From assembly GCA_036395115.1 (NCBI GenBank), contig DASWDU010000032.1:1-64000 (forward strand): a stretch of 64,000 bases of DNA. Reading direction: 5' to 3'. A program made the position numbers and the translations under genes. Source of the stretch: Thermoplasmata archaeon. Lineage in GTDB: Archaea > Thermoplasmatota > Thermoplasmata > RBG-16-68-12. Of this stretch, positions 1 through 64,000 are shown one piece after another; within the stretch, counting starts at the first letter, position 1; each line of letters opens with the position of its first letter. The notes under the pieces are model-generated. The model searched no databases, was not told where the DNA came from, and saw only the letters and a list, made by a program, of their open reading frames with translations.

Positions 1-2192
1 GCCTGGCAGTTCGAGCACTTCGCCATGTCCTTCTCGAACTCGACGCCGCACTTCGGGCACGTCGTCGCGTCCTCGGCGATGAAGGCGCCGCACTCGCCGC
101 ACTCGACCATCTTGCCGAGGCCGTAGACCTTCCAGTACATGGTCACGCCGATCGCGACCGCGACCACGGCCGCGATCATGATGAACAGCAGCCAGAAGGG
201 AATGCCGATGATCGGCACGATCTGGTTCAGGATTGATCCGGGCGTCTTCACGGCAATGGTGACGCTGCCCGACGAAATCGAACTCGCGGAGGGCGTCGCG
301 ACGATCGAGTAGGATCCGTCCTGCGTGCCGCTCGGCACGGTGATCGTCCCGATGAAGAAGCCTTGGCCTCCCGATGTCGTCGTGTTCGTGGAGAGGACCG
401 TGGTTCCGGAGCGCAGTTCGATGATGACCGGCACCCCCTCGATGCCGTTCGAGTTTGTATCCCGCAGGTATCCCGTCACGGCCAAGGGTTTCCCCGGCTC
501 GAACGACTGCCCGCTCGACGGCGACAGGATCGAGGCGGATCCCGAGGGCGGCAGCACGACGTTCAGGGTGATGTTCGCGAAGTTGTTGCTCTCCTGCGCG
601 GCGCCGCCTTCGTTGATCAGGTTGTTGGGATCGACGATGAGCTCCAGGGTCGCAGGACCCGCGATGGGCATGCCCGCGACGACCGTCAAGGACCGGTTCA
701 CTACGGCTCCCGCCGCCACATTGACGCCGGTAGCCCGTGCCACCTCGTTGGCGGGGTTTCCGTTCGCGTAGGCGGCGACCGCAGCGTTCGTGGCGTCCGT
801 TTGCCCGCTGTTGCTGATCAAGGCGTAAACCGTGAAGGGCTGGTTCTGAATGACGGTCATCGTGCTGGGGGTAGCCTGGAGCACGAGATCGGGACCCGTC
901 CGCACGGAGACGCCGCTGAAGGACAGCGTGAGCCACACGTTGTTGTCCGCAGCGTCAATCGCCGGGTACGGCGGGAAGGATACGCTGCCGGTCTGCGTCG
1001 ATGCCGAGTACGTCGCGAGTTCCTCGTAGTTCCCGAACGACTCCGCGTTCGGCAGGCTGGCCGTCGTGATCTGATCCGTGAATAGCGGAATCGCAGCCGT
1101 GCCGCTCGAATCCGTCCGGTCCCACGCGTTGGTGCCGCTCGACGTTCGGCCGAGGTACCAGATCGTACGCGTCGTGGGCGTCGTCGCCCCGGCGCCGTTG
1201 TCCGGATACTGGGCCGCAGCCGAGCTCGGACTCAGGGTCGATGCGATCGTCGTCCCGCTCATGGGGAAATTCGTCGAGTCGCGTGCGACGACATGTGCCC
1301 ACCGCAGCAGGTAGACGCTGCCGCCGGCGGCCGTCGGGACATATGCCGGCTGGAAGTCCGACAGCAAGGGTGGATCCTGGCTCCGGTCAACCGTGACGTT
1401 GTACAGGTATGCGTTCGACGTTCCGTCGACGCTCAGCGTGTTGTGCCAGCCCGCGACGTTCTTGAAGTCCACACCCAGGTACGTGTCGTACGCGTAGAGA
1501 CTCGTCGATGCCGTCAGGCTGAAGTCCATGCTGCCCGTGCCGTTCGGGCCGCTCGTGTACTCGTACAGCCGCTCGAACCGGGAGGCGAAGACGCTCGCCG
1601 ACGTGGACGCCCACGAAATCGAGGGCGCGTCGTTGTTGTCATCCGTGTCGACCCCGAGCCCCGAGAGATCGGAGTCCACGAAGCCGGTGACCGTCGACTT
1701 GGAGATGTTGAGTGTCGCGCCGGCGGTCGCATTGAACCAGCCGGGGAACTTTATCATCGACCCGTCCTCCATCGCGAAACGGCTGCCGGCGCCGGATACG
1801 GTGACCGCGAGCTTCAGATACGGATTGATTGCTTTCGTCACGGTCGTGAGGGTCGAGTGGTCAAGGATGAGCTCGCCGCCCGCGTTCACATTGAGCGCGT
1901 AGCTCGCGTGGGGCGGGGTCGCGTCCTTCGAAAAGTTCAGGCCGCCGTCGCGAACCGTGAGGCTCCCACCGGAATTAATGTTGATCGTCCCATCAACGGT
2001 GAAGAAACCACTGCAAACCTGGACCGTGGAGACAACCCAGTCCCCCGTAGGTACGCCCGCGACCTGGTCGCAGGCCGCCGCGCGCGCAGTGGGGCTCAGC
2101 ACGATCACCGATGCGAGCAACCCGCCGAGCGCGAGCGAGAAAACGATCAAAACGCTCAAACAAATTCGACCGCGTCCGGCTTCGTCAGACAT
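1..2192 (-). CDS. Secreted/membrane surface protein with C-terminal TM helix and cytoplasmic zinc ribbon (partial)
   Basis: The minus-strand frame stays open from the ATG at 2190-2192 to the window edge, so the 3' end is missing (about 730 residues seen). Residues 1-38 form a signal peptide: a charged start, a hydrophobic core, then SPTARAAA. The next 600 or so residues are Ser/Thr/Gly-rich and look extracellular. A stretch near residues 440-530 (LVLQATPSTMTVIQNQPF and after) resembles a CARDB-type Ig fold. A TM helix follows at about 654-690 (IPFWLLFIMIAAVVAVAIG), then a zinc ribbon (CGECG, CPKCG and a third CSNC). GGAGG lies 11-15 bases ahead of the ATG. It is probably a cell-envelope protein with a cytosolic metal-binding tail. 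I do not recognise a specific family. Confidence 0.75.
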   Translation of the reverse strand, partial: MSDEAGRGRICLSVLIVFSLALGGLLASVIVLSPTARAAACDQVAGVPTGDWVVSTVQVCSGFFTVDGTININSGGSLTVRDGGLNFSKDATPPHASYALNVNAGGELILDHSTLTTVTKAINPYLKLAVTVSGAGSRFAMEDGSMIKFPGWFNATAGATLNISKSTVTGFVDSDLSGLGVDTDDNNDAPSISWASTSASVFASRFERLYEYTSGPNGTGSMDFSLTASTSLYAYDTYLGVDFKNVAGWHNTLSVDGTSNAYLYNVTVDRSQDPPLLSDFQPAYVPTAAGGSVYLLRWAHVVARDSTNFPMSGTTIASTLSPSSAAAQYPDNGAGATTPTTRTIWYLGRTSSGTNAWDRTDSSGTAAIPLFTDQITTASLPNAESFGNYEELATYSASTQTGSVSFPPYPAIDAADNNVWLTLSFSGVSVRTGPDLVLQATPSTMTVIQNQPFTVYALISNSGQTDATNAAVAAYANGNPANEVARATGVNVAAGAVVNRSLTVVAGMPIAGPATLELIVDPNNLINEGGAAQESNNFANITLNVVLPPSGSASILSPSSGQSFEPGKPLAVTGYLRDTNSNGIEGVPVIIELRSGTTVLSTNTTTSGGQGFFIGTITVPSGTQDGSYSIVATPSASSISSGSVTIAVKTPGSILNQIVPIIGIPFWLLFIMIAAVVAVAIGVTMYWKVYGLGKMVECGECGAFIAEDATTCPKCGVEFEKDMAKCSNCQ

Positions 2193-2272
2193 AGGAATAC
2201 CTCCGAGGATCGCGCGCTCCGATACCCGGAAGGCTACGACCAGTGGGCATGATGTCCGGGCCATCCTGGGCC

Positions 2273-2284
2273 GCTTTATAAATA
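2273..2284 (-). promoter_or_regulatory. TATA box of the surface-protein gene
   Basis: The A/T-rich TATTTATAAA core on the minus strand stands out in high-GC DNA. It predicts transcription from about 2250, leaving a short leader that carries the GGAGG Shine-Dalgarno at about 2204-2208 before the ATG at 2192. Confidence 0.6.
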
Positions 2285-2478
2285 GGTTACCGCGCGATTA
2301 TCTATCCCGATACGCAACTGTTCTCACGCCGGAGAACAGGCGGTTTCTATGGAGAGATTACTATTATCCGATTGTGAGTATGGAAATAGCCTGAGAACGC
2401 GCGAAACGATCGAAAATCGCGTGGAAAAAGGAGGGTTCGCCGGCCGCGGATGGACTCCGCGACCGGCTCGGGTCGAGG

Positions 2479-3495
2479 TCAGATGACCTTCTTCTTCAGG
2501 ACCTTCTTCACGCTGACCGCCGTCTTCTTCGCGCCCCGGTCGTCGTCCGATGCGATTCGGTGGCCGCACGCGTAGCACATGATGGCGTCGGACGAGATCA
2601 TCGTGCCGCATGCGGGACACGGGAGTTCCGACTCGCCCTCGGGCTCGACGGCGACCGCGGGCTTCGCGACCGGCTTGGCGGCGGGCGCGGCGGCAACGGG
2701 TGTCGCGGGCCTCGCGGCGGGTGGCGCCGAAGGCGTCTGCGCGACGGGTTGCGGCCGGAACCCTGGGGCGGGTGCGGGCTGCGCAGCGAGGGGCCTCGGA
2801 GCGGCACTGGGCGCGACGGCCGCCGGTCCAGCCACGGGGGCACGGGCAACCGCTTGTTCGTGCGCCAACAGCTGCTTCTCTTTCTCGATGAGGCGCTTCG
2901 CTTCCTCCGCGACCTTCCCCCGGGCGGATGCGATGTTGTCCTCTTCCGCCGCGAGTCGCTTCTCCCGGTCCATGAGTTCCCGGTTCCGGGCGATTTGTGC
3001 CTCGAGGGTCGCCTTCTGCTCTTCGAGGAGTTTCAGAATCTGCTCCTGCCGCGAGAGGATCTCGGCCTTTCGGGCCGCGACATCCCGAGCCTGGGCGGTT
3101 GCGTCCGCGTCGCGCCGGGCGATCTCTTCCTCGCGCTTCAGGTGCGACTCCAGGCGTTTCGCGAGCTCTTGCTCGCGCGAGACAATCTGGTTTTCCTTCG
3201 CGAGGACGTTCTGCCGCATCGCCTCGAACTCCTGATCGCGCTGGTCGATCGTCCGCTCCTTCTGTTCGACCTCCTTCTCCCGCGCGCGGAGGCCTTTTTC
3301 CCGTCCGACGATTGCGTCCCGTTCCTCCGCGAGGGCCGAGCGCTCCTGTTCGAGGGAACGGCGATCCTCCTCGAGCTTCGCGGACTGTTCCTGGAGGGCG
3401 GCTTCGCGCTCCTTGAACTCCGTGTCTCGGGACTTCAGGCTCTCGTCCAGTTTTTGCAGTGCGTCCAGCGCGTCTCGGATTGAATTCTCGGCCAT
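2479..3495 (-). CDS. Coiled-coil protein with C-terminal zinc ribbon
   Basis: The product is 338 aa. Residues 5-210 are an almost unbroken, highly charged heptad-like coiled coil rich in Glu, Lys, Arg and Gln, with recurrent 'REKE' and 'EQER' runs. A Pro/Ala-rich linker (about 215-290) leads to one zinc ribbon, CPACG...CYACG, and a Lys-rich tail ending KKVLKKKVI. There is no signal peptide or TM helix, so it is probably cytosolic. The start is the ATG at 3493-3495. It lies 71 bp downstream of the KaiC-like gene on the same strand and is probably co-transcribed with it. A structural or adaptor role is inferred from the architecture only. Confidence 0.75.
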   Translation of the reverse strand: MAENSIRDALDALQKLDESLKSRDTEFKEREAALQEQSAKLEEDRRSLEQERSALAEERDAIVGREKGLRAREKEVEQKERTIDQRDQEFEAMRQNVLAKENQIVSREQELAKRLESHLKREEEIARRDADATAQARDVAARKAEILSRQEQILKLLEEQKATLEAQIARNRELMDREKRLAAEEDNIASARGKVAEEAKRLIEKEKQLLAHEQAVARAPVAGPAAVAPSAAPRPLAAQPAPAPGFRPQPVAQTPSAPPAARPATPVAAAPAAKPVAKPAVAVEPEGESELPCPACGTMISSDAIMCYACGHRIASDDDRGAKKTAVSVKKVLKKKVI

Positions 3496-3566
3496 CTACG
3501 GCACCCTCCGGAGAGGTTGGTTCGTTGCGCCGAGCCTCCCAGGCATCGGCGGGTGAATGGAAGTCA

Positions 3567-4325
3567 TCAGGATGCTCCTATCTCGAAAATCGGACCGAGG
3601 ACGGTCAGGCCGCCCTTGCGGACTTCGATTGCGTGCTTTTCCATGGAGTGGTCCGCGGATCGCATTTTCTCGACTTGCAAGTACCGCACGAGCTTCCCGC
3701 GCGAGCGGTCGAGCCCGAGCAACACGATGCCATCGACGAGGAACCCCTCGTTCCCGAGCAGCTGGCTCTCGCCGTTCGCGCTCCGCTCCATCACGACGAG
3801 CGACGTCAGATCGGCGTCGCGCAGCATCTTGAAGAAGTAGAACATCCGTCTCCGCATGTTCGTCGTGTTCTCCATGAGCGAGTACAGCGCTCCCAGGGAA
3901 TCGAGCGAGAAGAGCTTGAACTTGTGACCATGGACCTTGCGGTAGTGTCCGATCATCCGCTCGATGAACGCGAGGTAGTCCGTCTGGTCCTCCGGGCCGA
4001 CGACCGCATCGATCTCCCGAAGATCCGTGAAGTCGCTGATCTGCATGTTCATCGATAGCTCAACGCCGAGCGATTCCATGTTGCGGAGATGCGACTGGAC
4101 GGTCTCCTCGAGCGTCGTGTACAGCCCGAACTCGCCGGTGTCCTTGAGGTACCGCGACATGAGGGTGTAGCAGAACGATGTCTTCATCGACCCCGGCGGT
4201 CCGGTGACGAGAATGACCTTCGGTGGCGTGATCTCGGACCGGATCACCTTGTCCAGGCCATCGATTGAATTGCGAAACCCCATGAGCCCGCCGTCGATAT
4301 TCCATCGCACGGGGAGAGGGCTCAC
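3567..4325 (-). CDS. KaiC-like RecA-superfamily ATPase
   Basis: The product is 252 aa. The P-loop GPPGSMKTS is at residues 42-50, a Glu pair that fits the KaiC catalytic glutamates (TTLEETVQ) is at 73-74, and the Walker B Asp is at 142 (KLFSLDSL). The layout is that of single-domain archaeal KaiC-like (HTR-like) ATPases, which usually act in signalling and are often found with DUF835 proteins. The reading frame opens with GTG at 4323-4325, and an internal ATG before GFRNSIDGLD (about 4283) is an alternative start. It is divergent from the zinc-ribbon gene that follows and sits upstream of the coiled-coil gene. The specific partner is unknown. Confidence 0.8.
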   Translation of the reverse strand: MSPLPVRWNIDGGLMGFRNSIDGLDKVIRSEITPPKVILVTGPPGSMKTSFCYTLMSRYLKDTGEFGLYTTLEETVQSHLRNMESLGVELSMNMQISDFTDLREIDAVVGPEDQTDYLAFIERMIGHYRKVHGHKFKLFSLDSLGALYSLMENTTNMRRRMFYFFKMLRDADLTSLVVMERSANGESQLLGNEGFLVDGIVLLGLDRSRGKLVRYLQVEKMRSADHSMEKHAIEVRKGGLTVLGPIFEIGAS

Positions 4326-4506
4326 TTAATCGTTTTGCGCTGATTATCCACCTTGAGCACTTATCATTCTCTAAACTGAGTCCGGAAAGTCTTAGTACGA
4401 CGCTCAAGGATGGAAACGCGTCGACGATTCGAGGTGTCGGCTTACGCCACGCAAGGAAACGAAAGTCTGTCCCGTCTGTGACTCTCCCATCGACGCGGAC
4501 GCGCGC

Positions 4507-5934
4507 GTGTGTCCTTCGTGCCAGACCGACCTCACGCTGTTCGACCTCGGCGGCCAGACGTCCCACGAGACCGTCAACGTGGCGGAGAAGGACGGCCGGA
4601 GCATCGACGAGATTCTGGCCTCGATCATGGAGGGCAAGGAGGATCACCGGGAGATCTTCGAGACGCTGAAGAACGTCGCCCGGGAGAGCCCCGAGTCGGG
4701 CGAGGTCGTCACGGAGACGAAGGCCGTCCCGGGGTCGGAGGCGGGGAAGGACCTCGGCGAGCAATTCCTGTGCCCCGTGTGCGAGACGCTCGTCGCCGCG
4801 GATGCGACCGCGTGCCCCGGATGCGGTGCGGAATTCACCGAAGGGGAAGCGACGGAATACGAATGCCCTGTGTGCAGGGCCAGCGTGCCCTCCGACGCGG
4901 ATCGCTGCCCGAGCTGCGGGGTGCGTTTCGCGGAAACCGAGGCGGAGGCGGAACAACCGCAGCCGCAGGTGGAGGTCGCCCGACCTCCGCCCTTGCCCGT
5001 CGAGCCGGCTCGGCCCCCGCCCGCGGCTCCGGTGGCGGCAGCCGGTCGAGCCCCGGCCCGCCCGGCCCGCATCCCCCTGCAGAATCGTCTCGACAAACTG
5101 CGGCAGGCGCAGCGGGAGACGGATCGGAAGATCCCGTCCGGCGATCGCAAACTCCTGTACCGGGAACTTCCGAAGCTCGTGAACGAGGTGAAGCCCCTCC
5201 TCGTTTCCGCCAAGCGGATCGGGCTCGAAATCGACGACGGCAAGCGGATCATCAACGAGGCGATCCAGGCCGGGAAGGGCCGCGACATCGAGCGCGCGGT
5301 CACCCTGATCTCGGAAGCCCGAATGGCGTTGGATCTCGCCTTCGTCGAATTCATCGGCGGCCGGATCGATTCGTTCGTGCAGGAAATCCAGGTGGCGAAA
5401 GGGGACGCCGGGATGCAGCTTGCGATGCCGAAGCTTCAGGCGGCCGTCGGGCGACTCGAAGCGGGCGACTACGACGGTGCCTGGGACCAATACGAAGGCT
5501 CGCGCGGGACGTTCCGGACGGATGCGAAGGACTATACAGACGCCCGCACGATCATCGAGGAAGGCGACCGGCTCGCGCGCGATGCGCGCACGATGGGCAT
5601 CGAGGTCCGCGAAGCCGAACGGTTGCTCCGCCAAGGACGGGAGGCGATGGACCGGCGTGACGTCGCCGGCGCATCGCGCCTCGGGAGGGCGGCCCGCGAA
5701 CGGCTCCAACGGGATGTGCCTGCGTTCGTGCAGGAGGAGATGCGGAAGGCCCGGAACGCGCTTCTGGACCTGAAGATGAGAGGCGACGATCTCGGCAGTC
5801 CGATCAGCATCCTGAAGGAGGCGAGCGCCCTCGTCAAGCAGGAGTCGTGGGGCGAGGCCCTCGGGTACATCCGGGACTTCTACAAGGAGATCGAGCGCCG
5901 CGGAAAGTCAGGGCTCGTCACGCCGCCTCGATGA
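4507..5934 (+). CDS. Multi-zinc-ribbon helical protein (5' end unresolved)
   Basis: The protein has 475 aa from the first in-frame GTG. The frame opens with CPSC, but 13 codons upstream in the same frame lies CPVC, the other half of a zinc ribbon, so the true start must be further 5'. The frame is open back to a TAG at 4393-4395 yet has no ATG, GTG or TTG. An ATG at 4410 is in a different frame. A frameshift or assembly error near 4410-4460 is suspected. Two more ribbons follow (CPVC...CPGCG at about 88-105 and CPVC...CPSCG at about 120-138), then a Pro-rich linker and about 290 residues of helical sequence. The 3' end overlaps the convergent DnaA-like gene by 17 bp. Function unknown. Confidence 0.7.
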   Translation: MCPSCQTDLTLFDLGGQTSHETVNVAEKDGRSIDEILASIMEGKEDHREIFETLKNVARESPESGEVVTETKAVPGSEAGKDLGEQFLCPVCETLVAADATACPGCGAEFTEGEATEYECPVCRASVPSDADRCPSCGVRFAETEAEAEQPQPQVEVARPPPLPVEPARPPPAAPVAAAGRAPARPARIPLQNRLDKLRQAQRETDRKIPSGDRKLLYRELPKLVNEVKPLLVSAKRIGLEIDDGKRIINEAIQAGKGRDIERAVTLISEARMALDLAFVEFIGGRIDSFVQEIQVAKGDAGMQLAMPKLQAAVGRLEAGDYDGAWDQYEGSRGTFRTDAKDYTDARTIIEEGDRLARDARTMGIEVREAERLLRQGREAMDRRDVAGASRLGRAARERLQRDVPAFVQEEMRKARNALLDLKMRGDDLGSPISILKEASALVKQESWGEALGYIRDFYKEIERRGKSGLVTPPR

Positions 5935-8011
5935 CTTCCATTTCCCGCTCGAGTGTCTTCAGCTCCTGATCTCTCAGCGTCGCGGGCCCGAGGGAAATCA
6001 CGAAGGCGTAGTGGCTCTCGGAAACATTGTCCAGGAGCCTTCGGATGAACTTCAAGACGGCGTCGAACGAATTGTTTGAGACGAGATACTCGATCCCATC
6101 CAGCAGGACGGCACCGCGGGGGTTCTTCGACATGAAATCTTCGATCTCGTAGACGATTCGCTCCAGCGCGGGCGCGATCGTCTCCTCCGCAGACCCTTCC
6201 CGGTCCGTGAGCCAGAGGACCCGTCCTGCCGGCAGATCGAAGTTCTCCCGCAGCCGCTTCGGGTTCGTCCGGGTAATGACCAGGCCGCGGCTCCCGCCAC
6301 CGAGGAACCGAGCGAAGAGGCGAAAGGCCACCGCGGGTCGGTCCTCCTTTATCAGGTAGCTGCGGCCTGGTTGGAAATCGCGATCGGCATCGGCACGCGC
6401 CTTGGCCGGCGCCTTCGGTTCGACCGCGGGGAGCTCCGGCGCGGCCCCGGAGAGGACCTCGCGTGCGAGGTCCTGCGTGATCGGCCGTTCCATCACGGAT
6501 GAAAACGCGACGACCCGGTTGAACGCACCGCCGAGTTCCCGGACGTTGTTCTCCACCACGCTCGCGATGAAGCCGAGGATGTCCGAATCGATCGAGACCT
6601 TTGCATCGCGCGCCCGACGCTCGAGGATCTCGATCCGTGTGGCGAGCTCCGGCGGCTCGATGCCCGCGACGAGGCCCGACTCGAACCGCGACACGAGCCT
6701 CTCGTCGAGATTCGAGATCGCCTTCGGAGGGCGGTCGCTCGCCAGGACGATCTGTTTCTCCCGCTCGTGGAGGTCGTTGAACGTGTGGAAAATCTCCTCG
6801 TGGATTTCCGGCATGCCGCTGAGGAACTGGATGTCGTCGATCATGAGGCAGTCGAGGCCCCGCACGCGCTCCCGAAACGCGCCTAGGTCGCCCTGCACGC
6901 GGGCCTCTTCGAGGCTCGTCGCGAACGCCTCGCACGTCAGGTAGAGGACTTTCGAATTCTCGGAATGGGAGGCGATGTAGTTTCCGATCGCATGCAGGAG
7001 ATGGGTCTTGCCGAGCCCGGGGCCCGACGTGATGAGGAGCGGGTTGTACGCCTTCGCGGGGTTCTTCGCGACCGCGACAGCGGCCCCGTGTGCGAAGCGG
7101 TTGCTCTCCCCTTCCACGAAGGACTCGAACGTCGACGCGGGCACGAGGTTCGTGCCCTCTTCCCGGACGGGCGTCGGCTCCTCGAGAACGCGGACGATAT
7201 CCTCGGACCTTGGCTTGGACTCCGGAGGCAGGGCCTCGGCTTGACGCATCACGAACTCGAGCACTTTCTTCGTCCGTTCCGCCGATTCCCGCTCCCGGAG
7301 GAGTTCGAGCTCGCGGCGAGCCTCGATCCGGCGCATACCATCGATCGCATCCCGAAGGCCCTCGACTTCCGCATCGACGTCTGGATACCGGATCGGACTC
7401 CGGAGCTTGTCTCGGAGCAACGCGGCGCGGGACTCGAAACCGGTGACGTCGATCCGGTCCAGGATCTCTGACACCGCTTCGGACTTCTTGACCGCCTCGC
7501 GCATCGCGATGACGGACGCCGTGAGGACCGCCGGGTCCGATTCGAGGTTCGCCTCGACGGAGGAGACGTCGTACCCACCCTCCTGCCACGCGCGGACCTG
7601 CTTCTCGACCTCCGTGCTGCTCATCGCGTGGGGGACCTTCGTCCGCTTCACGACCTTCGAGGGCCTCTCGAGGACCGCATCCGCGTACTCCCGCACGAGG
7701 CCATCCATGTCCACGCGCGCGTGCAGCTCGAGGACGCAAGCGTCGTCGTAGGAGTCCTGCCAGACCTTCTTCAGGGCCGACCGTCCGCGATCCTGCCCCT
7801 CGCCGCGCTGGTAGAGGGTCGCCTCCGGGATGCCGCTGCGGAGCAGGACGATCCCTTCCGAGCGCCTCCCGCCCGACGACCGGACGGTCCGAACGTACCC
7901 GGAGAAGGAATACTTCTTAAGATCCAGGAGCAGCTGCTTCAGCGCATTCGGGCCGCCCCGCGTCGTCCGGATGAGTTTTCCCTCTGGCAGGAGGAGGTCC
8001 TGGGGCGTCAC
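5918..8011 (-). CDS. DnaA-type AAA+ ATPase fused to a DUF835-like domain
   Basis: The product is 697 aa from GTG at 8009-8011, with a TATA-like TTTTTAGA at 8050-8060. Residues 1-110 resemble a small alpha/beta sensor domain of PATAN/DUF4388 type. Residues 110-285 are charged and helical. Residues 288-520 match bacterial DnaA domain III closely: TFESFVEGESNRFAHGAA, Walker A GPGLGKTH (330-337), Walker B MIDDIQFL (D392, D393), sensor 1 ASDRPPK, the arginine-finger region LDERLVSRFE and sensor 2 NNVRELGGAFNR. DnaA domain IV, which binds DnaA boxes, is absent. Residues 548-690 resemble DUF835 (VLLDGIEYLV). It is therefore unlikely to be a classical initiator and more likely an AAA+ regulator or scaffold, perhaps working with the KaiC-like ATPase nearby. 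Domain names rest on motif recall. Confidence 0.85.
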   Translation of the reverse strand: MTPQDLLLPEGKLIRTTRGGPNALKQLLLDLKKYSFSGYVRTVRSSGGRRSEGIVLLRSGIPEATLYQRGEGQDRGRSALKKVWQDSYDDACVLELHARVDMDGLVREYADAVLERPSKVVKRTKVPHAMSSTEVEKQVRAWQEGGYDVSSVEANLESDPAVLTASVIAMREAVKKSEAVSEILDRIDVTGFESRAALLRDKLRSPIRYPDVDAEVEGLRDAIDGMRRIEARRELELLRERESAERTKKVLEFVMRQAEALPPESKPRSEDIVRVLEEPTPVREEGTNLVPASTFESFVEGESNRFAHGAAVAVAKNPAKAYNPLLITSGPGLGKTHLLHAIGNYIASHSENSKVLYLTCEAFATSLEEARVQGDLGAFRERVRGLDCLMIDDIQFLSGMPEIHEEIFHTFNDLHEREKQIVLASDRPPKAISNLDERLVSRFESGLVAGIEPPELATRIEILERRARDAKVSIDSDILGFIASVVENNVRELGGAFNRVVAFSSVMERPITQDLAREVLSGAAPELPAVEPKAPAKARADADRDFQPGRSYLIKEDRPAVAFRLFARFLGGGSRGLVITRTNPKRLRENFDLPAGRVLWLTDREGSAEETIAPALERIVYEIEDFMSKNPRGAVLLDGIEYLVSNNSFDAVLKFIRRLLDNVSESHYAFVISLGPATLRDQELKTLEREMEVIEAA

Positions 8012-8133
8012 GGTACCTCGGTGGGGTCAGTCAATCCCCTGGACCCCTCTAAAAAGGTTCCAACCTAGTTTCCCCGTTTGAGAAGTACACAGGCGTGCAC
8101 GGGAGGTGCGGCCCGTCCTCGACGCCTGCAAAA

Positions 8134-8143
8134 GACTATAATG
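8134..8143 (+). promoter_or_regulatory. TATA box of pgk
   Basis: GACTATAATG is centred about 30 bp before the pgk ATG at 8169. No Shine-Dalgarno is visible, which fits a leaderless transcript. Confidence 0.55.
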
Positions 8144-8168
8144 CGCCGGGATTTAGCCGCGCGCGCGG

Positions 8169-9416
8169 ATGGCCCGGGACTTCTTCACGATGGATGACTT
8201 CGACCTCTCGGGCCGCACGGTCCTGCTCCGAGTCGACATCAATTCCCCGATCGATCCGGCGACGGGTCAGCTGCTGAACGACGCGCGGATCCGAGAGCAT
8301 CTGACGACGATCCGAGAGCTGCGTCGTTCGAAGGTCGCGCTGCTCGCCCACCAGTCCCGGCCCGGGAAGGACGACTTCACGAGCCTCGAGGTCCACGCCG
8401 AGCGGATCGGCGCCCTCCTCGGCGGCCCCGTCCGGTTCGTGCCCAGCTTGTTCGGACGGCCCGCGATCGAGGCGATCCAGGGGATGCGCGCGGGGGACGT
8501 CGTCGTCCTGGAGAACACGCGCTTCTTCTCGGAGGAGGAATCGCTCGCGGACGCGAAACCGGAGAAGATGGCCGCCACGCACATCGTGCAGCGCCTCGCG
8601 TTGCTCGCGGACTACTTCGTGCTCGACGCGTTCGCCGCGGCCCACCGCGCCCAGCCGAGCCTCGTTGGGTTCTGCGAGGTCTTGCCCTCCATGGCGGGGC
8701 GCGTGATGGAGCGGGAACTCACGATGATCGCGCGAGCGCTCGAAGATCCCTCGCGGCCAAAGGTCGCCCATCTCGGCGGAGTCAAGGCGGACGACTCGAT
8801 CGCCGTGACGAAGCACATGCTCGAGAAGGGGATTGCGGACAAGGTCCTCACGTCGGGGGGCGTCGCGAATCTCTTCCTCGACGCCTCCGGCATCGATCCC
8901 GGACCGCCGACGACGGAATTCATGCGGAAGGAAGTCGACGACTACGACTCCCTGATCGTCGAGTGCAAGGCGTTGCTGTCGACGTTCCGCGGTCGACTCC
9001 TGATTCCGTCCGATGTCGTCCTGAACGACCATGGGCAGCAGATGGCCGTGTCGACACGCGACCTTCCTGCGAAGCTTCCGATTTACGACATCGGCCTCGA
9101 CACGATCGCTCGGTACGTCGACGAAATCCACCGCGCGAAGACGATCTTCTACAACGGCCCCGCGGGGGTGTTCGAGCTCGAGCCGTTTTCCGTCGGGACG
9201 CGAGAACTCCTGAACGCGGTCGCCGAGGCCGACGGCTTCTCCGTCGTCGGCGGAGGGCACACGGTCGCCGCCGTCGAGCAACTCGGCATCCAACGCTCCA
9301 TCGACCACCTGAGCACCGGCGGCGGCGCGCTCATGAACTTGCTCGCGGGGAAGGAACTCCCACTGGTCAGCGCGCTTCGCCGTTCGCACAAGAAGTTCGG
9401 GAAAGCCGCGGGCTGA
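8169..9416 (+). CDS. pgk: Phosphoglycerate kinase
   Basis: The product is 415 aa, the usual archaeal length. It converts 1,3-bisphosphoglycerate and ADP to 3-phosphoglycerate and ATP, reversibly, in central carbon metabolism. Family marks are the N-terminal substrate motif VDINSPI, HQSRPGK, VVLENTRFFSEE, the mid-protein GGVKADDSI, FYNGPAGVFE and the C-terminal nucleotide loop STGGGAL. The ATG at 8169 fits a leaderless start behind a TATA box. It stands alone, divergent from the DnaA-like gene. Confidence 0.95.
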   Translation: MARDFFTMDDFDLSGRTVLLRVDINSPIDPATGQLLNDARIREHLTTIRELRRSKVALLAHQSRPGKDDFTSLEVHAERIGALLGGPVRFVPSLFGRPAIEAIQGMRAGDVVVLENTRFFSEEESLADAKPEKMAATHIVQRLALLADYFVLDAFAAAHRAQPSLVGFCEVLPSMAGRVMERELTMIARALEDPSRPKVAHLGGVKADDSIAVTKHMLEKGIADKVLTSGGVANLFLDASGIDPGPPTTEFMRKEVDDYDSLIVECKALLSTFRGRLLIPSDVVLNDHGQQMAVSTRDLPAKLPIYDIGLDTIARYVDEIHRAKTIFYNGPAGVFELEPFSVGTRELLNAVAEADGFSVVGGGHTVAAVEQLGIQRSIDHLSTGGGALMNLLAGKELPLVSALRRSHKKFGKAAG

Positions 9417-9446
9417 ACCCTCGAGGACGGACCGAGTCCCCAACAC

Positions 9447-9454
9447 ATTATATA
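9447..9454 (+). promoter_or_regulatory. TATA box of the NCS1 permease gene
   Basis: ATTATATA is centred about 25 bp before the ATG at 9476 and about 35 bp after the pgk stop, so the permease has its own promoter. Confidence 0.6.
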
Positions 9455-9475
9455 GCGCCCGCGGTTGAGCGACCG

Positions 9476-10849
9476 ATGGTCCGTCTTCGAAGGCCACCGG
9501 AGTGGGGCATCGAACCGGTCCCGGAATCCCTCCGCGTCCTCCGGACGTTCGACGTGTTCGTGCTTTGGTCGAGCCTCGGGGTCGGCCTTCTCGTCCTCGC
9601 CGCGGGCGCCCTGCTCGTGACGCTCTTCGGCCTCACCCTCTGGGAAGCGATCCTCGTCTCCCTCGTCGGGTCGATCGCCGGGAGCGCGCTGCTCGCGGGG
9701 GCGGGACACCACGGAAGCCGCGCGGGCGTGCCGACGATGGTGAGCCTGCGGCCCGTGCTCGGCCGCGTCGGGTCGTACGCCCCGACCGCCCTGAACATCG
9801 TGCAGTTGATCGGCTGGACGGCGTTCGAGCTCCTCATCATGGGACAGGCGGTCGCCCTCCTGTCGGGGGATGCGCTCGGCCCCTTGACGGCGGCGATCTT
9901 CGTGCCGGTCTGGGGCGCGATCACCGCCGCGCTTGCCCTCGGTGGCCCGCTGGCCGTCATCCGGGATTGGTTGGAGCGCTTCGCGATCTGGCTCGTATAC
10001 GCATCGACCGCCGCGATCGCGGTCGCGCTGTTTCTGCACGGCTTGGACCTGGGCCTGCGGCCCGCCGCGACGGCCTCCGGATTCACGGGGACGCGGTCCC
10101 TCCTCCTGGGACTCGATGTCGTCGTGGCGATGCCGATTTCCTGGTGGCCTCTCATCTCCGATTACAACCGATTCGCCCGCGGGCCGCGTGCCGCCGCCGT
10201 GGGCACGGGAGTCGGCTACGTCTTCGCGAACACGGCGTTCTACGTATTGGGTGCCGGACTCGTGTTCTTCGGGATCACGACGCCGTTCGGCCTCGACCCC
10301 GCCGACCCGGCTGCGTTCCTCGCGGCAATCGGCCTACTGGGCTTGAGCGTCCTTCCCCTCATCGTCATCTTGGTCGACGAAACCGACAACGCGTTCGCGG
10401 ACGTATACTCCGTCGCCGTATCCGTGCAGAACCTCGCACCGAAGCGGCGCCAGGCGACGACCGTCCTCGTCGCCACGGCGATCGGGACCGCGGCGGCATG
10501 GTCCCTCCTTGCCACCGGCCAAGGGCTCGGGGGCGCATACGAAGGCTTCCTGCTGCTGATCGGCGGACTGTTCGTTCCCTTGCTCGGGGTGGTGATCGCC
10601 GATTCATTTGTCGTCCGTCGGGGCGCGTATGCCCGAGACGATTTCTTCGCGGCGACGCCCCGATGGCGGTGGCCTGCGTTCGCGGGCTGGGGGCCCGGCG
10701 CGGCCCTATATTTCGTGATCGTCCTCTTCGCCCTCCCGGTCGGCGCGACGCTTCCCTCGTTCGCCCTCGCCGCGGCGCTGCATGTCGGCTTCTCGCACAT
10801 CGAGGCGGGATGGAGACGGCGTTCCCCCATCGCGGTCGGGAATCCGTAG
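9476..10849 (+). CDS. NCS1-family nucleobase/thiamine-type permease
   Basis: The product is 457 aa with about 12 TM helices. NCS1-like features are the conserved QLIGWTAFELLIMGQA helix, WWPLISDYNRFAR (the substrate-site region of cytosine, hydantoin and HMP permeases) and the later DETDNAFADVYS segment. It probably imports a purine, a pyrimidine or a thiamine precursor by cation symport. The substrate cannot be set from sequence alone. The ATG at 9476 was chosen because a TATA box lies about 25 bp upstream. The frame is open further upstream, but that stretch is the shadow of pgk. Confidence 0.85.
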   Translation: MVRLRRPPEWGIEPVPESLRVLRTFDVFVLWSSLGVGLLVLAAGALLVTLFGLTLWEAILVSLVGSIAGSALLAGAGHHGSRAGVPTMVSLRPVLGRVGSYAPTALNIVQLIGWTAFELLIMGQAVALLSGDALGPLTAAIFVPVWGAITAALALGGPLAVIRDWLERFAIWLVYASTAAIAVALFLHGLDLGLRPAATASGFTGTRSLLLGLDVVVAMPISWWPLISDYNRFARGPRAAAVGTGVGYVFANTAFYVLGAGLVFFGITTPFGLDPADPAAFLAAIGLLGLSVLPLIVILVDETDNAFADVYSVAVSVQNLAPKRRQATTVLVATAIGTAAAWSLLATGQGLGGAYEGFLLLIGGLFVPLLGVVIADSFVVRRGAYARDDFFAATPRWRWPAFAGWGPGAALYFVIVLFALPVGATLPSFALAAALHVGFSHIEAGWRRRSPIAVGNP

Positions 10850-10866
10850 TGGGCCCGGCGACGGGC

Positions 10867-12225
10867 CTACGACTCCCACGCCGCGACGACCTGCGGCAGC
10901 GGCGCGACGGTGCCGTCGGAGCGGGTGTAGGTCGTGAGCGTGTCGTCCACGAAAATGACCGCGGCCTTGCCGTTCCGCGGGTTGATCGCGACCTCGAACA
11001 GGTCGAGGAGATTCCGTGTCCCGCTGGCGCATCCCGTGCCGAACGTGCAGATCACGCCGACGTGGTTCGGATGCTCGGACACCTGGGACTGCACGAACGA
11101 GGCACCATCGTTCGTGGTCTGCGCGAGGTAGGTGTTCCATACGGCGGCGGAGTCGTCCTTGCTCGATGCGGTCGTGCCGTAGTACACGATGTCGACCTTC
11201 CCGTTGTACGCGGCCACCCACGGAAACACCGCGGTCACCGCACTCCCGCTGTTGACCGACACCGTCGAGCTCCACGTCGCCCCGTGATCGGACGACGTCG
11301 CAAAAGAGACCGTGTGCGCGTCCGACCACGCGGCGTACAGATTGCCGTTCGCAGGATCGACCGCGAGCGCCGGGAAGACGTTGTTCAGCGCGGTGTTCAC
11401 CGCGGCGTGGTAGACGAGCGTCGGCTGCCACGTGAGCCCGCCGTCGGTGCTCCGAGAGACGACGATGTTGTTGAAGTTCGCGTTCGTCCCCTTCTGGAGG
11501 CCGCCCTGACCCGACGCGTAGATCGCGAACACGGAGTGGGTCGTCGCGTCGGCGACGATCGGACCTTGGTCGTTGTTGAAGGTCGACATGCCGGTCAGGC
11601 CGTCCTGCCCCGGGATGGGGCTTGCGACCGAGTGCCACGTGAATCCGTCGTCGTCGGAGCGCTGCACGTGAATCAGGGTGCTCGATCCGCTGTCGTGGTA
11701 CGAGATGTACACCGTCGGTCCGTCCGACGTCACCCACTGCCGGTCCGCTCCGCTCGTGTCGATCAGCTGCGCCCCGCAGTTGGTGAAGTCGTTCGACGTG
11801 TCGGCGTTCGGACAGGTGATCGCGGAGACGCCCAGCCTTAGGGAGGTGGAGGGCGGGTTCAGAATCGCCATCAGCGTGCTGAAGAGCACCGTGCCGGTGG
11901 AGCCGAAGTCGACGTCCGCATCCTCGCCTCCGATCGCCCCGTCAATGTGGGCATCGGGCGCGCCTTGGAACACGGGCGTACTCCCGAACGGAGCCTTCCA
12001 AACGTTCGTCTGGAAAAGCCGCCACGAGAGCGCCGTGTAGACGACGGTTCCGTCCGAGCCGATCGCGACAGCCGGCTCGCTGCTCCCGTTGTCTTGGAGC
12101 AGGATGTCCGTCGCGAAAGAAATCGTGCCGGGTCCCGCAGCGGCCGGTTTCCCTGCGCTCGCGGTCGACGCGAACAGCGACAGCGAGACCGCGACCGTGA
12201 ACATGACGATCCACATGTGACGCAT
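10867..12225 (-). CDS. Secreted sialidase-like (BNR) beta-propeller protein
   Basis: The product is 452 aa. The start is the ATG at 12223-12225, with GGAGGGC just upstream. Residues 1-24 are a signal peptide (hydrophobic core, then STASAGKP). The rest has repeated BNR/Asp-box-like segments (SRSTDGGLTW, SSDHGATW, RSDDDGFTW) typical of six-bladed sialidase-fold propellers. No clear catalytic sialidase set (Arg triad, Tyr/Glu) can be assigned, so an enzyme activity is not claimed. Several Cys residues near the C terminus (CTFGTGCASG) could form disulfides outside the cell. It is convergent with the permease gene. Confidence 0.75.
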   Translation of the reverse strand: MRHMWIVMFTVAVSLSLFASTASAGKPAAAGPGTISFATDILLQDNGSSEPAVAIGSDGTVVYTALSWRLFQTNVWKAPFGSTPVFQGAPDAHIDGAIGGEDADVDFGSTGTVLFSTLMAILNPPSTSLRLGVSAITCPNADTSNDFTNCGAQLIDTSGADRQWVTSDGPTVYISYHDSGSSTLIHVQRSDDDGFTWHSVASPIPGQDGLTGMSTFNNDQGPIVADATTHSVFAIYASGQGGLQKGTNANFNNIVVSRSTDGGLTWQPTLVYHAAVNTALNNVFPALAVDPANGNLYAAWSDAHTVSFATSSDHGATWSSTVSVNSGSAVTAVFPWVAAYNGKVDIVYYGTTASSKDDSAAVWNTYLAQTTNDGASFVQSQVSEHPNHVGVICTFGTGCASGTRNLLDLFEVAINPRNGKAAVIFVDDTLTTYTRSDGTVAPLPQVVAAWES

Positions 12226-12435
12226 GCGAAGCCCTCCTCCAGGCAAGGGGCGGCGAAGGCGCGGTCCCGTCAAATACCTTTCGCGTACCGTCTAGCTTCG
12301 GGCAGCAACCAATCGTGTTATCGGGATTGACAACGAGCAGCTGCCCACAGGATTGATAATCGCATCGTCCAGTGCGGGGACCGCAACGATCTCCTGACGA
12401 GAGCGTCCATACCGCCCGGTCATCGAAACAAAGGA

Positions 12436-12539
12436 AGCCGCCGGAGGGCTTCGATCCCCCGACCTGCAGTTCCTTCGGCGCGGGCGTCTTCCGCCTGCGC
12501 ATACGAAACTGCCGCTCTGCCGGGCTGAGCTACGGCGGC
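12436..12539 (-). tRNA. tRNA-Thr(CGT) with a 30-nt intron
   Basis: The acceptor arms GCCGCCG/CGGCGGC pair perfectly, with discriminator U. The D stem is GCTC/GAGC, the T stem GGGGG/CCCTC with loop ATCGAAG, and the anticodon stem GCAGT/ACTGC. The anticodon region reads TT-CGT-A and then an extra 30 nt before the closing A. The insert folds as a hairpin (GCGC, GGCG, GAAGA loop, CGCC, GCGC), as expected for an archaeal intron at position 37/38 cut by the splicing endonuclease. CCA is not encoded. A TATA-like TCTTTATG lies at about 12570-12578. The 3' flank is T-rich. Confidence 0.9.
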
Positions 12540-12599
12540 GCGATTCAGGCGGAAAAGGTCCACGCGCATAAAGATTGTCGGAAGCCGAACGACCCGCCA

Positions 12600-12607
12600 A
12601 CGTTTAT
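12600..12607 (+). promoter_or_regulatory. TATA-like element of the amidohydrolase gene
   Basis: The CGTTTATG element sits about 28 bp before the GTG at 12632. It supports that start over the in-frame codons upstream. Confidence 0.4.
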
Positions 12608-12631
12608 GGCGGCGCGGCCCATCGCAGCCGC

Positions 12632-13765
12632 GTGGAGCGCGTGTCCGGCTGGTACTACGACGGCCGTCGGTTCCGGCGCGGCACGGTTGGGTGGGATGAT
12701 GGCGTCATCGCCGAGACCCGCACTTCCATCGACCGCGAGCGAATTGCGCAAGGCGTCATCATCCCCGGTCTTTGGAACGCTCACACGCATCTCGGGGATG
12801 CGGTGGTCACCCAGGAATTGAAAGGCACGATCGAGGAACTCGTCGCGCCGCCGCACGGCCTGAAGCACCGCGTCCTCGCACGCGCGAAGGATGACGCCGT
12901 AATCGCGGCGATGCGGCGCGCGATGACCACGATGCTCCGGACCGGAACGACCGGTTTCTCCGACTTCCGCGAGGGCGGGCTCAAGGGCCTCAAGCTCCTT
13001 TACGCCTCCGCCGCCGCTCTCCCGGTCCACGGGATCGCGCTCGGACGGCCCGCCGGCCTGACGTACGACCGCCGAGAGGTCGAGGCAATCCTGCGAGCCT
13101 CGGATGGGATCGCCGTCAGCTCGTATGTCGATTGGCCCGCGGCGGAAATCGAGAAGTTAGCCGCGGACGTCCGACTCGCGAAGAAGATCTTCGCGATTCA
13201 CTGCTCCGAGCGGATCCGGGAAGACATCGATGCGGTCATCGATCTCAAACCGGCATTCCTCGTCCACATGGTGCATGCGACCGACTCGGATCTTGAGCGA
13301 TGCGCGGACGCGGGCGTTCCGGTCGTCGTCTGCCCGCGGTCGAACGCCTTCTTCGGCCTGACGCCGGATCTCCCGCGAATGCGGCGCGCCGGAGTCGAGC
13401 TTCGGCTCGGGACCGACAATGCGATGATCAACGCGCCATCGATGCTCCGCGAAATGGAGTTCGCGTACCGAGTGGCGCGGTTGAAAGGCGATGTCAGTGC
13501 ACGCGAAATCGTCGAGATGGCGTTGGGCGGGCGTCGCCTCGGCGACCCCGACGCCGCATGCGCGATCCGGGCGGGGGAACGGGCGGACCTCGTCGTCCTC
13601 GACCTGCCGGGCGGTTCAAGCGGTTTCGCGTCACTCCTGCGGGCCACCGCCAGCGACGTGCGGCTCGTGGTGTCCGGCGGCCGCGTGTGGGCGGGCGACC
13701 CTTGGTTGACAGTCAAGCAGGCGGGCCGACGGAAGCGACGCATCCGTTCTACCGGAGGAAATTAG
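12632..13765 (+). CDS. Amidohydrolase-superfamily protein (COG0402-like)
   Basis: The product is 377 aa from GTG 12632. The metal-binding signature NAHTHLGD is near residue 45, a later IHCSE supplies a metal His, and HMVHATD and GTDNAMIN supply the last His and the catalytic Asp. This is the order seen in TIM-barrel amidohydrolases such as chlorohydrolases, guanine deaminases and 5-methylthioadenosine deaminases. The substrate is unknown. The C-terminal strand domain (ERADLVVLDLPGG) is the usual composite sandwich. The start was chosen from the TATA spacing, and a longer form from 12575 is possible. Confidence 0.8.
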   Translation: MERVSGWYYDGRRFRRGTVGWDDGVIAETRTSIDRERIAQGVIIPGLWNAHTHLGDAVVTQELKGTIEELVAPPHGLKHRVLARAKDDAVIAAMRRAMTTMLRTGTTGFSDFREGGLKGLKLLYASAAALPVHGIALGRPAGLTYDRREVEAILRASDGIAVSSYVDWPAAEIEKLAADVRLAKKIFAIHCSERIREDIDAVIDLKPAFLVHMVHATDSDLERCADAGVPVVVCPRSNAFFGLTPDLPRMRRAGVELRLGTDNAMINAPSMLREMEFAYRVARLKGDVSAREIVEMALGGRRLGDPDAACAIRAGERADLVVLDLPGGSSGFASLLRATASDVRLVVSGGRVWAGDPWLTVKQAGRRKRRIRSTGGN

Positions 13766-13790
13766 CACACGAGGATGGGACCACCCCATC

Positions 13791-13798
13791 CTTTATCA
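13791..13798 (+). promoter_or_regulatory. TATA box of glyS
   Basis: CTTTATCA lies about 28 bp before the glyS ATG at 13823, fitting a leaderless transcript. Confidence 0.5.
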
Positions 13799-13822
13799 TC
13801 GGCCCTCCCGTTCGGGGCCGCG

Positions 13823-15307
13823 ATGGCCTCGTACGACGACGTGATGTCACTGTCCGTCCGCCGCGGTTTCCTGTGGCCCGCGGTCGATCTGTACGGAGGC
13901 TTCGCGGGCTTTTACGACTACGGCCACAATGGCGTCCTCCTCCGGCGCCGATGGGAGGACCTCTGGATGGAGACGTTCCTCGGCCTAAGTGACAACTACT
14001 ATCTGATCGACACGACGACGATCCTGCCGGAGGCTGCTCTGAAGGCCTCAGGCCATGTCGACCACTTCACCGACATCCTCGTCACCTGCACGCGCTGCGG
14101 CGAGTCCTACCGGGGCGACCATCTCCTCGAGGCCGCGACGCACGACGAGCGCGAAGGGCTGACGCCGTCGGAGGTCGACGCGCGCATCCGGGAACTCAAG
14201 ATCCGTTGTCCGAACTGCAAGGGGGAACTCGGCCCCGCGCGGGAATTCAACATGATGTTCCCACTGGGAATCGGACCGATGGCCAAGGACCGCGCCTATC
14301 TCCGGCCGGAGACCGCGCAGGGAGTGTACATGAACTTCCGGCGGGAATTCGAAGCGCTCCGACGGAAGCTCCCGATGGGGCTGGCGATCATCGGCCGCGC
14401 GTACCGCAACGAGATCAGCCCGAGGCAGGGCGCGTTCCGGTTGCGGGAGTTCCTCCAGGCGGAGCTTCAAATCTTCTTCGACCCTGCGACGTTCGCGAGC
14501 GCGGTGCCCTTCGACGCAATTGCGGCGGAGCGCATTCGGATCGCCTGGGCCGCCGAGAAGAACGAGCCGACCGCGCATGACCTCCCTGCGAAGGACCTCG
14601 TTGGCCGCGGACTTCCGCCGTGGTACGTCTACCACCTGCATGCCGTCCAGCGATTCTACCTCGCCAATCTGCGGATCCCGAGGGATGCGTTCCGTTTCGC
14701 GGAACTCGACGAGCGGGAGCGGGCGTTCTACAACAAGATCCACTTCGACATCCAGCTGCGACAGGAGAGCCTCGGGGGGTTCCGCGAGGTCGGGGGCGTC
14801 CATTACCGGTCGGACCACGATCTCAAGGGCCATGAGGCGGGATCGCATGCGAAACAGTCCGTGACCGTCGGCACATCGAAGCTCGTGCCGCACGTGCTCG
14901 AACTGTCGTTCGGCGTCGATCGGAATGTCTGGGCGCTCATCGACTTGACGTTCGCCAAGGGGGAGCGGAGCGTCCTGCGCCTCCCACCGCGAATCGCGCC
15001 CGTGACGCTCGCGGTCTTCCCGCTCGTGAACAAGGACGGCCTGCCGGAGCGGGCCGAGGCGCTCTTCGCGAGCCTCCGAAAGCGCTTCACGGCCTTCTAC
15101 GATGACTCCGCTTCGATCGGACGGCGATACGCGCGGATGGACGAAATCGGGACGCCGTTCTCCGTTACGGTGGACCATGAGACCCTCGAAGGGAAGGGCG
15201 TCACCGTACGGGAACGGGATTCCCAGAAACAGATTCGAGTCCTTGACGCCGAACTCGCGGACACGATTGCGAAGCTCCTCTCGGGCGAGACGTCCGTCGT
15301 CCCGTGA
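13823..15307 (+). CDS. glyS: Glycyl-tRNA synthetase (homodimeric, class II)
   Basis: The product is 494 aa. It charges tRNA-Gly. Class II features are the N-terminal LYGGFAGFYDYGHNG, motif 2 (AYRNEISPRQGAFRLREF), a His-rich active-site stretch (SDHDLKGHEAGSHAKQS) and motif 3 (SFGVDRNVWALI). A zinc-binding insert with CTRCG and CPNCKG lies at about 90-145. The C-terminal anticodon-binding domain begins around residue 395 (PVTLAVFPLVNKDGLPERA). The ATG at 13823 lies 28 bp after a TATA box. The longer frame from 13775 adds an unrelated N-terminal extension. Confidence 0.95.
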   Translation: MASYDDVMSLSVRRGFLWPAVDLYGGFAGFYDYGHNGVLLRRRWEDLWMETFLGLSDNYYLIDTTTILPEAALKASGHVDHFTDILVTCTRCGESYRGDHLLEAATHDEREGLTPSEVDARIRELKIRCPNCKGELGPAREFNMMFPLGIGPMAKDRAYLRPETAQGVYMNFRREFEALRRKLPMGLAIIGRAYRNEISPRQGAFRLREFLQAELQIFFDPATFASAVPFDAIAAERIRIAWAAEKNEPTAHDLPAKDLVGRGLPPWYVYHLHAVQRFYLANLRIPRDAFRFAELDERERAFYNKIHFDIQLRQESLGGFREVGGVHYRSDHDLKGHEAGSHAKQSVTVGTSKLVPHVLELSFGVDRNVWALIDLTFAKGERSVLRLPPRIAPVTLAVFPLVNKDGLPERAEALFASLRKRFTAFYDDSASIGRRYARMDEIGTPFSVTVDHETLEGKGVTVRERDSQKQIRVLDAELADTIAKLLSGETSVVP

Positions 15308-15463
15308 CCGCCTGAATCGCTGCGCCGATCGACCTGTCCGTCCGAAGGGCCGGACGGCAACCGGCATGGACAGCCGGCGACGATTCCGTTCCTGAGAATC
15401 ACTAATTCGGGAGCTATTCGGTTCGTGAGACGAACATCGGAACATTGAATAGACCCGTTACGA

Positions 15464-16501
15464 ATGGTTGCCGCCGTCAGATTCAGTCCGCATGCGGACA
15501 ACAGGTTGGGGGGGCGCCAACCGGTGCAACTGGGCCAAGCACAGATATCGAGAGTTATCGCCAGCGCGGGCCTAGTGCTCTTCGCGTTTCTGACTCTCGC
15601 AGGCAGCGCGAACGCAGCGCTCCCGCGGTCATTCTACTATCTCGGGGTCATCGTCGTCGATCGAGAAGAACCGCGAGTCGATTTCGTCTTCTGGCTCGAC
15701 TCGCCGTATTCCTCGACGGATAACCAGACGATGGCGAAGACGATCGATGTCACCGCCAACTTCGGCCCCGAGCTGATGTGTCAGGATGCGAGCCCGGGTT
15801 CGTGCCAAGATTCCTGGAAGTACGCCGGCCACCTCGATGACGCGAAGGGGGACCAGTGGTTCAATGTGACCACGAGAATGGATTCGACGTCGACGGACCC
15901 GGTCTTCACGACGGTCAGCGTACATGTCGTGTACACGGACGCGGACGGAGCGCAAGCGCGGACGATCGACCGGACGCTGACCTTCGCACTAAAGTACGTG
16001 GCTCCGCCGCCCTCCGTGAACGTCGCGGCGGCCGCGGCGGCCGGCCTCGGAGGTGCGGGCGTCTTCGGAATCGGACTGTACGCGGCGCGTCGGGCGCGAC
16101 TCGAGGAATTGTATCTGATGCACGACAGCGGCATGCTCATCCGCCATTGGTCGCGCAAACAAGGGATCGTCCACGACAGCGACATCATGAGTGGAATGCT
16201 AATCATCCTGCAGGAATTCGTGCGCGACTCGTTCGACGACCGCCGCGGGACGCTCGAGCAACTCCGGTTCGGGCAGCGCCAGGTCATCATGGTCCCTGGG
16301 GAGCACACGGTCCTCGCGGCCGTAATCGAAGGCCGCTACGTCAACGGCCTGCCGCGAAAACTCCAGCTCGCGGTCTGGGATTTCGAGCGGTCCCACTCGG
16401 ACACCCTGGCGCAATGGGACGGCAACGTCGCCCTCCTGCCCCGCGCCGACGCGATCGCGGATCGGTTCATCCGTCCCCGTCTCCGCTTCCACCCGAACTG
16501 A
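15464..16501 (+). CDS. Membrane-anchored protein with C-terminal roadblock/longin-like domain
   Basis: The product is 345 aa. A signal/TM segment lies at about 30-55 (VIASAGLVLFAFLTLAG), an extracellular beta-rich domain with two Cys (CQDASPGSCQD) at about 60-185, a TM helix at about 190-210, and then a cytoplasmic domain (LYLMHDSGMLIRHW, SGMLIILQEFVRDSF, LRFGQRQVIM, LAAVIEG). The last domain has the strand and helix pattern of roadblock/longin folds, which regulate small GTPases. A Ras-like GTPase gene starts 73 bp downstream on the same strand, so a receptor-GTPase pair is inferred. An alternative start is GTG at about 15524. Confidence 0.65.
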   Translation: MVAAVRFSPHADNRLGGRQPVQLGQAQISRVIASAGLVLFAFLTLAGSANAALPRSFYYLGVIVVDREEPRVDFVFWLDSPYSSTDNQTMAKTIDVTANFGPELMCQDASPGSCQDSWKYAGHLDDAKGDQWFNVTTRMDSTSTDPVFTTVSVHVVYTDADGAQARTIDRTLTFALKYVAPPPSVNVAAAAAAGLGGAGVFGIGLYAARRARLEELYLMHDSGMLIRHWSRKQGIVHDSDIMSGMLIILQEFVRDSFDDRRGTLEQLRFGQRQVIMVPGEHTVLAAVIEGRYVNGLPRKLQLAVWDFERSHSDTLAQWDGNVALLPRADAIADRFIRPRLRFHPN

Positions 16502-16539
16502 ACCGTGTATTCGCATCGCTGACATTGAGCCAGCAAGCG

Positions 16540-16547
16540 TTATAAGC
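16540..16547 (+). promoter_or_regulatory. TATA box of the Ras-like GTPase gene
   Basis: GTTATAAG is centred about 31 bp before the ATG at 16575, so the GTPase can be transcribed separately from the membrane protein upstream. Confidence 0.5.
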
Positions 16548-16574
16548 GCGGCCCTCGAATGGGACGATGTCGCC

Positions 16575-17393
16575 ATGGTTGATGATCACGTCAAGCGTAA
16601 GGTTCTCCTCCTCGGCGACGGCGCGGTCGGCAAGACGTCTCTGATTCGCCGCTTCGTGGTCGACAAGTTTTCGGACGACTATATCACGACGATCGGCACG
16701 AAGGTCACGAAGAAGGACCTCCGGCTCGAGTCCCCGGGCGGCGCGACGGACCTGACGTTCATGATCTGGGACGTCCTCGGCCAGAAAGGGTACAAGGGCA
16801 TCCAGGATAGCTCCTTCCTCGGAGCGAAAGGCGCCGTCCTCGTCTACGACGTCTCGCGCACCGAGACCACGGAGAGCCTCCAGGACTACTGGATCCCCCA
16901 TCTCCTCGACATCACGGACACGATCCCCATCGTCGTCGTCGGGAACAAGGTGGACCTCGTCGCCTCCCGCCGGACGGCGCAGGAGGGGCTCGACGAGCTC
17001 AAGGAGGAGCTCGAGGTCAAGGGCTTTCTGAGCTCCGCGAAGACCGGCGAGAACGTCGAAGCGGGATTCCTCGCGCTCGCGAAGTCGGTCGTCTCACACT
17101 CAGCCGGGAAGGTCGCGAAAGGCACCGCGGTCGACGAGGTCACGAACGAGTACATCACCGTTGCGGACGCGATCATCATGGACTTCTGCGACGTCATGGG
17201 CGGCCAGGAGGCGGCGATGCCGATCGTGCGGCAGCAGCTGACGCGGGCCGGCGTCGACGTCAAGGCGCCGACACGCGACGGGTTGCGCCTCGCAGTCGAC
17301 TGTCTCGCGGAGGCGGAGTCGGCGTTCCGCAATGCGGACGACGTCGAGGCGAGCAAGCTGAAGCGCCTCGGCTGGATCAAGGAAATCTCGTGA
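16575..17393 (+). CDS. Ras/Rab-like small GTPase with C-terminal helical extension
   Basis: The product is 272 aa. The G domain has G1 GDGAVGKTS (14-22), a switch I Thr in DYITTIGTK, G3 WDVLGQKG, G4 NKVD and G5 SSAKTGENV. This is the full Ras-superfamily set, with Gln at the catalytic position after G3. Residues from about 180 form an extra helical domain (DFCDVMGGQEAAMPI ... KLKRLGWIKEIS) of unknown fold. There is no lipidation Cys at the C terminus. The gene follows the roadblock/longin-like membrane protein, a likely regulator. It abuts the convergent elp3 at a TGATCA, where both stops meet. Confidence 0.9.
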   Translation: MVDDHVKRKVLLLGDGAVGKTSLIRRFVVDKFSDDYITTIGTKVTKKDLRLESPGGATDLTFMIWDVLGQKGYKGIQDSSFLGAKGAVLVYDVSRTETTESLQDYWIPHLLDITDTIPIVVVGNKVDLVASRRTAQEGLDELKEELEVKGFLSSAKTGENVEAGFLALAKSVVSHSAGKVAKGTAVDEVTNEYITVADAIIMDFCDVMGGQEAAMPIVRQQLTRAGVDVKAPTRDGLRLAVDCLAEAESAFRNADDVEASKLKRLGWIKEIS

Positions 17394-18947
17394 TCAGAGA
17401 GACCGGGCCATGTACGGGCCGTCGCGATCGTATCCGAGCGCTCGATAGTACCCCCGCACTCCGACGCCCGCGGTCACGCGGACCCTTCGGACGGAGAACT
17501 CCTCGCGCGCGATCCGCTCGGCCTCCCCCATGAGGCGCCTGCCGAATCCCCGGTGCTGCCACCGGCCCTTTGCCTCCGAATGGATCGGCACGATCCCACC
17601 GAACACCTTCAACTCGCGGACGGTCGCTCCCGCCCTGTCGAGACGCACTCGCGCGTACGCCACGAGCACATCGCGCCCTCGGTCCTCGATGCTCAGGAAC
17701 AGCTCCGTACCTCCTGAGGACTCGTACTCCTCGCGGATCAGGGACAGGTCCTCGGGTCGCGGCACGACCTCTCGGAGGCCGACCTCGCGGCAACGGATGC
17801 AGCGGCACCGGAGGCCGGCACGCCGGAGTCGCTCTTTCGCGAGCACCCGCAGGTCGCCCCGCTTCGGGCCGTCCTCGATGTCCGCCGCGCCGATCTCCCG
17901 CTGCACCCGTTGGATGCGGCACCACCGCGGCACGATCACCTTGATGCGGGCGACGAGCTCGACCGCCTCCTCCGTTCGCAGCGGCGAGTAGCGACCGGAT
18001 TTCCAGAGGCCGTACAGTGCGGTGCCCGGCAGCACGAGCGTGGGATAGATCTTCAGGAAGTCCGGCCGGTACGCCGGATCGTCGAAGAGGACGCGGAACG
18101 ATTCGAGGTCGCGGTCCACGTCGGCCCCGGGAAGCCCGGGCATCATGTGCGCGCCGACTTTGAGGCCTGCGTCTTTCGCGCGCGCCATGGCGGCACGGCT
18201 CTGCGCATCCGTGTGCCCGCGATGGACCCGCTCGAGGACGTCGTCGTGGGTCGACTGGATCCCGAGCTCCACGCGGGTCGTCCCAAGGCGCAGGGACGCC
18301 TCCACCTCCGGGCCGAGGAAGCAGTCCGGCTTCGTCTCAATCGTGAGGCCGATGCATCGCACCTCGGCGCTCTCGTTCGCGGTCTGCGCCTCCTCGAGGG
18401 ACGCCGCCACGGATCCGTTCATCCCGTCGAGACATCCTTTCACGAACCGCTCTTGGTATGCCGGCTCGAGCGCGGTGAAGGTGCCACCGATCACGATGAG
18501 GTCCACCTTGTCGGTGTCGTGCCCGTTCGCCCGGAGGGCCTGCAAGCGAGCGAGGGTCTGCGCGAACGGATCGTAGCCGTATTCGGCCGCCCGCATCGCC
18601 GCCGGCTCCGTGCCGAGGTACGACTGCGGCGTCCCGAACCGGGGTCCGCCAGGGCAGTACGTGCAGACGCCATGGGGGCACGCATGCGGGGCCGTCATCA
18701 CGCTGATCACCGCCACGCCGCTCGCGGTCCGAGCCGGCTTCACTCGGAGGACGTCCCGAATCCCGTCGCGCATCTCCGGCGGGAGCGCCGCGAGGATCGA
18801 GGCGTCGCTCGGGAGGCCCGCGAGGCGGTGTGTCCGCGCGAGGCGGAGCTTCAGCCGTTGCATGTCGTCTTTCGACGACGGCGGCCTCCCGCGGAGTTCG
18901 CCGATCAGCGCATCGAGGAACGCGCCGTCCGGCCTTGTCGCGAACAT
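17394..18947 (-). CDS. elp3: Elp3 tRNA uridine-34 carboxymethyl-modification enzyme
   Basis: The product is 517 aa. It couples radical SAM chemistry to an acetyl-CoA-derived group to begin cm5U34 formation on tRNA; archaea use Elp3 without the other Elongator subunits. The radical SAM cluster lies in CPHGVCTYCPGGP. Other marks are LIVIGGTFTALEP, TIETKPD and ELGIQS. Extra Cys residues (RCRCIRCREVG) precede a C-terminal GNAT domain (SIEDRGRDVLVAYARVRL ... GFGRRLMGEAERIA). The ATG at 18947 was chosen because GGAGG lies 8 nt upstream; the GTG at 18956 would overlap that spacing. Confidence 0.95.
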   Translation of the reverse strand: MFATRPDGAFLDALIGELRGRPPSSKDDMQRLKLRLARTHRLAGLPSDASILAALPPEMRDGIRDVLRVKPARTASGVAVISVMTAPHACPHGVCTYCPGGPRFGTPQSYLGTEPAAMRAAEYGYDPFAQTLARLQALRANGHDTDKVDLIVIGGTFTALEPAYQERFVKGCLDGMNGSVAASLEEAQTANESAEVRCIGLTIETKPDCFLGPEVEASLRLGTTRVELGIQSTHDDVLERVHRGHTDAQSRAAMARAKDAGLKVGAHMMPGLPGADVDRDLESFRVLFDDPAYRPDFLKIYPTLVLPGTALYGLWKSGRYSPLRTEEAVELVARIKVIVPRWCRIQRVQREIGAADIEDGPKRGDLRVLAKERLRRAGLRCRCIRCREVGLREVVPRPEDLSLIREEYESSGGTELFLSIEDRGRDVLVAYARVRLDRAGATVRELKVFGGIVPIHSEAKGRWQHRGFGRRLMGEAERIAREEFSVRRVRVTAGVGVRGYYRALGYDRDGPYMARSL

Positions 18948-18971
18948 CGATCGCACCTCCCGTCGGCTGGA

Positions 18972-19478
18972 TCAGTCAGTCTTCTCCGGCGTCCCCGGCG
19001 TCGCCTCCTCCTCCCGGCGGCCGAACAGCCCGGCCGCTTGGGAGAGGCCGACGCCCAGCGAGGCGATTCCGGCGAGGCCCAGCGCGACCCCGATGATGCC
19101 GCCGACCGTGTACACGTCGCCGAGCGCGAGGATCAGGCCCGTGACGAGGCGGAACCACGCGAGGAGCAGCACGACCTCGAAGAGGACCAAGACGCCCACG
19201 CCCGCCGACGCGATCACGAGGCCGCTCACCCCCGCGGAAGACAGGCCCGCGGCGAGGTTCGCCCGCCAGAGCGCGGCTCCGACGCCGGCGAGGAAGAGGA
19301 TCTGTCCGAGGTTCGAGGTCAGGCGAAGCGCGTCGACGGCATCGGCCATCGAGAGGCCCGCGGCGGCGGCGAACGCCTCCTTGTAGACCTGCGAAAGCTG
19401 CGACAGGAAGTACAGCCACACGCCGAGGAACGCGAGCGCGAGCCAGGCCCTCGGGGCCCGGACGCCTCCGAGGCTCAC
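18972..19478 (-). CDS. Small multi-pass membrane protein
   Basis: The product is 168 aa with four predicted TM helices (about 10-30, 55-75, 80-105 and 115-150) and a charged tail. GTG 19478 is favoured because an AATATT TATA-like element sits about 26 bp upstream; GTG 19493 is the alternative. It lies 24 bp upstream of elp3 and may be co-transcribed with it. I do not recognise the family. Confidence 0.65.
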   Translation of the reverse strand: MSLGGVRAPRAWLALAFLGVWLYFLSQLSQVYKEAFAAAAGLSMADAVDALRLTSNLGQILFLAGVGAALWRANLAAGLSSAGVSGLVIASAGVGVLVLFEVVLLLAWFRLVTGLILALGDVYTVGGIIGVALGLAGIASLGVGLSQAAGLFGRREEEATPGTPEKTD

Positions 19479-19542
19479 CCGTGCGGAACCCACGGCGGCA
19501 ATATTCCGGACGTGGGGATGAACCTTGGCCCATGCGCCGGCG

Positions 19543-19818
19543 TCAGCCGTACATCGTGCCGGTCTTCTCGCCCTTGAGCGTCTCGCCCGCCACCTGCTCC
19601 ATCACGTCGACCGCGAGGATCACGTGCAGCGGGATGAGGCGCAGTTTCCCCTTCATCTCCTGGTGGCTCTCGTCCAACTCGACGACGATCGCATCGTCCG
19701 TGCCGATCGTCGTGTACCCGCGGAAGATGCCTTTCGTGACCTTGGTGCGCTCGCGCGTCTCCATGGACTCGATGCGGTATCGCGATCCCTTGGTCAATGA
19801 AATCACATCTTGCGCCAT
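19543..19818 (-). CDS. Small conserved beta-rich protein (SH3/Sm-like barrel?)
   Basis: The product is 91 aa, alternating short strands with conserved Gly turns (GSRYRIESMETRERTKVTKG, then a GTDDAIVVEL strand). The pattern could be a small SH3- or Sm-like barrel, but no signature motif is seen. The ATG at 19816-19818 has a good GGAGG about 6 nt upstream that overlaps the end of the HTH gene before it. That gene's TAG lies 4 bp away, so the two form an operon. Confidence 0.65.
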   Translation of the reverse strand: MAQDVISLTKGSRYRIESMETRERTKVTKGIFRGYTTIGTDDAIVVELDESHQEMKGKLRLIPLHVILAVDVMEQVAGETLKGEKTGTMYG

Positions 19819-19821
19819 CGC

Positions 19822-20277
19822 CTACCTCCGCCCCTCCGCGAGCTTCTCGAGATGATCGACCGTCTTGCGGTAGTTCTCCATCGCGATCTCGACGTTCGAC
19901 TCGACGAAGTTCCACGCCTTCGAGAGGTTCCCGTACCGGATGCGGTAGCCTTTGCGCACCGCCCCGCGCTCGCTCACGTTCGCCTCGTCGAGGAGATCCA
20001 TCTCCTTCAGCTTATTGATGTGCCGGTAGATCGTCGCCTTCGTCGTCTTCAGTTTCGCCGCGAGCTGCTCGACGGTCCACCCCTTGTCCATCCGGCCCAA
20101 GAGGCATTCGATGAACAATCGGTACGGCACGGACTCCCGCACGTTCGTCGCGTCCGTCTTCGGGTCGTATCCTTTTGGGATGTATCCGATCTGCGTGAGG
20201 AAGAGGAGGGCGACATCGTCGATGTCCTTGAGCGGCGTGAGGGGTGTGTTGCTCACCACGGCAATCTCAAACGGCAA
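19822..20277 (-). CDS. Winged-helix transcriptional regulator
   Basis: The product is 151 aa. A helix-turn-helix lies at about 66-105 (TVEQLAAKLKTTKATIYRHINKLKEMDLL), followed by a wing and a C-terminal helix, like archaeal ArsR/MarR-type regulators. The frame starts with TTG at 20277; GTG codons at 20259 and 20256 are alternatives. A/T-rich TATA-like elements lie at about 20308-20333. It is translationally linked to the small protein downstream. Confidence 0.75.
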   Translation of the reverse strand: MPFEIAVVSNTPLTPLKDIDDVALLFLTQIGYIPKGYDPKTDATNVRESVPYRLFIECLLGRMDKGWTVEQLAAKLKTTKATIYRHINKLKEMDLLDEANVSERGAVRKGYRIRYGNLSKAWNFVESNVEIAMENYRKTVDHLEKLAEGRR

Positions 20278-20360
20278 CGGGGAACCTTCGGTCCCGAACC
20301 GGCGTGCCCTAGTTAAGGTTTACCATTGAATTTTATTGCCGTAGGTAATAATAATTCCGG

Positions 20361-21191
20361 TCAGACGTCAACAATTCCACTGTAGGTATCGACGCGAAGG
20401 CCTCGCGCGCGCATTTCGCGGACGAGCACGTTGATGCCGATGCTGTCCGAGGCGACGTGGCCCGTGACCACGAGGTTCTTCGATCCCTCGCGACCGTATC
20501 GCTCCCACAACCGCTGGAGGGCCCCCGCATTGATGTGGATATAGAAAACCGTGTCGATTCGGTTGTCGTACGCCGCGCGGGCCACGGGGACGCCGCCGTT
20601 CGTGCCCGCGCCGTGGTGGACCGCCCACTTTCCGAGCGAATTCTCGAGTTTCCCCATGCGAACGACAATCCGCGTTTGTGCGGAGCGGAATTCCGGAATC
20701 GCCGAGAGCACGTCGATGGCGTCGCTCACCCTAGGATCGGACGGCAGGTGCGCGCGCAGCGTCTCGTCCATCACGCGCCGGCCGATCTCGTCGCACGGAT
20801 TGTGGATGCACATGAGCCCGATCCCGATCATTCGTGCGATCGAGGGGAGGCGGTCATAATTCTCGGCGTGGACCTGCGGCTCGCGCTCGTCCTGCATCTC
20901 ACGGACCGCCGCGTCCGCGGCGGCCTTCGGCACGCCGTGCCGGACGAGGATGTCGCCGTGCTTCGCGAGGACCTTCGGGAACCCGAGGATCGCCGAGCCG
21001 CCCGTCGGATGGTGCGCGATCACCAGGTCGTACCCTTTCTCCTTCGCCACGACGAGGTCCGCGGCGTCGACGTCGATGCCGACCAAGACCTTGTGGACGT
21101 CCTTCGCGGGGACGTTGATCGTCGTGTCGCCGGGGACCTCGGACTGCTTCGCGAGGGCGAGCGAGAGATCGAGGATCTCCTGGGAGTCCAT
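20361..21191 (-). CDS. NIF3-like (DUF34) metal-binding protein
   Basis: The product is 276 aa. Family marks are the paired-His motif LVIAHHPTGG near residue 60, a central HAENYD/GLMCIHN region and a C-terminal TGHVASDSIG that supplies further metal ligands. NIF3 proteins bind a dinuclear metal centre; some are described as GTP cyclohydrolase I-like or metal chaperones, but the archaeal role is unsettled. The ATG at 21191 has a TTATG TATA-like box about 29 bp upstream. It is monocistronic as far as can be seen. Confidence 0.85.
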   Translation of the reverse strand: MDSQEILDLSLALAKQSEVPGDTTINVPAKDVHKVLVGIDVDAADLVVAKEKGYDLVIAHHPTGGSAILGFPKVLAKHGDILVRHGVPKAAADAAVREMQDEREPQVHAENYDRLPSIARMIGIGLMCIHNPCDEIGRRVMDETLRAHLPSDPRVSDAIDVLSAIPEFRSAQTRIVVRMGKLENSLGKWAVHHGAGTNGGVPVARAAYDNRIDTVFYIHINAGALQRLWERYGREGSKNLVVTGHVASDSIGINVLVREMRARGLRVDTYSGIVDV

Positions 21192-21300
21192 GCCACACCG
21201 CGAACGGGCGCCGGTGCATAACCCTTCCCCGTCCGCTCGGGTTCGGCCAGGACAGCCAAAGGCTTTTCATTCCGGCGCCGTTGCCGAGGAGGGGAAGATC

Positions 21301-21609
21301 GTGGCCACCCGAGCCTCATCCGCCGAGATCGCCCGGACCGGGGTCACCGTCCGCATTCCGCCCGCGCTGCGATCGTACACCGACGGCCAGGATGAGGTCG
21401 TCCTCGAGGCGGATGACGTCGAGTCGCTCCTCCGGGCGCTCGACCGGGCGTTCCCGGGGATCCGGGACCGCGTCGTCGACGAGGCGGGACGACGGCGGCA
21501 ATATGTGAACATCTTCGTGAACGAGGAGCTGCTCTGGTCGTCGCTCCCCGAGGCGCGGCTTCGGCGCGGGGACGTGGTCCATATCCTCCCGAGCGTTGCA
21601 GGCGGTTGA
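21301..21609 (+). CDS. MoaD/ThiS-family ubiquitin-like protein
   Basis: The product is 102 aa from GTG 21301, with GAGGAGGGG just upstream. It has a beta-grasp pattern and the diagnostic C-terminal Gly-Gly (VHILPSVAGG), where MoaD, ThiS and SAMP proteins are adenylated and then carry sulfur or conjugate to targets. Its stop lies one base before the ATG of a BNR propeller gene. Roles in molybdopterin synthesis, tRNA thiolation or protein conjugation are all open. No moaE or E1-like gene is in this window. Confidence 0.85.
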   Translation: MATRASSAEIARTGVTVRIPPALRSYTDGQDEVVLEADDVESLLRALDRAFPGIRDRVVDEAGRRRQYVNIFVNEELLWSSLPEARLRRGDVVHILPSVAGG

Positions 21610-21610
21610 C

Positions 21611-22711
21611 ATGGCACGAATCAAGAAGGGCGATGTGGTCGTCGCGGTGGGGACGAAGAAAGGCGGATTCCTGTTCCATTCCCCGGACCGGAGGAAATGG
21701 TCCGTCGAGGGACCCGTCATGAAGGGCATGTCGGTGTACCACATGATCCTCGACCCGCGCGACGGACGCACGGTGTACGGCGCAGCACCGCACACGAACG
21801 AACCGTGGGGGCCCTGCGTGTACCGCGGCCGCGCGGGCGAGGACGTGAAGCCGACGGCCGCCTCGCCGAAGTTCAAGGAGGGCTCGGGCCTCGCGGTGAC
21901 GCGCATCTGGCACATCGAGCCCGGGCCCGCGGACTCCCCCGAGACGATCTACGCGGGCGCGGAGCCCGCCTCCCTGTTCCGGAGCGACGACCGCGGCGAC
22001 TCGTGGGGCGACTTCGACTCCCTGAACTACCATCCGACTCGGAAGGAGTGGCAGCCCGGGGGCGGTGGGCTTTGCCTGCATTCCGTTCTCGTCGACCCGC
22101 GGAATCCCAAGCACCTGATGATTGGCATCAGCGCGGTCGGAGCGTTCGAGACCCGCGATGGCGGGAAGTCCTGGACGACGGAGAACAAGAACGTCCGCGC
22201 CGAGTTCCAGCCCAACCGCTACCCGGAGCGGGGGCAGTGCGTGCACAAGCTCGCGTGGGACGCCTCCGGGGACGGGGCGATCTTTCAGCAGAATCACTGC
22301 GGCATGTACCACCGCGGCCCGGGGGGCGGCGCGTGGACGGAGGTCTCGAAGGGCCTCCCGTCGGATTTCGGCTTTCCTATCGCAGCCCACCCGCACGCGA
22401 AGCACACCGCGTTCGTCGCGCCGCTCGTCGGGGCGGAGAACCGTGTCTTCCCGAAGGGACAGATGGCCGTGTGGAAGACCTCGAACGCCGGCAAGACGTG
22501 GAGCCGACTCACGAAGGGCCTCCCGGGACCGAACGCGTACCTGGGCGTCCTCCGGGAGGGGATGGGCGTCGATGCGGAGGACCCGCTCGGCGTCTACGTC
22601 GGCACGAACACGGGACAGCTGTTCGCGAGCCGGGACGAAGGGGAGTCGTGGAAGATGCTCGCGGACTTCCTACCGCCGATTCTCTCCGTGAGCGTGGCGG
22701 AAACCAAGTGA
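21611..22711 (+). CDS. BNR/sortilin-like beta-propeller protein
   Basis: The product is 366 aa. Asp-box segments recur (RSDDRGDSW, TRDGGKSW, TSNAGKTW, SRDEGESW) at roughly equal spacing, as in BNR propellers. There is no signal peptide, so unlike the 10867-12225 protein it is cytosolic. It is tightly coupled to the MoaD-like gene with a 1-bp gap. From recall, pairing of MoaD/ThiS proteins with BNR propellers also occurs in bacteria, which suggests a functional link. The activity is unknown. Confidence 0.8.
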   Translation: MARIKKGDVVVAVGTKKGGFLFHSPDRRKWSVEGPVMKGMSVYHMILDPRDGRTVYGAAPHTNEPWGPCVYRGRAGEDVKPTAASPKFKEGSGLAVTRIWHIEPGPADSPETIYAGAEPASLFRSDDRGDSWGDFDSLNYHPTRKEWQPGGGGLCLHSVLVDPRNPKHLMIGISAVGAFETRDGGKSWTTENKNVRAEFQPNRYPERGQCVHKLAWDASGDGAIFQQNHCGMYHRGPGGGAWTEVSKGLPSDFGFPIAAHPHAKHTAFVAPLVGAENRVFPKGQMAVWKTSNAGKTWSRLTKGLPGPNAYLGVLREGMGVDAEDPLGVYVGTNTGQLFASRDEGESWKMLADFLPPILSVSVAETK

Positions 22712-22789
22712 CGGCCCGCTGCTGCGACGCGTGAAAGGGGTGACGAGGCGGCGTGATCGGCGCCGCCCCGATGCGTTGCTGGCCGAACC

Positions 22790-23128
22790 TCAAAGGAACG
22801 TGAAAAACGGGAAGAACACGAAGATCAGGACGAGGACCGCCGCGAGGAGTTGCGCGATTCTCCACACGGTCGTCGTCCATGAATCGCCCGTCGCCGCGTA
22901 CGCCCCGAGGAACAGGGCCAAGGTCACGAAGAAGCCGCCAACGCCAATCAAGACGATCGCCACCATCGCAATCGCGCCCACCGCTCCGGCTCCTGCGACG
23001 GAGAGGGTCGCAATCGTGATGATCCCCGTCAAGAGGGCGACTAGCCCGAAGACCAGGAGCGTAAGGTGCTGGGCCGGCGACTTGCCCATGTCCCAGAGTC
23101 TCTCGCCCATTCCCGGCATCGAGACCAC
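22790..23128 (-). CDS. Small membrane protein (three TM)
   Basis: The product is 112 aa with three TM helices (about 20-40, 48-78 and 85-110). The GTG start at 23128 lies just after the stop of the similar-sized membrane protein upstream (23130), so they form a two-gene operon; an ATG at 23119 is an alternative start. I do not recognise the family. Confidence 0.65.
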   Translation of the reverse strand: MVSMPGMGERLWDMGKSPAQHLTLLVFGLVALLTGIITIATLSVAGAGAVGAIAMVAIVLIGVGGFFVTLALFLGAYAATGDSWTTTVWRIAQLLAAVLVLIFVFFPFFTFL

Positions 23129-23129
23129 C

Positions 23130-23498
23130 TCACCCGAAGATCGTGGGGGAGCTCGCGAGGACCAGCAGGAGCGCGACGAACGAGAGGATCAGCAAGAACA
23201 GGCGCACGAAGACGTCGAGATCTTCGAGCAAGATCGCGGCTCCCAGAAGGCCCGCAACGAGCAGGAACATTCCAAAGTGAGCGATCGCAGGACCCCACAC
23301 TAAGCCCAAGTTAGCTTGGGCCGCCGATTGCTCCGGCGTTGGAGTAGAAGCGAACTGCGAACGGCTCGCATCGACCAACATCGCGCCTGCCGCTAAGAAG
23401 AGGAGGCCGGCTATGAGCAGGAAGCCGATCCCCATCCTCTTTCGATCCATGAACATGGGCCCACGCATCCTCGGTGGTGGTGGTTCCATCTGGTCCAC
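23130..23498 (-). CDS. Small membrane protein (three TM)
   Basis: The product is 122 aa. It begins with a Pro/Met/Arg-rich cytoplasmic segment, then a TM helix at about 23-44, an extracytoplasmic loop, and helices at about 70-90 and 97-117. A strong A/T-rich TATA region lies about 33 bp upstream. It is the first gene of the pair with 22790-23128. Function unknown. Confidence 0.65.
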   Translation of the reverse strand: MDQMEPPPPRMRGPMFMDRKRMGIGFLLIAGLLFLAAGAMLVDASRSQFASTPTPEQSAAQANLGLVWGPAIAHFGMFLLVAGLLGAAILLEDLDVFVRLFLLILSFVALLLVLASSPTIFG

Positions 23499-23525
23499 AC
23501 CTCGGAAGGCGCAGTTATGTTCAGA

Positions 23526-23537
23526 TTTATATATATT
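23526..23537 (-). promoter_or_regulatory. TATA box of the small membrane-protein operon
   Basis: TTTATATATATT is the most A/T-rich promoter core in the window. It is centred about 33 bp before the start at 23498 and is probably a strong promoter. Confidence 0.6.
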
Positions 23538-23622
23538 CCGCTAAATGGGCAGTTCATATAAATTTCGCAAACGAGGCGGCCGGGACCGCTCGCGAACGAC
23601 CCATGGGGGATTTCGCGCCGCC

Positions 23623-25032
23623 TCACACGCCCGCTTTTCCGGGGTTCAGGATGCGATCCGGATCGAGCGCCTCCTTGACCCGTTGGACAATGGCCAGGCC
23701 GGTCCCGAGCTCCTCGCCCATGAGGTGCGAGAGCTTCACGCCGACACCGTGGACGTATTCCATGGAGCCTCCGAGCGCGTGCGCGCGTCGGATCACCTCA
23801 TCGACTGCGTCGGCGACGGCGAGCTTGGCCGCCGCTCGATCCCCACCGACCGGACGGACGACCTCGAGGGAGACGAGCTCGGGCTGCGTCCAGATGCCGA
23901 AGCCGATCGGCTTGACGCTGTGCTGCCGCAGGACGGCGAGCGCGGCCCGACGATACGCGAGGATCTTCGAGCGAGGGAGCGCGACATGCACGTAGTCGAA
24001 GATGACGTCTTTCAGGAACACGTCCGCACGCGTGATTCCGGGCGAGACCTCGTCGTGCGCGTAGATGATGTCGTGGCGCGTGCGCCAATACTCTCGGGCC
24101 TCCCGATCCGGATGGGGACGCGCCCGGGCCGCCCGAAGATGTCTCCGAGCGACCCGCCACGACGCCGCGACGAGTTCGCGAGCGCCCTCGAATCCGAGGT
24201 AGAGCGTCGGCGGTCCTGTGTCCGAGCCCCACGGGAGCCCGGGCGCGGGGAACGTCTGCTCGAAATCCATCGCGCTCGGCATGAGGCCCGCGTCGTACAT
24301 CCGCGAGATGCACCGCAAGCCGGTCGGGAAATCCCGGAGTCGAAAGGCGTGAATCTCCGCCCGCTCGGGCACGGGGAAGACGCGCAGGGTCGCGGCGGTG
24401 ACGATCCCCATCGTCCCTTCCGTCCCGACGAAAAGCCGCTTGAGATCGAGGCCGGTGGTGCTCCGAGCCGCGGGTCGCGTCCGGATGATCGTGGCGTCGG
24501 CCAAGACGACCTCGAGCCCGAGCACCTGGTCGCCCATCGTCCCGCGCAGGTATCCGGCATAGCCGATCCCGTTCGTGCCGATGGCACCGCCGAGGGTCGC
24601 GCGCGGCCGCGACCATGGGTCATGGCCGAGGCAGAGCCTTCGCCTCCGGAGGCGCTGATCGAGATGCTCCAAGACGATCCCCGCTTCCGCTGTGGCCGTG
24701 CAGGCAATCGCGTCGATTTCTCGGACGCGTCGCATCCGACGGAGATCGACGACGAGAGAGTGGGAGCCCGGGCGCGCACCGCCCATGAGGCCGGTGCCGC
24801 CTCCCCATGGGACGACCGAGAGGCCCGCGGCCTTTGCGGACCGAATGACGGCGGCGACGTCTTCGGGGGAACGGGGCCACACGACCGCCGCCGGCAAGGG
24901 CCCATCGTCCGGGAGGCGGGAGCCGCGGTGGGCCCGGAACGTATCGAGCCGATATCGGGGCGGAACGGCGGCGCCAATCGCGACCTGACTCGCGCTGAGA
25001 CGACCGAGGAGATCCCCGAGCGACGCCACCAC
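23623..25032 (-). CDS. FAD-linked oxidase/dehydrogenase (GlcD/D-2-hydroxyacid type)
   Basis: The product is 469 aa. The FAD-binding (PCMH/VAO-type) N-terminal half has PEDVAAVIRSAKAAGLSVVP, the WGGGTGL motif and RATLGGAIGTNGIG, then FVGTEGTMGIVTAATLR. The C-terminal half is a GlcD/AGPS-type substrate domain ending with the family signature ALDPDRILNPGK. It probably oxidises a 2-hydroxyacid such as glycolate or D-lactate. It stands alone, without the GlcE/GlcF subunits, so the electron acceptor is unknown. GTG 25032 lies about 25 bp after a GAATATCC TATA-like element. Confidence 0.85.
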   Translation of the reverse strand: MVASLGDLLGRLSASQVAIGAAVPPRYRLDTFRAHRGSRLPDDGPLPAAVVWPRSPEDVAAVIRSAKAAGLSVVPWGGGTGLMGGARPGSHSLVVDLRRMRRVREIDAIACTATAEAGIVLEHLDQRLRRRRLCLGHDPWSRPRATLGGAIGTNGIGYAGYLRGTMGDQVLGLEVVLADATIIRTRPAARSTTGLDLKRLFVGTEGTMGIVTAATLRVFPVPERAEIHAFRLRDFPTGLRCISRMYDAGLMPSAMDFEQTFPAPGLPWGSDTGPPTLYLGFEGARELVAASWRVARRHLRAARARPHPDREAREYWRTRHDIIYAHDEVSPGITRADVFLKDVIFDYVHVALPRSKILAYRRAALAVLRQHSVKPIGFGIWTQPELVSLEVVRPVGGDRAAAKLAVADAVDEVIRRAHALGGSMEYVHGVGVKLSHLMGEELGTGLAIVQRVKEALDPDRILNPGKAGV

Positions 25033-25073
25033 GCGGGCTCAACGCGCAGCGGATATTCAAGCCGCGCGGGACG

Positions 25074-25220
25074 TCAGGCGCGCTCGAGATAGTACAAGGT
25101 GTAGGCCTTGCGAGCCGGGGTCGCGTAGGAATTGTGCTCGAGACGGACCGGGACCCAGGAATCGGGGAGCTCGATCAGGTCTTCCTCGTCGCACTCGACG
25201 CGTTGCAGCTTTGCCTTCAT
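25074..25220 (-). CDS. Possible 48-aa acidic/basic small protein
   Basis: This reading frame starts at the ATG at 25218-25220 and gives a balanced, protein-like composition (ECDEEDLIELPDSWVPVRL, ending YTLYYLERA). It sits 41 bp upstream of the FAD oxidase on the same strand. There is no strong promoter or ribosome-binding site. It could be a real small protein or a chance frame. Confidence 0.4.
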   Translation of the reverse strand: MKAKLQRVECDEEDLIELPDSWVPVRLEHNSYATPARKAYTLYYLERA

Positions 25221-25540
25221 GCGGATTCCGGAGTTGCGTTCGCGGATGGTGCCATAGCCATTTCGGGCCTGTTCTCGCGGATGATTCCTCGGCACCGCGA
25301 GGAGGGCGTCCGTCAGGATCGGTGGGCGGAGCGCGGATCGGGTCGCCCGGACCCGATCGCGAATGCGCCACTCTCAGACCGCCGATTCCGCGACCCACCG
25401 AACGTGACGCATCGATCCTCCATAGCGCGAGGGAGTGCTATACTATGACTATAATCAAGCGATTCCTCGCATGTCCGGCGAGCTTCTAAGGGAGGGAAAC
25501 GCTTTTGATACCCTATTGTATGGAGGGGACGAGGTCAAAC
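25221..25540. other. Intergenic region of about 320 bp
   Basis: No convincing gene is seen. It holds a short inverted repeat (CCTCG...CGAGG near 25285-25300), a TATA-like tract around 25437-25455 (GCTATACTATGACTATAATC), and a 14-codon reading frame from ATG 25445 that could be a leader peptide. The 62-aa gene that follows begins at 25541. Confidence 0.4.
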
Positions 25541-25729
25541 ATGCCGTACACGTACCAGGGATGGACGCTGTACTCGCGAGACGTGAAACTGAAGAAGGGA
25601 CCGAAAGTGACGATCTACTTCTTCAGCAAGCGCAAACCGAAGAGCGGCAAGCCGATGGACGAAATGCCGAAGAATCGCAAGGTCGGCGTGAACAAGCGCA
25701 CGGGCCTTCCCTTCTTGCGGAAAGGTTGA
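25541..25729 (+). CDS. Small basic conserved protein (62 aa)
   Basis: Lys-rich, with a Gly-Trp-Thr-Leu-Tyr start, an IYFFSKRKPKSGKP centre and the C-terminal VGVNKRTGLPFLRKG. I recall small archaeal and bacterial proteins ending in a similar V-N-x-R-T/S-G-L-P-F-L segment, so it is probably a conserved family of unknown function. The ATG at 25541 was chosen because conservation appears to begin there. No TM segment or metal site is seen. Confidence 0.65.
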   Translation: MPYTYQGWTLYSRDVKLKKGPKVTIYFFSKRKPKSGKPMDEMPKNRKVGVNKRTGLPFLRKG

Positions 25730-25827
25730 GTCCACCTCGCGAACCCCCACCCGCCGAGGCAAAATGGGGGAGGACCTCGGCCCCTTTCTCTTTCCGTGAT
25801 TCTCGTGGAAAGTATTTGGCCGAAGGC

Positions 25828-26271
25828 GTGTTGCTCGCCTCCGTGCCCGAAGGGACCGTCTCGTTCGAGGTCGCGGCACCCGTCGATCGGGTGTGGGCGT
25901 TCCTTTCCGACATGCGTCGCGTCGGCGGTTGCGTGCCCGGCGTGCAATCGGTTGAGGTCCTCGATGCGAACCGCGCGCGCTGGAACCTCAGGGTGAAGAT
26001 CGGCCCGCTGTCCCAAGAGTTCGTCGTCCTCACGGAGACGATCGAGCAAATCCCGCTGCGACACGGGCGATTCCGCGGGGAGTCCGACCACATGGACCTG
26101 ATCGGGACGATCGACCTCGCGCCGCTCGGGAATGGCACGAAGGTCACGTACACGATGGCCGTGCAGGCGAAAGGCCCGCTCGCGCGGATCATGGACAACT
26201 TCCTGCAGTCGAAGCTGAAATCGCAGACCGAGGAATTCGCCGCTAACGTGAAGAAGGCGCTCGAAGGCTGA
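25828..26271 (+). CDS. SRPBCC/CoxG-like lipid- or ligand-binding protein
   Basis: The product is 147 aa from GTG 25828. The helix-grip pattern begins VSFEVAAPVDRVWAFLSDM and ends with a long C-terminal helix (KSQTEEFAANVKKALEG), like CoxG/SRPBCC proteins that bind hydrophobic ligands. CoxG proteins accompany molybdenum hydroxylases in bacteria, but none is nearby. Several close start codons (GTG 25828, TTG 25831, GTG 25843) cannot be separated. The longer upstream frame is the shadow of the 62-aa gene. Confidence 0.75.
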   Translation: MLLASVPEGTVSFEVAAPVDRVWAFLSDMRRVGGCVPGVQSVEVLDANRARWNLRVKIGPLSQEFVVLTETIEQIPLRHGRFRGESDHMDLIGTIDLAPLGNGTKVTYTMAVQAKGPLARIMDNFLQSKLKSQTEEFAANVKKALEG

Positions 26272-26364
26272 CGTCGGCGGGATTCCGACCGCGTCGCCTC
26301 GCGCCCATGGCTCCGGTTCAACCGTGATAACCGGGAGCTATGTCTTTTAATCGGGCGACCCTGA

Positions 26365-26832
26365 ATGCGCCGTGTGTCGTTCGGACCGCCCGCGAACGGC
26401 AGCGAGCCCCCCCGACCGAAGTTGCTGGTCGAAGAACTCCTCCTGTACGACAAGGACGGGCAGTCCCTCCTCGACGACCACGCCTTGCGGATCCTGATCG
26501 CACTTCACCAGGAGAAGTTGACGGCGCAGGAGATCGCGAACCGGTACCGCGTGCCGATCGCCGCCTGCTATCGGCGCGTCCGAAGGCTCGCCTCCCTGGG
26601 GCTCATCTCCGAGGCGGGATTCGTGACGGAGGGACGCCGAAGGCCGGCACGCCTCTACAAATCCGAGGTAGACCGCTTCCAGATCACGTACGGGAGCGGC
26701 AAGATGCATCTGCACCTCCTCCTACGGAACGGCACGGATGTGGCGACGCTCGTCGGGATGCCCCCCGACATCGTCGTCAGTGAAACAGCGGCTGCAGCCC
26801 CGCACGATATCCGGGAATATCCGTCCGCATGA
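26365..26832 (+). CDS. Winged-helix transcriptional regulator
   Basis: The product is 155 aa. A HTH lies at about 45-85 (LTAQEIANRYRVPIAACYRRVRRLASLGLI), then a wing (EAGFVTEGRRRPARLYKS) and a C-terminal strand region, as in ArsR-like regulators of archaea. ATG 26365 is given; GTG 26374 would sit 28 bp after a TTTTAAT TATA-like element and may be the true leaderless start. The last 56 bp overlap the 3' end of the convergent SIS gene. Confidence 0.75.
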   Translation: MRRVSFGPPANGSEPPRPKLLVEELLLYDKDGQSLLDDHALRILIALHQEKLTAQEIANRYRVPIAACYRRVRRLASLGLISEAGFVTEGRRRPARLYKSEVDRFQITYGSGKMHLHLLLRNGTDVATLVGMPPDIVVSETAAAAPHDIREYPSA

Positions 26833-27835
26833 CGTCCGGGTTCGCGCGCCGCTCGAGGGCGGCGTAGTACGCGAGGAACTGCAGCGACACGACGCTCACG
26901 ATGGGGCGGAGGATCCGCTCCGTGGACGGCAGACGGATTTCGGCTTCGGGCGAGTCGCCGATCGTCGTCACGCGCGCGCCGAATTGCCGCATGGACCGGC
27001 GGATCGCCTCGCTCCGCGCCCCGTCGTCGCGGGACCGAAGCATGACGACGGACTCGCGGCGGTCGACCGAGAGACACGGACCGTGGAGCACTTGTTCGAT
27101 GTGGTAGCCGCTCGCAGGGAGGCCGCACGTCTCCCGGATCTTCAGGGCCGCCTCGAGGGCCGTGATCGCGTCGAACCCACTGCCCAGGAACGACGCCCGG
27201 TCGCGTCGCGCCACAGCGGCGGCGACGCGCCGGACCGCGCCTTCGCACTTCAGGGCCTCCGCGAGCGCCCCCGGGAGCCTTTTCAGCGCTCGACGCACGC
27301 CCGCCCAAACCGGACCGCCGGCATCCGCGGCGAGCGATGCGAAGGCAGCGAGCTGCGTCGTATAGGCCATCGTGTTGGCCCAAGACCGGTCGTGGACCGT
27401 TCCGATGACGAACGCCCGGCTCGTTTCCCGCTCCATGTCGGACCGGGGAAGGCCGCACAGCCCGATCGTTCGAGCGCCCCTCCGGCGCGCGCGGCGTAGC
27501 GCGAGGTTCGTCGTCGGGGTGGACCCGCTGTGGCTCACGCCGAGGACCGTCGATCCGCGCGGCGCGCCGACACCGTATGCGAGATCGTACGCGTGGACGG
27601 CGCGGACCACCTTCGCGGTTCCGAAGGCTGCCTGGAGGACTTCCGCCCCGTACGACGCCGCATGGAATGACGTGCCGCATCCCGTGACGACGACGAGGCG
27701 GTTCCGACCGAGCACGTCGTCGACGGGCACGCGCTCGACCCGGCCCAGCGTTTCCGCGACGTAGCCCGGCTGACCGCGAATCATGTCGTGCATGTGGTAC
27801 GGGTGTCGGTCCCGCGGATCCGGGAAGGAGACCAT
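26777..27835 (-). CDS. Double-SIS-domain sugar-phosphate isomerase/deaminase-like protein
   Basis: The product is 352 aa. Two SIS domains are present: the first with VVTGCGTSFHAAS and GVSHSGSTPTTN, the second with FLGSGFDAITALEAALKIRET and a conserved ESVVMLRS strand. This is the isomerase half of GlmS without the glutaminase domain, as in AgaS, FrlB and glucosamine-6-phosphate deaminase-like proteins. It probably acts on an amino-sugar phosphate. ATG 27835 follows GGAG. A TTTTAAAA TATA box lies at 27918-27926, giving a leader of about 60 nt. Confidence 0.8.
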   Translation of the reverse strand: MVSFPDPRDRHPYHMHDMIRGQPGYVAETLGRVERVPVDDVLGRNRLVVVTGCGTSFHAASYGAEVLQAAFGTAKVVRAVHAYDLAYGVGAPRGSTVLGVSHSGSTPTTNLALRRARRRGARTIGLCGLPRSDMERETSRAFVIGTVHDRSWANTMAYTTQLAAFASLAADAGGPVWAGVRRALKRLPGALAEALKCEGAVRRVAAAVARRDRASFLGSGFDAITALEAALKIRETCGLPASGYHIEQVLHGPCLSVDRRESVVMLRSRDDGARSEAIRRSMRQFGARVTTIGDSPEAEIRLPSTERILRPIVSVVSLQFLAYYAALERRANPDVMRTDIPGYRAGLQPLFH

Positions 27836-27992
27836 GCGACGGCATCCGCTCGCCGTCCTTAAGACCGCACAGACTCGGGTCCGCGAGCCGGCCGTCGGGA
27901 AAACAGAACAAGCCAAGTCACTTTTAAAAGCGAACCGGGGCGAATGCGCAGGCTGAGAGGTGACCCATGGACCCGCCGCCGAAGGATCCGAA

Positions 27993-30656
27993 CTAACTAC
28001 GCGTCGGTCGCGTCGCCGAACGGTTCTCGGGGGAGTCGGTGTCGGTGAGGAGCGGTTCGAGTTCCGCCAGGAGAGCGTCGTTCCCCAGGGCGCGAGCCAG
28101 CCGCGCGGCTTCGTCGAGGTACTGCCGGGCCTCCGACGTATCGCCGTGTTCCAGGTGGAAGCGACCCACGTAGAGGAGCGACTGAGCCAAGTCCGATCGG
28201 TCCGCGAACTCTCGCAGGCCGCGCAGGCCCTGCTCCCAGAGCCGCGTCGCCCGGCCCCACCGGCCCAGTTGGGACTCTCGCTGTCCCTCATAGACGGCGA
28301 GCAACGAAAGAGTGTCTCGTTCCTCGAGGATCTGGATGAGCCGTTTCGCTTCGGCGAGAGGCTCCCCCGTTTCTCGTGCGCGGCCCATGTCCATGAGGGC
28401 GGCGCACCGATCCATGGTCGCGTACGCGACGAGCCTCACATTGCCGACGAGACGCGCGATCTGCAAGGCGCGATCGTAACACCTCACCGCTTCTTCGTAC
28501 CGCCGTAACCCGTGGTACGAGGCCCCCACCGAGATGGAGGCGCGCGCAATCTCCGTCAAGTTCCCCGCTCGCTCCGCGATCCGGAGGCCCTCCAGCTTGT
28601 ACGCGAGGCCCTGATCGAGGTGGCCCCGATCCATTTCGATGCTTCCGAGTGCGGTCAGCCCACGCACGAGGGCGCCGGGGGCGGAGCCTTCCGTCGCGAG
28701 GTCGACCGCCGCGTTCATGTGGCCCGCCGCCTCCGCGAGGTTCCCCTGGGCTTTCTCCAGGAGGGCCATTTCCCTCAGGACCTCACCGAACTCCGCGGCG
28801 TCCGGTTGGCCCTTGAGCCGGGCGCGGGCCTCGACGAGATGGCCGAGCGCCTTCGCCGGTTCGTTGCGGCAACGCTCGATCGACGCGATCTTCCGAAGGA
28901 GACGGGGGATCCGTTCCGGCCGGGCGATCGCCTCGCACCGCTGGACCGCGTGGCGGTACTCGAGGAGGGCGGGGTGCGAGTCCCCGAGAGCCCGCAAGGC
29001 ATCCCCCATGACCTCGGACAGGACGCACCGGGGCACCGCGTCCAGGGTGGCGGGATCGATATTCCGCAAGACGGCCAGCAGCTCCGAGGCGGGCACAGAG
29101 TCCAGCAGGCCGGCACCGCGCGACACGAGATAGTCTCCGATCCCTTTCAGGTCCCCCGCCTCGACGAGGTGGAACAGGCCCTCGAGACGGTCGTGCATCT
29201 CGGCTCCGTCGAGGAGGTACGCGCTCGCAAGCGAATGGAACGAGCGCCGTCGCGCTTCCGGCAACCGGTCGCGGATGTACTCGCGGATCGAGTCGTGCAC
29301 GATGACGCCTCCCGAGATCGTCGGGGCGAGCAAGTTCTTCGCCTGGAGCGAGTGGACGGCCGTCTCCCATTCTGCGGTGTAGCAGTGCATCGCGTCGAGC
29401 GGCACCAGGCCTCGGAACAACGACGCCGCCTCCAGCAGGGTGCGTTCGTCCTTGGTGAGGGTCCGCCAGATCTCCCGCTCCAGGTAGCGGGTCATCTCGC
29501 CGCTCACGATCGACCCGGTCTGCGCCGCGAACGACAGCAGAATCGGGTGGCCGCGCGCGGTGTTCGCGACCCGCTGGAGCGCGACCTCGTCCCCGGCGAA
29601 GCCTTTCGCCCGCAAGAGGGACAGTGACGCGTCCAAGTCGAGGCCGCCGATGCGCAGGACCTCGATGCGCGGGCGTTTCGGCCCCTTTCGGCGGGAGAGG
29701 TTCGCGGGAACGGTGCGGGAGATCATCACAACCTTCGTCGGAGGCGACCGACACAGCTCGAGGATGGGTCCGCGGAGGAACCGGGCGAGGTCCGGGGTCG
29801 CGCGTTGGAAGTTATCGAGCACGACGAGGATGGGCAGATCTTTGAGGTCATGGTTCAGTAGGCGCACGACGACGGGCTGCGCATGCGAGCCGGCTTCGTG
29901 CAGGAGGCTCGTCAGCCCGCGGCGGCCCAGCCGCGCGAGGAACGCCGCCAGGCCGCGCAGGAACGCGGACCGCGTCGTCCCGTCGTGGATCTCGAACCAG
30001 AAGATGTACGGGCGGGGCTGCTGGCGGACGAGCCAGCTCGCGACGAGCGCGCTCTTCCCGATCCCCGCGATTCCCGTGACGACGAGCACGGCGGATGGCG
30101 AAGCGGCCCACGCGTCGAGGGCGCGGGACTCGTCGGAGCGTCCGAAGACGCGACCGAGCCGGCGGAGCGTATCGCCCCACAGGACCGGCGCGACCGCGCC
30201 CGCTCCGATCCCGCGGAGCTTCGTGAAGTCGAGCCGCCCCCGGCGGATCAACGAGACGGCGGCGGTCAGATTGACGTACGCGGGGAAGATCTCCGGGATG
30301 TCCGCCACCCGCATCGGCGTCGGATCGAGATCGGACGCGGCGACCTCGACGATGTCAGACTGGAAGCGGCCCCTCAGTTTCATCGCCTCGGCCCATCCGT
30401 CGTGGGTGAGGCGGTACACCGTCTTCCGGACACGATGTCCTGGCACGTGCGCCCGCTCGCCCGCGACGAGGCCACCTGCCTCGAGCCGGGCCAGCCATTT
30501 CGTCGCCGTGGTGCGGCCGGAGTGCGTCGAGGCGGCGATGCCTTCCTGCGTCAGGACGGAGAGCGTCACGGGCTCCTGCGCCGCCGTCGCGGAGAGGTGC
30601 GTGAGAATTCGGGTCGAGGTCGAGTAAAACCGCTTCCTCCGGTACCCCCTCGGCAC
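27993..30656 (-). CDS. wHTH-STAND ATPase-TPR protein (MalT-like architecture)
   Basis: The product is 887 aa. Residues 5-75 form a winged helix (TLSVLTQEGIAASTHSGRTTATKWLARLEAGGLV). The NTPase follows, with Walker A TGIAGIGKSAL near 190-200, Walker B LPILVVLDN near 275, sensor-like KVVMISRT and a GHPILL motif, as in NB-ARC/AP-ATPase STAND proteins. From about 560 to the end are TPR repeats. It is probably a signal-dependent switch that binds DNA or partners when a ligand or protein docks on the TPRs. GTG 30656 was chosen because a CTTAAATG TATA box is centred about 28 bp upstream. The gene is divergent from a UbiA-like gene. Confidence 0.85.
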   Translation of the reverse strand: MPRGYRRKRFYSTSTRILTHLSATAAQEPVTLSVLTQEGIAASTHSGRTTATKWLARLEAGGLVAGERAHVPGHRVRKTVYRLTHDGWAEAMKLRGRFQSDIVEVAASDLDPTPMRVADIPEIFPAYVNLTAAVSLIRRGRLDFTKLRGIGAGAVAPVLWGDTLRRLGRVFGRSDESRALDAWAASPSAVLVVTGIAGIGKSALVASWLVRQQPRPYIFWFEIHDGTTRSAFLRGLAAFLARLGRRGLTSLLHEAGSHAQPVVVRLLNHDLKDLPILVVLDNFQRATPDLARFLRGPILELCRSPPTKVVMISRTVPANLSRRKGPKRPRIEVLRIGGLDLDASLSLLRAKGFAGDEVALQRVANTARGHPILLSFAAQTGSIVSGEMTRYLEREIWRTLTKDERTLLEAASLFRGLVPLDAMHCYTAEWETAVHSLQAKNLLAPTISGGVIVHDSIREYIRDRLPEARRRSFHSLASAYLLDGAEMHDRLEGLFHLVEAGDLKGIGDYLVSRGAGLLDSVPASELLAVLRNIDPATLDAVPRCVLSEVMGDALRALGDSHPALLEYRHAVQRCEAIARPERIPRLLRKIASIERCRNEPAKALGHLVEARARLKGQPDAAEFGEVLREMALLEKAQGNLAEAAGHMNAAVDLATEGSAPGALVRGLTALGSIEMDRGHLDQGLAYKLEGLRIAERAGNLTEIARASISVGASYHGLRRYEEAVRCYDRALQIARLVGNVRLVAYATMDRCAALMDMGRARETGEPLAEAKRLIQILEERDTLSLLAVYEGQRESQLGRWGRATRLWEQGLRGLREFADRSDLAQSLLYVGRFHLEHGDTSEARQYLDEAARLARALGNDALLAELEPLLTDTDSPENRSATRPTRS

Positions 30657-30679
30657 GCGCCCGGGACGGCACGTCGAGC

Positions 30680-30687
30680 ATTTAAGA
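30680..30687 (-). promoter_or_regulatory. TATA box of the STAND-protein gene
   Basis: CTTAAATG (minus strand) is centred 28 bp before GTG 30656. It abuts the first GAATATTC site, so a protein bound there would affect promoter use. Confidence 0.5.
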
Positions 30688-30725
30688 ATATTCGAGGATG
30701 GAACATTTGGCAATAGAGAATATTC
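30686..30725. promoter_or_regulatory. Pair of GAATATTC palindromes, 32 bp apart
   Basis: Identical 8-bp palindromes lie at 30686-30693 and 30718-30725, each preceded by A, with centres 32 bp apart (about three helical turns). They sit in the divergent spacer between the STAND protein and the UbiA-like gene. A third copy lies at 63052-63059 before another UbiA-family gene. They are plausible operators; the binder is unknown. Confidence 0.45.
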
Positions 30726-30791
30726 TCGGATCCGATAACGTTGCCATCGCGGAGCGCAATCCTTTTTCGGGCGCGAGCGCTCGGCGGGCGG

Positions 30792-31688
30792 ATGCGGGCA
30801 CTCGCTTGGCTTCGCGCGTCCCAGGCGATCCTGTTCGAGGCCTCGATCGTGCCCGCGTTCGTCGGGGCCGCGGCCGCCGTCGGTGCGGGCGCAATGTTCC
30901 GGCCGGAGTACCTCGTCCTTATCCTGATGTCCCTCGTCGGAATCCAGGCGGGCGCGAACCTCTTCAAAGGATACTACGAGGGACTCGGCCGCTCCGTTCC
31001 GCCGTCCTCTCCGGGCACATGGTTCGCGTTCGACAGCGGCGCGGCGATCGGCCTCACGCGGAATCCGAGGACGGTCCTCCGGGCGGGTGGCGCGTGCTTC
31101 GCCGTCGGCGTGGTCACGGGACTCGCGCTGGTCGCAATCACCGCGAACCTGGCGCTCCTCGCCTTCGGCCTCGGAGGCGCGGTCCTCGCGTGGAGCTACA
31201 GTTCGCCGCCGCTCCGGCTCAGCTTCCGGGGAATCGGAGAGATCTCGACGTTCCTCGCGTTCGGACCGATCATGACCATCGGAGCGACGGTCGTGTTCGG
31301 AGGTGCGGGAATCGAGTCGAGCGTCTTCGCCTCGGCGATCCTCGGATTCCTCGCGGCCGCGATCTCGTTCGCCAGGTACTTCCCGAACCGGGAGGAGGAC
31401 CTCGCGAAAGGAAAGCGGACCCCTGTGACCCTGCTCGGCGTGCCCCGCGCGCTCCGCGCTTTCCTGGGATTGCTCCTGGCCCCTTACCTTGTAGGCGTGC
31501 TGTGGCTCGTGCGGGGCGGCGGCCTCTTCTGGGTGCCCGTCTTAGCCGTGTTCGACCTCCTGATCGTGCGGTCGCTCCCCCGAACCGCCGGCCCGTCGGA
31601 GCGGTACGGCCCAGTCATCGCGTGGACGATCGCAGGGCACCTGTTCGTCGGAGCGGCCCTCGTCGTCGGTCTCGCGTTCGGGCTATAG
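30792..31688 (+). CDS. UbiA-family prenyltransferase-like membrane protein with altered first Asp motif
   Basis: The product is 298 aa with eight or nine TM helices. UbiA family enzymes transfer isoprenoid chains to aromatic or glycerol acceptors. Here the first Asp-rich motif is changed to NLFKGYYEG, lacking the NDxxD acids, while the second is kept in part (NREEDLAKGKRTPVT). The protein may have lost or changed its activity. The ATG at 30792 was chosen; the sequence before it in this frame is not membrane-like. It is divergent from the STAND gene and converges on the MenA-like gene, sharing a CTATAG at the stops. Confidence 0.75.
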   Translation: MRALAWLRASQAILFEASIVPAFVGAAAAVGAGAMFRPEYLVLILMSLVGIQAGANLFKGYYEGLGRSVPPSSPGTWFAFDSGAAIGLTRNPRTVLRAGGACFAVGVVTGLALVAITANLALLAFGLGGAVLAWSYSSPPLRLSFRGIGEISTFLAFGPIMTIGATVVFGGAGIESSVFASAILGFLAAAISFARYFPNREEDLAKGKRTPVTLLGVPRALRAFLGLLLAPYLVGVLWLVRGGGLFWVPVLAVFDLLIVRSLPRTAGPSERYGPVIAWTIAGHLFVGAALVVGLAFGL

Positions 31689-32609
31689 GTTCGCAACGGC
31701 CGCGATGAGATAGCCCGCCGTCATGCCTGCCCCGAGCAAGAGCACGGCCTGGATCGTAGCGGCGTTGGCGGGAATGTGCGCCGGGTATTCGCGGTAGTGG
31801 GCGCGAAGGACGGACCGGGCCTTCGAGAGAGGGACGACCGCGAGGAGCCCGAGCATGGAGACCCACGGGACGAGTCGTACGGCCGCGAAGACGACAAGCA
31901 GGAGGAGCGCCGCGGACACCATCGCCTCGTACAGCTGGAGGGACTTCTCCAAGCCGATCCGCGCGGGAATCGTCCGTTTGCCGCCGCTCGGGTCCGTCTC
32001 GTGCTCCGGCATCTCGTTCACCAGGAGGAACGCGGCGATCAGGAGACCAAGCGGGATCGATGTCCAGATCGGCTCTACGGCGAATGCGCCGGTTTGCACG
32101 ACGTACGACCCGAGGACGACGATGGGACCGAAGACGACGGTCACCGCGACCTCGCCGACGCCGTGATATTGCAGTGCGACCGGGGGCAGCGTATAGAAGA
32201 CCGCAATCGCCCCGCCGATCCCACCGAGGACGAGCAAGATCCAACCGTTCGGACGGGTGGCCGCCAGGACGAGCCCGAGGAGCGCGGCGGCGGCGAAGAA
32301 CCCGATCCAGACCCGACGGTGGGCCTCGAACGAGACCGCCGCATCCGGGAGGACGCGGGCGCCCCCCGTGAAGGGGCTCACGAGGTGCGGGGGCAAGTCG
32401 TCGACGCCGCGCTTGAAATCGATCGAGTCGTTGCTCATGTTCGTGCCGGCGTGGAGGCACACGACGCCGAGGGCCGTGAGCGCGAGCGCCGCCCCATCGA
32501 ACGTCCGCGTACGGTCCCAAGCGATTGCGGTCCCGAGCGCCACGCCGACCAGGGACGCCAGGAAGCTGTGCGGCTGCGTCGCCTTGAACCAGGTCCGCAG
32601 CGAGGCCAT
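31683..32609 (-). CDS. MenA-like UbiA-family prenyltransferase
   Basis: The product is 308 aa with about nine TM helices. The first motif NMSNDSIDFKRGVDD is intact, and the second reads NEMPEHETDPSGGKRTIP. This matches 1,4-dihydroxy-2-naphthoate prenyltransferase-like UbiA enzymes, so a role in quinone or other isoprenoid synthesis is likely. It starts one base after the stop of the cupin gene and is therefore in an operon with it. No men genes are seen in the window. Confidence 0.85.
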   Translation of the reverse strand: MASLRTWFKATQPHSFLASLVGVALGTAIAWDRTRTFDGAALALTALGVVCLHAGTNMSNDSIDFKRGVDDLPPHLVSPFTGGARVLPDAAVSFEAHRRVWIGFFAAAALLGLVLAATRPNGWILLVLGGIGGAIAVFYTLPPVALQYHGVGEVAVTVVFGPIVVLGSYVVQTGAFAVEPIWTSIPLGLLIAAFLLVNEMPEHETDPSGGKRTIPARIGLEKSLQLYEAMVSAALLLLVVFAAVRLVPWVSMLGLLAVVPLSKARSVLRAHYREYPAHIPANAATIQAVLLLGAGMTAGYLIAAVANL

Positions 32610-32610
32610 C

Positions 32611-32985
32611 CTATTCCCAAACCACCTGGTCCCGAGGGAGCACGCGGACCTCGATCAATGTCAGAGGACCGGGACCCGGGTTGACGACCGTGTGCGTCTC
32701 GCCCTTCAGGAAGCGCGCGACCGAACCGGCGCCGATGTCGTACGTCGTGCCGTCGGCGATGATTTGGCCGCGGCCCTCGAGGATGTAGAAGATCTGCGTG
32801 TACCGGTGCCGGTGCGGCGGCGACTTCACGCCCGGCTCCATGCGCGCGAGCCCCATGAGCATGAAATTGCTGTCCCCGGGCCCCATGATCTTCTTGTCGA
32901 CGATCCCCGGTCCGATCCCCTTTTCCCACGGCTCGTCCGGGAGGTTTCGCACCACCGCGCCTTTGCCGCCCGCAGTCGGTTCCAT
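32611..32985 (-). CDS. Cupin-domain protein
   Basis: The product is 124 aa. Cupin motif 1 appears as PPHRHRYTQIFYILEGRG and motif 2 as GSVARFLKGETHTVVNPG, giving three His and one Glu as metal ligands. ATG 32985 lies about 34 bp from a bidirectional TATA element. It is the first gene of the operon with the MenA-like prenyltransferase. The substrate is unknown; cupins include dioxygenases, isomerases and binding proteins. Confidence 0.85.
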   Translation of the reverse strand: MEPTAGGKGAVVRNLPDEPWEKGIGPGIVDKKIMGPGDSNFMLMGLARMEPGVKSPPHRHRYTQIFYILEGRGQIIADGTTYDIGAGSVARFLKGETHTVVNPGPGPLTLIEVRVLPRDQVVWE

Positions 32986-33014
32986 CGATCCCCTCGGACC
33001 GAGCACACCGCGAG

Positions 33015-33024
33015 CCTATATCTA
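33015..33024. promoter_or_regulatory. Bidirectional TATA element between the cupin and HTH genes
   Basis: CCTATATCTA reads as a TATA box on both strands. It lies 29 bp before ATG 33048 on the plus strand and about 34 bp before ATG 32985 on the minus strand. Confidence 0.5.
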
Positions 33025-33033
33025 GGCGCATGA

Positions 33034-33043
33034 TTACCGGTAA
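33034..33043. promoter_or_regulatory. TTACCGGTAA perfect palindrome (candidate operator)
   Basis: A perfect 10-bp palindrome lies between the TATA element and the start at 33048, at the expected transcription start. Binding by the HTH regulator encoded next to it would repress its own gene. This is an inference from position only. Confidence 0.4.
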
Positions 33044-33047
33044 CCAC

Positions 33048-33731
33048 ATGCCATTGCGGCGGCTGACGATCGAGGTACCTGGAGACCTCCTGATCCGGGA
33101 AGGCGTCGTCCCGTCGACGTTCTTCGCGCACAACGAGTCCGTCGAGATCTTGCACGTCTACTCGTTCCAGCCGCGAGAGCGGGTCCTCCTCGTCCGCGTC
33201 GTGCGGTCGGGCCCTCCTCGGAGCGTGGACGAGATCATGCGGTCGCGCGAGCGGCTCCGGCGCCGCTACCGTCTGCGGGAGTTCGAGATCCTGCGCGTCG
33301 AAGAGGCCGGCCGCGCGTACGTCGCGCTCCTCCGGCAGCGGAATCCCGGCGCGCTCGAGGCGGTCCTCGAAGACCTCGGGGCCGGCGTCACCCCGACGAC
33401 GCCCACCGTGATCCGCAAAGATTCCGCGACCCTGTCGTTCCTCGCGGATGAGGGGACCGCGCGACGCATGTTCGCGCTGCTCGACGACCTAGGCGTGGGA
33501 TGGCGGCTCCGAGGCCGGCGGGCGATTCGCCACCCCGCCGCGCTCGGCGACGGGGAACTCACGGCCCGTCAGAGGGAAGTCCTGAGCCTCGCCTGGACCC
33601 TGGGATATTTCGACATCCCCGCAAAGGTCGGCCTGGGGAAGCTCGCGGAGCTGACGGGCTTGAGCCGGAACACGGTGAGCCAACACCTCCGCCGCGGACT
33701 CCGGCGGATCTTGCGAGAGACGCTCCCGTAG
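33048..33731 (+). CDS. Bat-like (HTH_10) transcriptional regulator
   Basis: The product is 227 aa. The C-terminal HTH (LTARQREVLSLAWTLGYFDIP ... LGKLAELTGLSRNTVSQHLRRG) is the HTH_10/Bat type common in archaea. The N-terminal 150 residues are an alpha/beta sensor region. ATG 33048 was preferred to ATG 33030 because the TATA element is 29 bp away, whereas 33030 is too close. It is divergent from the cupin-MenA operon and may control it. Confidence 0.8.
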   Translation: MPLRRLTIEVPGDLLIREGVVPSTFFAHNESVEILHVYSFQPRERVLLVRVVRSGPPRSVDEIMRSRERLRRRYRLREFEILRVEEAGRAYVALLRQRNPGALEAVLEDLGAGVTPTTPTVIRKDSATLSFLADEGTARRMFALLDDLGVGWRLRGRRAIRHPAALGDGELTARQREVLSLAWTLGYFDIPAKVGLGKLAELTGLSRNTVSQHLRRGLRRILRETLP

Positions 33732-33756
33732 GCTACGACGACGGATGTCACGGAAG

Positions 33757-35004
33757 TCAGCCGGCGGCCTTGAGCTCGCCGAAGATCCGTAGGTACTCGC
33801 GCAGGTAGCGGGTAATGAGGAAATGGCGCCGGACCCGTTCCCGTCCGGCCTTGCCCATCGCCTTCCGTCGGGCGTCGTCGCGGAGCAGCTGGACCGTGCG
33901 GTCGGCCGCCTCCTTGACGCTCGACACGAGGTATCCGTGTCGCCCGTCCTTGATCTGCAGGCGGATCCCGCCGACGTCCCCGCCGACGACGGGCACGCGC
34001 TTCCACAGGGATTCGCTCACGATCAGTCCGAAGCCTTCGCGCAGGGATTTCGCGAGGGAGACGTCGGTCTCCCGCTGCAGGACATTGACTTCGAGGGCGC
34101 CGACCCCGCGGAGGTCCGTCAGCAGGTGGATATCGGGATCCTCGCCGGCGTGCCGCGCGGACCGCTCGAACCAGATCCAGCCCTCCGGATCGTCGCGGGC
34201 CATCGACGCGACGAGGACGAGCTGGACCCCGGGCACCTTCTTTTTCACGAGTCGGTACGCATCGATGACGCCGAGCGGATCTTTCCAGGGATCGAACCGT
34301 CCGACCTGGCTGATGACGGGCCGCTCGAAGTCGACGTCGAAGCGGGCGAGGATCGAGTCGCGCTCCTCGTCGTAGACGTGACGGTTCTTAGGGCTCACCG
34401 GGTCAATCGCCGGCGGGTTCACGTAGATGCGGCGGAAGGGCACGGTGCGGGGGGCGTATTCCGCAGCGCTGAACACTGCCGCATCGTACGCGCGCAGATG
34501 CGGTTCGAGGATCTTGATGGCCGACGGGTTGGGGGACGTCAGATCGATGTGGCACCGCCAAAGCCACGCACCATTCCGCTCGCACAGGTTGACGAGTGGC
34601 GCCGGCTGCGGGTCGTGGATCATCACGTAGTCGTACTCGTCCGTGAACGTCGATGCGTTCACCTCGTTGAAATGCCGGTACGCCGCGAGCATGTCGGCGG
34701 AGAGCGGCGTCTCTGAGCCTTGCAGAGCGTTGTGCATCGCCTTCGTCGCGTTGAAGAACGCATTCGAGCCCGCGAGGACGAACCAGTGCGCGTCGAGCCC
34801 GACGTCCCGCTGCAGGGCGACGAGGCTCTGGAGGAGCTCCGCGACACCGCCGCCGTACGCGGTCGCATTGACGTGCGCGACGCGCTTCCCGTTAAGCTTG
34901 CTCGCGAGCGCGAGAATCTCCGAGAAGGCGGCGGAGCCGATGATCGCGCGGTAGTCCGACAGCCGTTTCTCCGCGACGTGGACTTCTTCCATGGGCGCAC
35001 GCAC
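33757..35004 (-). CDS. treT: Trehalose glycosyltransferring synthase-like GT4 glycosyltransferase
   Basis: The product is 415 aa from GTG 35004; ATG 34992 is an alternative start. GT-B marks are VAHVNATAYGGGVAELL near the N terminus, YVMIHDPQP, the nucleotide-sugar region ISQVGRFDPWKDP and the donor motif SLREGFGLIVSESLWK. This matches TreT, which makes trehalose from NDP-glucose and glucose reversibly. It is divergent from a MalK-like ATPase, like the trehalose/maltose clusters of other archaea. The symbol is tentative. Confidence 0.8.
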   Translation of the reverse strand: MRAPMEEVHVAEKRLSDYRAIIGSAAFSEILALASKLNGKRVAHVNATAYGGGVAELLQSLVALQRDVGLDAHWFVLAGSNAFFNATKAMHNALQGSETPLSADMLAAYRHFNEVNASTFTDEYDYVMIHDPQPAPLVNLCERNGAWLWRCHIDLTSPNPSAIKILEPHLRAYDAAVFSAAEYAPRTVPFRRIYVNPPAIDPVSPKNRHVYDEERDSILARFDVDFERPVISQVGRFDPWKDPLGVIDAYRLVKKKVPGVQLVLVASMARDDPEGWIWFERSARHAGEDPDIHLLTDLRGVGALEVNVLQRETDVSLAKSLREGFGLIVSESLWKRVPVVGGDVGGIRLQIKDGRHGYLVSSVKEAADRTVQLLRDDARRKAMGKAGRERVRRHFLITRYLREYLRIFGELKAAG

Positions 35005-35027
35005 CGCGACGGCGGGAGGAAGGCGAA

Positions 35028-35038
35028 GATTATTTATC
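35028..35038. promoter_or_regulatory. Shared divergent TATA element of the sugar cluster
   Basis: GATTATTTATC is A/T-rich on both strands. It lies about 29 bp before TTG 35063 on the plus strand and about 29 bp before GTG 35004 on the minus strand, so one element may serve both promoters. Confidence 0.5.
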
Positions 35039-35062
35039 CGTTCTTCCCCGTCCGAACTCGCC

Positions 35063-36148
35063 TTGGCCCGAGTCGAGTTGCGAGGTCTCGCGAAGGCGTA
35101 CGACGACGTCCCCGCCGTCATCGACCTTAACCTCGAGGTCAACGACAAAGAGTTCGTCGTCTTGCTCGGGCCGAGCGGATGCGGAAAGACGACGACCCTG
35201 CGTTGCATCGCCGGCCTCGAAGAGCCATCCGCGGGCGAGATCTACATCGGCGACCGCCTCGTGAACGACCTGGACCCGAAGCAACGGAACGTCGCGATGG
35301 TCTTCCAGAGTTACGCGCTGTATCCGCACATGACCGTGTACAAGAACATCGCCTTCCCCTTAGAGAACGCCAAGGTCGCGGAACGGGAGATCATCGCGCG
35401 GGTCAACCGAGTCGCGCGGCTCCTGCAGATCGAGGGCCTCCTGGATCGCAAGCCGAGCCAGTTGAGCGGCGGACAGCGACAGCGGGTGGCGCTCGGACGG
35501 GCGATCGTCCGCGAGCCCCATGTGTTCCTCATGGACGAGCCCTTGAGCAACCTTGACGCGAAGCTCCGGGTCCACATGCGAGCGGAGCTGAAGAAGCTCC
35601 AGAAGGACCTCGGCGTCACGACGATCTACGTCACCCATGACCAGGTCGAGGCGATGACCATGGCCCATCGCGTCGCCCTCCTCAACAAGGGCGTGCTCCA
35701 GCAATATGACGGGCCTCGGGACCTCTACAGCCATCCGGCCAACGAATTCACGGCGGCGTTCATCGGCAGTCCGCCGATCAACCTGATCGACTGCGACCTC
35801 GATGGCCGCGGGCAGCTCGACGCCGCCGACTTCCGGATCGATGTCCCAACCCAGTTCGCGGATGCACTGCCGGCGTCGTCCGGTGGACCACTCGTCCTCG
35901 GAATCCGCCCCCAAGACGTGCGGGTGAGCCCGACCGAGCCGGCAGAAGCAGACTGCATCGCGGCAGAAATCTACACGACGGAGCCTCTCGGAGACTCGAC
36001 GATCCTGGACCTGAAGGTCGGGGACAAGCTCATCAAGGTGGTCACGGGCCCGACGTTCGAAGGGGACGCCGGCGCGACGGTTTGGATTCGCTTCGCACCG
36101 GAACGAATCCACCTGTTTGACCGGACGACGGGTCGGGCGATCGAGTAA
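35063..36148 (+). CDS. ABC sugar transporter ATPase (MalK/UgpC type)
   Basis: The product is 361 aa. Walker A GPSGCGKTT, Q-loop MVFQSYALYPHMTV, signature LSGGQRQRVALG, Walker B VFLMDEPLSNLD and switch THDQVEAM are all present. The C-terminal TOBE/MalK domain follows (PLVLGIRPQDVRV). It powers the permease pair 37339-39188 with the binding protein 39185-40489. TTG 35063 was chosen from the TATA spacing; the frame upstream is not conserved-looking. Confidence 0.9.
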   Translation: MARVELRGLAKAYDDVPAVIDLNLEVNDKEFVVLLGPSGCGKTTTLRCIAGLEEPSAGEIYIGDRLVNDLDPKQRNVAMVFQSYALYPHMTVYKNIAFPLENAKVAEREIIARVNRVARLLQIEGLLDRKPSQLSGGQRQRVALGRAIVREPHVFLMDEPLSNLDAKLRVHMRAELKKLQKDLGVTTIYVTHDQVEAMTMAHRVALLNKGVLQQYDGPRDLYSHPANEFTAAFIGSPPINLIDCDLDGRGQLDAADFRIDVPTQFADALPASSGGPLVLGIRPQDVRVSPTEPAEADCIAAEIYTTEPLGDSTILDLKVGDKLIKVVTGPTFEGDAGATVWIRFAPERIHLFDRTTGRAIE

Positions 36149-36167
36149 CCGCGCATCCGGGGGCCCG

Positions 36168-37349
36168 ATGAACTTCGAGCGGCTGCGGGCCCGTCTCGAG
36201 CATGACTTGGATCGGCTCCGCGCGCCGGAGGGGTACCTTCGCGCCGGCTGGCCCCGCTACTTCACCCTGTTCGGCCGAGACTCCCTGATCTCAGCGTGGC
36301 AGACCCTCCGATACGATCCCCGAATCGCGGAGTCGACCCTCCGCGTGCTCGCCTCGTACCAGGGACGACGCACGGACGCGCGATCGGAGGAAGAGCCGGG
36401 AAAGATCCTCCACGAACACCGGTTCGATCCCGCGTCGCAGAGAGAGCTGCCGGATTGGGGCTTCCCGTACTACGGCAGCGTCGACTCGACTCCCTTATTC
36501 CTGATCGTCGCGGACGAATACGTGCAGCACACAGGGGACGAGCGGCTCGCGACGGACCTTTGGCCCGCGTTCCTCCTAGCCCATCGGTGGATGGATGTCC
36601 AGGGGGACATCGACGGAGACGGCTTCATCGAATACGAACGCAAGAATCCGCACGGGCTGTTCCACCAGGGATGGAAGGATGGATTAGTCGACCACCTGCG
36701 CATCGAACCGCCCGTCGCCATGGTCGAGGTGCAGGGCTATGCGGTCGCCGCACACCGCGCTTTCGCGGCGCTCGCGGAACGCCGCCGCGAGGACGAGATC
36801 GCAAGAGAGGCGCGAGCGCAGGCGTCGCGCGTTGAAGACGCCTTGAACCGCAACTTCTGGATCCCCGACGAGGCCTACTATGGCCTGGCCCTCGACGGCG
36901 GGAAAAGACTTCGCCGGGCGATCACCTCGAATCCCGGGCATCTCCTGGTCATGGGAGCCGTCCCGAGCGACAGGATAGCCGGACTCGTCTCGCGCCTGTT
37001 CAAAGATGACCTTTGGACCCCGTACGGCGTCCGGACGCACGCGACCTCCGAACCGGACTTCGATCCGTACGGCTATCATCTGGGGACGGTGTGGCCTCAC
37101 GATAACTGGTTCCTGTACCGAGGACTGCTGGCCGCGCGCTTCGATCGGGAGGCGGGGCGCGTGCGCGATGCGCTCCTCCGTGGGTACGAGGAGCTGAAGG
37201 GAATCCCGGAGCTCTACGCCGTCGTGGACGACCGCCTCATCAATCTGTCCGCGACGCTTAAAGGGAGCACCCGGGCGAATGCCCTTCAGGCATGGTCAAC
37301 CGGAGCGCTAATCGACCTACTCGGTGAAGGGGAAGCGCCTAGCCCTTGA
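36168..37349 (+). CDS. Six-hairpin glycosidase (amylo-alpha-1,6-glucosidase-like)
   Basis: The product is 393 aa. An (alpha/alpha)6-barrel pattern is seen, with YFTLFGRDSLISAW, DWGFPYYGSVDSTPLFL, DGFIEYERK...GLFHQGWKDG and YHLGTVWPHDNWFLYRG. The last is shared with glycogen-debranching glucosidases and related GH63/GH15-like enzymes. It probably hydrolyses an alpha-glucoside taken up or made by the neighbouring trehalose/maltose system. It follows the ABC ATPase by 19 bp on the same strand. There is no signal peptide, so it acts in the cytosol. The 3' end overlaps the convergent permease gene by 11 bp. Confidence 0.8.
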   Translation: MNFERLRARLEHDLDRLRAPEGYLRAGWPRYFTLFGRDSLISAWQTLRYDPRIAESTLRVLASYQGRRTDARSEEEPGKILHEHRFDPASQRELPDWGFPYYGSVDSTPLFLIVADEYVQHTGDERLATDLWPAFLLAHRWMDVQGDIDGDGFIEYERKNPHGLFHQGWKDGLVDHLRIEPPVAMVEVQGYAVAAHRAFAALAERRREDEIAREARAQASRVEDALNRNFWIPDEAYYGLALDGGKRLRRAITSNPGHLLVMGAVPSDRIAGLVSRLFKDDLWTPYGVRTHATSEPDFDPYGYHLGTVWPHDNWFLYRGLLAARFDREAGRVRDALLRGYEELKGIPELYAVVDDRLINLSATLKGSTRANALQAWSTGALIDLLGEGEAPSP

Positions 37350-38208
37350 TCGTCCAGCCAATCATCCCGCGGATGTAGTACCGCTGCAGGAGGGCGAAGA
37401 TTACGACCGGCACGATCATCACGCTCATCGACGCCGCAGAGAGGATTGCTTGATCACGCTGGTACGGTCCGGCGTCCGACAGCAGAGGCACGAGCTGTGT
37501 CCCGACCATTTTGTCCGGCGAGAAAAGGAGGATGGTCGCGAAGAAGAAATCGTTCCAGACCCACATGAATTGCAACACCGCCACCGCCGCGAGGGCGGGC
37601 AGCGCCATCGGGAGGACGATCTTCAGGAAAATCCGCAGGTCGGACGCTCCGTCGACCCGCGCCGCCTCCTCGACCTCCGCGGGGAGTGTCTGAAAGAAGT
37701 TCCGCATGAAGAGCAGAATCCACGGAATCGCCCAGCTCGAATGGAGCAGGATGACGCCGAGCCAGTTGTCCCATAGGCCCAACTCGATCATCCGCAGGAA
37801 GATTGGCACCGCGACCATTTGCTGCGGGACTGCCATGAACAAGACGATCGTCAGGAACAAGTAGTCGCGGATCGGGAAGCGGAATCGGGTAAAGCCGTAC
37901 GCCGCGAAGGACGCGATGAAAATCGGGATGACGGTCGACGGGATTGCGACGATGAACGAGTTTCGGATGCCCCGCCACATTGGAGTCGAGGGGTCGGTCC
38001 ACACGGTGACGAAGTTCTTCGCGGTCGGGTTGAACGGATCGAAGACCCACCAGCCGTGCAGGATTTCGTCCACAGGACGGATGGCAGTCATCAGGACCCC
38101 AAGGAACGGAAGGAGCCAAAGGAATCCGAGGCCCCAGGCGACGGCGTGGACCGCCACGGTTCGGGGTCGAATCCGAAGTCGGGGGAGGCTCCATCGTCTC
38201 ATGGTCAT
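37339..38208 (-). CDS. ABC sugar transporter permease (MalG type)
   Basis: The product is 289 aa with six TM helices. The EAA loop is seen in EEAARVDGASDLRIFLKIVLP, which docks on the ATPase. The ATG overlaps the TGA of the upstream permease (ATGA), so the two are translationally coupled. It converges on the glycosidase gene. Confidence 0.9.
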   Translation of the reverse strand: MTMRRWSLPRLRIRPRTVAVHAVAWGLGFLWLLPFLGVLMTAIRPVDEILHGWWVFDPFNPTAKNFVTVWTDPSTPMWRGIRNSFIVAIPSTVIPIFIASFAAYGFTRFRFPIRDYLFLTIVLFMAVPQQMVAVPIFLRMIELGLWDNWLGVILLHSSWAIPWILLFMRNFFQTLPAEVEEAARVDGASDLRIFLKIVLPMALPALAAVAVLQFMWVWNDFFFATILLFSPDKMVGTQLVPLLSDAGPYQRDQAILSAASMSVMIVPVVIFALLQRYYIRGMIGWTIKG

Positions 38209-39188
38209 CCCCCTACGAATCGGACCAGTCGCAGAAGGAGGCCCAGCGGCCTCCGGCCGCCCCGCGGGCCCACGACCATCCGGTGGAACATGAACGAGGC
38301 TACTAGGAGGGTCAACCCGGTCAAGAGCGTCGCGACGACCGCAGCCTCGGGGTAGTTTGTCCTGAGGAAGGCGTACCGCCACATCTGCAGGGCGAGCACG
38401 TCCGCCGCGTTTCCCACGCCGCCGTTCGGGCCTGTTGCGGCGCGAACGATGTCGAAGATCTTCAGCTCCCATAGGATGGTCATCGTCACGACGACGAGGG
38501 TGATCGGCCGCAGCAGCGGCCACGTGATCTTCCGGAACATCTGCCACGAGGATGCTCCGTCGATCTGCGCCGCTTCGAAGAAGTCCTTCGGGATCGTCGT
38601 GAGCCCGGCGGAGTAGATGATCAGGCTAAAGCCCGTCCACAGCCACACGGACCCGAAGATGAGTCCGAAGAGCAAGGTCGACGGGTATTGGGTCCATTGA
38701 ATCGCCAGAGATTTGATCCCGATGGCCCCGAAGAGCTGCGGGACGATCCCGGACTTCTCGTCGAACAGGTACCGCAGGATGATCCCGCCGACAATGAGGG
38801 GCGTGACCATCCCGAGGAACACCATCGACTTTACGACGGACGCGCCCCGGACCTTCTGGAGCGTGAGGGCGAGGAACAACCCGGTAAACAGAGTCATCGG
38901 GAGGTGGATGGCGATCCACAGGAGGTTGTTGATCAAGGTCCCGAAGGGAACCTGTGTGTCTCTCAGGTCGATCGTCTCCGGCCGGCCGAGGACGTTCCCG
39001 TAGTTGTCGAAGCCGACGAATCCGCCGGTGCTGGGGCCGACAAAGCTCAGGGCGAGCGTCTGGAGGACCGGGTAGACGACGAGGACGATCAGGAGGACCG
39101 TCGCGGGCACGAAGAACAACACGCGGGTCAAGGGAGTCGAATAAAAGGAGAGGGGACGCTTGGCGCGCCCCCTTCGAGCTCGCCTCAT
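38205..39188 (-). CDS. ABC sugar transporter permease (MalF type)
   Basis: The product is 327 aa with six or seven TM helices. The EAA loop reads FEAAQIDGASSWQMFRKITWP. The N terminus is basic (MRRARRGRAKRPL). It overlaps the binding-protein gene upstream and the MalG-type gene downstream by 4 bp each. Confidence 0.9.
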   Translation of the reverse strand: MRRARRGRAKRPLSFYSTPLTRVLFFVPATVLLIVLVVYPVLQTLALSFVGPSTGGFVGFDNYGNVLGRPETIDLRDTQVPFGTLINNLLWIAIHLPMTLFTGLFLALTLQKVRGASVVKSMVFLGMVTPLIVGGIILRYLFDEKSGIVPQLFGAIGIKSLAIQWTQYPSTLLFGLIFGSVWLWTGFSLIIYSAGLTTIPKDFFEAAQIDGASSWQMFRKITWPLLRPITLVVVTMTILWELKIFDIVRAATGPNGGVGNAADVLALQMWRYAFLRTNYPEAAVVATLLTGLTLLVASFMFHRMVVGPRGGRRPLGLLLRLVRFVGG

Positions 39189-40489
39189 GCGGCCGCTTGG
39201 ATGTTCGCGAGGACGGTGTCGAGGGTGCTCGGGTCCGCCCACAGCGCCTGGAGCTGCGCCCAGAACGTCGTCTGGAACGTGCCTCCCTTCGTGTCGTCGA
39301 GATCCGAGAGCACTTCCTTGCCGGTCAAGAGCGCCGCGATCGATGCATCCAAGGGCGGATATGCGCTCGAGGGCACCCCGGTGACCGTCGCGATGTGCCC
39401 GCCGACCTTCACCTGCTGCGTCTGCGCCGCGGCGCTGCCGAGGAACGCGGCGAGCCGCTTCGCGGAGTCGAGCTGCGTCGCGTACTTCGGCACGAAGAAG
39501 TAGTCCGCCGCGAACACGATCCCTTGCGTGCTCACGCCTCCCGGGAGAGAGAACACGCCTATGTCCGCCGGGTTGGGGACCATCCCCGTGATCCAGCTGC
39601 CCATGAAGTAGAGGGCGTAGTCTCCGGCCCACCACTCCGTCACCCCGGTGTCCCACTGCCGCGGAGCGCTCCAGCAGCCGTTGGCGCACACGACGCCCGG
39701 GGTCAGGGTCGGCACGAGATAGTTCGCGAAGATGTCGTGCACCCGGGTATCCGTCCAGGCGAGCGTTCCGTTCATGAGCGCCCGGTGCATGCTAGGCCCG
39801 CCGTACGTCGCGATGAAGTGCTCCACGACGTCGGAGAGGGGCCAACCCACGCCATCGCCGCTGATGATCGGCTGGTTCGTCACGAGTCCGCGCGACTCGA
39901 TGTCGGCCAAGAGGGCCTCGAAGCCGGCGAAGGTCGTCGGCGCTTGCAGGTTGCTCGCCGTGAAGAACGACTTGTTGTACCAGAAACCGGGCTTGACCTT
40001 CCCCGTGTACGCGCCGCCGTAGAGCTTGCTGCCGTCCTTGAGCGGGTCCAAGGCGCCGGCCACGTAGTTTGACTGCGTGATCGTCGACGCGAGGTCCGCG
40101 GCGTGTCCTTGGGCTCCGTACTGCTTGACGAAGGAACTCGGCATGAAAATCAGATCGGCGGGGGCCCGGCCCGCGGCGAACCAGTTCGGCAGGACCGATT
40201 GAAGATCCTCTTGCCGGGTCGTGATGTATTCGTAGTTGATGCCCGTCTGATTGTGGAACAGGTTCAGGACCGGCAGGAATTTGGCTTTTTCCGGGCCCGC
40301 CCAGGGACCGATGACGCGGAGCGTCGGTGCCGTCACGGTCGGAGTCGACACGTAGTACACGGTCAGCGCCGTGACGGCGTTGGTCACAACCAGGAGCACA
40401 ATCAGGACCGCAAGCATTCGGCCCATCTTCCGCGGCGGCGTGTAATCCGTGCTCCCGCCAGGCGCACCCGAACTCGATAATCCAGCCAT
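39185..40489 (-). CDS. ABC sugar-binding lipoprotein or membrane-anchored protein
   Basis: The product is 434 aa. An N-terminal TM anchor at about 22-46 (MLAVLIVLLVVTNAVTAL) lacks a lipobox Cys, so the protein is anchored rather than lipidated. The rest has the alternating alpha/beta pattern of extracellular solute-binding proteins (GPWAGPEKAKFLPVLNLF, GVGWPLSDVVEHF, WWAGDYALYFMGSW). It is first in the operon with the two permeases. GGGAGGAG lies upstream of ATG 40489. The substrate is probably an alpha-glucoside, by context. Confidence 0.85.
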   Translation of the reverse strand: MAGLSSSGAPGGSTDYTPPRKMGRMLAVLIVLLVVTNAVTALTVYYVSTPTVTAPTLRVIGPWAGPEKAKFLPVLNLFHNQTGINYEYITTRQEDLQSVLPNWFAAGRAPADLIFMPSSFVKQYGAQGHAADLASTITQSNYVAGALDPLKDGSKLYGGAYTGKVKPGFWYNKSFFTASNLQAPTTFAGFEALLADIESRGLVTNQPIISGDGVGWPLSDVVEHFIATYGGPSMHRALMNGTLAWTDTRVHDIFANYLVPTLTPGVVCANGCWSAPRQWDTGVTEWWAGDYALYFMGSWITGMVPNPADIGVFSLPGGVSTQGIVFAADYFFVPKYATQLDSAKRLAAFLGSAAAQTQQVKVGGHIATVTGVPSSAYPPLDASIAALLTGKEVLSDLDDTKGGTFQTTFWAQLQALWADPSTLDTVLANIQAAA

Positions 40490-40597
40490 GTCGCTCTCCT
40501 CCCTAACCCCGCGGCGGATAGCGGTTTTGCGGTAAAAAGGTTCGGGCGCCTCGCCGCCGGAGCAGCGAACACAACGCCGAGTCGGAGTCCTCACAAC

Positions 40598-40607
40598 GCT
40601 AAAATAG
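40598..40607 (+). promoter_or_regulatory. TATA box of galT
   Basis: GCTAAAATAG lies about 30 bp before the galT ATG at 40635, fitting a leaderless transcript. Confidence 0.55.
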
Positions 40608-40634
40608 ACCGACGCACGCATCGGCGAGTCGGCG

Positions 40635-41648
40635 ATGCCGGAGATCCGGAAGGACTACGCGACGGACACGTGGGTCGTGTTCTCCGCCGCGCGCTCCCGC
40701 CGTCCGGGCGCGTTCCGAAACGCGAAAGCCTCGACGCCGAAGGAGGACTGTCCTTTTTGCGTCGGCCACGAGGCGATGACCCCGCCCGAGGTCCTTGCGT
40801 ACCGGGACCGCGGCCGGAAGGACGGACCGGGGTGGCGCGTTCGGTGCGTACCGAACATGTTCCCTGCGCTCGAGGCTTCGGGGGATGTGCGGCGACACGA
40901 AGACGGTCTCTTCGTGAGCGTCGATGGCGTCGGGGCCCACGAGATCATCGTTGAGTCGCCGGACCACGACGGCCACATGTCGACCCTCGAGGACAAGCAG
41001 GTCGCAGAGGTCCTGCGGGCGTACCGGGACCGATATCGGGCCCTCGCCGCGGATCCGAGGGTCCGTTACGTCCTCATATTCAAGAACCACGGAGAGCGCG
41101 CGGGCGCATCGCTCTCTCATCCGCACTCCCAGGTCGTCGCGACCCCGATCGTGCCGCTTCGGATCCTGGACGAAATCGAGGGCGCCCGAGCGCACCGCGC
41201 CTCCGGCGCGGGTTCCTGCCTCTACTGCGACGTCGTCGCGAAAGAACGGGAAGCGCGTCAACGGATCGTCGCGGAGGACGAACGGTTTGTCGCGCTCTCT
41301 CCGTACGCCGCGCGGTTCCCCTTCGAGACGTGGATCCTGCCGAAAGACCACACCGGCGCATTCGAGTCGATCCCGGATGCCCATCGGCTCGTGCTCGCCC
41401 GGTTCCTGAGAGACATCTTGAGCCGGATAGACCGGATCCTCGACGACCCGTCGTTCAATTACTACATTCACACGGTCCCCCGGGAGGACGACGGTGCCTT
41501 GTATCACTGGCACCTCGAGATCACCCCGCATCTCACGGAGACCGCTGGCTTCGAACGCGGGAGCGGCTTCTACATCAATCCCGTCGTTCCCGAGGACGCC
41601 GCGGCTATCCTGCGAGGCGAGGTCCGGTGGAGCGAGCAGGCGCACTGA
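40635..41648 (+). CDS. galT: Galactose-1-phosphate uridylyltransferase
   Basis: The product is 337 aa. It exchanges UMP between UDP-glucose and galactose-1-phosphate in the Leloir pathway. The active-site motif HPHSQ is present (SHPHSQVVATP), with Cys pairs for zinc (CPFC and CLYC). The C-terminal HLEITPHLTE region holds further conserved His. It lies next to the sugar ABC cluster and may feed hexose units to it. Confidence 0.9.
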   Translation: MPEIRKDYATDTWVVFSAARSRRPGAFRNAKASTPKEDCPFCVGHEAMTPPEVLAYRDRGRKDGPGWRVRCVPNMFPALEASGDVRRHEDGLFVSVDGVGAHEIIVESPDHDGHMSTLEDKQVAEVLRAYRDRYRALAADPRVRYVLIFKNHGERAGASLSHPHSQVVATPIVPLRILDEIEGARAHRASGAGSCLYCDVVAKEREARQRIVAEDERFVALSPYAARFPFETWILPKDHTGAFESIPDAHRLVLARFLRDILSRIDRILDDPSFNYYIHTVPREDDGALYHWHLEITPHLTETAGFERGSGFYINPVVPEDAAAILRGEVRWSEQAH

Positions 41649-41820
41649 GCCGGCCCGATATCACTTAACTAAAGGGTGCGACAGGTCTCAATCGACGAGG
41701 TGCGGAGCGCGCTGCGATTCCGGCCCCAGAACGGATCCGCATGGAGCGCGACTCCGCACATCTTTGACGGAGCGCTTCGATGAACAGAGCGCATTGGAGA
41801 AGCCCGTGTCGACCGACGGG

Positions 41821-42453
41821 TCAGTAGATTCGAGTATTGTCGTCGGGAGGATCCGGCGCGGCTTCATGGGGGGCAGGGTCGAAGGCCGGATCGGGCTGCG
41901 GGTCCGAAGGGGGATCGGGGGCCGGATCGGGGGATGGAGCGGGGGCAGGCGGTGCCCGGCGCCACGCCCAGACACTCAGCATGAGAGACGCTGCAAGGAG
42001 CGCCAAGCCACCGACGAGGACGATGATCGCCAGGAGCGTTCCCTCCGTTTTCAGGCCGACCACGACCAAGTCGACATGGACCTGGAGTCCTAGCCGCGTC
42101 GGGGAGTCGACCGCGACGACGTGGTACTCCTTGGACCCCGCCAGATTCATCTCGAAAACGATGCTCGTACCGCTCTGCTCGAAAAGGGGGGCGGCTGTGT
42201 TCGAGCCGTCGCGGAACGACACATACCCGGCATCGTCGAAGACGTAAACGTCAAAGGAGCGACCCTGAAGCTCGGACAGGTTCCCGGTCAACCGCCCCGT
42301 CCCCAGGATGCCGAACTCGAAGTGGTAGTACGTCCCGTCGGGAACCACGACGTCCTGGGACGTCCGTACGGGCTGGGCGGCCCCGAGGATCGTGAGCGAT
42401 CCCACGAGGATCTGCAAGGCGGCGATTGCAACCAGGAACTTGATGCGCTTCAC
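41821..42453 (-). CDS. Membrane protein with extracellular domain and Pro/Asp-rich cytoplasmic tail
   Basis: The product is 210 aa. A signal/TM segment lies at about 5-26, an extracellular beta-rich domain at about 28-135, and a TM helix at about 138-163 (LLAIIVLVGGLALLAASLML). The cytoplasmic tail is a Pro/Asp-rich repeat region (PDPAPDPPSDPQPDPA). It lies 107 bp after the PP2C gene on the same strand, probably the last gene of the kinase operon. A receptor or output role is inferred. Confidence 0.6.
   Translation of the reverse strand: MKRIKFLVAIAALQILVGSLTILGAAQPVRTSQDVVVPDGTYYHFEFGILGTGRLTGNLSELQGRSFDVYVFDDAGYVSFRDGSNTAAPLFEQSGTSIVFEMNLAGSKEYHVVAVDSPTRLGLQVHVDLVVVGLKTEGTLLAIIVLVGGLALLAASLMLSVWAWRRAPPAPAPSPDPAPDPPSDPQPDPAFDPAPHEAAPDPPDDNTRIY
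41842..41958 (-). repeat. Low-complexity repeat coding for the Pro-Asp tail
   Basis: The plus strand shows imperfect repeats of GGATCGGG/GGGTCGAA-type units. They encode the PDP-rich tail of the membrane protein and are not a CRISPR array. Confidence 0.5.
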
Positions 42454-42560
42454 GGGTCCGTCTCCTCGTCCCGTCCTCGGACGTCCATGGGGAGGCGGCT
42501 GGTTCTCCGCATTGAGAGACCGGCGTGGCTTTCATTCCTCGTGTCGAGCATTTGTTCACA

Positions 42561-43409
42561 TCACGAAAAGTCGTCGGGAGGTCGCGCGATGATGACCGAG
42601 ATGTTGTCGGTTCCGCCGCCTTTGTTCGCGAGAGCGACGAGGATGTCGCACGCGGTCTGCGGGTCGCTCGCCTCGACGACGACGCGTTGGATGTCCTCGT
42701 CTTCGACGTGATTGATGAGGCCGTCGCAGCACAGGAGGACGTTGTCCCCGGCCTCCATCGTGAGGCATCCGATGTCGGGGGTCACCTCCTCGTACACCCC
42801 GAGGGCCATGGTGATCACGTTCTTCCTCGGATGGTGCCGCGCCTCCTCGGGCTCGAGCTCCCCTCGATCGACCATCTCCTGCACGACCGAGTGGTCCCGG
42901 GTCACCTGGCAGATTTCTCTCGCATTCACGATGTAGATCCGGGAATCCCCCGCGTTCGCGACATGGAGAATTCGGCCGTCGGCGATGGCGAGGCTCAGCG
43001 TCGTCCCCATCCCTTCACACTCCGGATGGCGCTGAGCCTCTGCGATGATCGCCTGATTGGCGAGCCCGATTGCGATCTGGATTGCGCGGTAGTACGATGC
43101 CCGCGGGATGTCACTCTCACTCGTCAGAAGCGGCAGGAGCGTGCGCGCGATCGTCTGCACGGCGATCCGGCTCGCCACGTCCCCGCGACGGTGGCCTCCC
43201 ATCCCATCGGCCACGATCAAGAGCATCCGATGTCGCGGTGCGGACAGGAACGCCGTCCGGATCTCGATCGCGAGGATGCTGTCTTCGTCGACGGGCCGGA
43301 CCCTCCCGACGTTCGTCGCAAAGCCGAGCCTCCGGTGGGAGGAGCGGACGACGGTCTCGGTCATCTTCGCGGACGTCTCCTTTCCCAAAGCGGTTCGCTT
43401 CATCGTCAT
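42561..43409 (-). CDS. PP2C-family Ser/Thr protein phosphatase
   Basis: The product is 282 aa. Metal-site motifs are RPVDEDS (41-43), VADGMGGHRRGDVAS (68-80), AGDSRIY and GGTDNISVI. This is the complete set for an active PP2C. It reverses phosphorylation by Ser/Thr kinases. Its ATG overlaps the kinase stop (ATGA), so the two are translated together. Confidence 0.9.
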   Translation of the reverse strand: MTMKRTALGKETSAKMTETVVRSSHRRLGFATNVGRVRPVDEDSILAIEIRTAFLSAPRHRMLLIVADGMGGHRRGDVASRIAVQTIARTLLPLLTSESDIPRASYYRAIQIAIGLANQAIIAEAQRHPECEGMGTTLSLAIADGRILHVANAGDSRIYIVNAREICQVTRDHSVVQEMVDRGELEPEEARHHPRKNVITMALGVYEEVTPDIGCLTMEAGDNVLLCCDGLINHVEDEDIQRVVVEASDPQTACDILVALANKGGGTDNISVIIARPPDDFS

Positions 43410-44617
43410 CGTCTCCCGGCCCCGCGGCCCCCTCTGAACGCGATTGTCATGTACGGGCCGCGGCCCGGTTTGTACACGAGGGCGACGACGTCTCCGTCCG
43501 TGAGCCGCTGTCGCTTGAACCCGGGGATCGGTTTGTAGGTCCGCCCGCCGTCGTGCGACATGGCGGTCCCGTTCAGGCTCCCCAAGTCCTCGATCCAACA
43601 ACGGCCCTTCGGGTCCCGCAGGATTCGCGCGTGGTGCTTCGAGAGGTAGCGTTCGGAATCGAGGATCCCGATCTCGGGCGGGTGTCCGAAGCCTCGCTTC
43701 GTGCAACTCTCGTCGCATGACTTGTGGTCCCGGCCGATATCCATCTCCTTCTTGACGCGGCACTTCTTCCCGAGCACGACGAGGTGGGGAAACTCGGGAG
43801 GCTCCGCGGACCCTCCCTTGATTGCCTCGGTCATGTCCTGTGCGGTCGGAAACCGTTCCTTTGGATCGAATCTCATCGCCTTCGTCACAACGTCGGAGAG
43901 CTCGGGCGCGACGCTGGGCTGGAGATCGCGCGCGGATCGGAACAATTCCACGCCGCCTCCCGCGAGTTGCCTCATGGAACCTTGCGGGTCCTGCGCCGTC
44001 AAGAGGAAGAAGAGCACCGCACCCACGCTGTACAAGTCACTCGCCGGCGTCGCCTCTCCGAGGTTCTGCTCGGGCGCCCCCCAGCCGGGCGTGTAGATGA
44101 CCGTGCCGGATCCCGTGAACTGATGGAACTCCTTCTTCGCCGCGCCGAAGTCGAGCAGTACCACCTCTCGGCGAGCGTCGAGGATGATGTTCTTCGGCTT
44201 GACGTCCCGGTGGATCACGTTTCGCGCGTGAAGGTAGGAGAGGGCTTCGAGGAGCTGGAGGACGCATCGGGTCGCGGTCGCAGGATCCGCCGGCGTGTCC
44301 CGGAAGCGTTCCGCTAGCGTATCGCCTTCGAGTTGTTCCTCGACGAGACAGAAGGGCCCGAGGTTGGTCCCCTCGTCGATGTACCGCACGACCCTCGGGT
44401 GGCCGGGGGAACTCAGGCTCTTGAGGATCTGGGCCTCGATCCGGAGGCGTTCCTGGGACTGGGCGAGATCCGTCCCGCTCGCTTCCTTCACGACGACGGG
44501 CTGCCCGCGGGGGGACTTGCCGAGGTAGATGGTCGACATCCCTCCGTCCGTGAGCTTGCTGACGACTTGATAGCGACCCTTCCGGCCTTTCAACGTGCAC
44601 GGAAGGGAGAGCGTCAT
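43406..44617 (-). CDS. Ser/Thr protein kinase with C-terminal FHA domain
   Basis: The product is 403 aa. The Hanks-type kinase has the Gly-rich loop KLTDGGMSTIYLG, Lys44 in VVVKEASG, catalytic HRDVKPKN (Asp138, Asn143) and DFG (Asp156). From about residue 290 is an FHA-like domain with several Cys (KSCDESCTKRGFG), then SERYLSKHHARIL and WIEDLGSLNGT, which bind phospho-Thr. There is no TM helix, so it is cytosolic. It is third in the VWA operon, between an FHA-zinc-ribbon gene and the phosphatase. Confidence 0.9.
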   Translation of the reverse strand: MTLSLPCTLKGRKGRYQVVSKLTDGGMSTIYLGKSPRGQPVVVKEASGTDLAQSQERLRIEAQILKSLSSPGHPRVVRYIDEGTNLGPFCLVEEQLEGDTLAERFRDTPADPATATRCVLQLLEALSYLHARNVIHRDVKPKNIILDARREVVLLDFGAAKKEFHQFTGSGTVIYTPGWGAPEQNLGEATPASDLYSVGAVLFFLLTAQDPQGSMRQLAGGGVELFRSARDLQPSVAPELSDVVTKAMRFDPKERFPTAQDMTEAIKGGSAEPPEFPHLVVLGKKCRVKKEMDIGRDHKSCDESCTKRGFGHPPEIGILDSERYLSKHHARILRDPKGRCWIEDLGSLNGTAMSHDGGRTYKPIPGFKRQRLTDGDVVALVYKPGRGPYMTIAFRGGRGAGRR

Positions 44618-44630
44618 ACGGTCCGCAGGC

Positions 44631-45311
44631 CTATCTCATCACAAACTGCAGCTTCACCAGCTCGGCGACGTCGAGCTCGTCGGCATCCTGAAGTTCGTTC
44701 CGGCCCGTGCCGGTGATGAGGATTCGGGAGGTGCCGCGGAGGAGCCACGTCTTGTTCACGCTCGCTTTCCGTTGGACCATCGTCTTTCCGTCCTCGACGA
44801 AGAACTTCTCGCCCTCCTGGAAGACCGTGAGGTGGCCCCGCGAAATCTCGTTGGCCTTGTCCGGATCGCCGAGGAATTTCTCCAGATCTGCGCGTCCAAT
44901 CAGCCACTGCGACGGGGGAATGGGCTGCTCCGTGCTGTCGGGAAAGATCAGGTATCCGGACTTGGGCTCCTCCGCCGGGGGCTCCTCTTGCGTGTCCGTT
45001 GCGTCGGCCATGCCTTCGCCCTCCATGTCAGCCGACTCGGGTGGGCCGTGGTCCTCGGGTTCCATCGAGTCGCTTCCGAACGCCGGTTCATCCGATAGAT
45101 CGGACCCGCCCAGCTCCGCACTCGGCGTTGAATCGAGGGCCTCTTCGTCTTCATTCGGTGCTGAGGGAGCAGCCTCGTCCTCCGAGGGAATCGGGGCAAT
45201 CTGCGGTCCCGACTCCAGGCTCTCGGTCTCGATCCTGCCGCCGCACGCATCGCAGAATCGCGCGCCTTCCCGGTTCTCGCTCCCGCAGTCTGAACACTTC
45301 GCCACGGTCAT
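44631..45311 (-). CDS. Zinc ribbon-FHA protein
   Basis: The product is 226 aa. The N-terminal zinc ribbon (CSDCGSENREGARFCDACGG) is followed by a Glu/Pro/Ser-rich linker (about 30-120) with potential phosphorylation sites. A C-terminal FHA-like domain follows (WLIGRADLEKFLG, EISRGHLTVFQEGEKFFVEDG, then SVNKTWLLRGT). Its ATG overlaps the VWA stop by one base. It probably docks phosphorylated partners to the complex. Confidence 0.85.
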   Translation of the reverse strand: MTVAKCSDCGSENREGARFCDACGGRIETESLESGPQIAPIPSEDEAAPSAPNEDEEALDSTPSAELGGSDLSDEPAFGSDSMEPEDHGPPESADMEGEGMADATDTQEEPPAEEPKSGYLIFPDSTEQPIPPSQWLIGRADLEKFLGDPDKANEISRGHLTVFQEGEKFFVEDGKTMVQRKASVNKTWLLRGTSRILITGTGRNELQDADELDVAELVKLQFVMR

Positions 45312-46606
45312 CACCGCTTCGGTTTCTTCTTGCCGATGATCGTCGTCGCCTGGAGGAAGTCCTTCTTGGCGGACTCGCTCAGCTGGAGGCCGCTCCGCGC
45401 CACGGTCGCCTGGGCGTCCCGCATTGTCGTCACGACCTCGCTCAGGGCGGGGTTCGCACGGACCGCGGCGGCGGCGCCGGCATCGGTCGAGAGGGTCCGC
45501 ATGATCTCCTCGGCCTTCTGGAGCGCCGACGGCTCTTTCGTCTGAACGGCCCTCTGCAGCAGGACGGTGGCTTCCGCCGAACTCAAGAGCGTGCGCGGGT
45601 ACGGATTCGCCTCCGTATTCCAGAGCCTCGGGTCGTCGGTGAACGCCACCTCGACGTCCTGCGTCACTTCGACCAGGGAGAATCGAAGCAGGGTCGCCTT
45701 CCCCGCAGGCCGGGCCGGGATGCCCATGCGGAACACGAGCGTCTGCTCTTCGCCCGCGATCAGGTCTCGGAGCGGGACTGTGAAGGCGGTCCCATCGAAT
45801 CGCGGTCGCGGCAGCCGGTTCAGGACAGGCCTCACGCTGTACGCATCGGCCAGCTCCGAGCCGGGCATGATTGAGACCTTCAATTCCGGATTCGAGACGA
45901 TCGTCCCGGCCATCTGGGCCGCCTGCTCCTGGAAGATTTGGGGGAGGTTGCCTCCGGCATCGGTGATGTGGTGCCACAGCCCACCGGCCGCCTCCGCGAC
46001 CTTCTCGAGGAGGGTCTCGTTGTAGTCGGTTCCAATGCCAATCGTTGTGATCGTGATGCCCGCCTCTCGCATCTGTTGCGCGAGGGTGACGAACTCCTTG
46101 CTGTCCGTCCGGCCGACGGTCGGATTGCCGTCCGTCAGGAGGATGACCCGCTTCACGGTCCCGGCTTCCAGGGAAGACTGCCGCGCCTGGGTGAACGCGG
46201 CTTCCAGCGCGGCGTACATCGCGGTGAGGCCGCTGACGGAGATCGCCTTCACCGCTGCCGCGAGCTCCCGGGAGGTTCCGACCGGGGACATGGGAAGTTG
46301 GACCGTCGCTTTGTCCGAGAACGAAATGATGGAGATATGGTCGGTCGGACGGAGCTGCTTGAGGAGCCCCAAGGCGGCCGCCTTAGCCTGTTCGATCTTC
46401 TCGCCGTCCATCGAACCGCTCGAGTCGATTGCGAGGCAAATGCCGCGGTTTCGTGCCGCGACGATGGCGGCCGACGGCGTCAGGTCGACGGCAACGTACA
46501 CGAATGTACCCGTGTTCGGCTTCAGGCTCGAACGATTGACGGTGCACTTCATTGCGAGCGGCGATCGCTTCTGAGGTCGGTTCTGGGGCTCCATCGCTTG
46601 TCGCAT
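45311..46606 (-). CDS. von Willebrand factor A-domain protein (TerY-like)
   Basis: The product is 431 aa. The MIDAS DSSGS is at residues 61-65, with a Thr in SGLTAMYAAL and an Asp in LLTDGNPT completing the metal site. The fold begins CLAIDSSGSMDGEKIEQAKAA. A beta-sandwich and a C-terminal helical region follow (about 240-430). There is no signal peptide. It is first in the operon and overlaps the FHA gene. The VWA domain probably scaffolds or is a target of the kinase. Confidence 0.85.
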   Translation of the reverse strand: MRQAMEPQNRPQKRSPLAMKCTVNRSSLKPNTGTFVYVAVDLTPSAAIVAARNRGICLAIDSSGSMDGEKIEQAKAAALGLLKQLRPTDHISIISFSDKATVQLPMSPVGTSRELAAAVKAISVSGLTAMYAALEAAFTQARQSSLEAGTVKRVILLTDGNPTVGRTDSKEFVTLAQQMREAGITITTIGIGTDYNETLLEKVAEAAGGLWHHITDAGGNLPQIFQEQAAQMAGTIVSNPELKVSIMPGSELADAYSVRPVLNRLPRPRFDGTAFTVPLRDLIAGEEQTLVFRMGIPARPAGKATLLRFSLVEVTQDVEVAFTDDPRLWNTEANPYPRTLLSSAEATVLLQRAVQTKEPSALQKAEEIMRTLSTDAGAAAAVRANPALSEVVTTMRDAQATVARSGLQLSESAKKDFLQATTIIGKKKPKR

Positions 46607-46733
46607 CTTTCCACCCTAGAGCCGGGCGATGGCGGGGCGGCTTTCTTAGCTCTTCCGACCCCGTTTTCACGGAATGATTTTCACGTCACCGAGCCGCGAT
46701 CGGAGCTGCGGTTTGAGGGACTCGTGGCGCGAT

Positions 46734-47177
46734 TCACGCGAGTCCAACTTGCCTCATGAGGCCTACGAGGTCGTAGAAGAGCCGCTCTTCCGTGATTTCC
46801 CCCTTCTCGTTCCACGTGGCCACCGTACAGAACTCCACATGGAAACTCTTCCCAGTCGGCGGGATGACCTTTCCGTCCGCGGTCTTCATCGGTCCCTTCA
46901 TCGTGCCGGAGAATTCCGCGATGGAGCACGTGTGCGTTCCTTTCTCGTTGGCGAACAGAATCTTGTACGGGCGGTTGATTAGGTGGTTGTCGGGGAAGGT
47001 CTTGAAAAATTCCTTCGCCTCGACCTCGTGGTTGTGTCGTCCCCGCGTGGGCTCGGGCTGGCCGGGCCAGTAAACGGCGGTGTCCTCGGCGTGTCGCCTC
47101 CGGAACACAGGCCAGTCCTGCTTGTTCCACGCATCGTCCAGAGTCGTCATCAACTCAATGAGCTCTTGTTGTTCCAT
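46734..47177 (-). CDS. SnoaL-like (NTF2-fold) protein
   Basis: The product is 147 aa with the cone-shaped NTF2/SnoaL pattern: an N-terminal helix pair, TLDDAWNKQDWPVFRRRHAEDTAVYWPG, then curved strands and a final GEITEERLFYDLVGLMRQVG. The ATG at 47177 has a GGAG upstream. It could be an ester-cyclase-like or ligand-binding protein. It stands alone. Confidence 0.8.
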   Translation of the reverse strand: MEQQELIELMTTLDDAWNKQDWPVFRRRHAEDTAVYWPGQPEPTRGRHNHEVEAKEFFKTFPDNHLINRPYKILFANEKGTHTCSIAEFSGTMKGPMKTADGKVIPPTGKSFHVEFCTVATWNEKGEITEERLFYDLVGLMRQVGLA

Positions 47178-47318
47178 GCCGAACCCCTATCTCCACATCC
47201 ATCGGGCCCTCAATAACTCTGGCATTCCGTGCCACGCGGAGCCAATCCCGGGGCTGAGCGGAAGACGCGTGGGCGCGGGCCCGACCCGTGAGATGGGTTT
47301 CCGAGCTCGTCCACGGCG

Positions 47319-47328
47319 CATTCATATC
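47319..47328 (+). promoter_or_regulatory. TATA-like element of the 377-aa membrane protein gene
   Basis: CGCATTCATATC is about 28 bp before ATG 47355, supporting that start as leaderless. Confidence 0.4.
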
Positions 47329-47354
47329 CGAGTCGCTCCGTGTCCGGAGCTAGG

Positions 47355-48488
47355 ATGGACCCTGCTCGCCGCCGCGAGGTCGCTGGATGGGTCATTGCAG
47401 GCGGTGCGGGGCTTTGGATGGTCGGGAAGATCCTCCTGCTGAGCTTGCCGCTCGCGGCGGCTCAGAAGTCGGTCTCGCAGGCCGCCATGGTGGCCGCGGC
47501 GTTTGCATCCGAAGGATTCGGATCTGTGCTCCTCGCAATCGGATTGCTCGCCTTCGAGGGCGCAACGTCCGATCTCTGGATCCCCAGTCCCCGTAGCAAG
47601 CCGTCGTCCGCGGGAGCCGTGACTCGAAGACCCGGATGGATCGCGAGAGCCAGTTTCATCGTCTCTTCGATCCTCAACTTCGCGACCGCGAGAGAAGCGA
47701 GTACATCGGGAACCTCTGTTTCCGTAGGCATGGTCGGGAGCTGGATGTTGTCTGCGATCTTCCTCGCGTTGGGCTGCTTCGCGTATGAGACGTTTGTGCG
47801 GAAGCTCACCCGCGTGACGGCCAGCCTGGCTTTCCCGCGGGCCGCAGGGCTGCGGAGGTACTCGGTCATCAACGTCCTCGGGGTTTCCCTCCTTTCGGGG
47901 GCCGTCTTTTCCGGGGCCGGCTTTCAGTCCACATTGATCGGAGCGCTCTCTTATTTTCTGGTTGGAATCGTCATTCCAATCGTCGGGATCATCGTTTCGG
48001 CGTTCTTGGTCAGAGATGGCCTTCGATTCGGGAGCATCGGACGCGTCGAAGGCGTCGCGGATGTAAACTCGTTCCTGAGCGCGAGCGCGCGCTCCCGACC
48101 CCCCGGTTCAAACGCGACCAGCTGGTCGTGCTATCTGGTGGAGCGACCCGAGGTCGTGCATCGGAGGGTACAAGCTCGACTCGTGTCGAGCGGATTCCGA
48201 ATCACCGCGAACGTCGCGCCGCACGGCCTAGCTGCGGAGGTGCGACCGGTCAACCTCATGATTCTCATCGTCCTGGTCGTGCTTTTCTGGCCCGGGGCGA
48301 TTCTCTACTACCTGATTCGGAAGAGGAATGCCGCCACGGTCGGGATTAAGGACATCGGCACCGGATCCTACGTGGTGGTCGACGCCGAAGGGGGGAAGGC
48401 CTCGGACGTCCTGCGCCTCGCCATCGCGAGCCTGACTCTCGCCCCTGCTCCACCAGGCGCAGCCTCTGCGCCTCCGGCCCCGGACTGA
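47355..48488 (+). CDS. Multi-pass membrane protein of unknown function
   Basis: The product is 377 aa with about six to seven TM helices: one at about 12-30, others near 40-58, 90-105, 122-140, 170-230, and a last one near 300-318 before a short cytoplasmic tail. A soluble segment at about 230-295 has a conserved-looking WSCYLVERPEVVHRRV. I do not recognise a family. ATG 47355 fits the TATA element. Confidence 0.65.
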   Translation: MDPARRREVAGWVIAGGAGLWMVGKILLLSLPLAAAQKSVSQAAMVAAAFASEGFGSVLLAIGLLAFEGATSDLWIPSPRSKPSSAGAVTRRPGWIARASFIVSSILNFATAREASTSGTSVSVGMVGSWMLSAIFLALGCFAYETFVRKLTRVTASLAFPRAAGLRRYSVINVLGVSLLSGAVFSGAGFQSTLIGALSYFLVGIVIPIVGIIVSAFLVRDGLRFGSIGRVEGVADVNSFLSASARSRPPGSNATSWSCYLVERPEVVHRRVQARLVSSGFRITANVAPHGLAAEVRPVNLMILIVLVVLFWPGAILYYLIRKRNAATVGIKDIGTGSYVVVDAEGGKASDVLRLAIASLTLAPAPPGAASAPPAPD

Positions 48489-48542
48489 CCCGGACCTGCG
48501 CCGCCATGTCCCTCCCAGGATCCCGAAGGACGTGGGATCGGG

Positions 48543-48923
48543 CTACTTCTTCGAGTATCCGCTCTGTTTGCTGTATGTACGGTGGTCCCAGAGGTAGAGG
48601 ACCCAGATTCGTGCGCCTCCGGGTTCGCCGATCAGCGAGTAATAGCCTCGCCACCGGTCAGCCAGTTCAAACCGAAACAGGTTCGGTATGTCGGGTCCGT
48701 AGTCACGAGTGAGGACATCCGGCCAGCAATCCCTTGCGACAGGGTCACCGGCGGTCAAAGGGTTCGCCCACGAGCGTGTCTCGAATGTGGTGAGGCTTTT
48801 GAGCTTCGCCTTGGCTGAGCGCTTCTCGTTGTCATTTCCCTCCTTCGCCAAGCGGAGCCACTCGTCGCATACAGGGGAGGCTTCTACGGCGTATTCGAAG
48901 CCGAGCAGCTTGGGCTTGGCCAA
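48543..48923 (-). CDS. Putative RelE-like toxin of a TA pair
   Basis: The product is 126 aa from TTG 48923. The C-terminal half (FRFELADRWRGYYSLIG ... IWVLYLWDHRTYSKQSGY) has the strand and basic/Tyr pattern of RelE/ParE-type toxins. It follows the small HTH-like gene by 9 bp, the usual antitoxin-toxin order. Activity is not proven. Confidence 0.55.
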   Translation of the reverse strand: MAKPKLLGFEYAVEASPVCDEWLRLAKEGNDNEKRSAKAKLKSLTTFETRSWANPLTAGDPVARDCWPDVLTRDYGPDIPNLFRFELADRWRGYYSLIGEPGGARIWVLYLWDHRTYSKQSGYSKK

Positions 48924-48932
48924 ACGGACCGC

Positions 48933-49199
48933 CTACGCGCCTCGCAGCCGAGCGCGCGGCGCGGCGGAGGTGCGAATCCAGAGCACCTTGCCGCCAGGGC
49001 CCTCGTCGTATACCATCTCGTGGTCGGCCATGTACTCGAGGCCCTCGTCTAGGAGCGGCTGGGCGATCCGGTTCCCTAGAGCCTGCCGAATCTTGTATCG
49101 CGTCATAGGCACGGCCTCTTTTCGGAGGACTTCCTCGATTGCCTTAAGAGTCGCCACGGTCGGCCCCTTCGGCGCTGTAAGCGAGGTCGAAGACGTCAC
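48933..49199 (-). CDS. Putative antitoxin-like winged-helix protein
   Basis: The product is 88 aa from GTG 49199. A winged-helix-like core spans about 15-75 (ATLKAIEEVLRKEAVPMTRYKIRQALG, then a hairpin ending GGKVLWIR) with a basic tail. A TATA box lies exactly 27 bp upstream, a textbook leaderless start. It heads the pair with the RelE-like protein. Confidence 0.55.
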   Translation of the reverse strand: MTSSTSLTAPKGPTVATLKAIEEVLRKEAVPMTRYKIRQALGNRIAQPLLDEGLEYMADHEMVYDEGPGGKVLWIRTSAAPRARLRGA

Positions 49200-49221
49200 C
49201 GGTACAGGATAAGGCTGCGAT

Positions 49222-49231
49222 AGTATATTAA
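49222..49231 (-). promoter_or_regulatory. TATA box of the TA-like pair
   Basis: The minus strand reads TTAATATACT, centred 27 bp before GTG 49199. Confidence 0.5.
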
Positions 49232-49382
49232 CTCATACATTAACGAATCCGTTATCGTGGCGCAGCCATACCCCACGATGCTCGGCTCCGGCGTTTCCCA
49301 GTCATGTCGCGTCCATTGGATGCATCCCTTAGAGAGGGACGAGTTCACCTTGCCCTCGTCCATAAGTAGGGGCGAGTCCGAA

Positions 49383-49467
49383 TGCGTGGGCCAGGATTCG
49401 AACCTGGGAACCCCTTCGGGAAGGGATCTTGAGTCCCTCGCCTTTGACCGGGCTTGGCTACCCACGC
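49383..49467 (-). tRNA. tRNA-Leu(CAA)
   Basis: Acceptor arms GCGTGGG/CCCACGC, discriminator A, D stem GCC/GGC, anticodon stem AGGGA/TCCCT with loop CTCAAGA (anticodon CAA), a long variable arm with CCC-GAA-GGG, and T arm CCAGG-TTCGAAT-CCTGG. The type II shape fits Leu. There is no intron and no encoded CCA. A TATA-like TTTTAC lies about 30 bp upstream on the minus strand. Confidence 0.9.
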
Positions 49468-49573
49468 GCGTTCGCGGAGATGCCCGGCCCCGTAAAACCT
49501 TTCCTCCCGTGTGACGCTCGACGATCAGGGAAGGCTTTTTCCGCGCCACCGACTTGCGGCCCGAGAGGGTCTG

Positions 49574-49951
49574 ATGGTCCAGTATTTCTCGGAGGCGTTC
49601 TTCGACGAGGTCGCGAACCGACTCAATGTGGATCCGGAGTGGGCGAAGAAGGCTTCGACCGTGACGACGAAGATCGTGCTCACGTGCACGGACCGGAACG
49701 CGTCGTTCCTGCTCGACATCGCCAACGGCATGGTGAGCGCCGCGCCTGTCGCCCCGGACGTCCCCGCCGAGTTCAAGTTCGAGGGCACGTACGATGCATG
49801 GACGCAGCTTGGCAAGGGGGAACGGGATTTCCAAGGGCTGGTGCTCGGCGGCCGAATCCGGTTTCGAGGCTCCATGCCGAAGGTCATGGCGCTCACCGGT
49901 CAGCTGAATCGCATCACGCAGGTGGCGCAGCAGGTCCCGAAGGAATTCTAG
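49574..49951 (+). CDS. SCP2 sterol-carrier-like protein
   Basis: The product is 125 aa. The SCP2 fold pattern is a helix and five strands: ITKIVLTCTDRNASFLLDI, a central KFEGTYDAWTQL and RIRFRGSMPKVMALTGQLNRI near the C terminus. It probably binds lipid or acyl chains. ATG 49574 follows a short leader. The 3' end overlaps the convergent 140-aa membrane gene by 38 bp. Confidence 0.8.
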   Translation: MVQYFSEAFFDEVANRLNVDPEWAKKASTVTTKIVLTCTDRNASFLLDIANGMVSAAPVAPDVPAEFKFEGTYDAWTQLGKGERDFQGLVLGGRIRFRGSMPKVMALTGQLNRITQVAQQVPKEF

Positions 49952-50336
49952 CGACACGCCGAAGGACGAGCGTCGCGACAAAGGCCGACGCGAGTTCGAG
50001 ACAACCAAGGACGGCGGCGGTGCCCACGAAGACGAGAGTCCAGGGCTCGCCGAGGACCACCGACACGTTGTCCGGGCTCGCCCCGACGAAGTGATTGTAA
50101 AATCCATACGTGAACGATGCGGCCATGAACGCCGCGATGAGAGCGGCCGCCAGCGCGGGCCGCGATCGAAACAATCCGAGGGCCGCGACGGGCCCCACCC
50201 AAATCACGGCGACGATGAACGCGAGATCGAATCCCGCCGGGAGGATCTGGAGTGCGGCATGGGACGCGGCATGGACGATCGTCACCGCGAGATGCATCAC
50301 GACGAGCCCAATCAGGATCGAGCCGAGACGCTCCAC
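49914..50336 (-). CDS. Small membrane protein (four TM)
   Basis: The product is 140 aa with helices at about 6-26, 33-53, 60-80 and 100-127. GTG 50336 follows the epimerase stop by 4 bp, so it is the last gene of the operon 52391-49914. Function unknown. Confidence 0.6.
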   Translation of the reverse strand: MERLGSILIGLVVMHLAVTIVHAASHAALQILPAGFDLAFIVAVIWVGPVAALGLFRSRPALAAALIAAFMAASFTYGFYNHFVGASPDNVSVVLGEPWTLVFVGTAAVLGCLELASAFVATLVLRRVARIPSGPAAPPA

Positions 50337-50340
50337 CCCC

Positions 50341-51288
50341 TCACGCCCTCCTGACAGGAAACCCTTCGGCTCTCATCGTCGCGACGACCTCATCGAGGCC
50401 CTGCTCGCAGGTCGGGAAGGCCGGACGCCATCCGAAGTCCTGCCGGAAGCGAGCGTTCGACGTCGCGAACGATGACCGGAGGAGCTCGGCCGTGTAGCGG
50501 CCGAGAGCGAGGCGCGCGATCCATGCGGGCATCTGCGTCGGTGGGGGTGCGCCCAGCCTCGTCGCGATGCTCCCGAGGAAATGCGCGAGGGCGACCGGAC
50601 GATCGTCGACGACATGCCACACGCCGCTCCGGGGCGACTCGCTCGCCGCGACGAACGCGGCGGCCACATCGTCGGCGTGGACGACGGACCAGACCGGGGA
50701 CGTCCCCCGAATCATGGCGGGCCTCCCGCGGGAGAGCGCTTCGGCCATGACGCGGGTGTGCCAGGCGTCGGCGCCGTAGAATCCGCCGCACCGGAGGGTC
50801 GCGGCAGCGAACCCGTGGCGGGCCCCGGCCCCGCGGGCAATCCGCTCGGCTTCCAAGGCGGACGCGAGCACCGGATCGGACACCGCGGGGGCGTCCTCGT
50901 CGAACGGCGATCCGTCGGGATTGCGGACGGCCCAGACGACGCTCTCCTGCACGTACGCCCTGGCGTGCACCCGCGACGCGGCCTCTGTGAGGGCCTTCGT
51001 CCCCTCGATCCGAATCCGATCGTTTTCGGCCCAATCTTTCGGAGACGTCCGCAGCTTCGTCGGAATCTTCGTCGCCGCTCGAATCACGACCTCGGCGCCC
51101 TCCGCGGCCCGCGCGAGCCCGTCCGGGTCGAACAGGCTGGCTCGACGCGGTTCACCTCCGAGGGAGCGGACGACCTTCGCGCCCGCGTCATCGCGGACCA
51201 AGCCGACGGCATGGTGGCCTCGTTCGGCGAGCCGATGCACAAGCCTGCGGCCCAGGACGCCGGTCGCACCGGCCACGAAGACGTTCAC
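50341..51288 (-). CDS. NAD-dependent epimerase/dehydratase-like protein (extended SDR)
   Basis: The product is 315 aa. The Rossmann motif GATGVLGRRL is at the N terminus. The extended-SDR Tyr/Lys catalytic pair is not clearly placed (YVQESVVW where YxxxK is usual), so it may act as an atypical reductase or sugar-binding SDR. GTG 51288 overlaps the stop of the upstream membrane gene (GTGA). Operon with the proteins on both sides. Confidence 0.75.
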   Translation of the reverse strand: MNVFVAGATGVLGRRLVHRLAERGHHAVGLVRDDAGAKVVRSLGGEPRRASLFDPDGLARAAEGAEVVIRAATKIPTKLRTSPKDWAENDRIRIEGTKALTEAASRVHARAYVQESVVWAVRNPDGSPFDEDAPAVSDPVLASALEAERIARGAGARHGFAAATLRCGGFYGADAWHTRVMAEALSRGRPAMIRGTSPVWSVVHADDVAAAFVAASESPRSGVWHVVDDRPVALAHFLGSIATRLGAPPPTQMPAWIARLALGRYTAELLRSSFATSNARFRQDFGWRPAFPTCEQGLDEVVATMRAEGFPVRRA

Positions 51289-52391
51289 GGTCTCCGCCCA
51301 GTCCCGCCGTTCGCGGAGGCGGCGACGGGAAGCATCGGAGGCGATCCACTCGAGGCGAGGAGCGCGTCGACCCGCCTCGTGAACGCGACGCTCGCGAAGG
51401 CGCCGATGACCCCGCCGACGGCGAACAGGAGCGGGAACCAAGCCGGATTCGCCGCAATTCCGCCCGTCATCGCGACCACGGGCCCGCCGGCGAAGAAGCC
51501 GCCGAGGACCCCGCCCGCGATCCCCAGGAGCGGCGTCGTCACGCGCCGCGCGCGCTCGGACGGATAGCGCCTCACGATGAAATCAATTAGGGCGGCGGGG
51601 ACGAGGATCAGCGCGAGGCCGAGCGACAGGGAGGCGGGGTCCGGCGGCGAGCCCATCAGCGCGTCCACCAGGGTGACGTCGATCGTGACGACGGTCAGGG
51701 TCGCGGTCGCGCCACCCCACCACGGTACGAGGCGCGCAGCGGACAGCGCGACGAACGGGAGCAGCGTCGCGAACAGCATCCCGACGACGCTCCGTTGCCA
51801 CACCTCCGGCAGGAACGCCGGCTTCGTGAATCCCGGATAGGTGAAGACCCAGGTGAAGCCCCAGAGCGCGTAGAAGAGCGCGACGAATGCGACGGGCATG
51901 GCGGCGTACAGCAGCGGCCGGACCTTCGGGACCGCGGTCGCCCAAAAGGCGGGCGCCCGCGCGAGCACCACGAGACCGGACACGAAGCCGAATCCGGAGA
52001 CGACCATCCCGTCGATCAGGAGGACGTGCGGCGGGCTTAGCGCGTCGTCCACCCCGTACGTCGCGTGCCACCACGTGTCGAATCCGCCCGCCACGAGCTG
52101 CATGACCAGGCCGACGAGCGCGACGCGGATCCCGATCCGAAGGGTCCGAGGCGGCACGGGTCCCAGGAACTGCATGAAGACCGCGCCGAACGCCGAGGCG
52201 AAGGCGACGGCGAGGCCGCTGTACAGGACGGTATGGGGCGGCGTCCAGAACACCTCGACGAGGCGGCGGATGTGCCACCGGATGTCCCAGTCCCCGCCGG
52301 TCATCTCGATGAGAATCGCGAAGCCGCCGATCGCATGGGCGAGGGCGAACAGCGAGTATGCCGTCCGCGGCGTGAAACGAAGGACCGCCAT
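51285..52391 (-). CDS. Multi-pass membrane protein
   Basis: The product is 368 aa with about nine TM helices and conserved His/Trp residues (GGDWDIRWHIRR, DTWWHATYGVDD, SPPHVLLIDG), which recall membrane-bound enzymes that bind metal or heme, but no family is certain. ATG 52391 was chosen; a TATA-like ATTTAATG lies about 70 bp upstream. It shares an intergenic region with the acyl-CoA dehydrogenase gene. Confidence 0.65.
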   Translation of the reverse strand: MAVLRFTPRTAYSLFALAHAIGGFAILIEMTGGDWDIRWHIRRLVEVFWTPPHTVLYSGLAVAFASAFGAVFMQFLGPVPPRTLRIGIRVALVGLVMQLVAGGFDTWWHATYGVDDALSPPHVLLIDGMVVSGFGFVSGLVVLARAPAFWATAVPKVRPLLYAAMPVAFVALFYALWGFTWVFTYPGFTKPAFLPEVWQRSVVGMLFATLLPFVALSAARLVPWWGGATATLTVVTIDVTLVDALMGSPPDPASLSLGLALILVPAALIDFIVRRYPSERARRVTTPLLGIAGGVLGGFFAGGPVVAMTGGIAANPAWFPLLFAVGGVIGAFASVAFTRRVDALLASSGSPPMLPVAASANGGTGRRP

Positions 52392-52458
52392 GCCTGCTCG
52401 CGGGCCGTATGCATCGCGGCTTTGTGAATCTGGCGGCCCCGCCGGCGTGCGAATCCAA

Positions 52459-52469
52459 CCATTAAATAC
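52459..52469. promoter_or_regulatory. Shared A/T-rich promoter element
   Basis: CCATTAAATAC lies in the divergent spacer before the acyl-CoA dehydrogenase gene (TTG 52515) and the membrane-protein gene (ATG 52391), and reads as a TATA box either way. Confidence 0.45.
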
Positions 52470-52514
52470 CGAGGGTCCCATCGTCTCGCGAGAAGGCCAA
52501 TCGGGAGAATCGCC

Positions 52515-53669
52515 TTGGTCGATTTTGAACTCACGGAGGAGCAGCGGCTCCTTCAGAAGACGGCCCACGAGTTCGCCGAACGGGAGATGCGGCCGGTCGC
52601 CCTCGAGTACGACAAGAAGGGCGAGGTGCCGTGGGACATCATCAAGAAGGCGCACGCCCTCGGCCTCGACTCTGCGTTCATCCCCGAGGCGTACGGGGGC
52701 GGCGGGATCGACTCGACCTTGACGCACGTCATCGTGATGGAGGAGCTGAACTGGGGCTGCGCGGGCATGGCGACGGGCCTCATCGGCGCCGGCCTCGCGT
52801 ACCTTCCGATCATCCACATGGGGACGGAGGACCAGAAGAAACGGTTCTTGACGCGCTTCACCGGGCCGGAGGCCCGCCTCGGCGCGCTGTGTCTCACCGA
52901 GCCGGACGCAGGCAGCGACGTGGCGAACATCTCGACGACGGCCGTCAAGAAGGGCAAGGAGTGGGTCCTGAATGGCGTGAAGCGCTTCATCACGAACGGC
53001 GGGATCGCGGATTTGCACATCGTCTTCGCGACGACCGACAAAGAGCGCGGGTATTTCGGGATCCGTGCGTTCGTCGTCGAGCACGATACCCCGGGCCTGA
53101 AGATGGGAAAGGTCGAGGACAAGATGGGCGTCCGGGCGAGCCATACGGCCGAGGTCATCCTGGACGACTGCCGCATCCCCGCGGACAACATACTCGGCTC
53201 CGACGAAGGCACGGCGTTCTACGGGGCGATGAAGACGCTCGAGTCGTCTCGGCCGCTCGTCGCGGCCGGCGCGGTCGGCATCGCGCGCGCGGCGTACGAG
53301 TACGCGCTCGAGTACGCGCGGAGGCGGAAGGCGTTCGGTTCGCCGATCGCGAAGAAGCAAGCGATCGCCTTCATGCTCGCGGATATGAAGACGAAGATCG
53401 AGGCGGCGCGCCTGCTTGTCTGGCGGGCGGCGTGGATGCTCGATCAAGGGATGCCGATGAACAAGGAGGCGAGCATCGCGAAGCTCCTCGCCGCCGACAT
53501 GGCGATGGAGGTAACGACGGACGCGGTGCAAATCCTCGGCGGCGCGGGCTACATGAAGGACGAGCCCGTCGAGAAGTGGATGCGGGACGCGAAGATCTTC
53601 CAGATCTGGGAGGGCACATCGCAGATCCAGCGGCTCGTCATCTCGCGCGAGGAGATCGGCGAACTCTAG
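52515..53669 (+). CDS. Acyl-CoA dehydrogenase
   Basis: The product is 384 aa. Flavin- and substrate-site motifs are LCLTEPDAGSD, the WVLNGVKRFITNG stretch and the catalytic-Glu region AVQILGGAGYMKDEPVEKWMRDAKIFQIWEGTS, where Glu follows the Trp of FQIWEGT. It oxidises an acyl-CoA thioester, passing electrons to ETF. TTG 52515 is the first plausible start. Its stop overlaps the convergent ArsR-like regulator gene at a CTAG. Confidence 0.9.
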   Translation: MVDFELTEEQRLLQKTAHEFAEREMRPVALEYDKKGEVPWDIIKKAHALGLDSAFIPEAYGGGGIDSTLTHVIVMEELNWGCAGMATGLIGAGLAYLPIIHMGTEDQKKRFLTRFTGPEARLGALCLTEPDAGSDVANISTTAVKKGKEWVLNGVKRFITNGGIADLHIVFATTDKERGYFGIRAFVVEHDTPGLKMGKVEDKMGVRASHTAEVILDDCRIPADNILGSDEGTAFYGAMKTLESSRPLVAAGAVGIARAAYEYALEYARRRKAFGSPIAKKQAIAFMLADMKTKIEAARLLVWRAAWMLDQGMPMNKEASIAKLLAADMAMEVTTDAVQILGGAGYMKDEPVEKWMRDAKIFQIWEGTSQIQRLVISREEIGEL

Positions 53670-54280
53670 GGCGCTCGCGGCGCCTCGACCGAGGCGGGTT
53701 CCTCGACGAGGGACTTTAACTGCTTGCGTTGGTCGCGCGCCAAGTTGAGGTACTCGGCGAACTCCTCGTCGCTCATCGAGAGCAGCTTGGCCAGGTGCTG
53801 GACGTATTGCTTCACGAAGAAGTCGACGTCCTCGAGACCGGCAATCAATTCGGACCGTTCCGCGTTCTCGCCGATCGCCTCCATCCGCTTCTCGGTGTCC
53901 ACGATCGCCGACACGACCTGCGGATCTTGACGCATCCGGATCCCGATCTTCTCGAGCGCCTGGAGCGCCTCGGTCGTCTTCGCCTCGGCGTACGCGGACG
54001 GGACGCTTTCGCCGTGGGACATGTTGAAAATCTCCGCGGTGGCCCGGTAGTACGTCTCGATGAAGTGGTCTACGCGCTCCTCCCGCGCCACCTCGACCAT
54101 GCCCGCATCGCGGAGCTTGCGGATGTGATGGTAGATGGCCTGCGGCGTCAGGTTCAGCTCGCCCGCGATCTGGCTGACGGTCATTTCCTTCGCCCGGAGC
54201 AGGTAGATGACCCGCCGTCGAGTCTCGTCCCCGAGGAGCTGGAACGCCTCCGGGTCTTTGATGAGCTTGAAGGCCTTCAT
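53666..54280 (-). CDS. ArsR-like winged-helix regulator
   Basis: The product is 204 aa. A HTH lies at about 15-60 (EAFQLLGDETRRRVIYLLRAKEMTVSQIAGELNLTPQAIYHHIRKL), then a wing and a C-terminal helical region (110-200) that may bind ligand or dimerise. ATG 54280 is 36 bp from a TTAATAAT element. The stop shares CTAG with the acyl-CoA dehydrogenase, which it may regulate. A nested inverted repeat upstream (54312-54353) is a candidate operator. Confidence 0.8.
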   Translation of the reverse strand: MKAFKLIKDPEAFQLLGDETRRRVIYLLRAKEMTVSQIAGELNLTPQAIYHHIRKLRDAGMVEVAREERVDHFIETYYRATAEIFNMSHGESVPSAYAEAKTTEALQALEKIGIRMRQDPQVVSAIVDTEKRMEAIGENAERSELIAGLEDVDFFVKQYVQHLAKLLSMSDEEFAEYLNLARDQRKQLKSLVEEPASVEAPRAP

Positions 54281-54311
54281 GGTCGCCTCGGTACAATACA
54301 TATTTGTTGAT

Positions 54312-54353
54312 GTTAATAATCGTTTCTGTAACTGAAACAGATGCTTTATTAAC
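54312..54353. promoter_or_regulatory. Nested inverted repeat upstream of the ArsR-like gene
   Basis: Outer arms GTTAATAA (54312-54319) and TTATTAAC (54346-54353) are perfect 8-bp inverted repeats. Inner arms GTTTC (54322-54326) and GAAAC (54334-54338) are nested nearly on the same centre. The structure is typical of an operator for a dimeric regulator. It overlaps the presumed promoter of the ArsR-like gene. Confidence 0.5.
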
Positions 54354-54487
54354 TACCGTTTCTATCACCCAAACATGCGTTATAATAAGAGAAACAGGAA
54401 GTTTGGAGGCGCAGGCGAGACTGCCCTCGAAGCCACGACCGCACGGGAGGGCGCCATCCGGGCGAGCGTCCTCGTGGCCGCGAACCC

Positions 54488-54730
54488 GTGGGTCCGGAGG
54501 TGGGCGCTCTGATCGGCATCAGCTCGTTAGACTGGCTCCCGACGTCGGTCCCGCGCACGAGCCCGCCGGGGCACGAACGGTATCTTCGCGCCGAGCTCGG
54601 GCCGGACCTCGTCGCGCGGCTCTCCCCCTCGCCCGGAGCGAAAGCCGCCATGGAATCCGATTGCTCCGACGACTCCCCCGAGCGCGGGCTTTTCGCGCGC
54701 GTGGCCCGCGCCTTAGCCTCGTTCTTCTGA
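54488..54730 (+). CDS. Hypothetical small protein (doubtful)
   Basis: An 80-aa frame from GTG 54488, or 76 aa from GTG 54500, with a plausible mixed composition (GISSLDWLPTSVP, ... RGLFARVARALASFF). A TATA-like TTATAATAA lies at about 54378-54387, roughly 110 bp upstream. There is no recognisable domain. It could be real or a chance frame. Confidence 0.3.
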   Translation: MGPEVGALIGISSLDWLPTSVPRTSPPGHERYLRAELGPDLVARLSPSPGAKAAMESDCSDDSPERGLFARVARALASFF

Positions 54731-54775
54731 ATTCCCGTCGTCACGCTTAAGCCGCGCGTGCGCCCTCGCGCGCCT

Positions 54776-55372
54776 GTGTCCCTCCCGATGCCGACCCCGG
54801 TCCCGATCCCGGAGCCGCTTCGGCTGCCTCGTGGGAGCGTCCGCGGCGGCATCGCGATCCTCGTCGCCGCGACGTACGGGTATCTACTCGTCCTCGGGAT
54901 TATGGTCCCGAGCGTCCTCGTCAACGCCGTCGTGGTCGTCGTCGCCTTCTTCTTCGGAAGCCATGCCACGACGCCCGCGCCGCAACCTCCGGGGCAGCCG
55001 CCCCCGCGTCGACCCCGGATCGTCCGCGGCCTCCTCCTCCTCGGGTTCCTGGCCCTCGCGGGCTGGTTCCTCGCGCACAATCCTTCCCCGTCGGGCGTTC
55101 CGAAGGAGCTGACGGCGGTGCTCGAGGTCCTTGCGGGCTACGTCGCCGGGTATGTCGTCTCGTGGCTCGTGCACCGTCGGGCGCATACCAGCTCGCTCCG
55201 GCGCCGGTTCGCGACGTTCTTCCGGGACGTCACCGCCATCGGCGCCCTCGCCCTCACCGGCTTCATCTGCTACGCGCTCGCGACGAACCTGGCGAGCGCC
55301 TTCGCGGGCGGCGCGGAGGAAGCCCTGTCGCTCGTCGTCACGTTCTACTTCGGCTCGCGGGTCATCCACTGA
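54776..55372 (+). CDS. Membrane protein with four TM helices and Pro-rich loop
   Basis: The product is 198 aa from GTG 54776, placed about 28 bp after a CTTAAG TATA-like element; starts at 54758 or 54788 are possible. Helices lie at about 24-60, 78-95, 110-130 and 152-180. A Pro-rich loop (TTPAPQPPGQPPPRR) lies after the first. I do not recognise the family. It precedes the ArsA-type cluster but is on the opposite strand. Confidence 0.6.
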   Translation: MSLPMPTPVPIPEPLRLPRGSVRGGIAILVAATYGYLLVLGIMVPSVLVNAVVVVVAFFFGSHATTPAPQPPGQPPPRRPRIVRGLLLLGFLALAGWFLAHNPSPSGVPKELTAVLEVLAGYVAGYVVSWLVHRRAHTSSLRRRFATFFRDVTAIGALALTGFICYALATNLASAFAGGAEEALSLVVTFYFGSRVIH

Positions 55373-55454
55373 TTCACGGCAGCAGAATTTCATTTTGGAT
55401 AGGCGGCCGGGAACCTATTTAGTCGGGTCCGAGAACGGACGTCGCGGTCCCCCG

Positions 55455-55871
55455 ATGGACGCGCTCTCCGTAGCGGTCGCGGTCGCCCTCCTGTCGTGCG
55501 TGGCCGGGTTCGCGCTGGGAAGCCGTCGCCGGGCGCGCACCGCCTCCCGTCCGCGGGGTTGGATGTGCCAAGTCTGCGCTCAGCCGAACGAGGCCGCCCT
55601 CGATCGCTGCTGGAGCTGCGGTCGCCGCATCGGCGATGTCCGGCACGATGCGTCGCACATCCCGCTCGCGTGGCGGTGGTCGTGCGGATCGTGCCGCGCT
55701 TGGAACGGCATCGCCCGTGGCGACTGCTGGCAGTGCGGCCGCGCGTATGCACCTAGTGAATGTCCGGCGCTTCCTCAAGAAAGTCGCGCTCGCGCATCTC
55801 GCGGCGCTTCCAGCCCTCGAGATCCCCGACAAAATATGGGAGAAGGCGCATCGAAACGTAGGAATTCATGA
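55455..55871 (+). CDS. Membrane-anchored protein with two RanBP2-like zinc fingers
   Basis: The product is 138 aa. An N-terminal TM helix (about 4-22) is followed by two zinc fingers of CxxC...CxxC form (WMCQVCAQPN...CWSCGRRIG and WSCGSCRAWNG...CWQCGRAYA). The last 40 or so residues, beyond the second finger, run antisense to the small gene 55753-55992, so the end may be a chance extension. Function unknown; zinc fingers of this type bind protein or RNA. Confidence 0.6.
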   Translation: MDALSVAVAVALLSCVAGFALGSRRRARTASRPRGWMCQVCAQPNEAALDRCWSCGRRIGDVRHDASHIPLAWRWSCGSCRAWNGIARGDCWQCGRAYAPSECPALPQESRARASRGASSPRDPRQNMGEGASKRRNS

Positions 55872-55992
55872 GCGGGATCCCGAGCTGCTCCGAGAAGACG
55901 AGCAGGTTCACCGCGTCGTTGTAACGGAGCCGCATCTTCATCGTCTCCGTGTAGAGATCGTACATGAAGAGGCCCCAGAGGATCTCCTTCAC
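55753..55992 (-). CDS. Small conserved protein, paralogue of 59272-59562
   Basis: The product is 79 aa from GTG 55992; no better start is seen further up. It shares a clear pattern with the 96-aa protein at 59272-59562: a helix pair, then LGIPLMNSYVSMRLLPYFVG (compare LGVPVIPPYYSLKILPYAVP), a Trp-Lys (GWKRREMRERDF, compare SWKQRVFRERDF). The partner of one ArsA-like ATPase by analogy. Its 3' end overlaps antisense with the zinc-finger gene. Confidence 0.7.
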   Translation of the reverse strand: MKEILWGLFMYDLYTETMKMRLRYNDAVNLLVFSEQLGIPLMNSYVSMRLLPYFVGDLEGWKRREMRERDFLEEAPDIH

Positions 55993-56109
55993 GATCTGCA
56001 GGGCCCGCCGGGCGCGGCTCAGGCTCTCCCCGATCCGAGCGCATGGGCCGGCGCGGCTAAACGTTTTCCTGACCCGAGGGCTTTAGGGGCGCGCCGCCAT
56101 CCGCCCGAC

Positions 56110-56745
56110 GTGGCGGACGTGGACTGGGGGCTGATCGCGGTCTTCGCGATCGCGGTCTTCTTCCTCGCATGGTACTACGGCGCGTTCCTCTACTCCCGTC
56201 GGCTCGCCGGACGGATCGCGACGGAACTCAAGGACGCCGTCCTCGCCCTGGGCGGCACGTCCCAGATCCGCTGGTTCGGGACGACCGCGTTCCGGATGAC
56301 CACCGAGGGTGCGAACGCCCCGTTGCGGGACGTCTCGGTCACCGTGACCCTCCGGCCCCGGGAGATGCCCATCAACTGGGCGATCGGCACGGCCCAGGGC
56401 CGGCGCGATGCGGCGCTCGTCGAAGCATCGCTCCGCGTGAATCCACGGATCGGGTTCGAGCTGGTGGATCCGCGGACCCGGCTCGGGCGACGGCGCGCCC
56501 GCGCGAAGGGAGGGTGGTCCACGGTCACACTGGGCGGCCGGGAATGGCTCCTGTCCGCGGAGGACGAACATGAGGCCAGCCGACTCGTCGAAGCGCTGGG
56601 TTCGCCGCCGTTCGAACCGATCATGGCGTTGCACGTGACAGCCGGAAGCAAACCGGGTATCGCGGCCTCGGTTTCCGTCGAGAAAGGGCACGCGGCTCGA
56701 GGCCTCGCGGCGATCCAGGCGCTCGCGGAGCGCCTCGCGATCTAG
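56110..56745 (+). CDS. Membrane-anchored protein of unknown fold
   Basis: The product is 211 aa from GTG 56110; a TTTAG TATA-like element lies about 28 bp upstream. One N-terminal TM helix (about 5-25) is followed by a soluble domain with strand repeats (SVTVTLRPREM, ASLRVNPRIGFELVDP). It is convergent with 56742-57230, sharing a CTAG at the stops. I do not recognise a family. Confidence 0.6.
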   Translation: MADVDWGLIAVFAIAVFFLAWYYGAFLYSRRLAGRIATELKDAVLALGGTSQIRWFGTTAFRMTTEGANAPLRDVSVTVTLRPREMPINWAIGTAQGRRDAALVEASLRVNPRIGFELVDPRTRLGRRRARAKGGWSTVTLGGREWLLSAEDEHEASRLVEALGSPPFEPIMALHVTAGSKPGIAASVSVEKGHAARGLAAIQALAERLAI

Positions 56746-57230
56746 TGGCAGCGGACTCGCTCGAGCGGAGGGATGAACGCCTCGAGCATCTCCGCGCTCC
56801 CCTTGTGCATGAAACGGAGGTCGATGCCCCGCTGCGTCTCGTCGCACCGGAAGGCGACGTGCAGGATCGTGTAGCGCTTCGTCCCGAAGAGCCCGAGGTT
56901 CGCGCCCCCGAGCGCGTACGTCGCATCGTGTCCTCCGACTCGGCAGGCGCCCGGGTGGGGCTCGAGGAGCTTGGGAGGGTCGATCGATCCGCGGGCCGTC
57001 CGGACATTGAGCTCGATTGCCCGACGCGCCTTCGAATCGACGAGCAACGCGGACGCGCGCCCCTCTTGGGCCCAACGGACCCCTTCCCAGGGGATCGTGT
57101 AGTCGATGTCCATCGGCGCGCGACCCAGCCGCAAGTCCCAGTTCTCCGGGAGCCGGAGGACGAGGAAGTTCGACGGCCCGAGGACGAAGTGCGTCGCGGC
57201 AATCACGTGTTCGCGGGTCGTCGGCTTCAT
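56742..57230 (-). CDS. Hypothetical protein coupled to the ArsA-like ATPase
   Basis: The product is 162 aa. The ATG overlaps the stop of the ArsA-like gene (ATGA). It has a mixed alpha/beta pattern with His and Cys near the C terminus (ERVRCH) and several His residues (KRYTILHVAFRCDET). There is no TM helix. Function unknown, but tight coupling suggests it works with the ATPase. Confidence 0.7.
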   Translation of the reverse strand: MKPTTREHVIAATHFVLGPSNFLVLRLPENWDLRLGRAPMDIDYTIPWEGVRWAQEGRASALLVDSKARRAIELNVRTARGSIDPPKLLEPHPGACRVGGHDATYALGGANLGLFGTKRYTILHVAFRCDETQRGIDLRFMHKGSAEMLEAFIPPLERVRCH

Positions 57231-58222
57231 GCCGCGCCCGCCAACTCGGCGGCGAAGGGAGGCGTGTACGACATTAGGTCCTCCGAGACCCGGCGGACCA
57301 TGTCGACGCCCGCGACTTCCGACGAATAGAGCGGGATGTACGCGCGCACGAGCGGTCCGAGGTCCCGGTACAGGACTTTCATGTACCCCGTCTGCTCATG
57401 GTACTTGTTCGCCAGGTATTCGCCCGCGCCCTCCTGGAGGGCGACCTCGGGACGGAGGACCTCGTTCACGATCACGCCGCCGATCGGGATGTTGAACTTC
57501 TGGACCATCCCGATGAACCGACGGACGACGGCGATGGGCAGCGCGAGCGGCAGGGTGACGAAGAAGAACGCGGTCCGCTCCGGGTCGACTAGGACCCCCT
57601 TCGCCTTCTCGAACCTCTCGTTCATCGAGATGAGGTCCGCCATAAGCGGGTCCTTCTTGACCTCCTCCATCACCTTCTCCTTGCGGAAGGACAGTTGGAC
57701 CCGCATGCTCAGCGCCTCCTTGCGGGAGTCGATCATGCGGGTGAGCCAGAGGCCGTAAATCTTGCTCAAACCGATCAGCCGGACGGCGTTCGCGACTGCC
57801 GCGGTGTCGAAGATCACCCGGTCGAACGCCTCGCCCTCCTTGAGGATGTAATCGACCATGCGGTCGAACATCGCGCTCTCCTCGAACGCCGGGTTCGTCG
57901 TCGCGATCTCGATGAACGGCCTCGCGTCGAGGGGGATGTCCGCCCATTTCAGGAACTCCTTCACCCGACCGCGGATCGAGTTCCGGTATCGCTCGACGAC
58001 TTCGGATGTCTCGACCTCCACGGCGTGTACGTTCTTCGCGCCCTTCACCTCGACGACCTTGCCGCCGGAGAGGCTCTGGCCGAAGAGGCTCGACAGGGAG
58101 TGCACGGGATTCAGGGACGCCAGGAGGACGCGGTCTCCCTGGGATGCAAGGTGGTAGGCGAGGCCCGCCGCGGCGGCGGTCTTCCCGACACCGCCCTTCC
58201 CTCCGGTGAAGATGTACCGCAT
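57227..58222 (-). CDS. ArsA/Get3-family ATPase (copy B)
   Basis: The product is 331 aa. The deviant P-loop GGKGGVGKT is at residues 7-15. Switch and A-loop features are TAAVANAVRL (compare Get3 DTAPTGHTLR) and the later VNEVLRPEV. There are no clear CxxC metal or arsenite Cys residues. Get3/ArsA proteins target tail-anchored proteins or carry metalloids. It is followed by a coupled hypothetical protein and preceded by ArsA-like copy A on the same strand. Confidence 0.85.
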   Translation of the reverse strand: MRYIFTGGKGGVGKTAAAAGLAYHLASQGDRVLLASLNPVHSLSSLFGQSLSGGKVVEVKGAKNVHAVEVETSEVVERYRNSIRGRVKEFLKWADIPLDARPFIEIATTNPAFEESAMFDRMVDYILKEGEAFDRVIFDTAAVANAVRLIGLSKIYGLWLTRMIDSRKEALSMRVQLSFRKEKVMEEVKKDPLMADLISMNERFEKAKGVLVDPERTAFFFVTLPLALPIAVVRRFIGMVQKFNIPIGGVIVNEVLRPEVALQEGAGEYLANKYHEQTGYMKVLYRDLGPLVRAYIPLYSSEVAGVDMVRRVSEDLMSYTPPFAAELAGAA

Positions 58223-58270
58223 CTTCGGCCGTTGTTCGAGGAGCTCCGGAAGAGTCGTCAGTGAACCACC

Positions 58271-59263
58271 CTAGAACGCGGGACCGAACAGGAGGTCCTG
58301 AGAGACCTTCTCAATCATGTCGAGGCCTCGGGGCTCGCGAGGATACATCGGCAGGACCGCGACGACCTTGCCGGCGAACTTCGATCGGATCTCCTCGAGG
58401 TACTTCTGCTGCATCCGTGTGCGATTCCGGAGGAACTCGACCGCCTCGCCTCCCTTCGCGTCGGCGAGTTCCGCGGGATACACCTGGTTCACAATCAGTC
58501 CTGCCATTTGCAGGCCCAGCGCATCGAACATCTCGAGCGCCCGCTCCGTGTCGAGGATCGCCATTCGCTCCGGGATGAGGACCATGAAGAAGGACGTCCG
58601 GCGTTGGTCGACCATGAGGTCCGTGAAGCGCGTGATCTTGGCCTGGATCTCCTGAAGCTCTTTCAGGACCTCGTCCTCGGAGATCTTCGCGCCCTTCAGC
58701 GTCGCCGCGACGGCCTCGTACTCCTGCGCCTTCTCCCGCGCCTCCGTAATCTTGCCGACCCACTTGCTCAGGATCTCCGCCATCGCGATCATCCGCACGC
58801 CGTGGCCGAAAGGCGGCATGTCGAACACGTACAGGTCGTGGCCGCTCGTCGACACGAGGTCGGCCATCGCGTCGTACGTGGCGGACTCGTACATCGCCGG
58901 CTCCGCGGATGTCGAGTCGATGTACTCCTCGATTTCTGGCGGGAGCTCCGAGAGGCCGTACATCGTGAGGATCTTCTGCTTGACCTCGGCCTGGTAGTCC
59001 GCAACGCGTCGGTCCGCATCGATCTCGACGACATCGAGATTCGGAATCACGCGGACCTGACCCTTGCCGAAGATGTCCCGATCGAAGATGTCGCTCAGGC
59101 TCGCCTGAGGGTCGGTCGAAAAGCAGAGGACCTTTCGCTTTCGCTTGGATGCCATGTAGTGGCTCAGGCCCGCGCTGCACGTCGTCTTGCCGAGCCCTCC
59201 CTTCCCCGCGAAGATCACGATCCCCGCCTCGCCTTTCTTCTCGAAGTACGACGCGAGGCCCAT
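58271..59263 (-). CDS. ArsA/Get3-family ATPase (copy A)
   Basis: The product is 330 aa. The P-loop GKGGLGKTTC is at residues 20-29, with STDPQASLSDIFD after it and FDMPPFGHGVRM as the switch II-like stretch. The C-terminal IVNQVYPAE matches Get3/ArsA proteins. ATG 59263 is 8 bp after the stop of the small paralogue 59272-59562, and it ends 48 bp before copy B. The pair A/B may form a heterodimer with the two small proteins, by inference. Confidence 0.85.
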   Translation of the reverse strand: MGLASYFEKKGEAGIVIFAGKGGLGKTTCSAGLSHYMASKRKRKVLCFSTDPQASLSDIFDRDIFGKGQVRVIPNLDVVEIDADRRVADYQAEVKQKILTMYGLSELPPEIEEYIDSTSAEPAMYESATYDAMADLVSTSGHDLYVFDMPPFGHGVRMIAMAEILSKWVGKITEAREKAQEYEAVAATLKGAKISEDEVLKELQEIQAKITRFTDLMVDQRRTSFFMVLIPERMAILDTERALEMFDALGLQMAGLIVNQVYPAELADAKGGEAVEFLRNRTRMQQKYLEEIRSKFAGKVVAVLPMYPREPRGLDMIEKVSQDLLFGPAF

Positions 59264-59271
59264 GGACTCCC

Positions 59272-59562
59272 TCAGAAGACCTGGTCCGTAAAGTCCCGTT
59301 CCCGGAACACGCGCTGCTTCCAACTCTTGATGTTCGGGACCGCGTACGGCAGGATTTTCAGGGAATAGTACGGCGGGATGACGGGCACGCCGAGCATGTC
59401 GCCCAGCGTGATGAACATGAAGAGGTGCTCGAGGTACATCCGCGTGCGCAAGGCGGCGGTGACGTGGCCGTGGGCCGCCATCCCGTAGAGGACGCCCTTC
59501 GCCGCGTCCTTTATCTTCCCGCCGCGCCTTTTCGGCTTCAACGAGTCCTTCGGTTCTGTCAT
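59272..59562 (-). CDS. Small conserved protein, partner of ArsA-like copy A
   Basis: The product is 96 aa. An N-terminal basic helix (KPKRRGGKIKDAAKGV) precedes the region shared with 55753-55992. It lies directly upstream of the ArsA-like copy A with an 8-bp gap, suggesting a subunit or adaptor. No Cys or metal site is seen. I do not recognise a family. Confidence 0.75.
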   Translation of the reverse strand: MTEPKDSLKPKRRGGKIKDAAKGVLYGMAAHGHVTAALRTRMYLEHLFMFITLGDMLGVPVIPPYYSLKILPYAVPNIKSWKQRVFRERDFTDQVF

Positions 59563-59605
59563 CTCGCTACCTTTCGATAGTTCGTATGCGCGCGCCGCTG
59601 GCCGG

Positions 59606-61474
59606 TCACTTCTCTAACTCGCCGCCGTCCGCCGCAGCGGGCGCCCGAATTCGGCCTTCGGCCACGCTGGCCCGGTAACTGCGGAACAGCCGGATCGCCA
59701 TCGAGACACCAACGGCGAACAGGACCACGCCTACGAGGACAAAGACCGCGTTGATCCCGACCGCGACGAGGATATAGGTCTTGTCCGTTTGGATTGGACC
59801 CCGGACGTTCCGGAGGACCCACGAAGAGTCGTTTTGAGTGTAGAGCCAGACCGAGTACAGGAACGTCCATGTCTGCCACACGAGTGCCGCGAGCGTCGTG
59901 ACAATCATGAAGACTCCCGGGATGAGCGAATATCTCGTCGGCGCGCGGGTCCTCGCGAGGTGGATCGTGATCAGCATAATCGCGAGCCCCGCAAGGAGCT
60001 GGTTTGCGCCGCCGAAGTAGAGCCACAACGCCCACCAGCTTCCCGAGACCGCGAAGCCCCACGGAACGCCGAGGCCGACAACCGTCGACACGTGCTTGTT
60101 CCCGAACACACGGAACCGCCCCTCCGCCCACGTTTCCCCCGCCACCAGGCGGAAGAACCGAGTGACGAGCGCCTGGACGGTCAGGGCGTAGATGATGAGC
60201 ACGAGCCCGAAGAAGGTCGTCAGGACCGCCGTCGTGAGATTCCCGAGGAACGGGGAGGTAAGGACGACCGCCCCGGCCACCCATGCGGCCACGTTCGTCC
60301 GACCTGCGAAGAACGACGGCGCGAGGACCATGTACGCGATCAGGGAGGCGAGGGCGAGAAGGCCCTCGGACAGCATCGCGCCGCCGCCAACCGGAAGGGC
60401 ATCCGTCTCGATGTCGAGTTGTTTCGAGGAGGACGAGCTGCTCACGAGGCTGTGCCAACCCGAGATGGCCCCGCACGCGATGGCCACGAACAGAATGGGC
60501 CATATCGGTCCGAGGATCCCTTGAGGGTCGACCCAGAACGGTCCCGCGGGCATCTGGACGCTAATCGGAGCACCGGGTCCGATCACAAACGACCCGATCT
60601 GGATTGGCCAGAATGGAGTCATGAGCGCGCCGACCAGGATAAGGATGATCGCCGCGTATGCCGGGTAGAACGCCAAATAGTTGGTCGGTTGGACGAACAT
60701 CGGCGTCGGCAGGACGGCGGCCGCATACAGGATGACGGCGCAAATGAAGGCCCACACCGGGAGATTCCATGCGCCCCACGGCAGGGAGACCGGGACGGCG
60801 ACGCCGAGATAGATGCTGATGACGACGAGCGCAAGGCCGATTCCGGTGACCGCGAAGACGTTCACCTTGAAGCGATACAGGAGCTGGCCGCACAACACGC
60901 CGGCAAGGAGGATCCCGATCGTCGCGACGAACGTTCCGGGGAACGCGTTCCAGAAGGACGCGATCAAGGCGATGAATGTCGCCGAGATGATGATGAGGTA
61001 GAACAGCACGAACGCGAGGAGGTTCGTCCGTCCGCGGGCCCCCGTGAACTCATGGGTGATCGGCCCGAACGAGCGGCCTTCCTTGCGGACGGACAGCATC
61101 ATCGCACCGTAGTCTTGCAGCCATCCGATGAAGAAGTTCCCGCCGATGATCCAGAGCAGGGCGGGCAACCAGCCGTAGGTGATGCCGATGAACGGGCCGA
61201 GGATCGGCCCGAGCGCCGCGACGCTCTTGAACTGGTAGCCCCAGAGGACGTACCGACTCGTCGGGAAGTACTCGACGCCGTCCATGTACATGTGCGCAGG
61301 CGTCGTCCGCTTCGCGTCGGACCGCCAGACGTTCCGGTCGATCCACTTCGCGTACCCCCAATACGCGATTCCATACAGGACGATCGTCGCAATGACCCAC
61401 AAGAACGGAGTTGCCAGAAAGTCTACCACACAGCCCGCCTCCCGCACACCCTGGCCCTTGCCAGGACCCGCCAT
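59606..61474 (-). CDS. cstA: Carbon starvation protein A (CstA) family transporter
   Basis: The product is 622 aa with about 16 TM helices. CstA marks are WGYQFKSVAALGPILGPFIG, IGGNFFIGWLQDYGAMM, ISGWHSLVSSSSSSKQL and FGGANQLLAGLAIMLITIH. CstA proteins import peptides or pyruvate. ATG 61474 is used; GTG 61429 is a shorter alternative. A TTTTTAAGG element lies about 23 bp upstream. It stands alone. Confidence 0.9.
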   Translation of the reverse strand: MAGPGKGQGVREAGCVVDFLATPFLWVIATIVLYGIAYWGYAKWIDRNVWRSDAKRTTPAHMYMDGVEYFPTSRYVLWGYQFKSVAALGPILGPFIGITYGWLPALLWIIGGNFFIGWLQDYGAMMLSVRKEGRSFGPITHEFTGARGRTNLLAFVLFYLIIISATFIALIASFWNAFPGTFVATIGILLAGVLCGQLLYRFKVNVFAVTGIGLALVVISIYLGVAVPVSLPWGAWNLPVWAFICAVILYAAAVLPTPMFVQPTNYLAFYPAYAAIILILVGALMTPFWPIQIGSFVIGPGAPISVQMPAGPFWVDPQGILGPIWPILFVAIACGAISGWHSLVSSSSSSKQLDIETDALPVGGGAMLSEGLLALASLIAYMVLAPSFFAGRTNVAAWVAGAVVLTSPFLGNLTTAVLTTFFGLVLIIYALTVQALVTRFFRLVAGETWAEGRFRVFGNKHVSTVVGLGVPWGFAVSGSWWALWLYFGGANQLLAGLAIMLITIHLARTRAPTRYSLIPGVFMIVTTLAALVWQTWTFLYSVWLYTQNDSSWVLRNVRGPIQTDKTYILVAVGINAVFVLVGVVLFAVGVSMAIRLFRSYRASVAEGRIRAPAAADGGELEK

Positions 61475-61591
61475 GGGTAAGCGTGTCAGGTCCTTAAAAA
61501 GTCACGCTTGCCGGCGGCCGGCGCCACGCGCGGCCGGAAGCAAGATAGGGTCGTTCGGCCATCTGATATTGAATTGTACAGGCCTCCGCGT

Positions 61592-61963
61592 GTGCAACTG
61601 CTCGGCCTCTTGCCCGCCATGCTCAAGCCGTGCGGACCCGCCTGCGCCCAGCCCTTCACGAACCGTACGGTCGAGGCACTGCGGTCGGAGGAACTCCGCG
61701 AGACACCGGCATTCATGATCGAGAATGCGGAGCGTGCGCACGAACTCGCGGAAGACTTGTTCCGCGACTTCGGAAACCGGATTCGCATCGAGGTCGTCGG
61801 ATTCGATTCGCCGCGCGGCGTTTGGCTCGGGCTGCGGCACCGGATCGGCCGTGGATTCGCCGTCATCGTGGATGGCCACGAGGTGCTCCGTGACCCGACG
61901 GACTACGAACCGGTGAGAGGCGCGGTTTCTCGAGCGCTCGTGGCGCGGCCGTCGCCCGCCTAG
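61592..61963 (+). CDS. Hypothetical small protein
   Basis: The product is 123 aa from GTG 61592; ATG 61619 is an alternative. Cys residues cluster near the N terminus (KPCGPACAQPF), followed by helical and strand segments (RIRIEVVGFDSPRGVWLGL). It could be a small redox or binding protein, but the family is not recognised. A TATTG TATA-like element lies about 26 bp upstream of GTG 61592. It shares a CTAG at the stops with the transporter that converges on it. Confidence 0.55.
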   Translation: MQLLGLLPAMLKPCGPACAQPFTNRTVEALRSEELRETPAFMIENAERAHELAEDLFRDFGNRIRIEVVGFDSPRGVWLGLRHRIGRGFAVIVDGHEVLRDPTDYEPVRGAVSRALVARPSPA

Positions 61964-62874
61964 TCCGGTCCCCCGGCGACGGCGTCCGGGGCGCCGAACG
62001 TCCGGAACACGAGCGGAAGCGACGCTAGCCACCCGATCTCGAAGATGAGGGACACGATCGACGGCAACGTCGCGGTCGGGCCGAACATCGCGAACGCGAG
62101 GACGACCGCGAGCCCGAGATTCTTGAACGACGCGAACGTCGTGAGCGAAAGCTGCGTCCCCCTGGGGGCGCGCGCCACCCTCGCCGCGAGGAACACCAAG
62201 CTGCCAACGCCGAACGTCCGAACGAACGCGAGGACCGACAGGACCCCGAGCAGGTCCGGTCGTTGGATCAAGGGATCGCGAGTCGAACCGGAGACCGCGA
62301 TGACGAGGAAGAAGAACGTGACGCTCACGACGGTGATCCGGGCGTCCCGCACCCGGGGCCAGTGCGCAATCGCACGCGACCCAACGAGGGGCGCCCCGAT
62401 CAGAAGGACTGTCTGCAGCAAGAGCTCCGACACCGGGACCGCCTGGCTCGTGAATGCGAGCGTGATGAGGGGCACGAGCGCGAGGCCGAGGAGATACAGA
62501 GTCGCCAACGAGACGAGCGCGCGGCGCGTGTCGCCCTTGAGGTAGGCGGTGATCGGCACAACGGCCACGGCGGGGGGCACGGCGGCCATGAGGACCCAAC
62601 CGTCCCGGATCGCCACCTCGTAGCTCACGTAGGCGAACGCGAGGATGACGCCGCTCAACAGGACGTAACTCAGGGCGAACGAAACGAGGAAGCCTCGGAC
62701 CTCGGCGCGGGGCGAAATTCCCTTCAAGGTGATCTCGGACAAGGAGAACGCCATCCCGACGGCCAGCGCCAGCTGGGAGATCTCTTTCGAGTAGGCCGGG
62801 AAGCCTCCCGTCGCGAATCCAACGACGAGGCCTGAGGCGACCATCGTCGGGAAGCTCCGCCACGGCCGGAACAC
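61960..62874 (-). CDS. BASS-like (bile acid:sodium symporter type) transporter
   Basis: The product is 304 aa with about nine TM helices. The pattern (PAVAVVPITAYLKGD, VLLIGAPLVGSRAIAHW, LTTFASFKNLGLAVVLAF) resembles BASS/arsenite-efflux folds, with a helix-breaking Pro/Ala stretch. The substrate is unknown. GTG 62874 was chosen, as a CTTTTCA TATA-like element lies about 27 bp upstream; the longer frame upstream is not membrane-like. Confidence 0.65.
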   Translation of the reverse strand: MFRPWRSFPTMVASGLVVGFATGGFPAYSKEISQLALAVGMAFSLSEITLKGISPRAEVRGFLVSFALSYVLLSGVILAFAYVSYEVAIRDGWVLMAAVPPAVAVVPITAYLKGDTRRALVSLATLYLLGLALVPLITLAFTSQAVPVSELLLQTVLLIGAPLVGSRAIAHWPRVRDARITVVSVTFFFLVIAVSGSTRDPLIQRPDLLGVLSVLAFVRTFGVGSLVFLAARVARAPRGTQLSLTTFASFKNLGLAVVLAFAMFGPTATLPSIVSLIFEIGWLASLPLVFRTFGAPDAVAGGPD

Positions 62875-63051
62875 GCGAGGGCGAGACGGACGCGCGTTGA
62901 AAAGCTTGACGCAGCGGACGTCACACGGCGGCGAGCACGGCGCCGAGGATCGCGAGTCCGACGGCGAACTCTTGCGGGAACGGGGCTCGGCGTGGGGATC
63001 GATCTTGGACCTCGCGGCGGCGGTGGGTGCGGCACTTTTATCCAACCCATC

Positions 63052-63059
63052 GAATATTC
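63052..63059. promoter_or_regulatory. GAATATTC palindrome before a UbiA-family gene
   Basis: This is the third copy of GAATATTC in the window, lying just ahead of the GTG at 63072 and after a TTTTAT TATA-like element at about 63036-63042. The other two lie in the divergent spacer before the UbiA-like gene at 30792. Confidence 0.4.
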
Positions 63060-63071
63060 GGGCCCGAGACC

Positions 63072-64000
63072 GTGGGCGACGAAATCCGGGTCACGAAGGA
63101 ATTGTACATCGCCCCGAGCGACTTGTGGGAGCTCATCCTGTCCCTCGGCGGCGTGAAGTTCTGGATCGTCGCCATGGCGCCTCTTTACATCGGCTGGGTG
63201 CTCGCGCAATCCGCCTCGGATCGCCATCTGTTCATCAACGATCTGCGGGTCGTCCTCGCCCTACTCGTCGTCGGCCCGTTCCTCGGGACCTTCACGCTGC
63301 TCTTCAACACGTACTACGACATGCGCACGACGGACCAAGTGAATCCCCGCAAGCGATACGTGAAAATCGTCGAGGAGCTCACGGATCCGGAGACGCTCCT
63401 CCTCGGCTCGATCGGATTCGCGGCGATCGGCGTGCTCTTGGCATTCTACATCTCCCAGAACCTGATCGTGTACGGCGGCGCGGCAAACCCCACGGGCCCG
63501 TACGTCTTCCTCTTGCTGACCGTCGTCCTGGTGGCCCTCTCCCTGGCGTACTCCCATCCCCGCCTCCATTGGAAGGGCGTCGCGGGCATGGACCTCGTCA
63601 CGAACATGGTGGGCTTCGGGCTGATCTGCCCCGCGGCCGGCTGGTCCCTCCTGCGCCCGATCGAACAGGCGCCGTGGTGGTATTTCATCGCGATTACGCT
63701 GTTCCTCGGCGCCGTCTACGCTCCGACGACGGCCTCGGACTACGAGAGCGACCGCGCGTTCGGGATCCGGACGCTCGCGGTGCGGCTCGGGGTGGAGCGG
63801 ACGCTCCTCACCGGATTCGTGTTGCAGTGCCTCGCCGTGCTCGCGCTGGCGGTCGGATGGACGCTCCGCGCGTTTCCGTTCTCGGCCGCCGAGACGGGCG
63901 CGGTCGATGCGATGGGCCGCCTCTGGCCGTTTCTCGGTCTTCAGATCGCCTTCTATCCGTTCTTCGTTCGACGTCCGACGGTCGGGAAGATCTGGGCGCT
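63072..64000 (+). CDS. UbiA-family prenyltransferase (partial, cut at right edge)
   Basis: The frame is open from GTG 63072 to the window edge (309 residues seen, 3' end missing). TM helices are frequent. The first Asp motif is NTYYDMRTTDQVNPRK, the second TASDYESDRAFGIRTLAVRLG. Both look intact, so it is probably an active prenyltransferase, perhaps for a quinone, a tetrapyrrole or an archaeal lipid. The substrate is undetermined. Confidence 0.8.
   Translation, partial: MGDEIRVTKELYIAPSDLWELILSLGGVKFWIVAMAPLYIGWVLAQSASDRHLFINDLRVVLALLVVGPFLGTFTLLFNTYYDMRTTDQVNPRKRYVKIVEELTDPETLLLGSIGFAAIGVLLAFYISQNLIVYGGAANPTGPYVFLLLTVVLVALSLAYSHPRLHWKGVAGMDLVTNMVGFGLICPAAGWSLLRPIEQAPWWYFIAITLFLGAVYAPTTASDYESDRAFGIRTLAVRLGVERTLLTGFVLQCLAVLALAVGWTLRAFPFSAAETGAVDAMGRLWPFLGLQIAFYPFFVRRPTVGKIWA

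Follow-up and report, generated by a model that had tools for sequence, protein, structure and literature searches.

What does an archaeon use a DnaA-type ATPase for? Replication is usually described as being initiated by DnaA in bacteria and by Orc1/Cdc6 in archaea. The question is raised by a gene in the window, i.e. the whole analyzed stretch of 64,000 nucleotides from contig DASWDU010000032.1 of a Thermoplasmata archaeon. The gene is located on the reverse strand (5918..8011, GTG start; stop codons interrupt the forward strand over the same span) and encodes a protein of 697 amino acids. The original prediction, made from the sequence, described a DnaA-type ATPase in which the DNA-binding domain IV is replaced by a DUF835-like domain, and profile searches bore this out. 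The Pfam model Bac_DnaA (PF00308) matched residues 292-449 (E 1.1e-58, 198.5 bits against a cut-off of 23), and the NCBIfam model DnaA (TIGR00362) matched residues 248-522 with 310 bits, which is below its equivalog cut-off of 343.9. DUF835 (PF05763) was found at the C terminus (residues 564-691, E 4.8e-28, 98.1 bits against a gathering score of 33.1), where it sits in the place of domain IV; no Pfam or NCBIfam model for DnaA domain IV or domain I matched the protein. All domain III motifs listed in the prediction (FAHGAA, GPGLGKTH, IDDIQFL, LDERLVSRFE and NVRELGGAFNR) are present within residues 288-520.

All domains of the protein are encoded on the reverse strand. An N-terminal mixed beta/alpha domain (residues ~1-110, 7682..8011) is followed by a helical linker (residues ~130-277, 7181..7624) that contains a W..xGYDV unit and a long helix. 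Next come the DnaA domain III AAA+ module (residues 288-520, 6452..7150) and DUF835 (5939..6322). The N-terminal domain had been labeled PATAN-like. Residues ~10-110 were indeed modeled as a confident mixed beta/alpha domain, but the label itself is unproven, as neither the window protein nor any of 12 aligned family members has a Pfam match in this domain and hhalign detected only a weak match of plausible register to the DUF4388/PATAN profile (PF14332; E 0.006, probability 6%, 39 columns).

AlphaFold was supplied with a 25-row alignment of the window protein, three named archaeal relatives and bacterial DnaA domain III sequences. The resulting model has a mean pLDDT of 85.9 and a pTM of 0.48, so that the single domains are confidently predicted and their mutual placement is not; the single-sequence model (pLDDT 42) was of no use. 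Foldseek placed the modeled AAA+ domain on Bacillus subtilis DnaA domain III as the top match (1.3 A, 52% identity over 232 columns, TM score normalized to target length 0.95), followed by other DnaA and Hda structures. B. subtilis DnaA is also the closest solved relative by sequence. Since the input alignment contained bacterial DnaA sequences, part of the structural match was to be anticipated. The window protein shares with bacterial DnaA (TIGR00362; B. subtilis 8bv3/8btg) the domain III fold, the ATP site, the arginine finger, sensor II and the initiator-specific-motif region. In contrast to DnaA, it lacks domain I and the DnaA-box-binding domain IV and adds the N-terminal, helical and DUF835 domains. 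The assignment as a DnaA domain III protein with DUF835 is made with very high confidence from profile matches and the predicted structure.

The placement of the ATPase relative to DnaA, Hda and IstB was analyzed in an 82-row tree, in which motif-based extraction left two Hda sequences unincluded. Within the DnaA domain III rows, the window protein grouped with relatives of the same order (support 98/86), while the Hda and IstB/DnaI rows were carried on very long branches apart from it. Membership in the IstB/DnaC/DnaI family was therefore rejected, and so was membership in Hda, for which the protein scored 99.7 bits against a TIGR03420 cut-off of 194.8. Hda resembles the protein in being a DnaA-related AAA+ protein without a DNA-binding domain, but differs by this far lower score, its remote branch and its other flanking domains. 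When the Hda and IstB outgroups were omitted, most archaeal rows were found on one side of the tree, L021-L023 being placed among bacterial rows. A strong DnaA match (TIGR00362, E 1e-30) was obtained in ten bacterial controls and in none of the named archaeal control genomes, to which the search of archaeal phyla other than the present one was confined; PF00308-only matches in some of these controls are for this reason considered weak AAA+ cross-matches. The proposed ancient transfer from bacteria is consequently the parsimonious reading, and DnaA domain III was probably acquired in this way. The tree contributes less to this point, as its backbone is unresolved and its power is reduced by the long branches and the shortness of the domain. 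As an alternative to several transfers, a single archaeal clade was neither shown nor rejected, with AU p values of 0.345 (all archaeal rows) and 0.329 (DUF835-type rows). A viral origin was rejected, as no relative was found in viral_contigs and phage matches were weak and DnaC-like, and no convincing PADLOC match pointed to a defence system.

The distribution of the family was surveyed in 390 genomes of the phylum, whose families were taken as 49. Many families of the class contained relatives that span the whole protein (30-47% identity). The layout of the window protein was shared by at least 14 of the phylum's families. Named relatives belong to Thermoplasmata and Methanomassiliicoccales archaea, and both Bac_DnaA and DUF835 are present in 12 of 12 aligned members. 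Because full-length relatives of the same layout recur across many independent genomes, chance or contamination was excluded. Further families carry DnaA domain III in other fusions, whose non-AAA+ parts were read by eye. One type of ~430 amino acids combines a coiled coil, the AAA+ domain and an acidic tail. In family f38 (L024 and L026), an FN3-like domain and an apparent transmembrane segment precede DnaA domain III, and these ATPases are possibly membrane-anchored. A very long coiled-coil form of 1407 amino acids (L023, L164:9975-14198) contains up to six W..xGYDV-type helical units before the AAA+ domain by a simple motif count, compared to one in the window protein.

Is the ATPase likely to be active? 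Within the AAA+ domain (6452..7150), all 24 DUF835-type rows share the Walker A residues K335/T336 and the Walker B residue D392. D393 and the sensor II arginine R491 are each conserved in 22 of these rows, and the arginine finger R442 in 21. The most diverged of these rows (L019 and L020, family f13) have lost both the arginine finger and the sensor II arginine, which suggests that their AAA+ domain is decaying or re-purposed. In four f8 genomes (L190, L191, L192 and L194), the gene between thiC and a zinc-ribbon gene encodes a protein of 335-356 amino acids with the N-terminal and DUF835 parts and without an AAA+ domain. Since the AAA+ form is widespread, loss is the simpler reading for these orthologues, an insertion elsewhere being formally compatible with the data. 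Such cases would fit a decaying or purely structural AAA+ remnant in a protein whose N-terminal and DUF835 domains do the signaling work. This explanation is assigned a low probability, as the ATP-site residues vary little or not at all in the remaining rows, the window protein included, and a remnant would not retain them.

The residues that contact single-stranded DNA behave differently. In B. subtilis DnaA, the R264A and I190A variants do not separate strands, replacement of I193 by alanine is one of the severe substitutions, and the DNA backbone is contacted by K222/E223 (PMC10721633). Sequence matching to this protein placed window R442 at the R264 position. In the initiator-specific-motif region (residues 365-406, 6794..6919), however, I190, I193 and K222 correspond to E368, R371 and M400. 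These positions are also changed in other members of the window's order (N, K, N in L003 and R, V, R in L005), whereas an I-[IVL]-[KR] pocket is retained in rows of f8, f11, f17 and f19. In this genome's order the AAA+ domain has thus probably lost the DnaA-style grip on single-stranded DNA. As several relatives keep the pocket, DNA binding may be ancestral and may still be in use elsewhere in the family.

These residues bear on whether the protein could serve its lineage as a replication initiator, be it accessory or alternative. An intact set of ATP-cycle residues in a DnaA domain III and the pocket kept in some relatives would be compatible with such a role. Yet the protein lacks domain I and the DnaA-box-binding domain IV, its pocket residues are changed, orthologues without AAA+ exist, no origin linkage was seen and the genome encodes two full Orc1/Cdc6 proteins, so that this role is very improbable. 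None of the family loci has an orc1/cdc6 gene nearby, a single weak match (L160) falling within the DnaA gene itself. Given the two Orc1/Cdc6 genes and the missing origin-binding and ssDNA-gripping features, the protein is probably not an initiator, as originally argued, and replication would still be started by Orc1/Cdc6. In bacteria, the DnaA relative Hda, which has no domain IV, acts on another AAA+ replication protein through contact between the AAA+ domains. A comparable regulator acting on Orc1/Cdc6 or another replication AAA+ protein could make use of the conserved arginine finger, and two potential Orc1/Cdc6 targets are present; the sub-threshold Hda score, the separate position in the tree and the lack of a neighboring orc1/cdc6 gene nevertheless make this doubtful, if less so than an initiator.

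The KaiC-like ATPase and zinc-ribbon proteins that had been noted near the gene are real and conserved among relatives. The convergent neighbor c1 (4507..5934, forward strand) encodes zinc ribbons and a helical region and stands beside the DnaA/DUF835 gene in many families, abutting or overlapping it with a gap of -17 to +94 bases at 13 loci. It was detected exclusively in genomes with a DnaA/DUF835 protein or an orthologue without AAA+ (27/27). The first CxxC of c1 is encoded upstream of the first in-frame ATG/GTG/TTG (window 4396-4507). No standard start is present in this frame back to the stop at 4393, and an ATG at 4410 is out of frame. The gene may use a non-standard start or contain a frameshift.

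Beyond c1 lie c2 (3567..4325, reverse strand), a KaiC-like ATPase with an intact P-loop (GPPGSMKTS; KaiC domain 117.6 bits against a cut-off of 26.6), and c3 (2479..3495, reverse strand), a coiled-coil and zinc-ribbon protein linked to c2 in relatives. The P-loop sequence GPPGSMKT is found in the window gene and in all orthologues except the one of L154 (GPPGSLKT). c2 co-occurs with DnaA domain III proteins: it was found in 36 of 40 genomes with DnaA domain III and in 32 of 350 others (Fisher 2e-27, although the co-occurrence partly follows phylogeny and the counts are not independent events). By family, the figures are 21 of 22 with DnaA domain III and one family without it, not corrected for shared ancestry. 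c2 adjoins c1 in f1, f2, f3, f16 and f20, with c3 next after c2 in all except f20.

Gyrase genes form part of this neighborhood in several families. The order c2 - gyrA - gyrB - thiC - DnaA/DUF835 gene was observed in genomes of f8, f10, f11, f12 and f19, with c3 past c2 where the fetched stretch reaches; gyrB-gyrA and thiC intervene in L150, L154, L155, L160, L033, L190 and L191. In these five families both gyrase genes map a few kilobases or less from the DnaA/DUF835 gene, as does gyrB alone in f18, while f17 has c3-c2-gyrA-gyrB together on another contig. Inteins were observed in gyrA of L154 (L154:14776-18513, Pfam) and in gyrB of L150 (L150:3684-6965, split match and insert). A survey of archaeal gyrases nowhere mentions DnaA (PMC9348778). 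One explanation for this arrangement is that the protein regulates chromosome topology or nucleoid state, with the DnaA-type ATPase binding DNA in part of the family and working with DNA gyrase. Besides the proximity of gyrBA, with c2 beside gyrA, and the f17 contig, it draws on the ssDNA pocket that gyrase-linked families often retain (e.g. SIIRKEE in L009 and L033). In the window's own genome, however, gyrBA is on a different contig and the pocket is changed. Where the genes are close, thiC intervenes, and the common gene order may reflect inheritance and not function. A topology regulator is hence considered unlikely, if the least unlikely of the alternatives.

The preferred reading, to which an even chance is given, is that of a switch that derives from DnaA, assembles in an ATP-dependent manner and belongs to a signaling module linked to KaiC, and not that of an initiator; here the identity of the protein is firm and the mechanism inferred. 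DUF835 has been described as an inactivated KaiC domain (iKaiC) found with receiver and PAS domains (PMC5847659). The window protein resembles these archaeal signaling proteins in carrying DUF835 as a C-terminal, output-like domain of a multidomain protein, but the partners there are receiver and PAS domains and DnaA is unmentioned. A profile comparison of DUF835 with the neighboring KaiC-like proteins detected no similarity. By analogy to DnaA, ATP binding would drive side-by-side assembly of the AAA+ domains, a step supported by the conserved arginine finger and sensor residues, and hydrolysis would reset the assembly. The N-terminal and DUF835 domains would serve as input and output ends that dock to partners, as the conservation of the module supports. 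The likeliest partners are the KaiC-like ATPase c2, via the KaiC-derived DUF835, and the zinc-ribbon and coiled-coil neighbors. Since the ssDNA grip was probably lost in this genome's order, the main role of the AAA+ domain there would be to switch assembly or to serve as a scaffold. The f8 orthologues that keep the N-terminal and DUF835 domains in the same slot are consistent with this switch; c2 not adjoining the gene in every genome counts against the KaiC-linked module.

The lineage-wide family, the changed ssDNA-gripping residues, the orthologues without AAA+ and the gyrase genes nearby in several families are new beyond the original prediction. No published description of such a protein was found in the literature searched, which leaves out most subscription journals. 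It is conceivable, with a probability just short of that of the topology regulator, that the family forms a KaiC-gated archaeal system in which a DnaA-derived ATPase, DNA-engaging in part of the family, makes the state of the chromosome respond to a signal that depends on ATP or on time. If true, this state would be gyrase supercoiling or replication timing, and the DnaA filament would have been re-used in archaea as a nucleoid regulator. In an archaeal lineage equipped with initiators of its own, a DnaA motor has been retained at about 50% identity to bacterial DnaA, now joined to sensor-type domains and accompanied in genome after genome by a KaiC-like ATPase. The family thereby offers a natural test of a DnaA ATPase freed from the origin, in which proteins with an intact pocket, with a changed pocket and with the AAA+ domain missing from the same slot can be compared.
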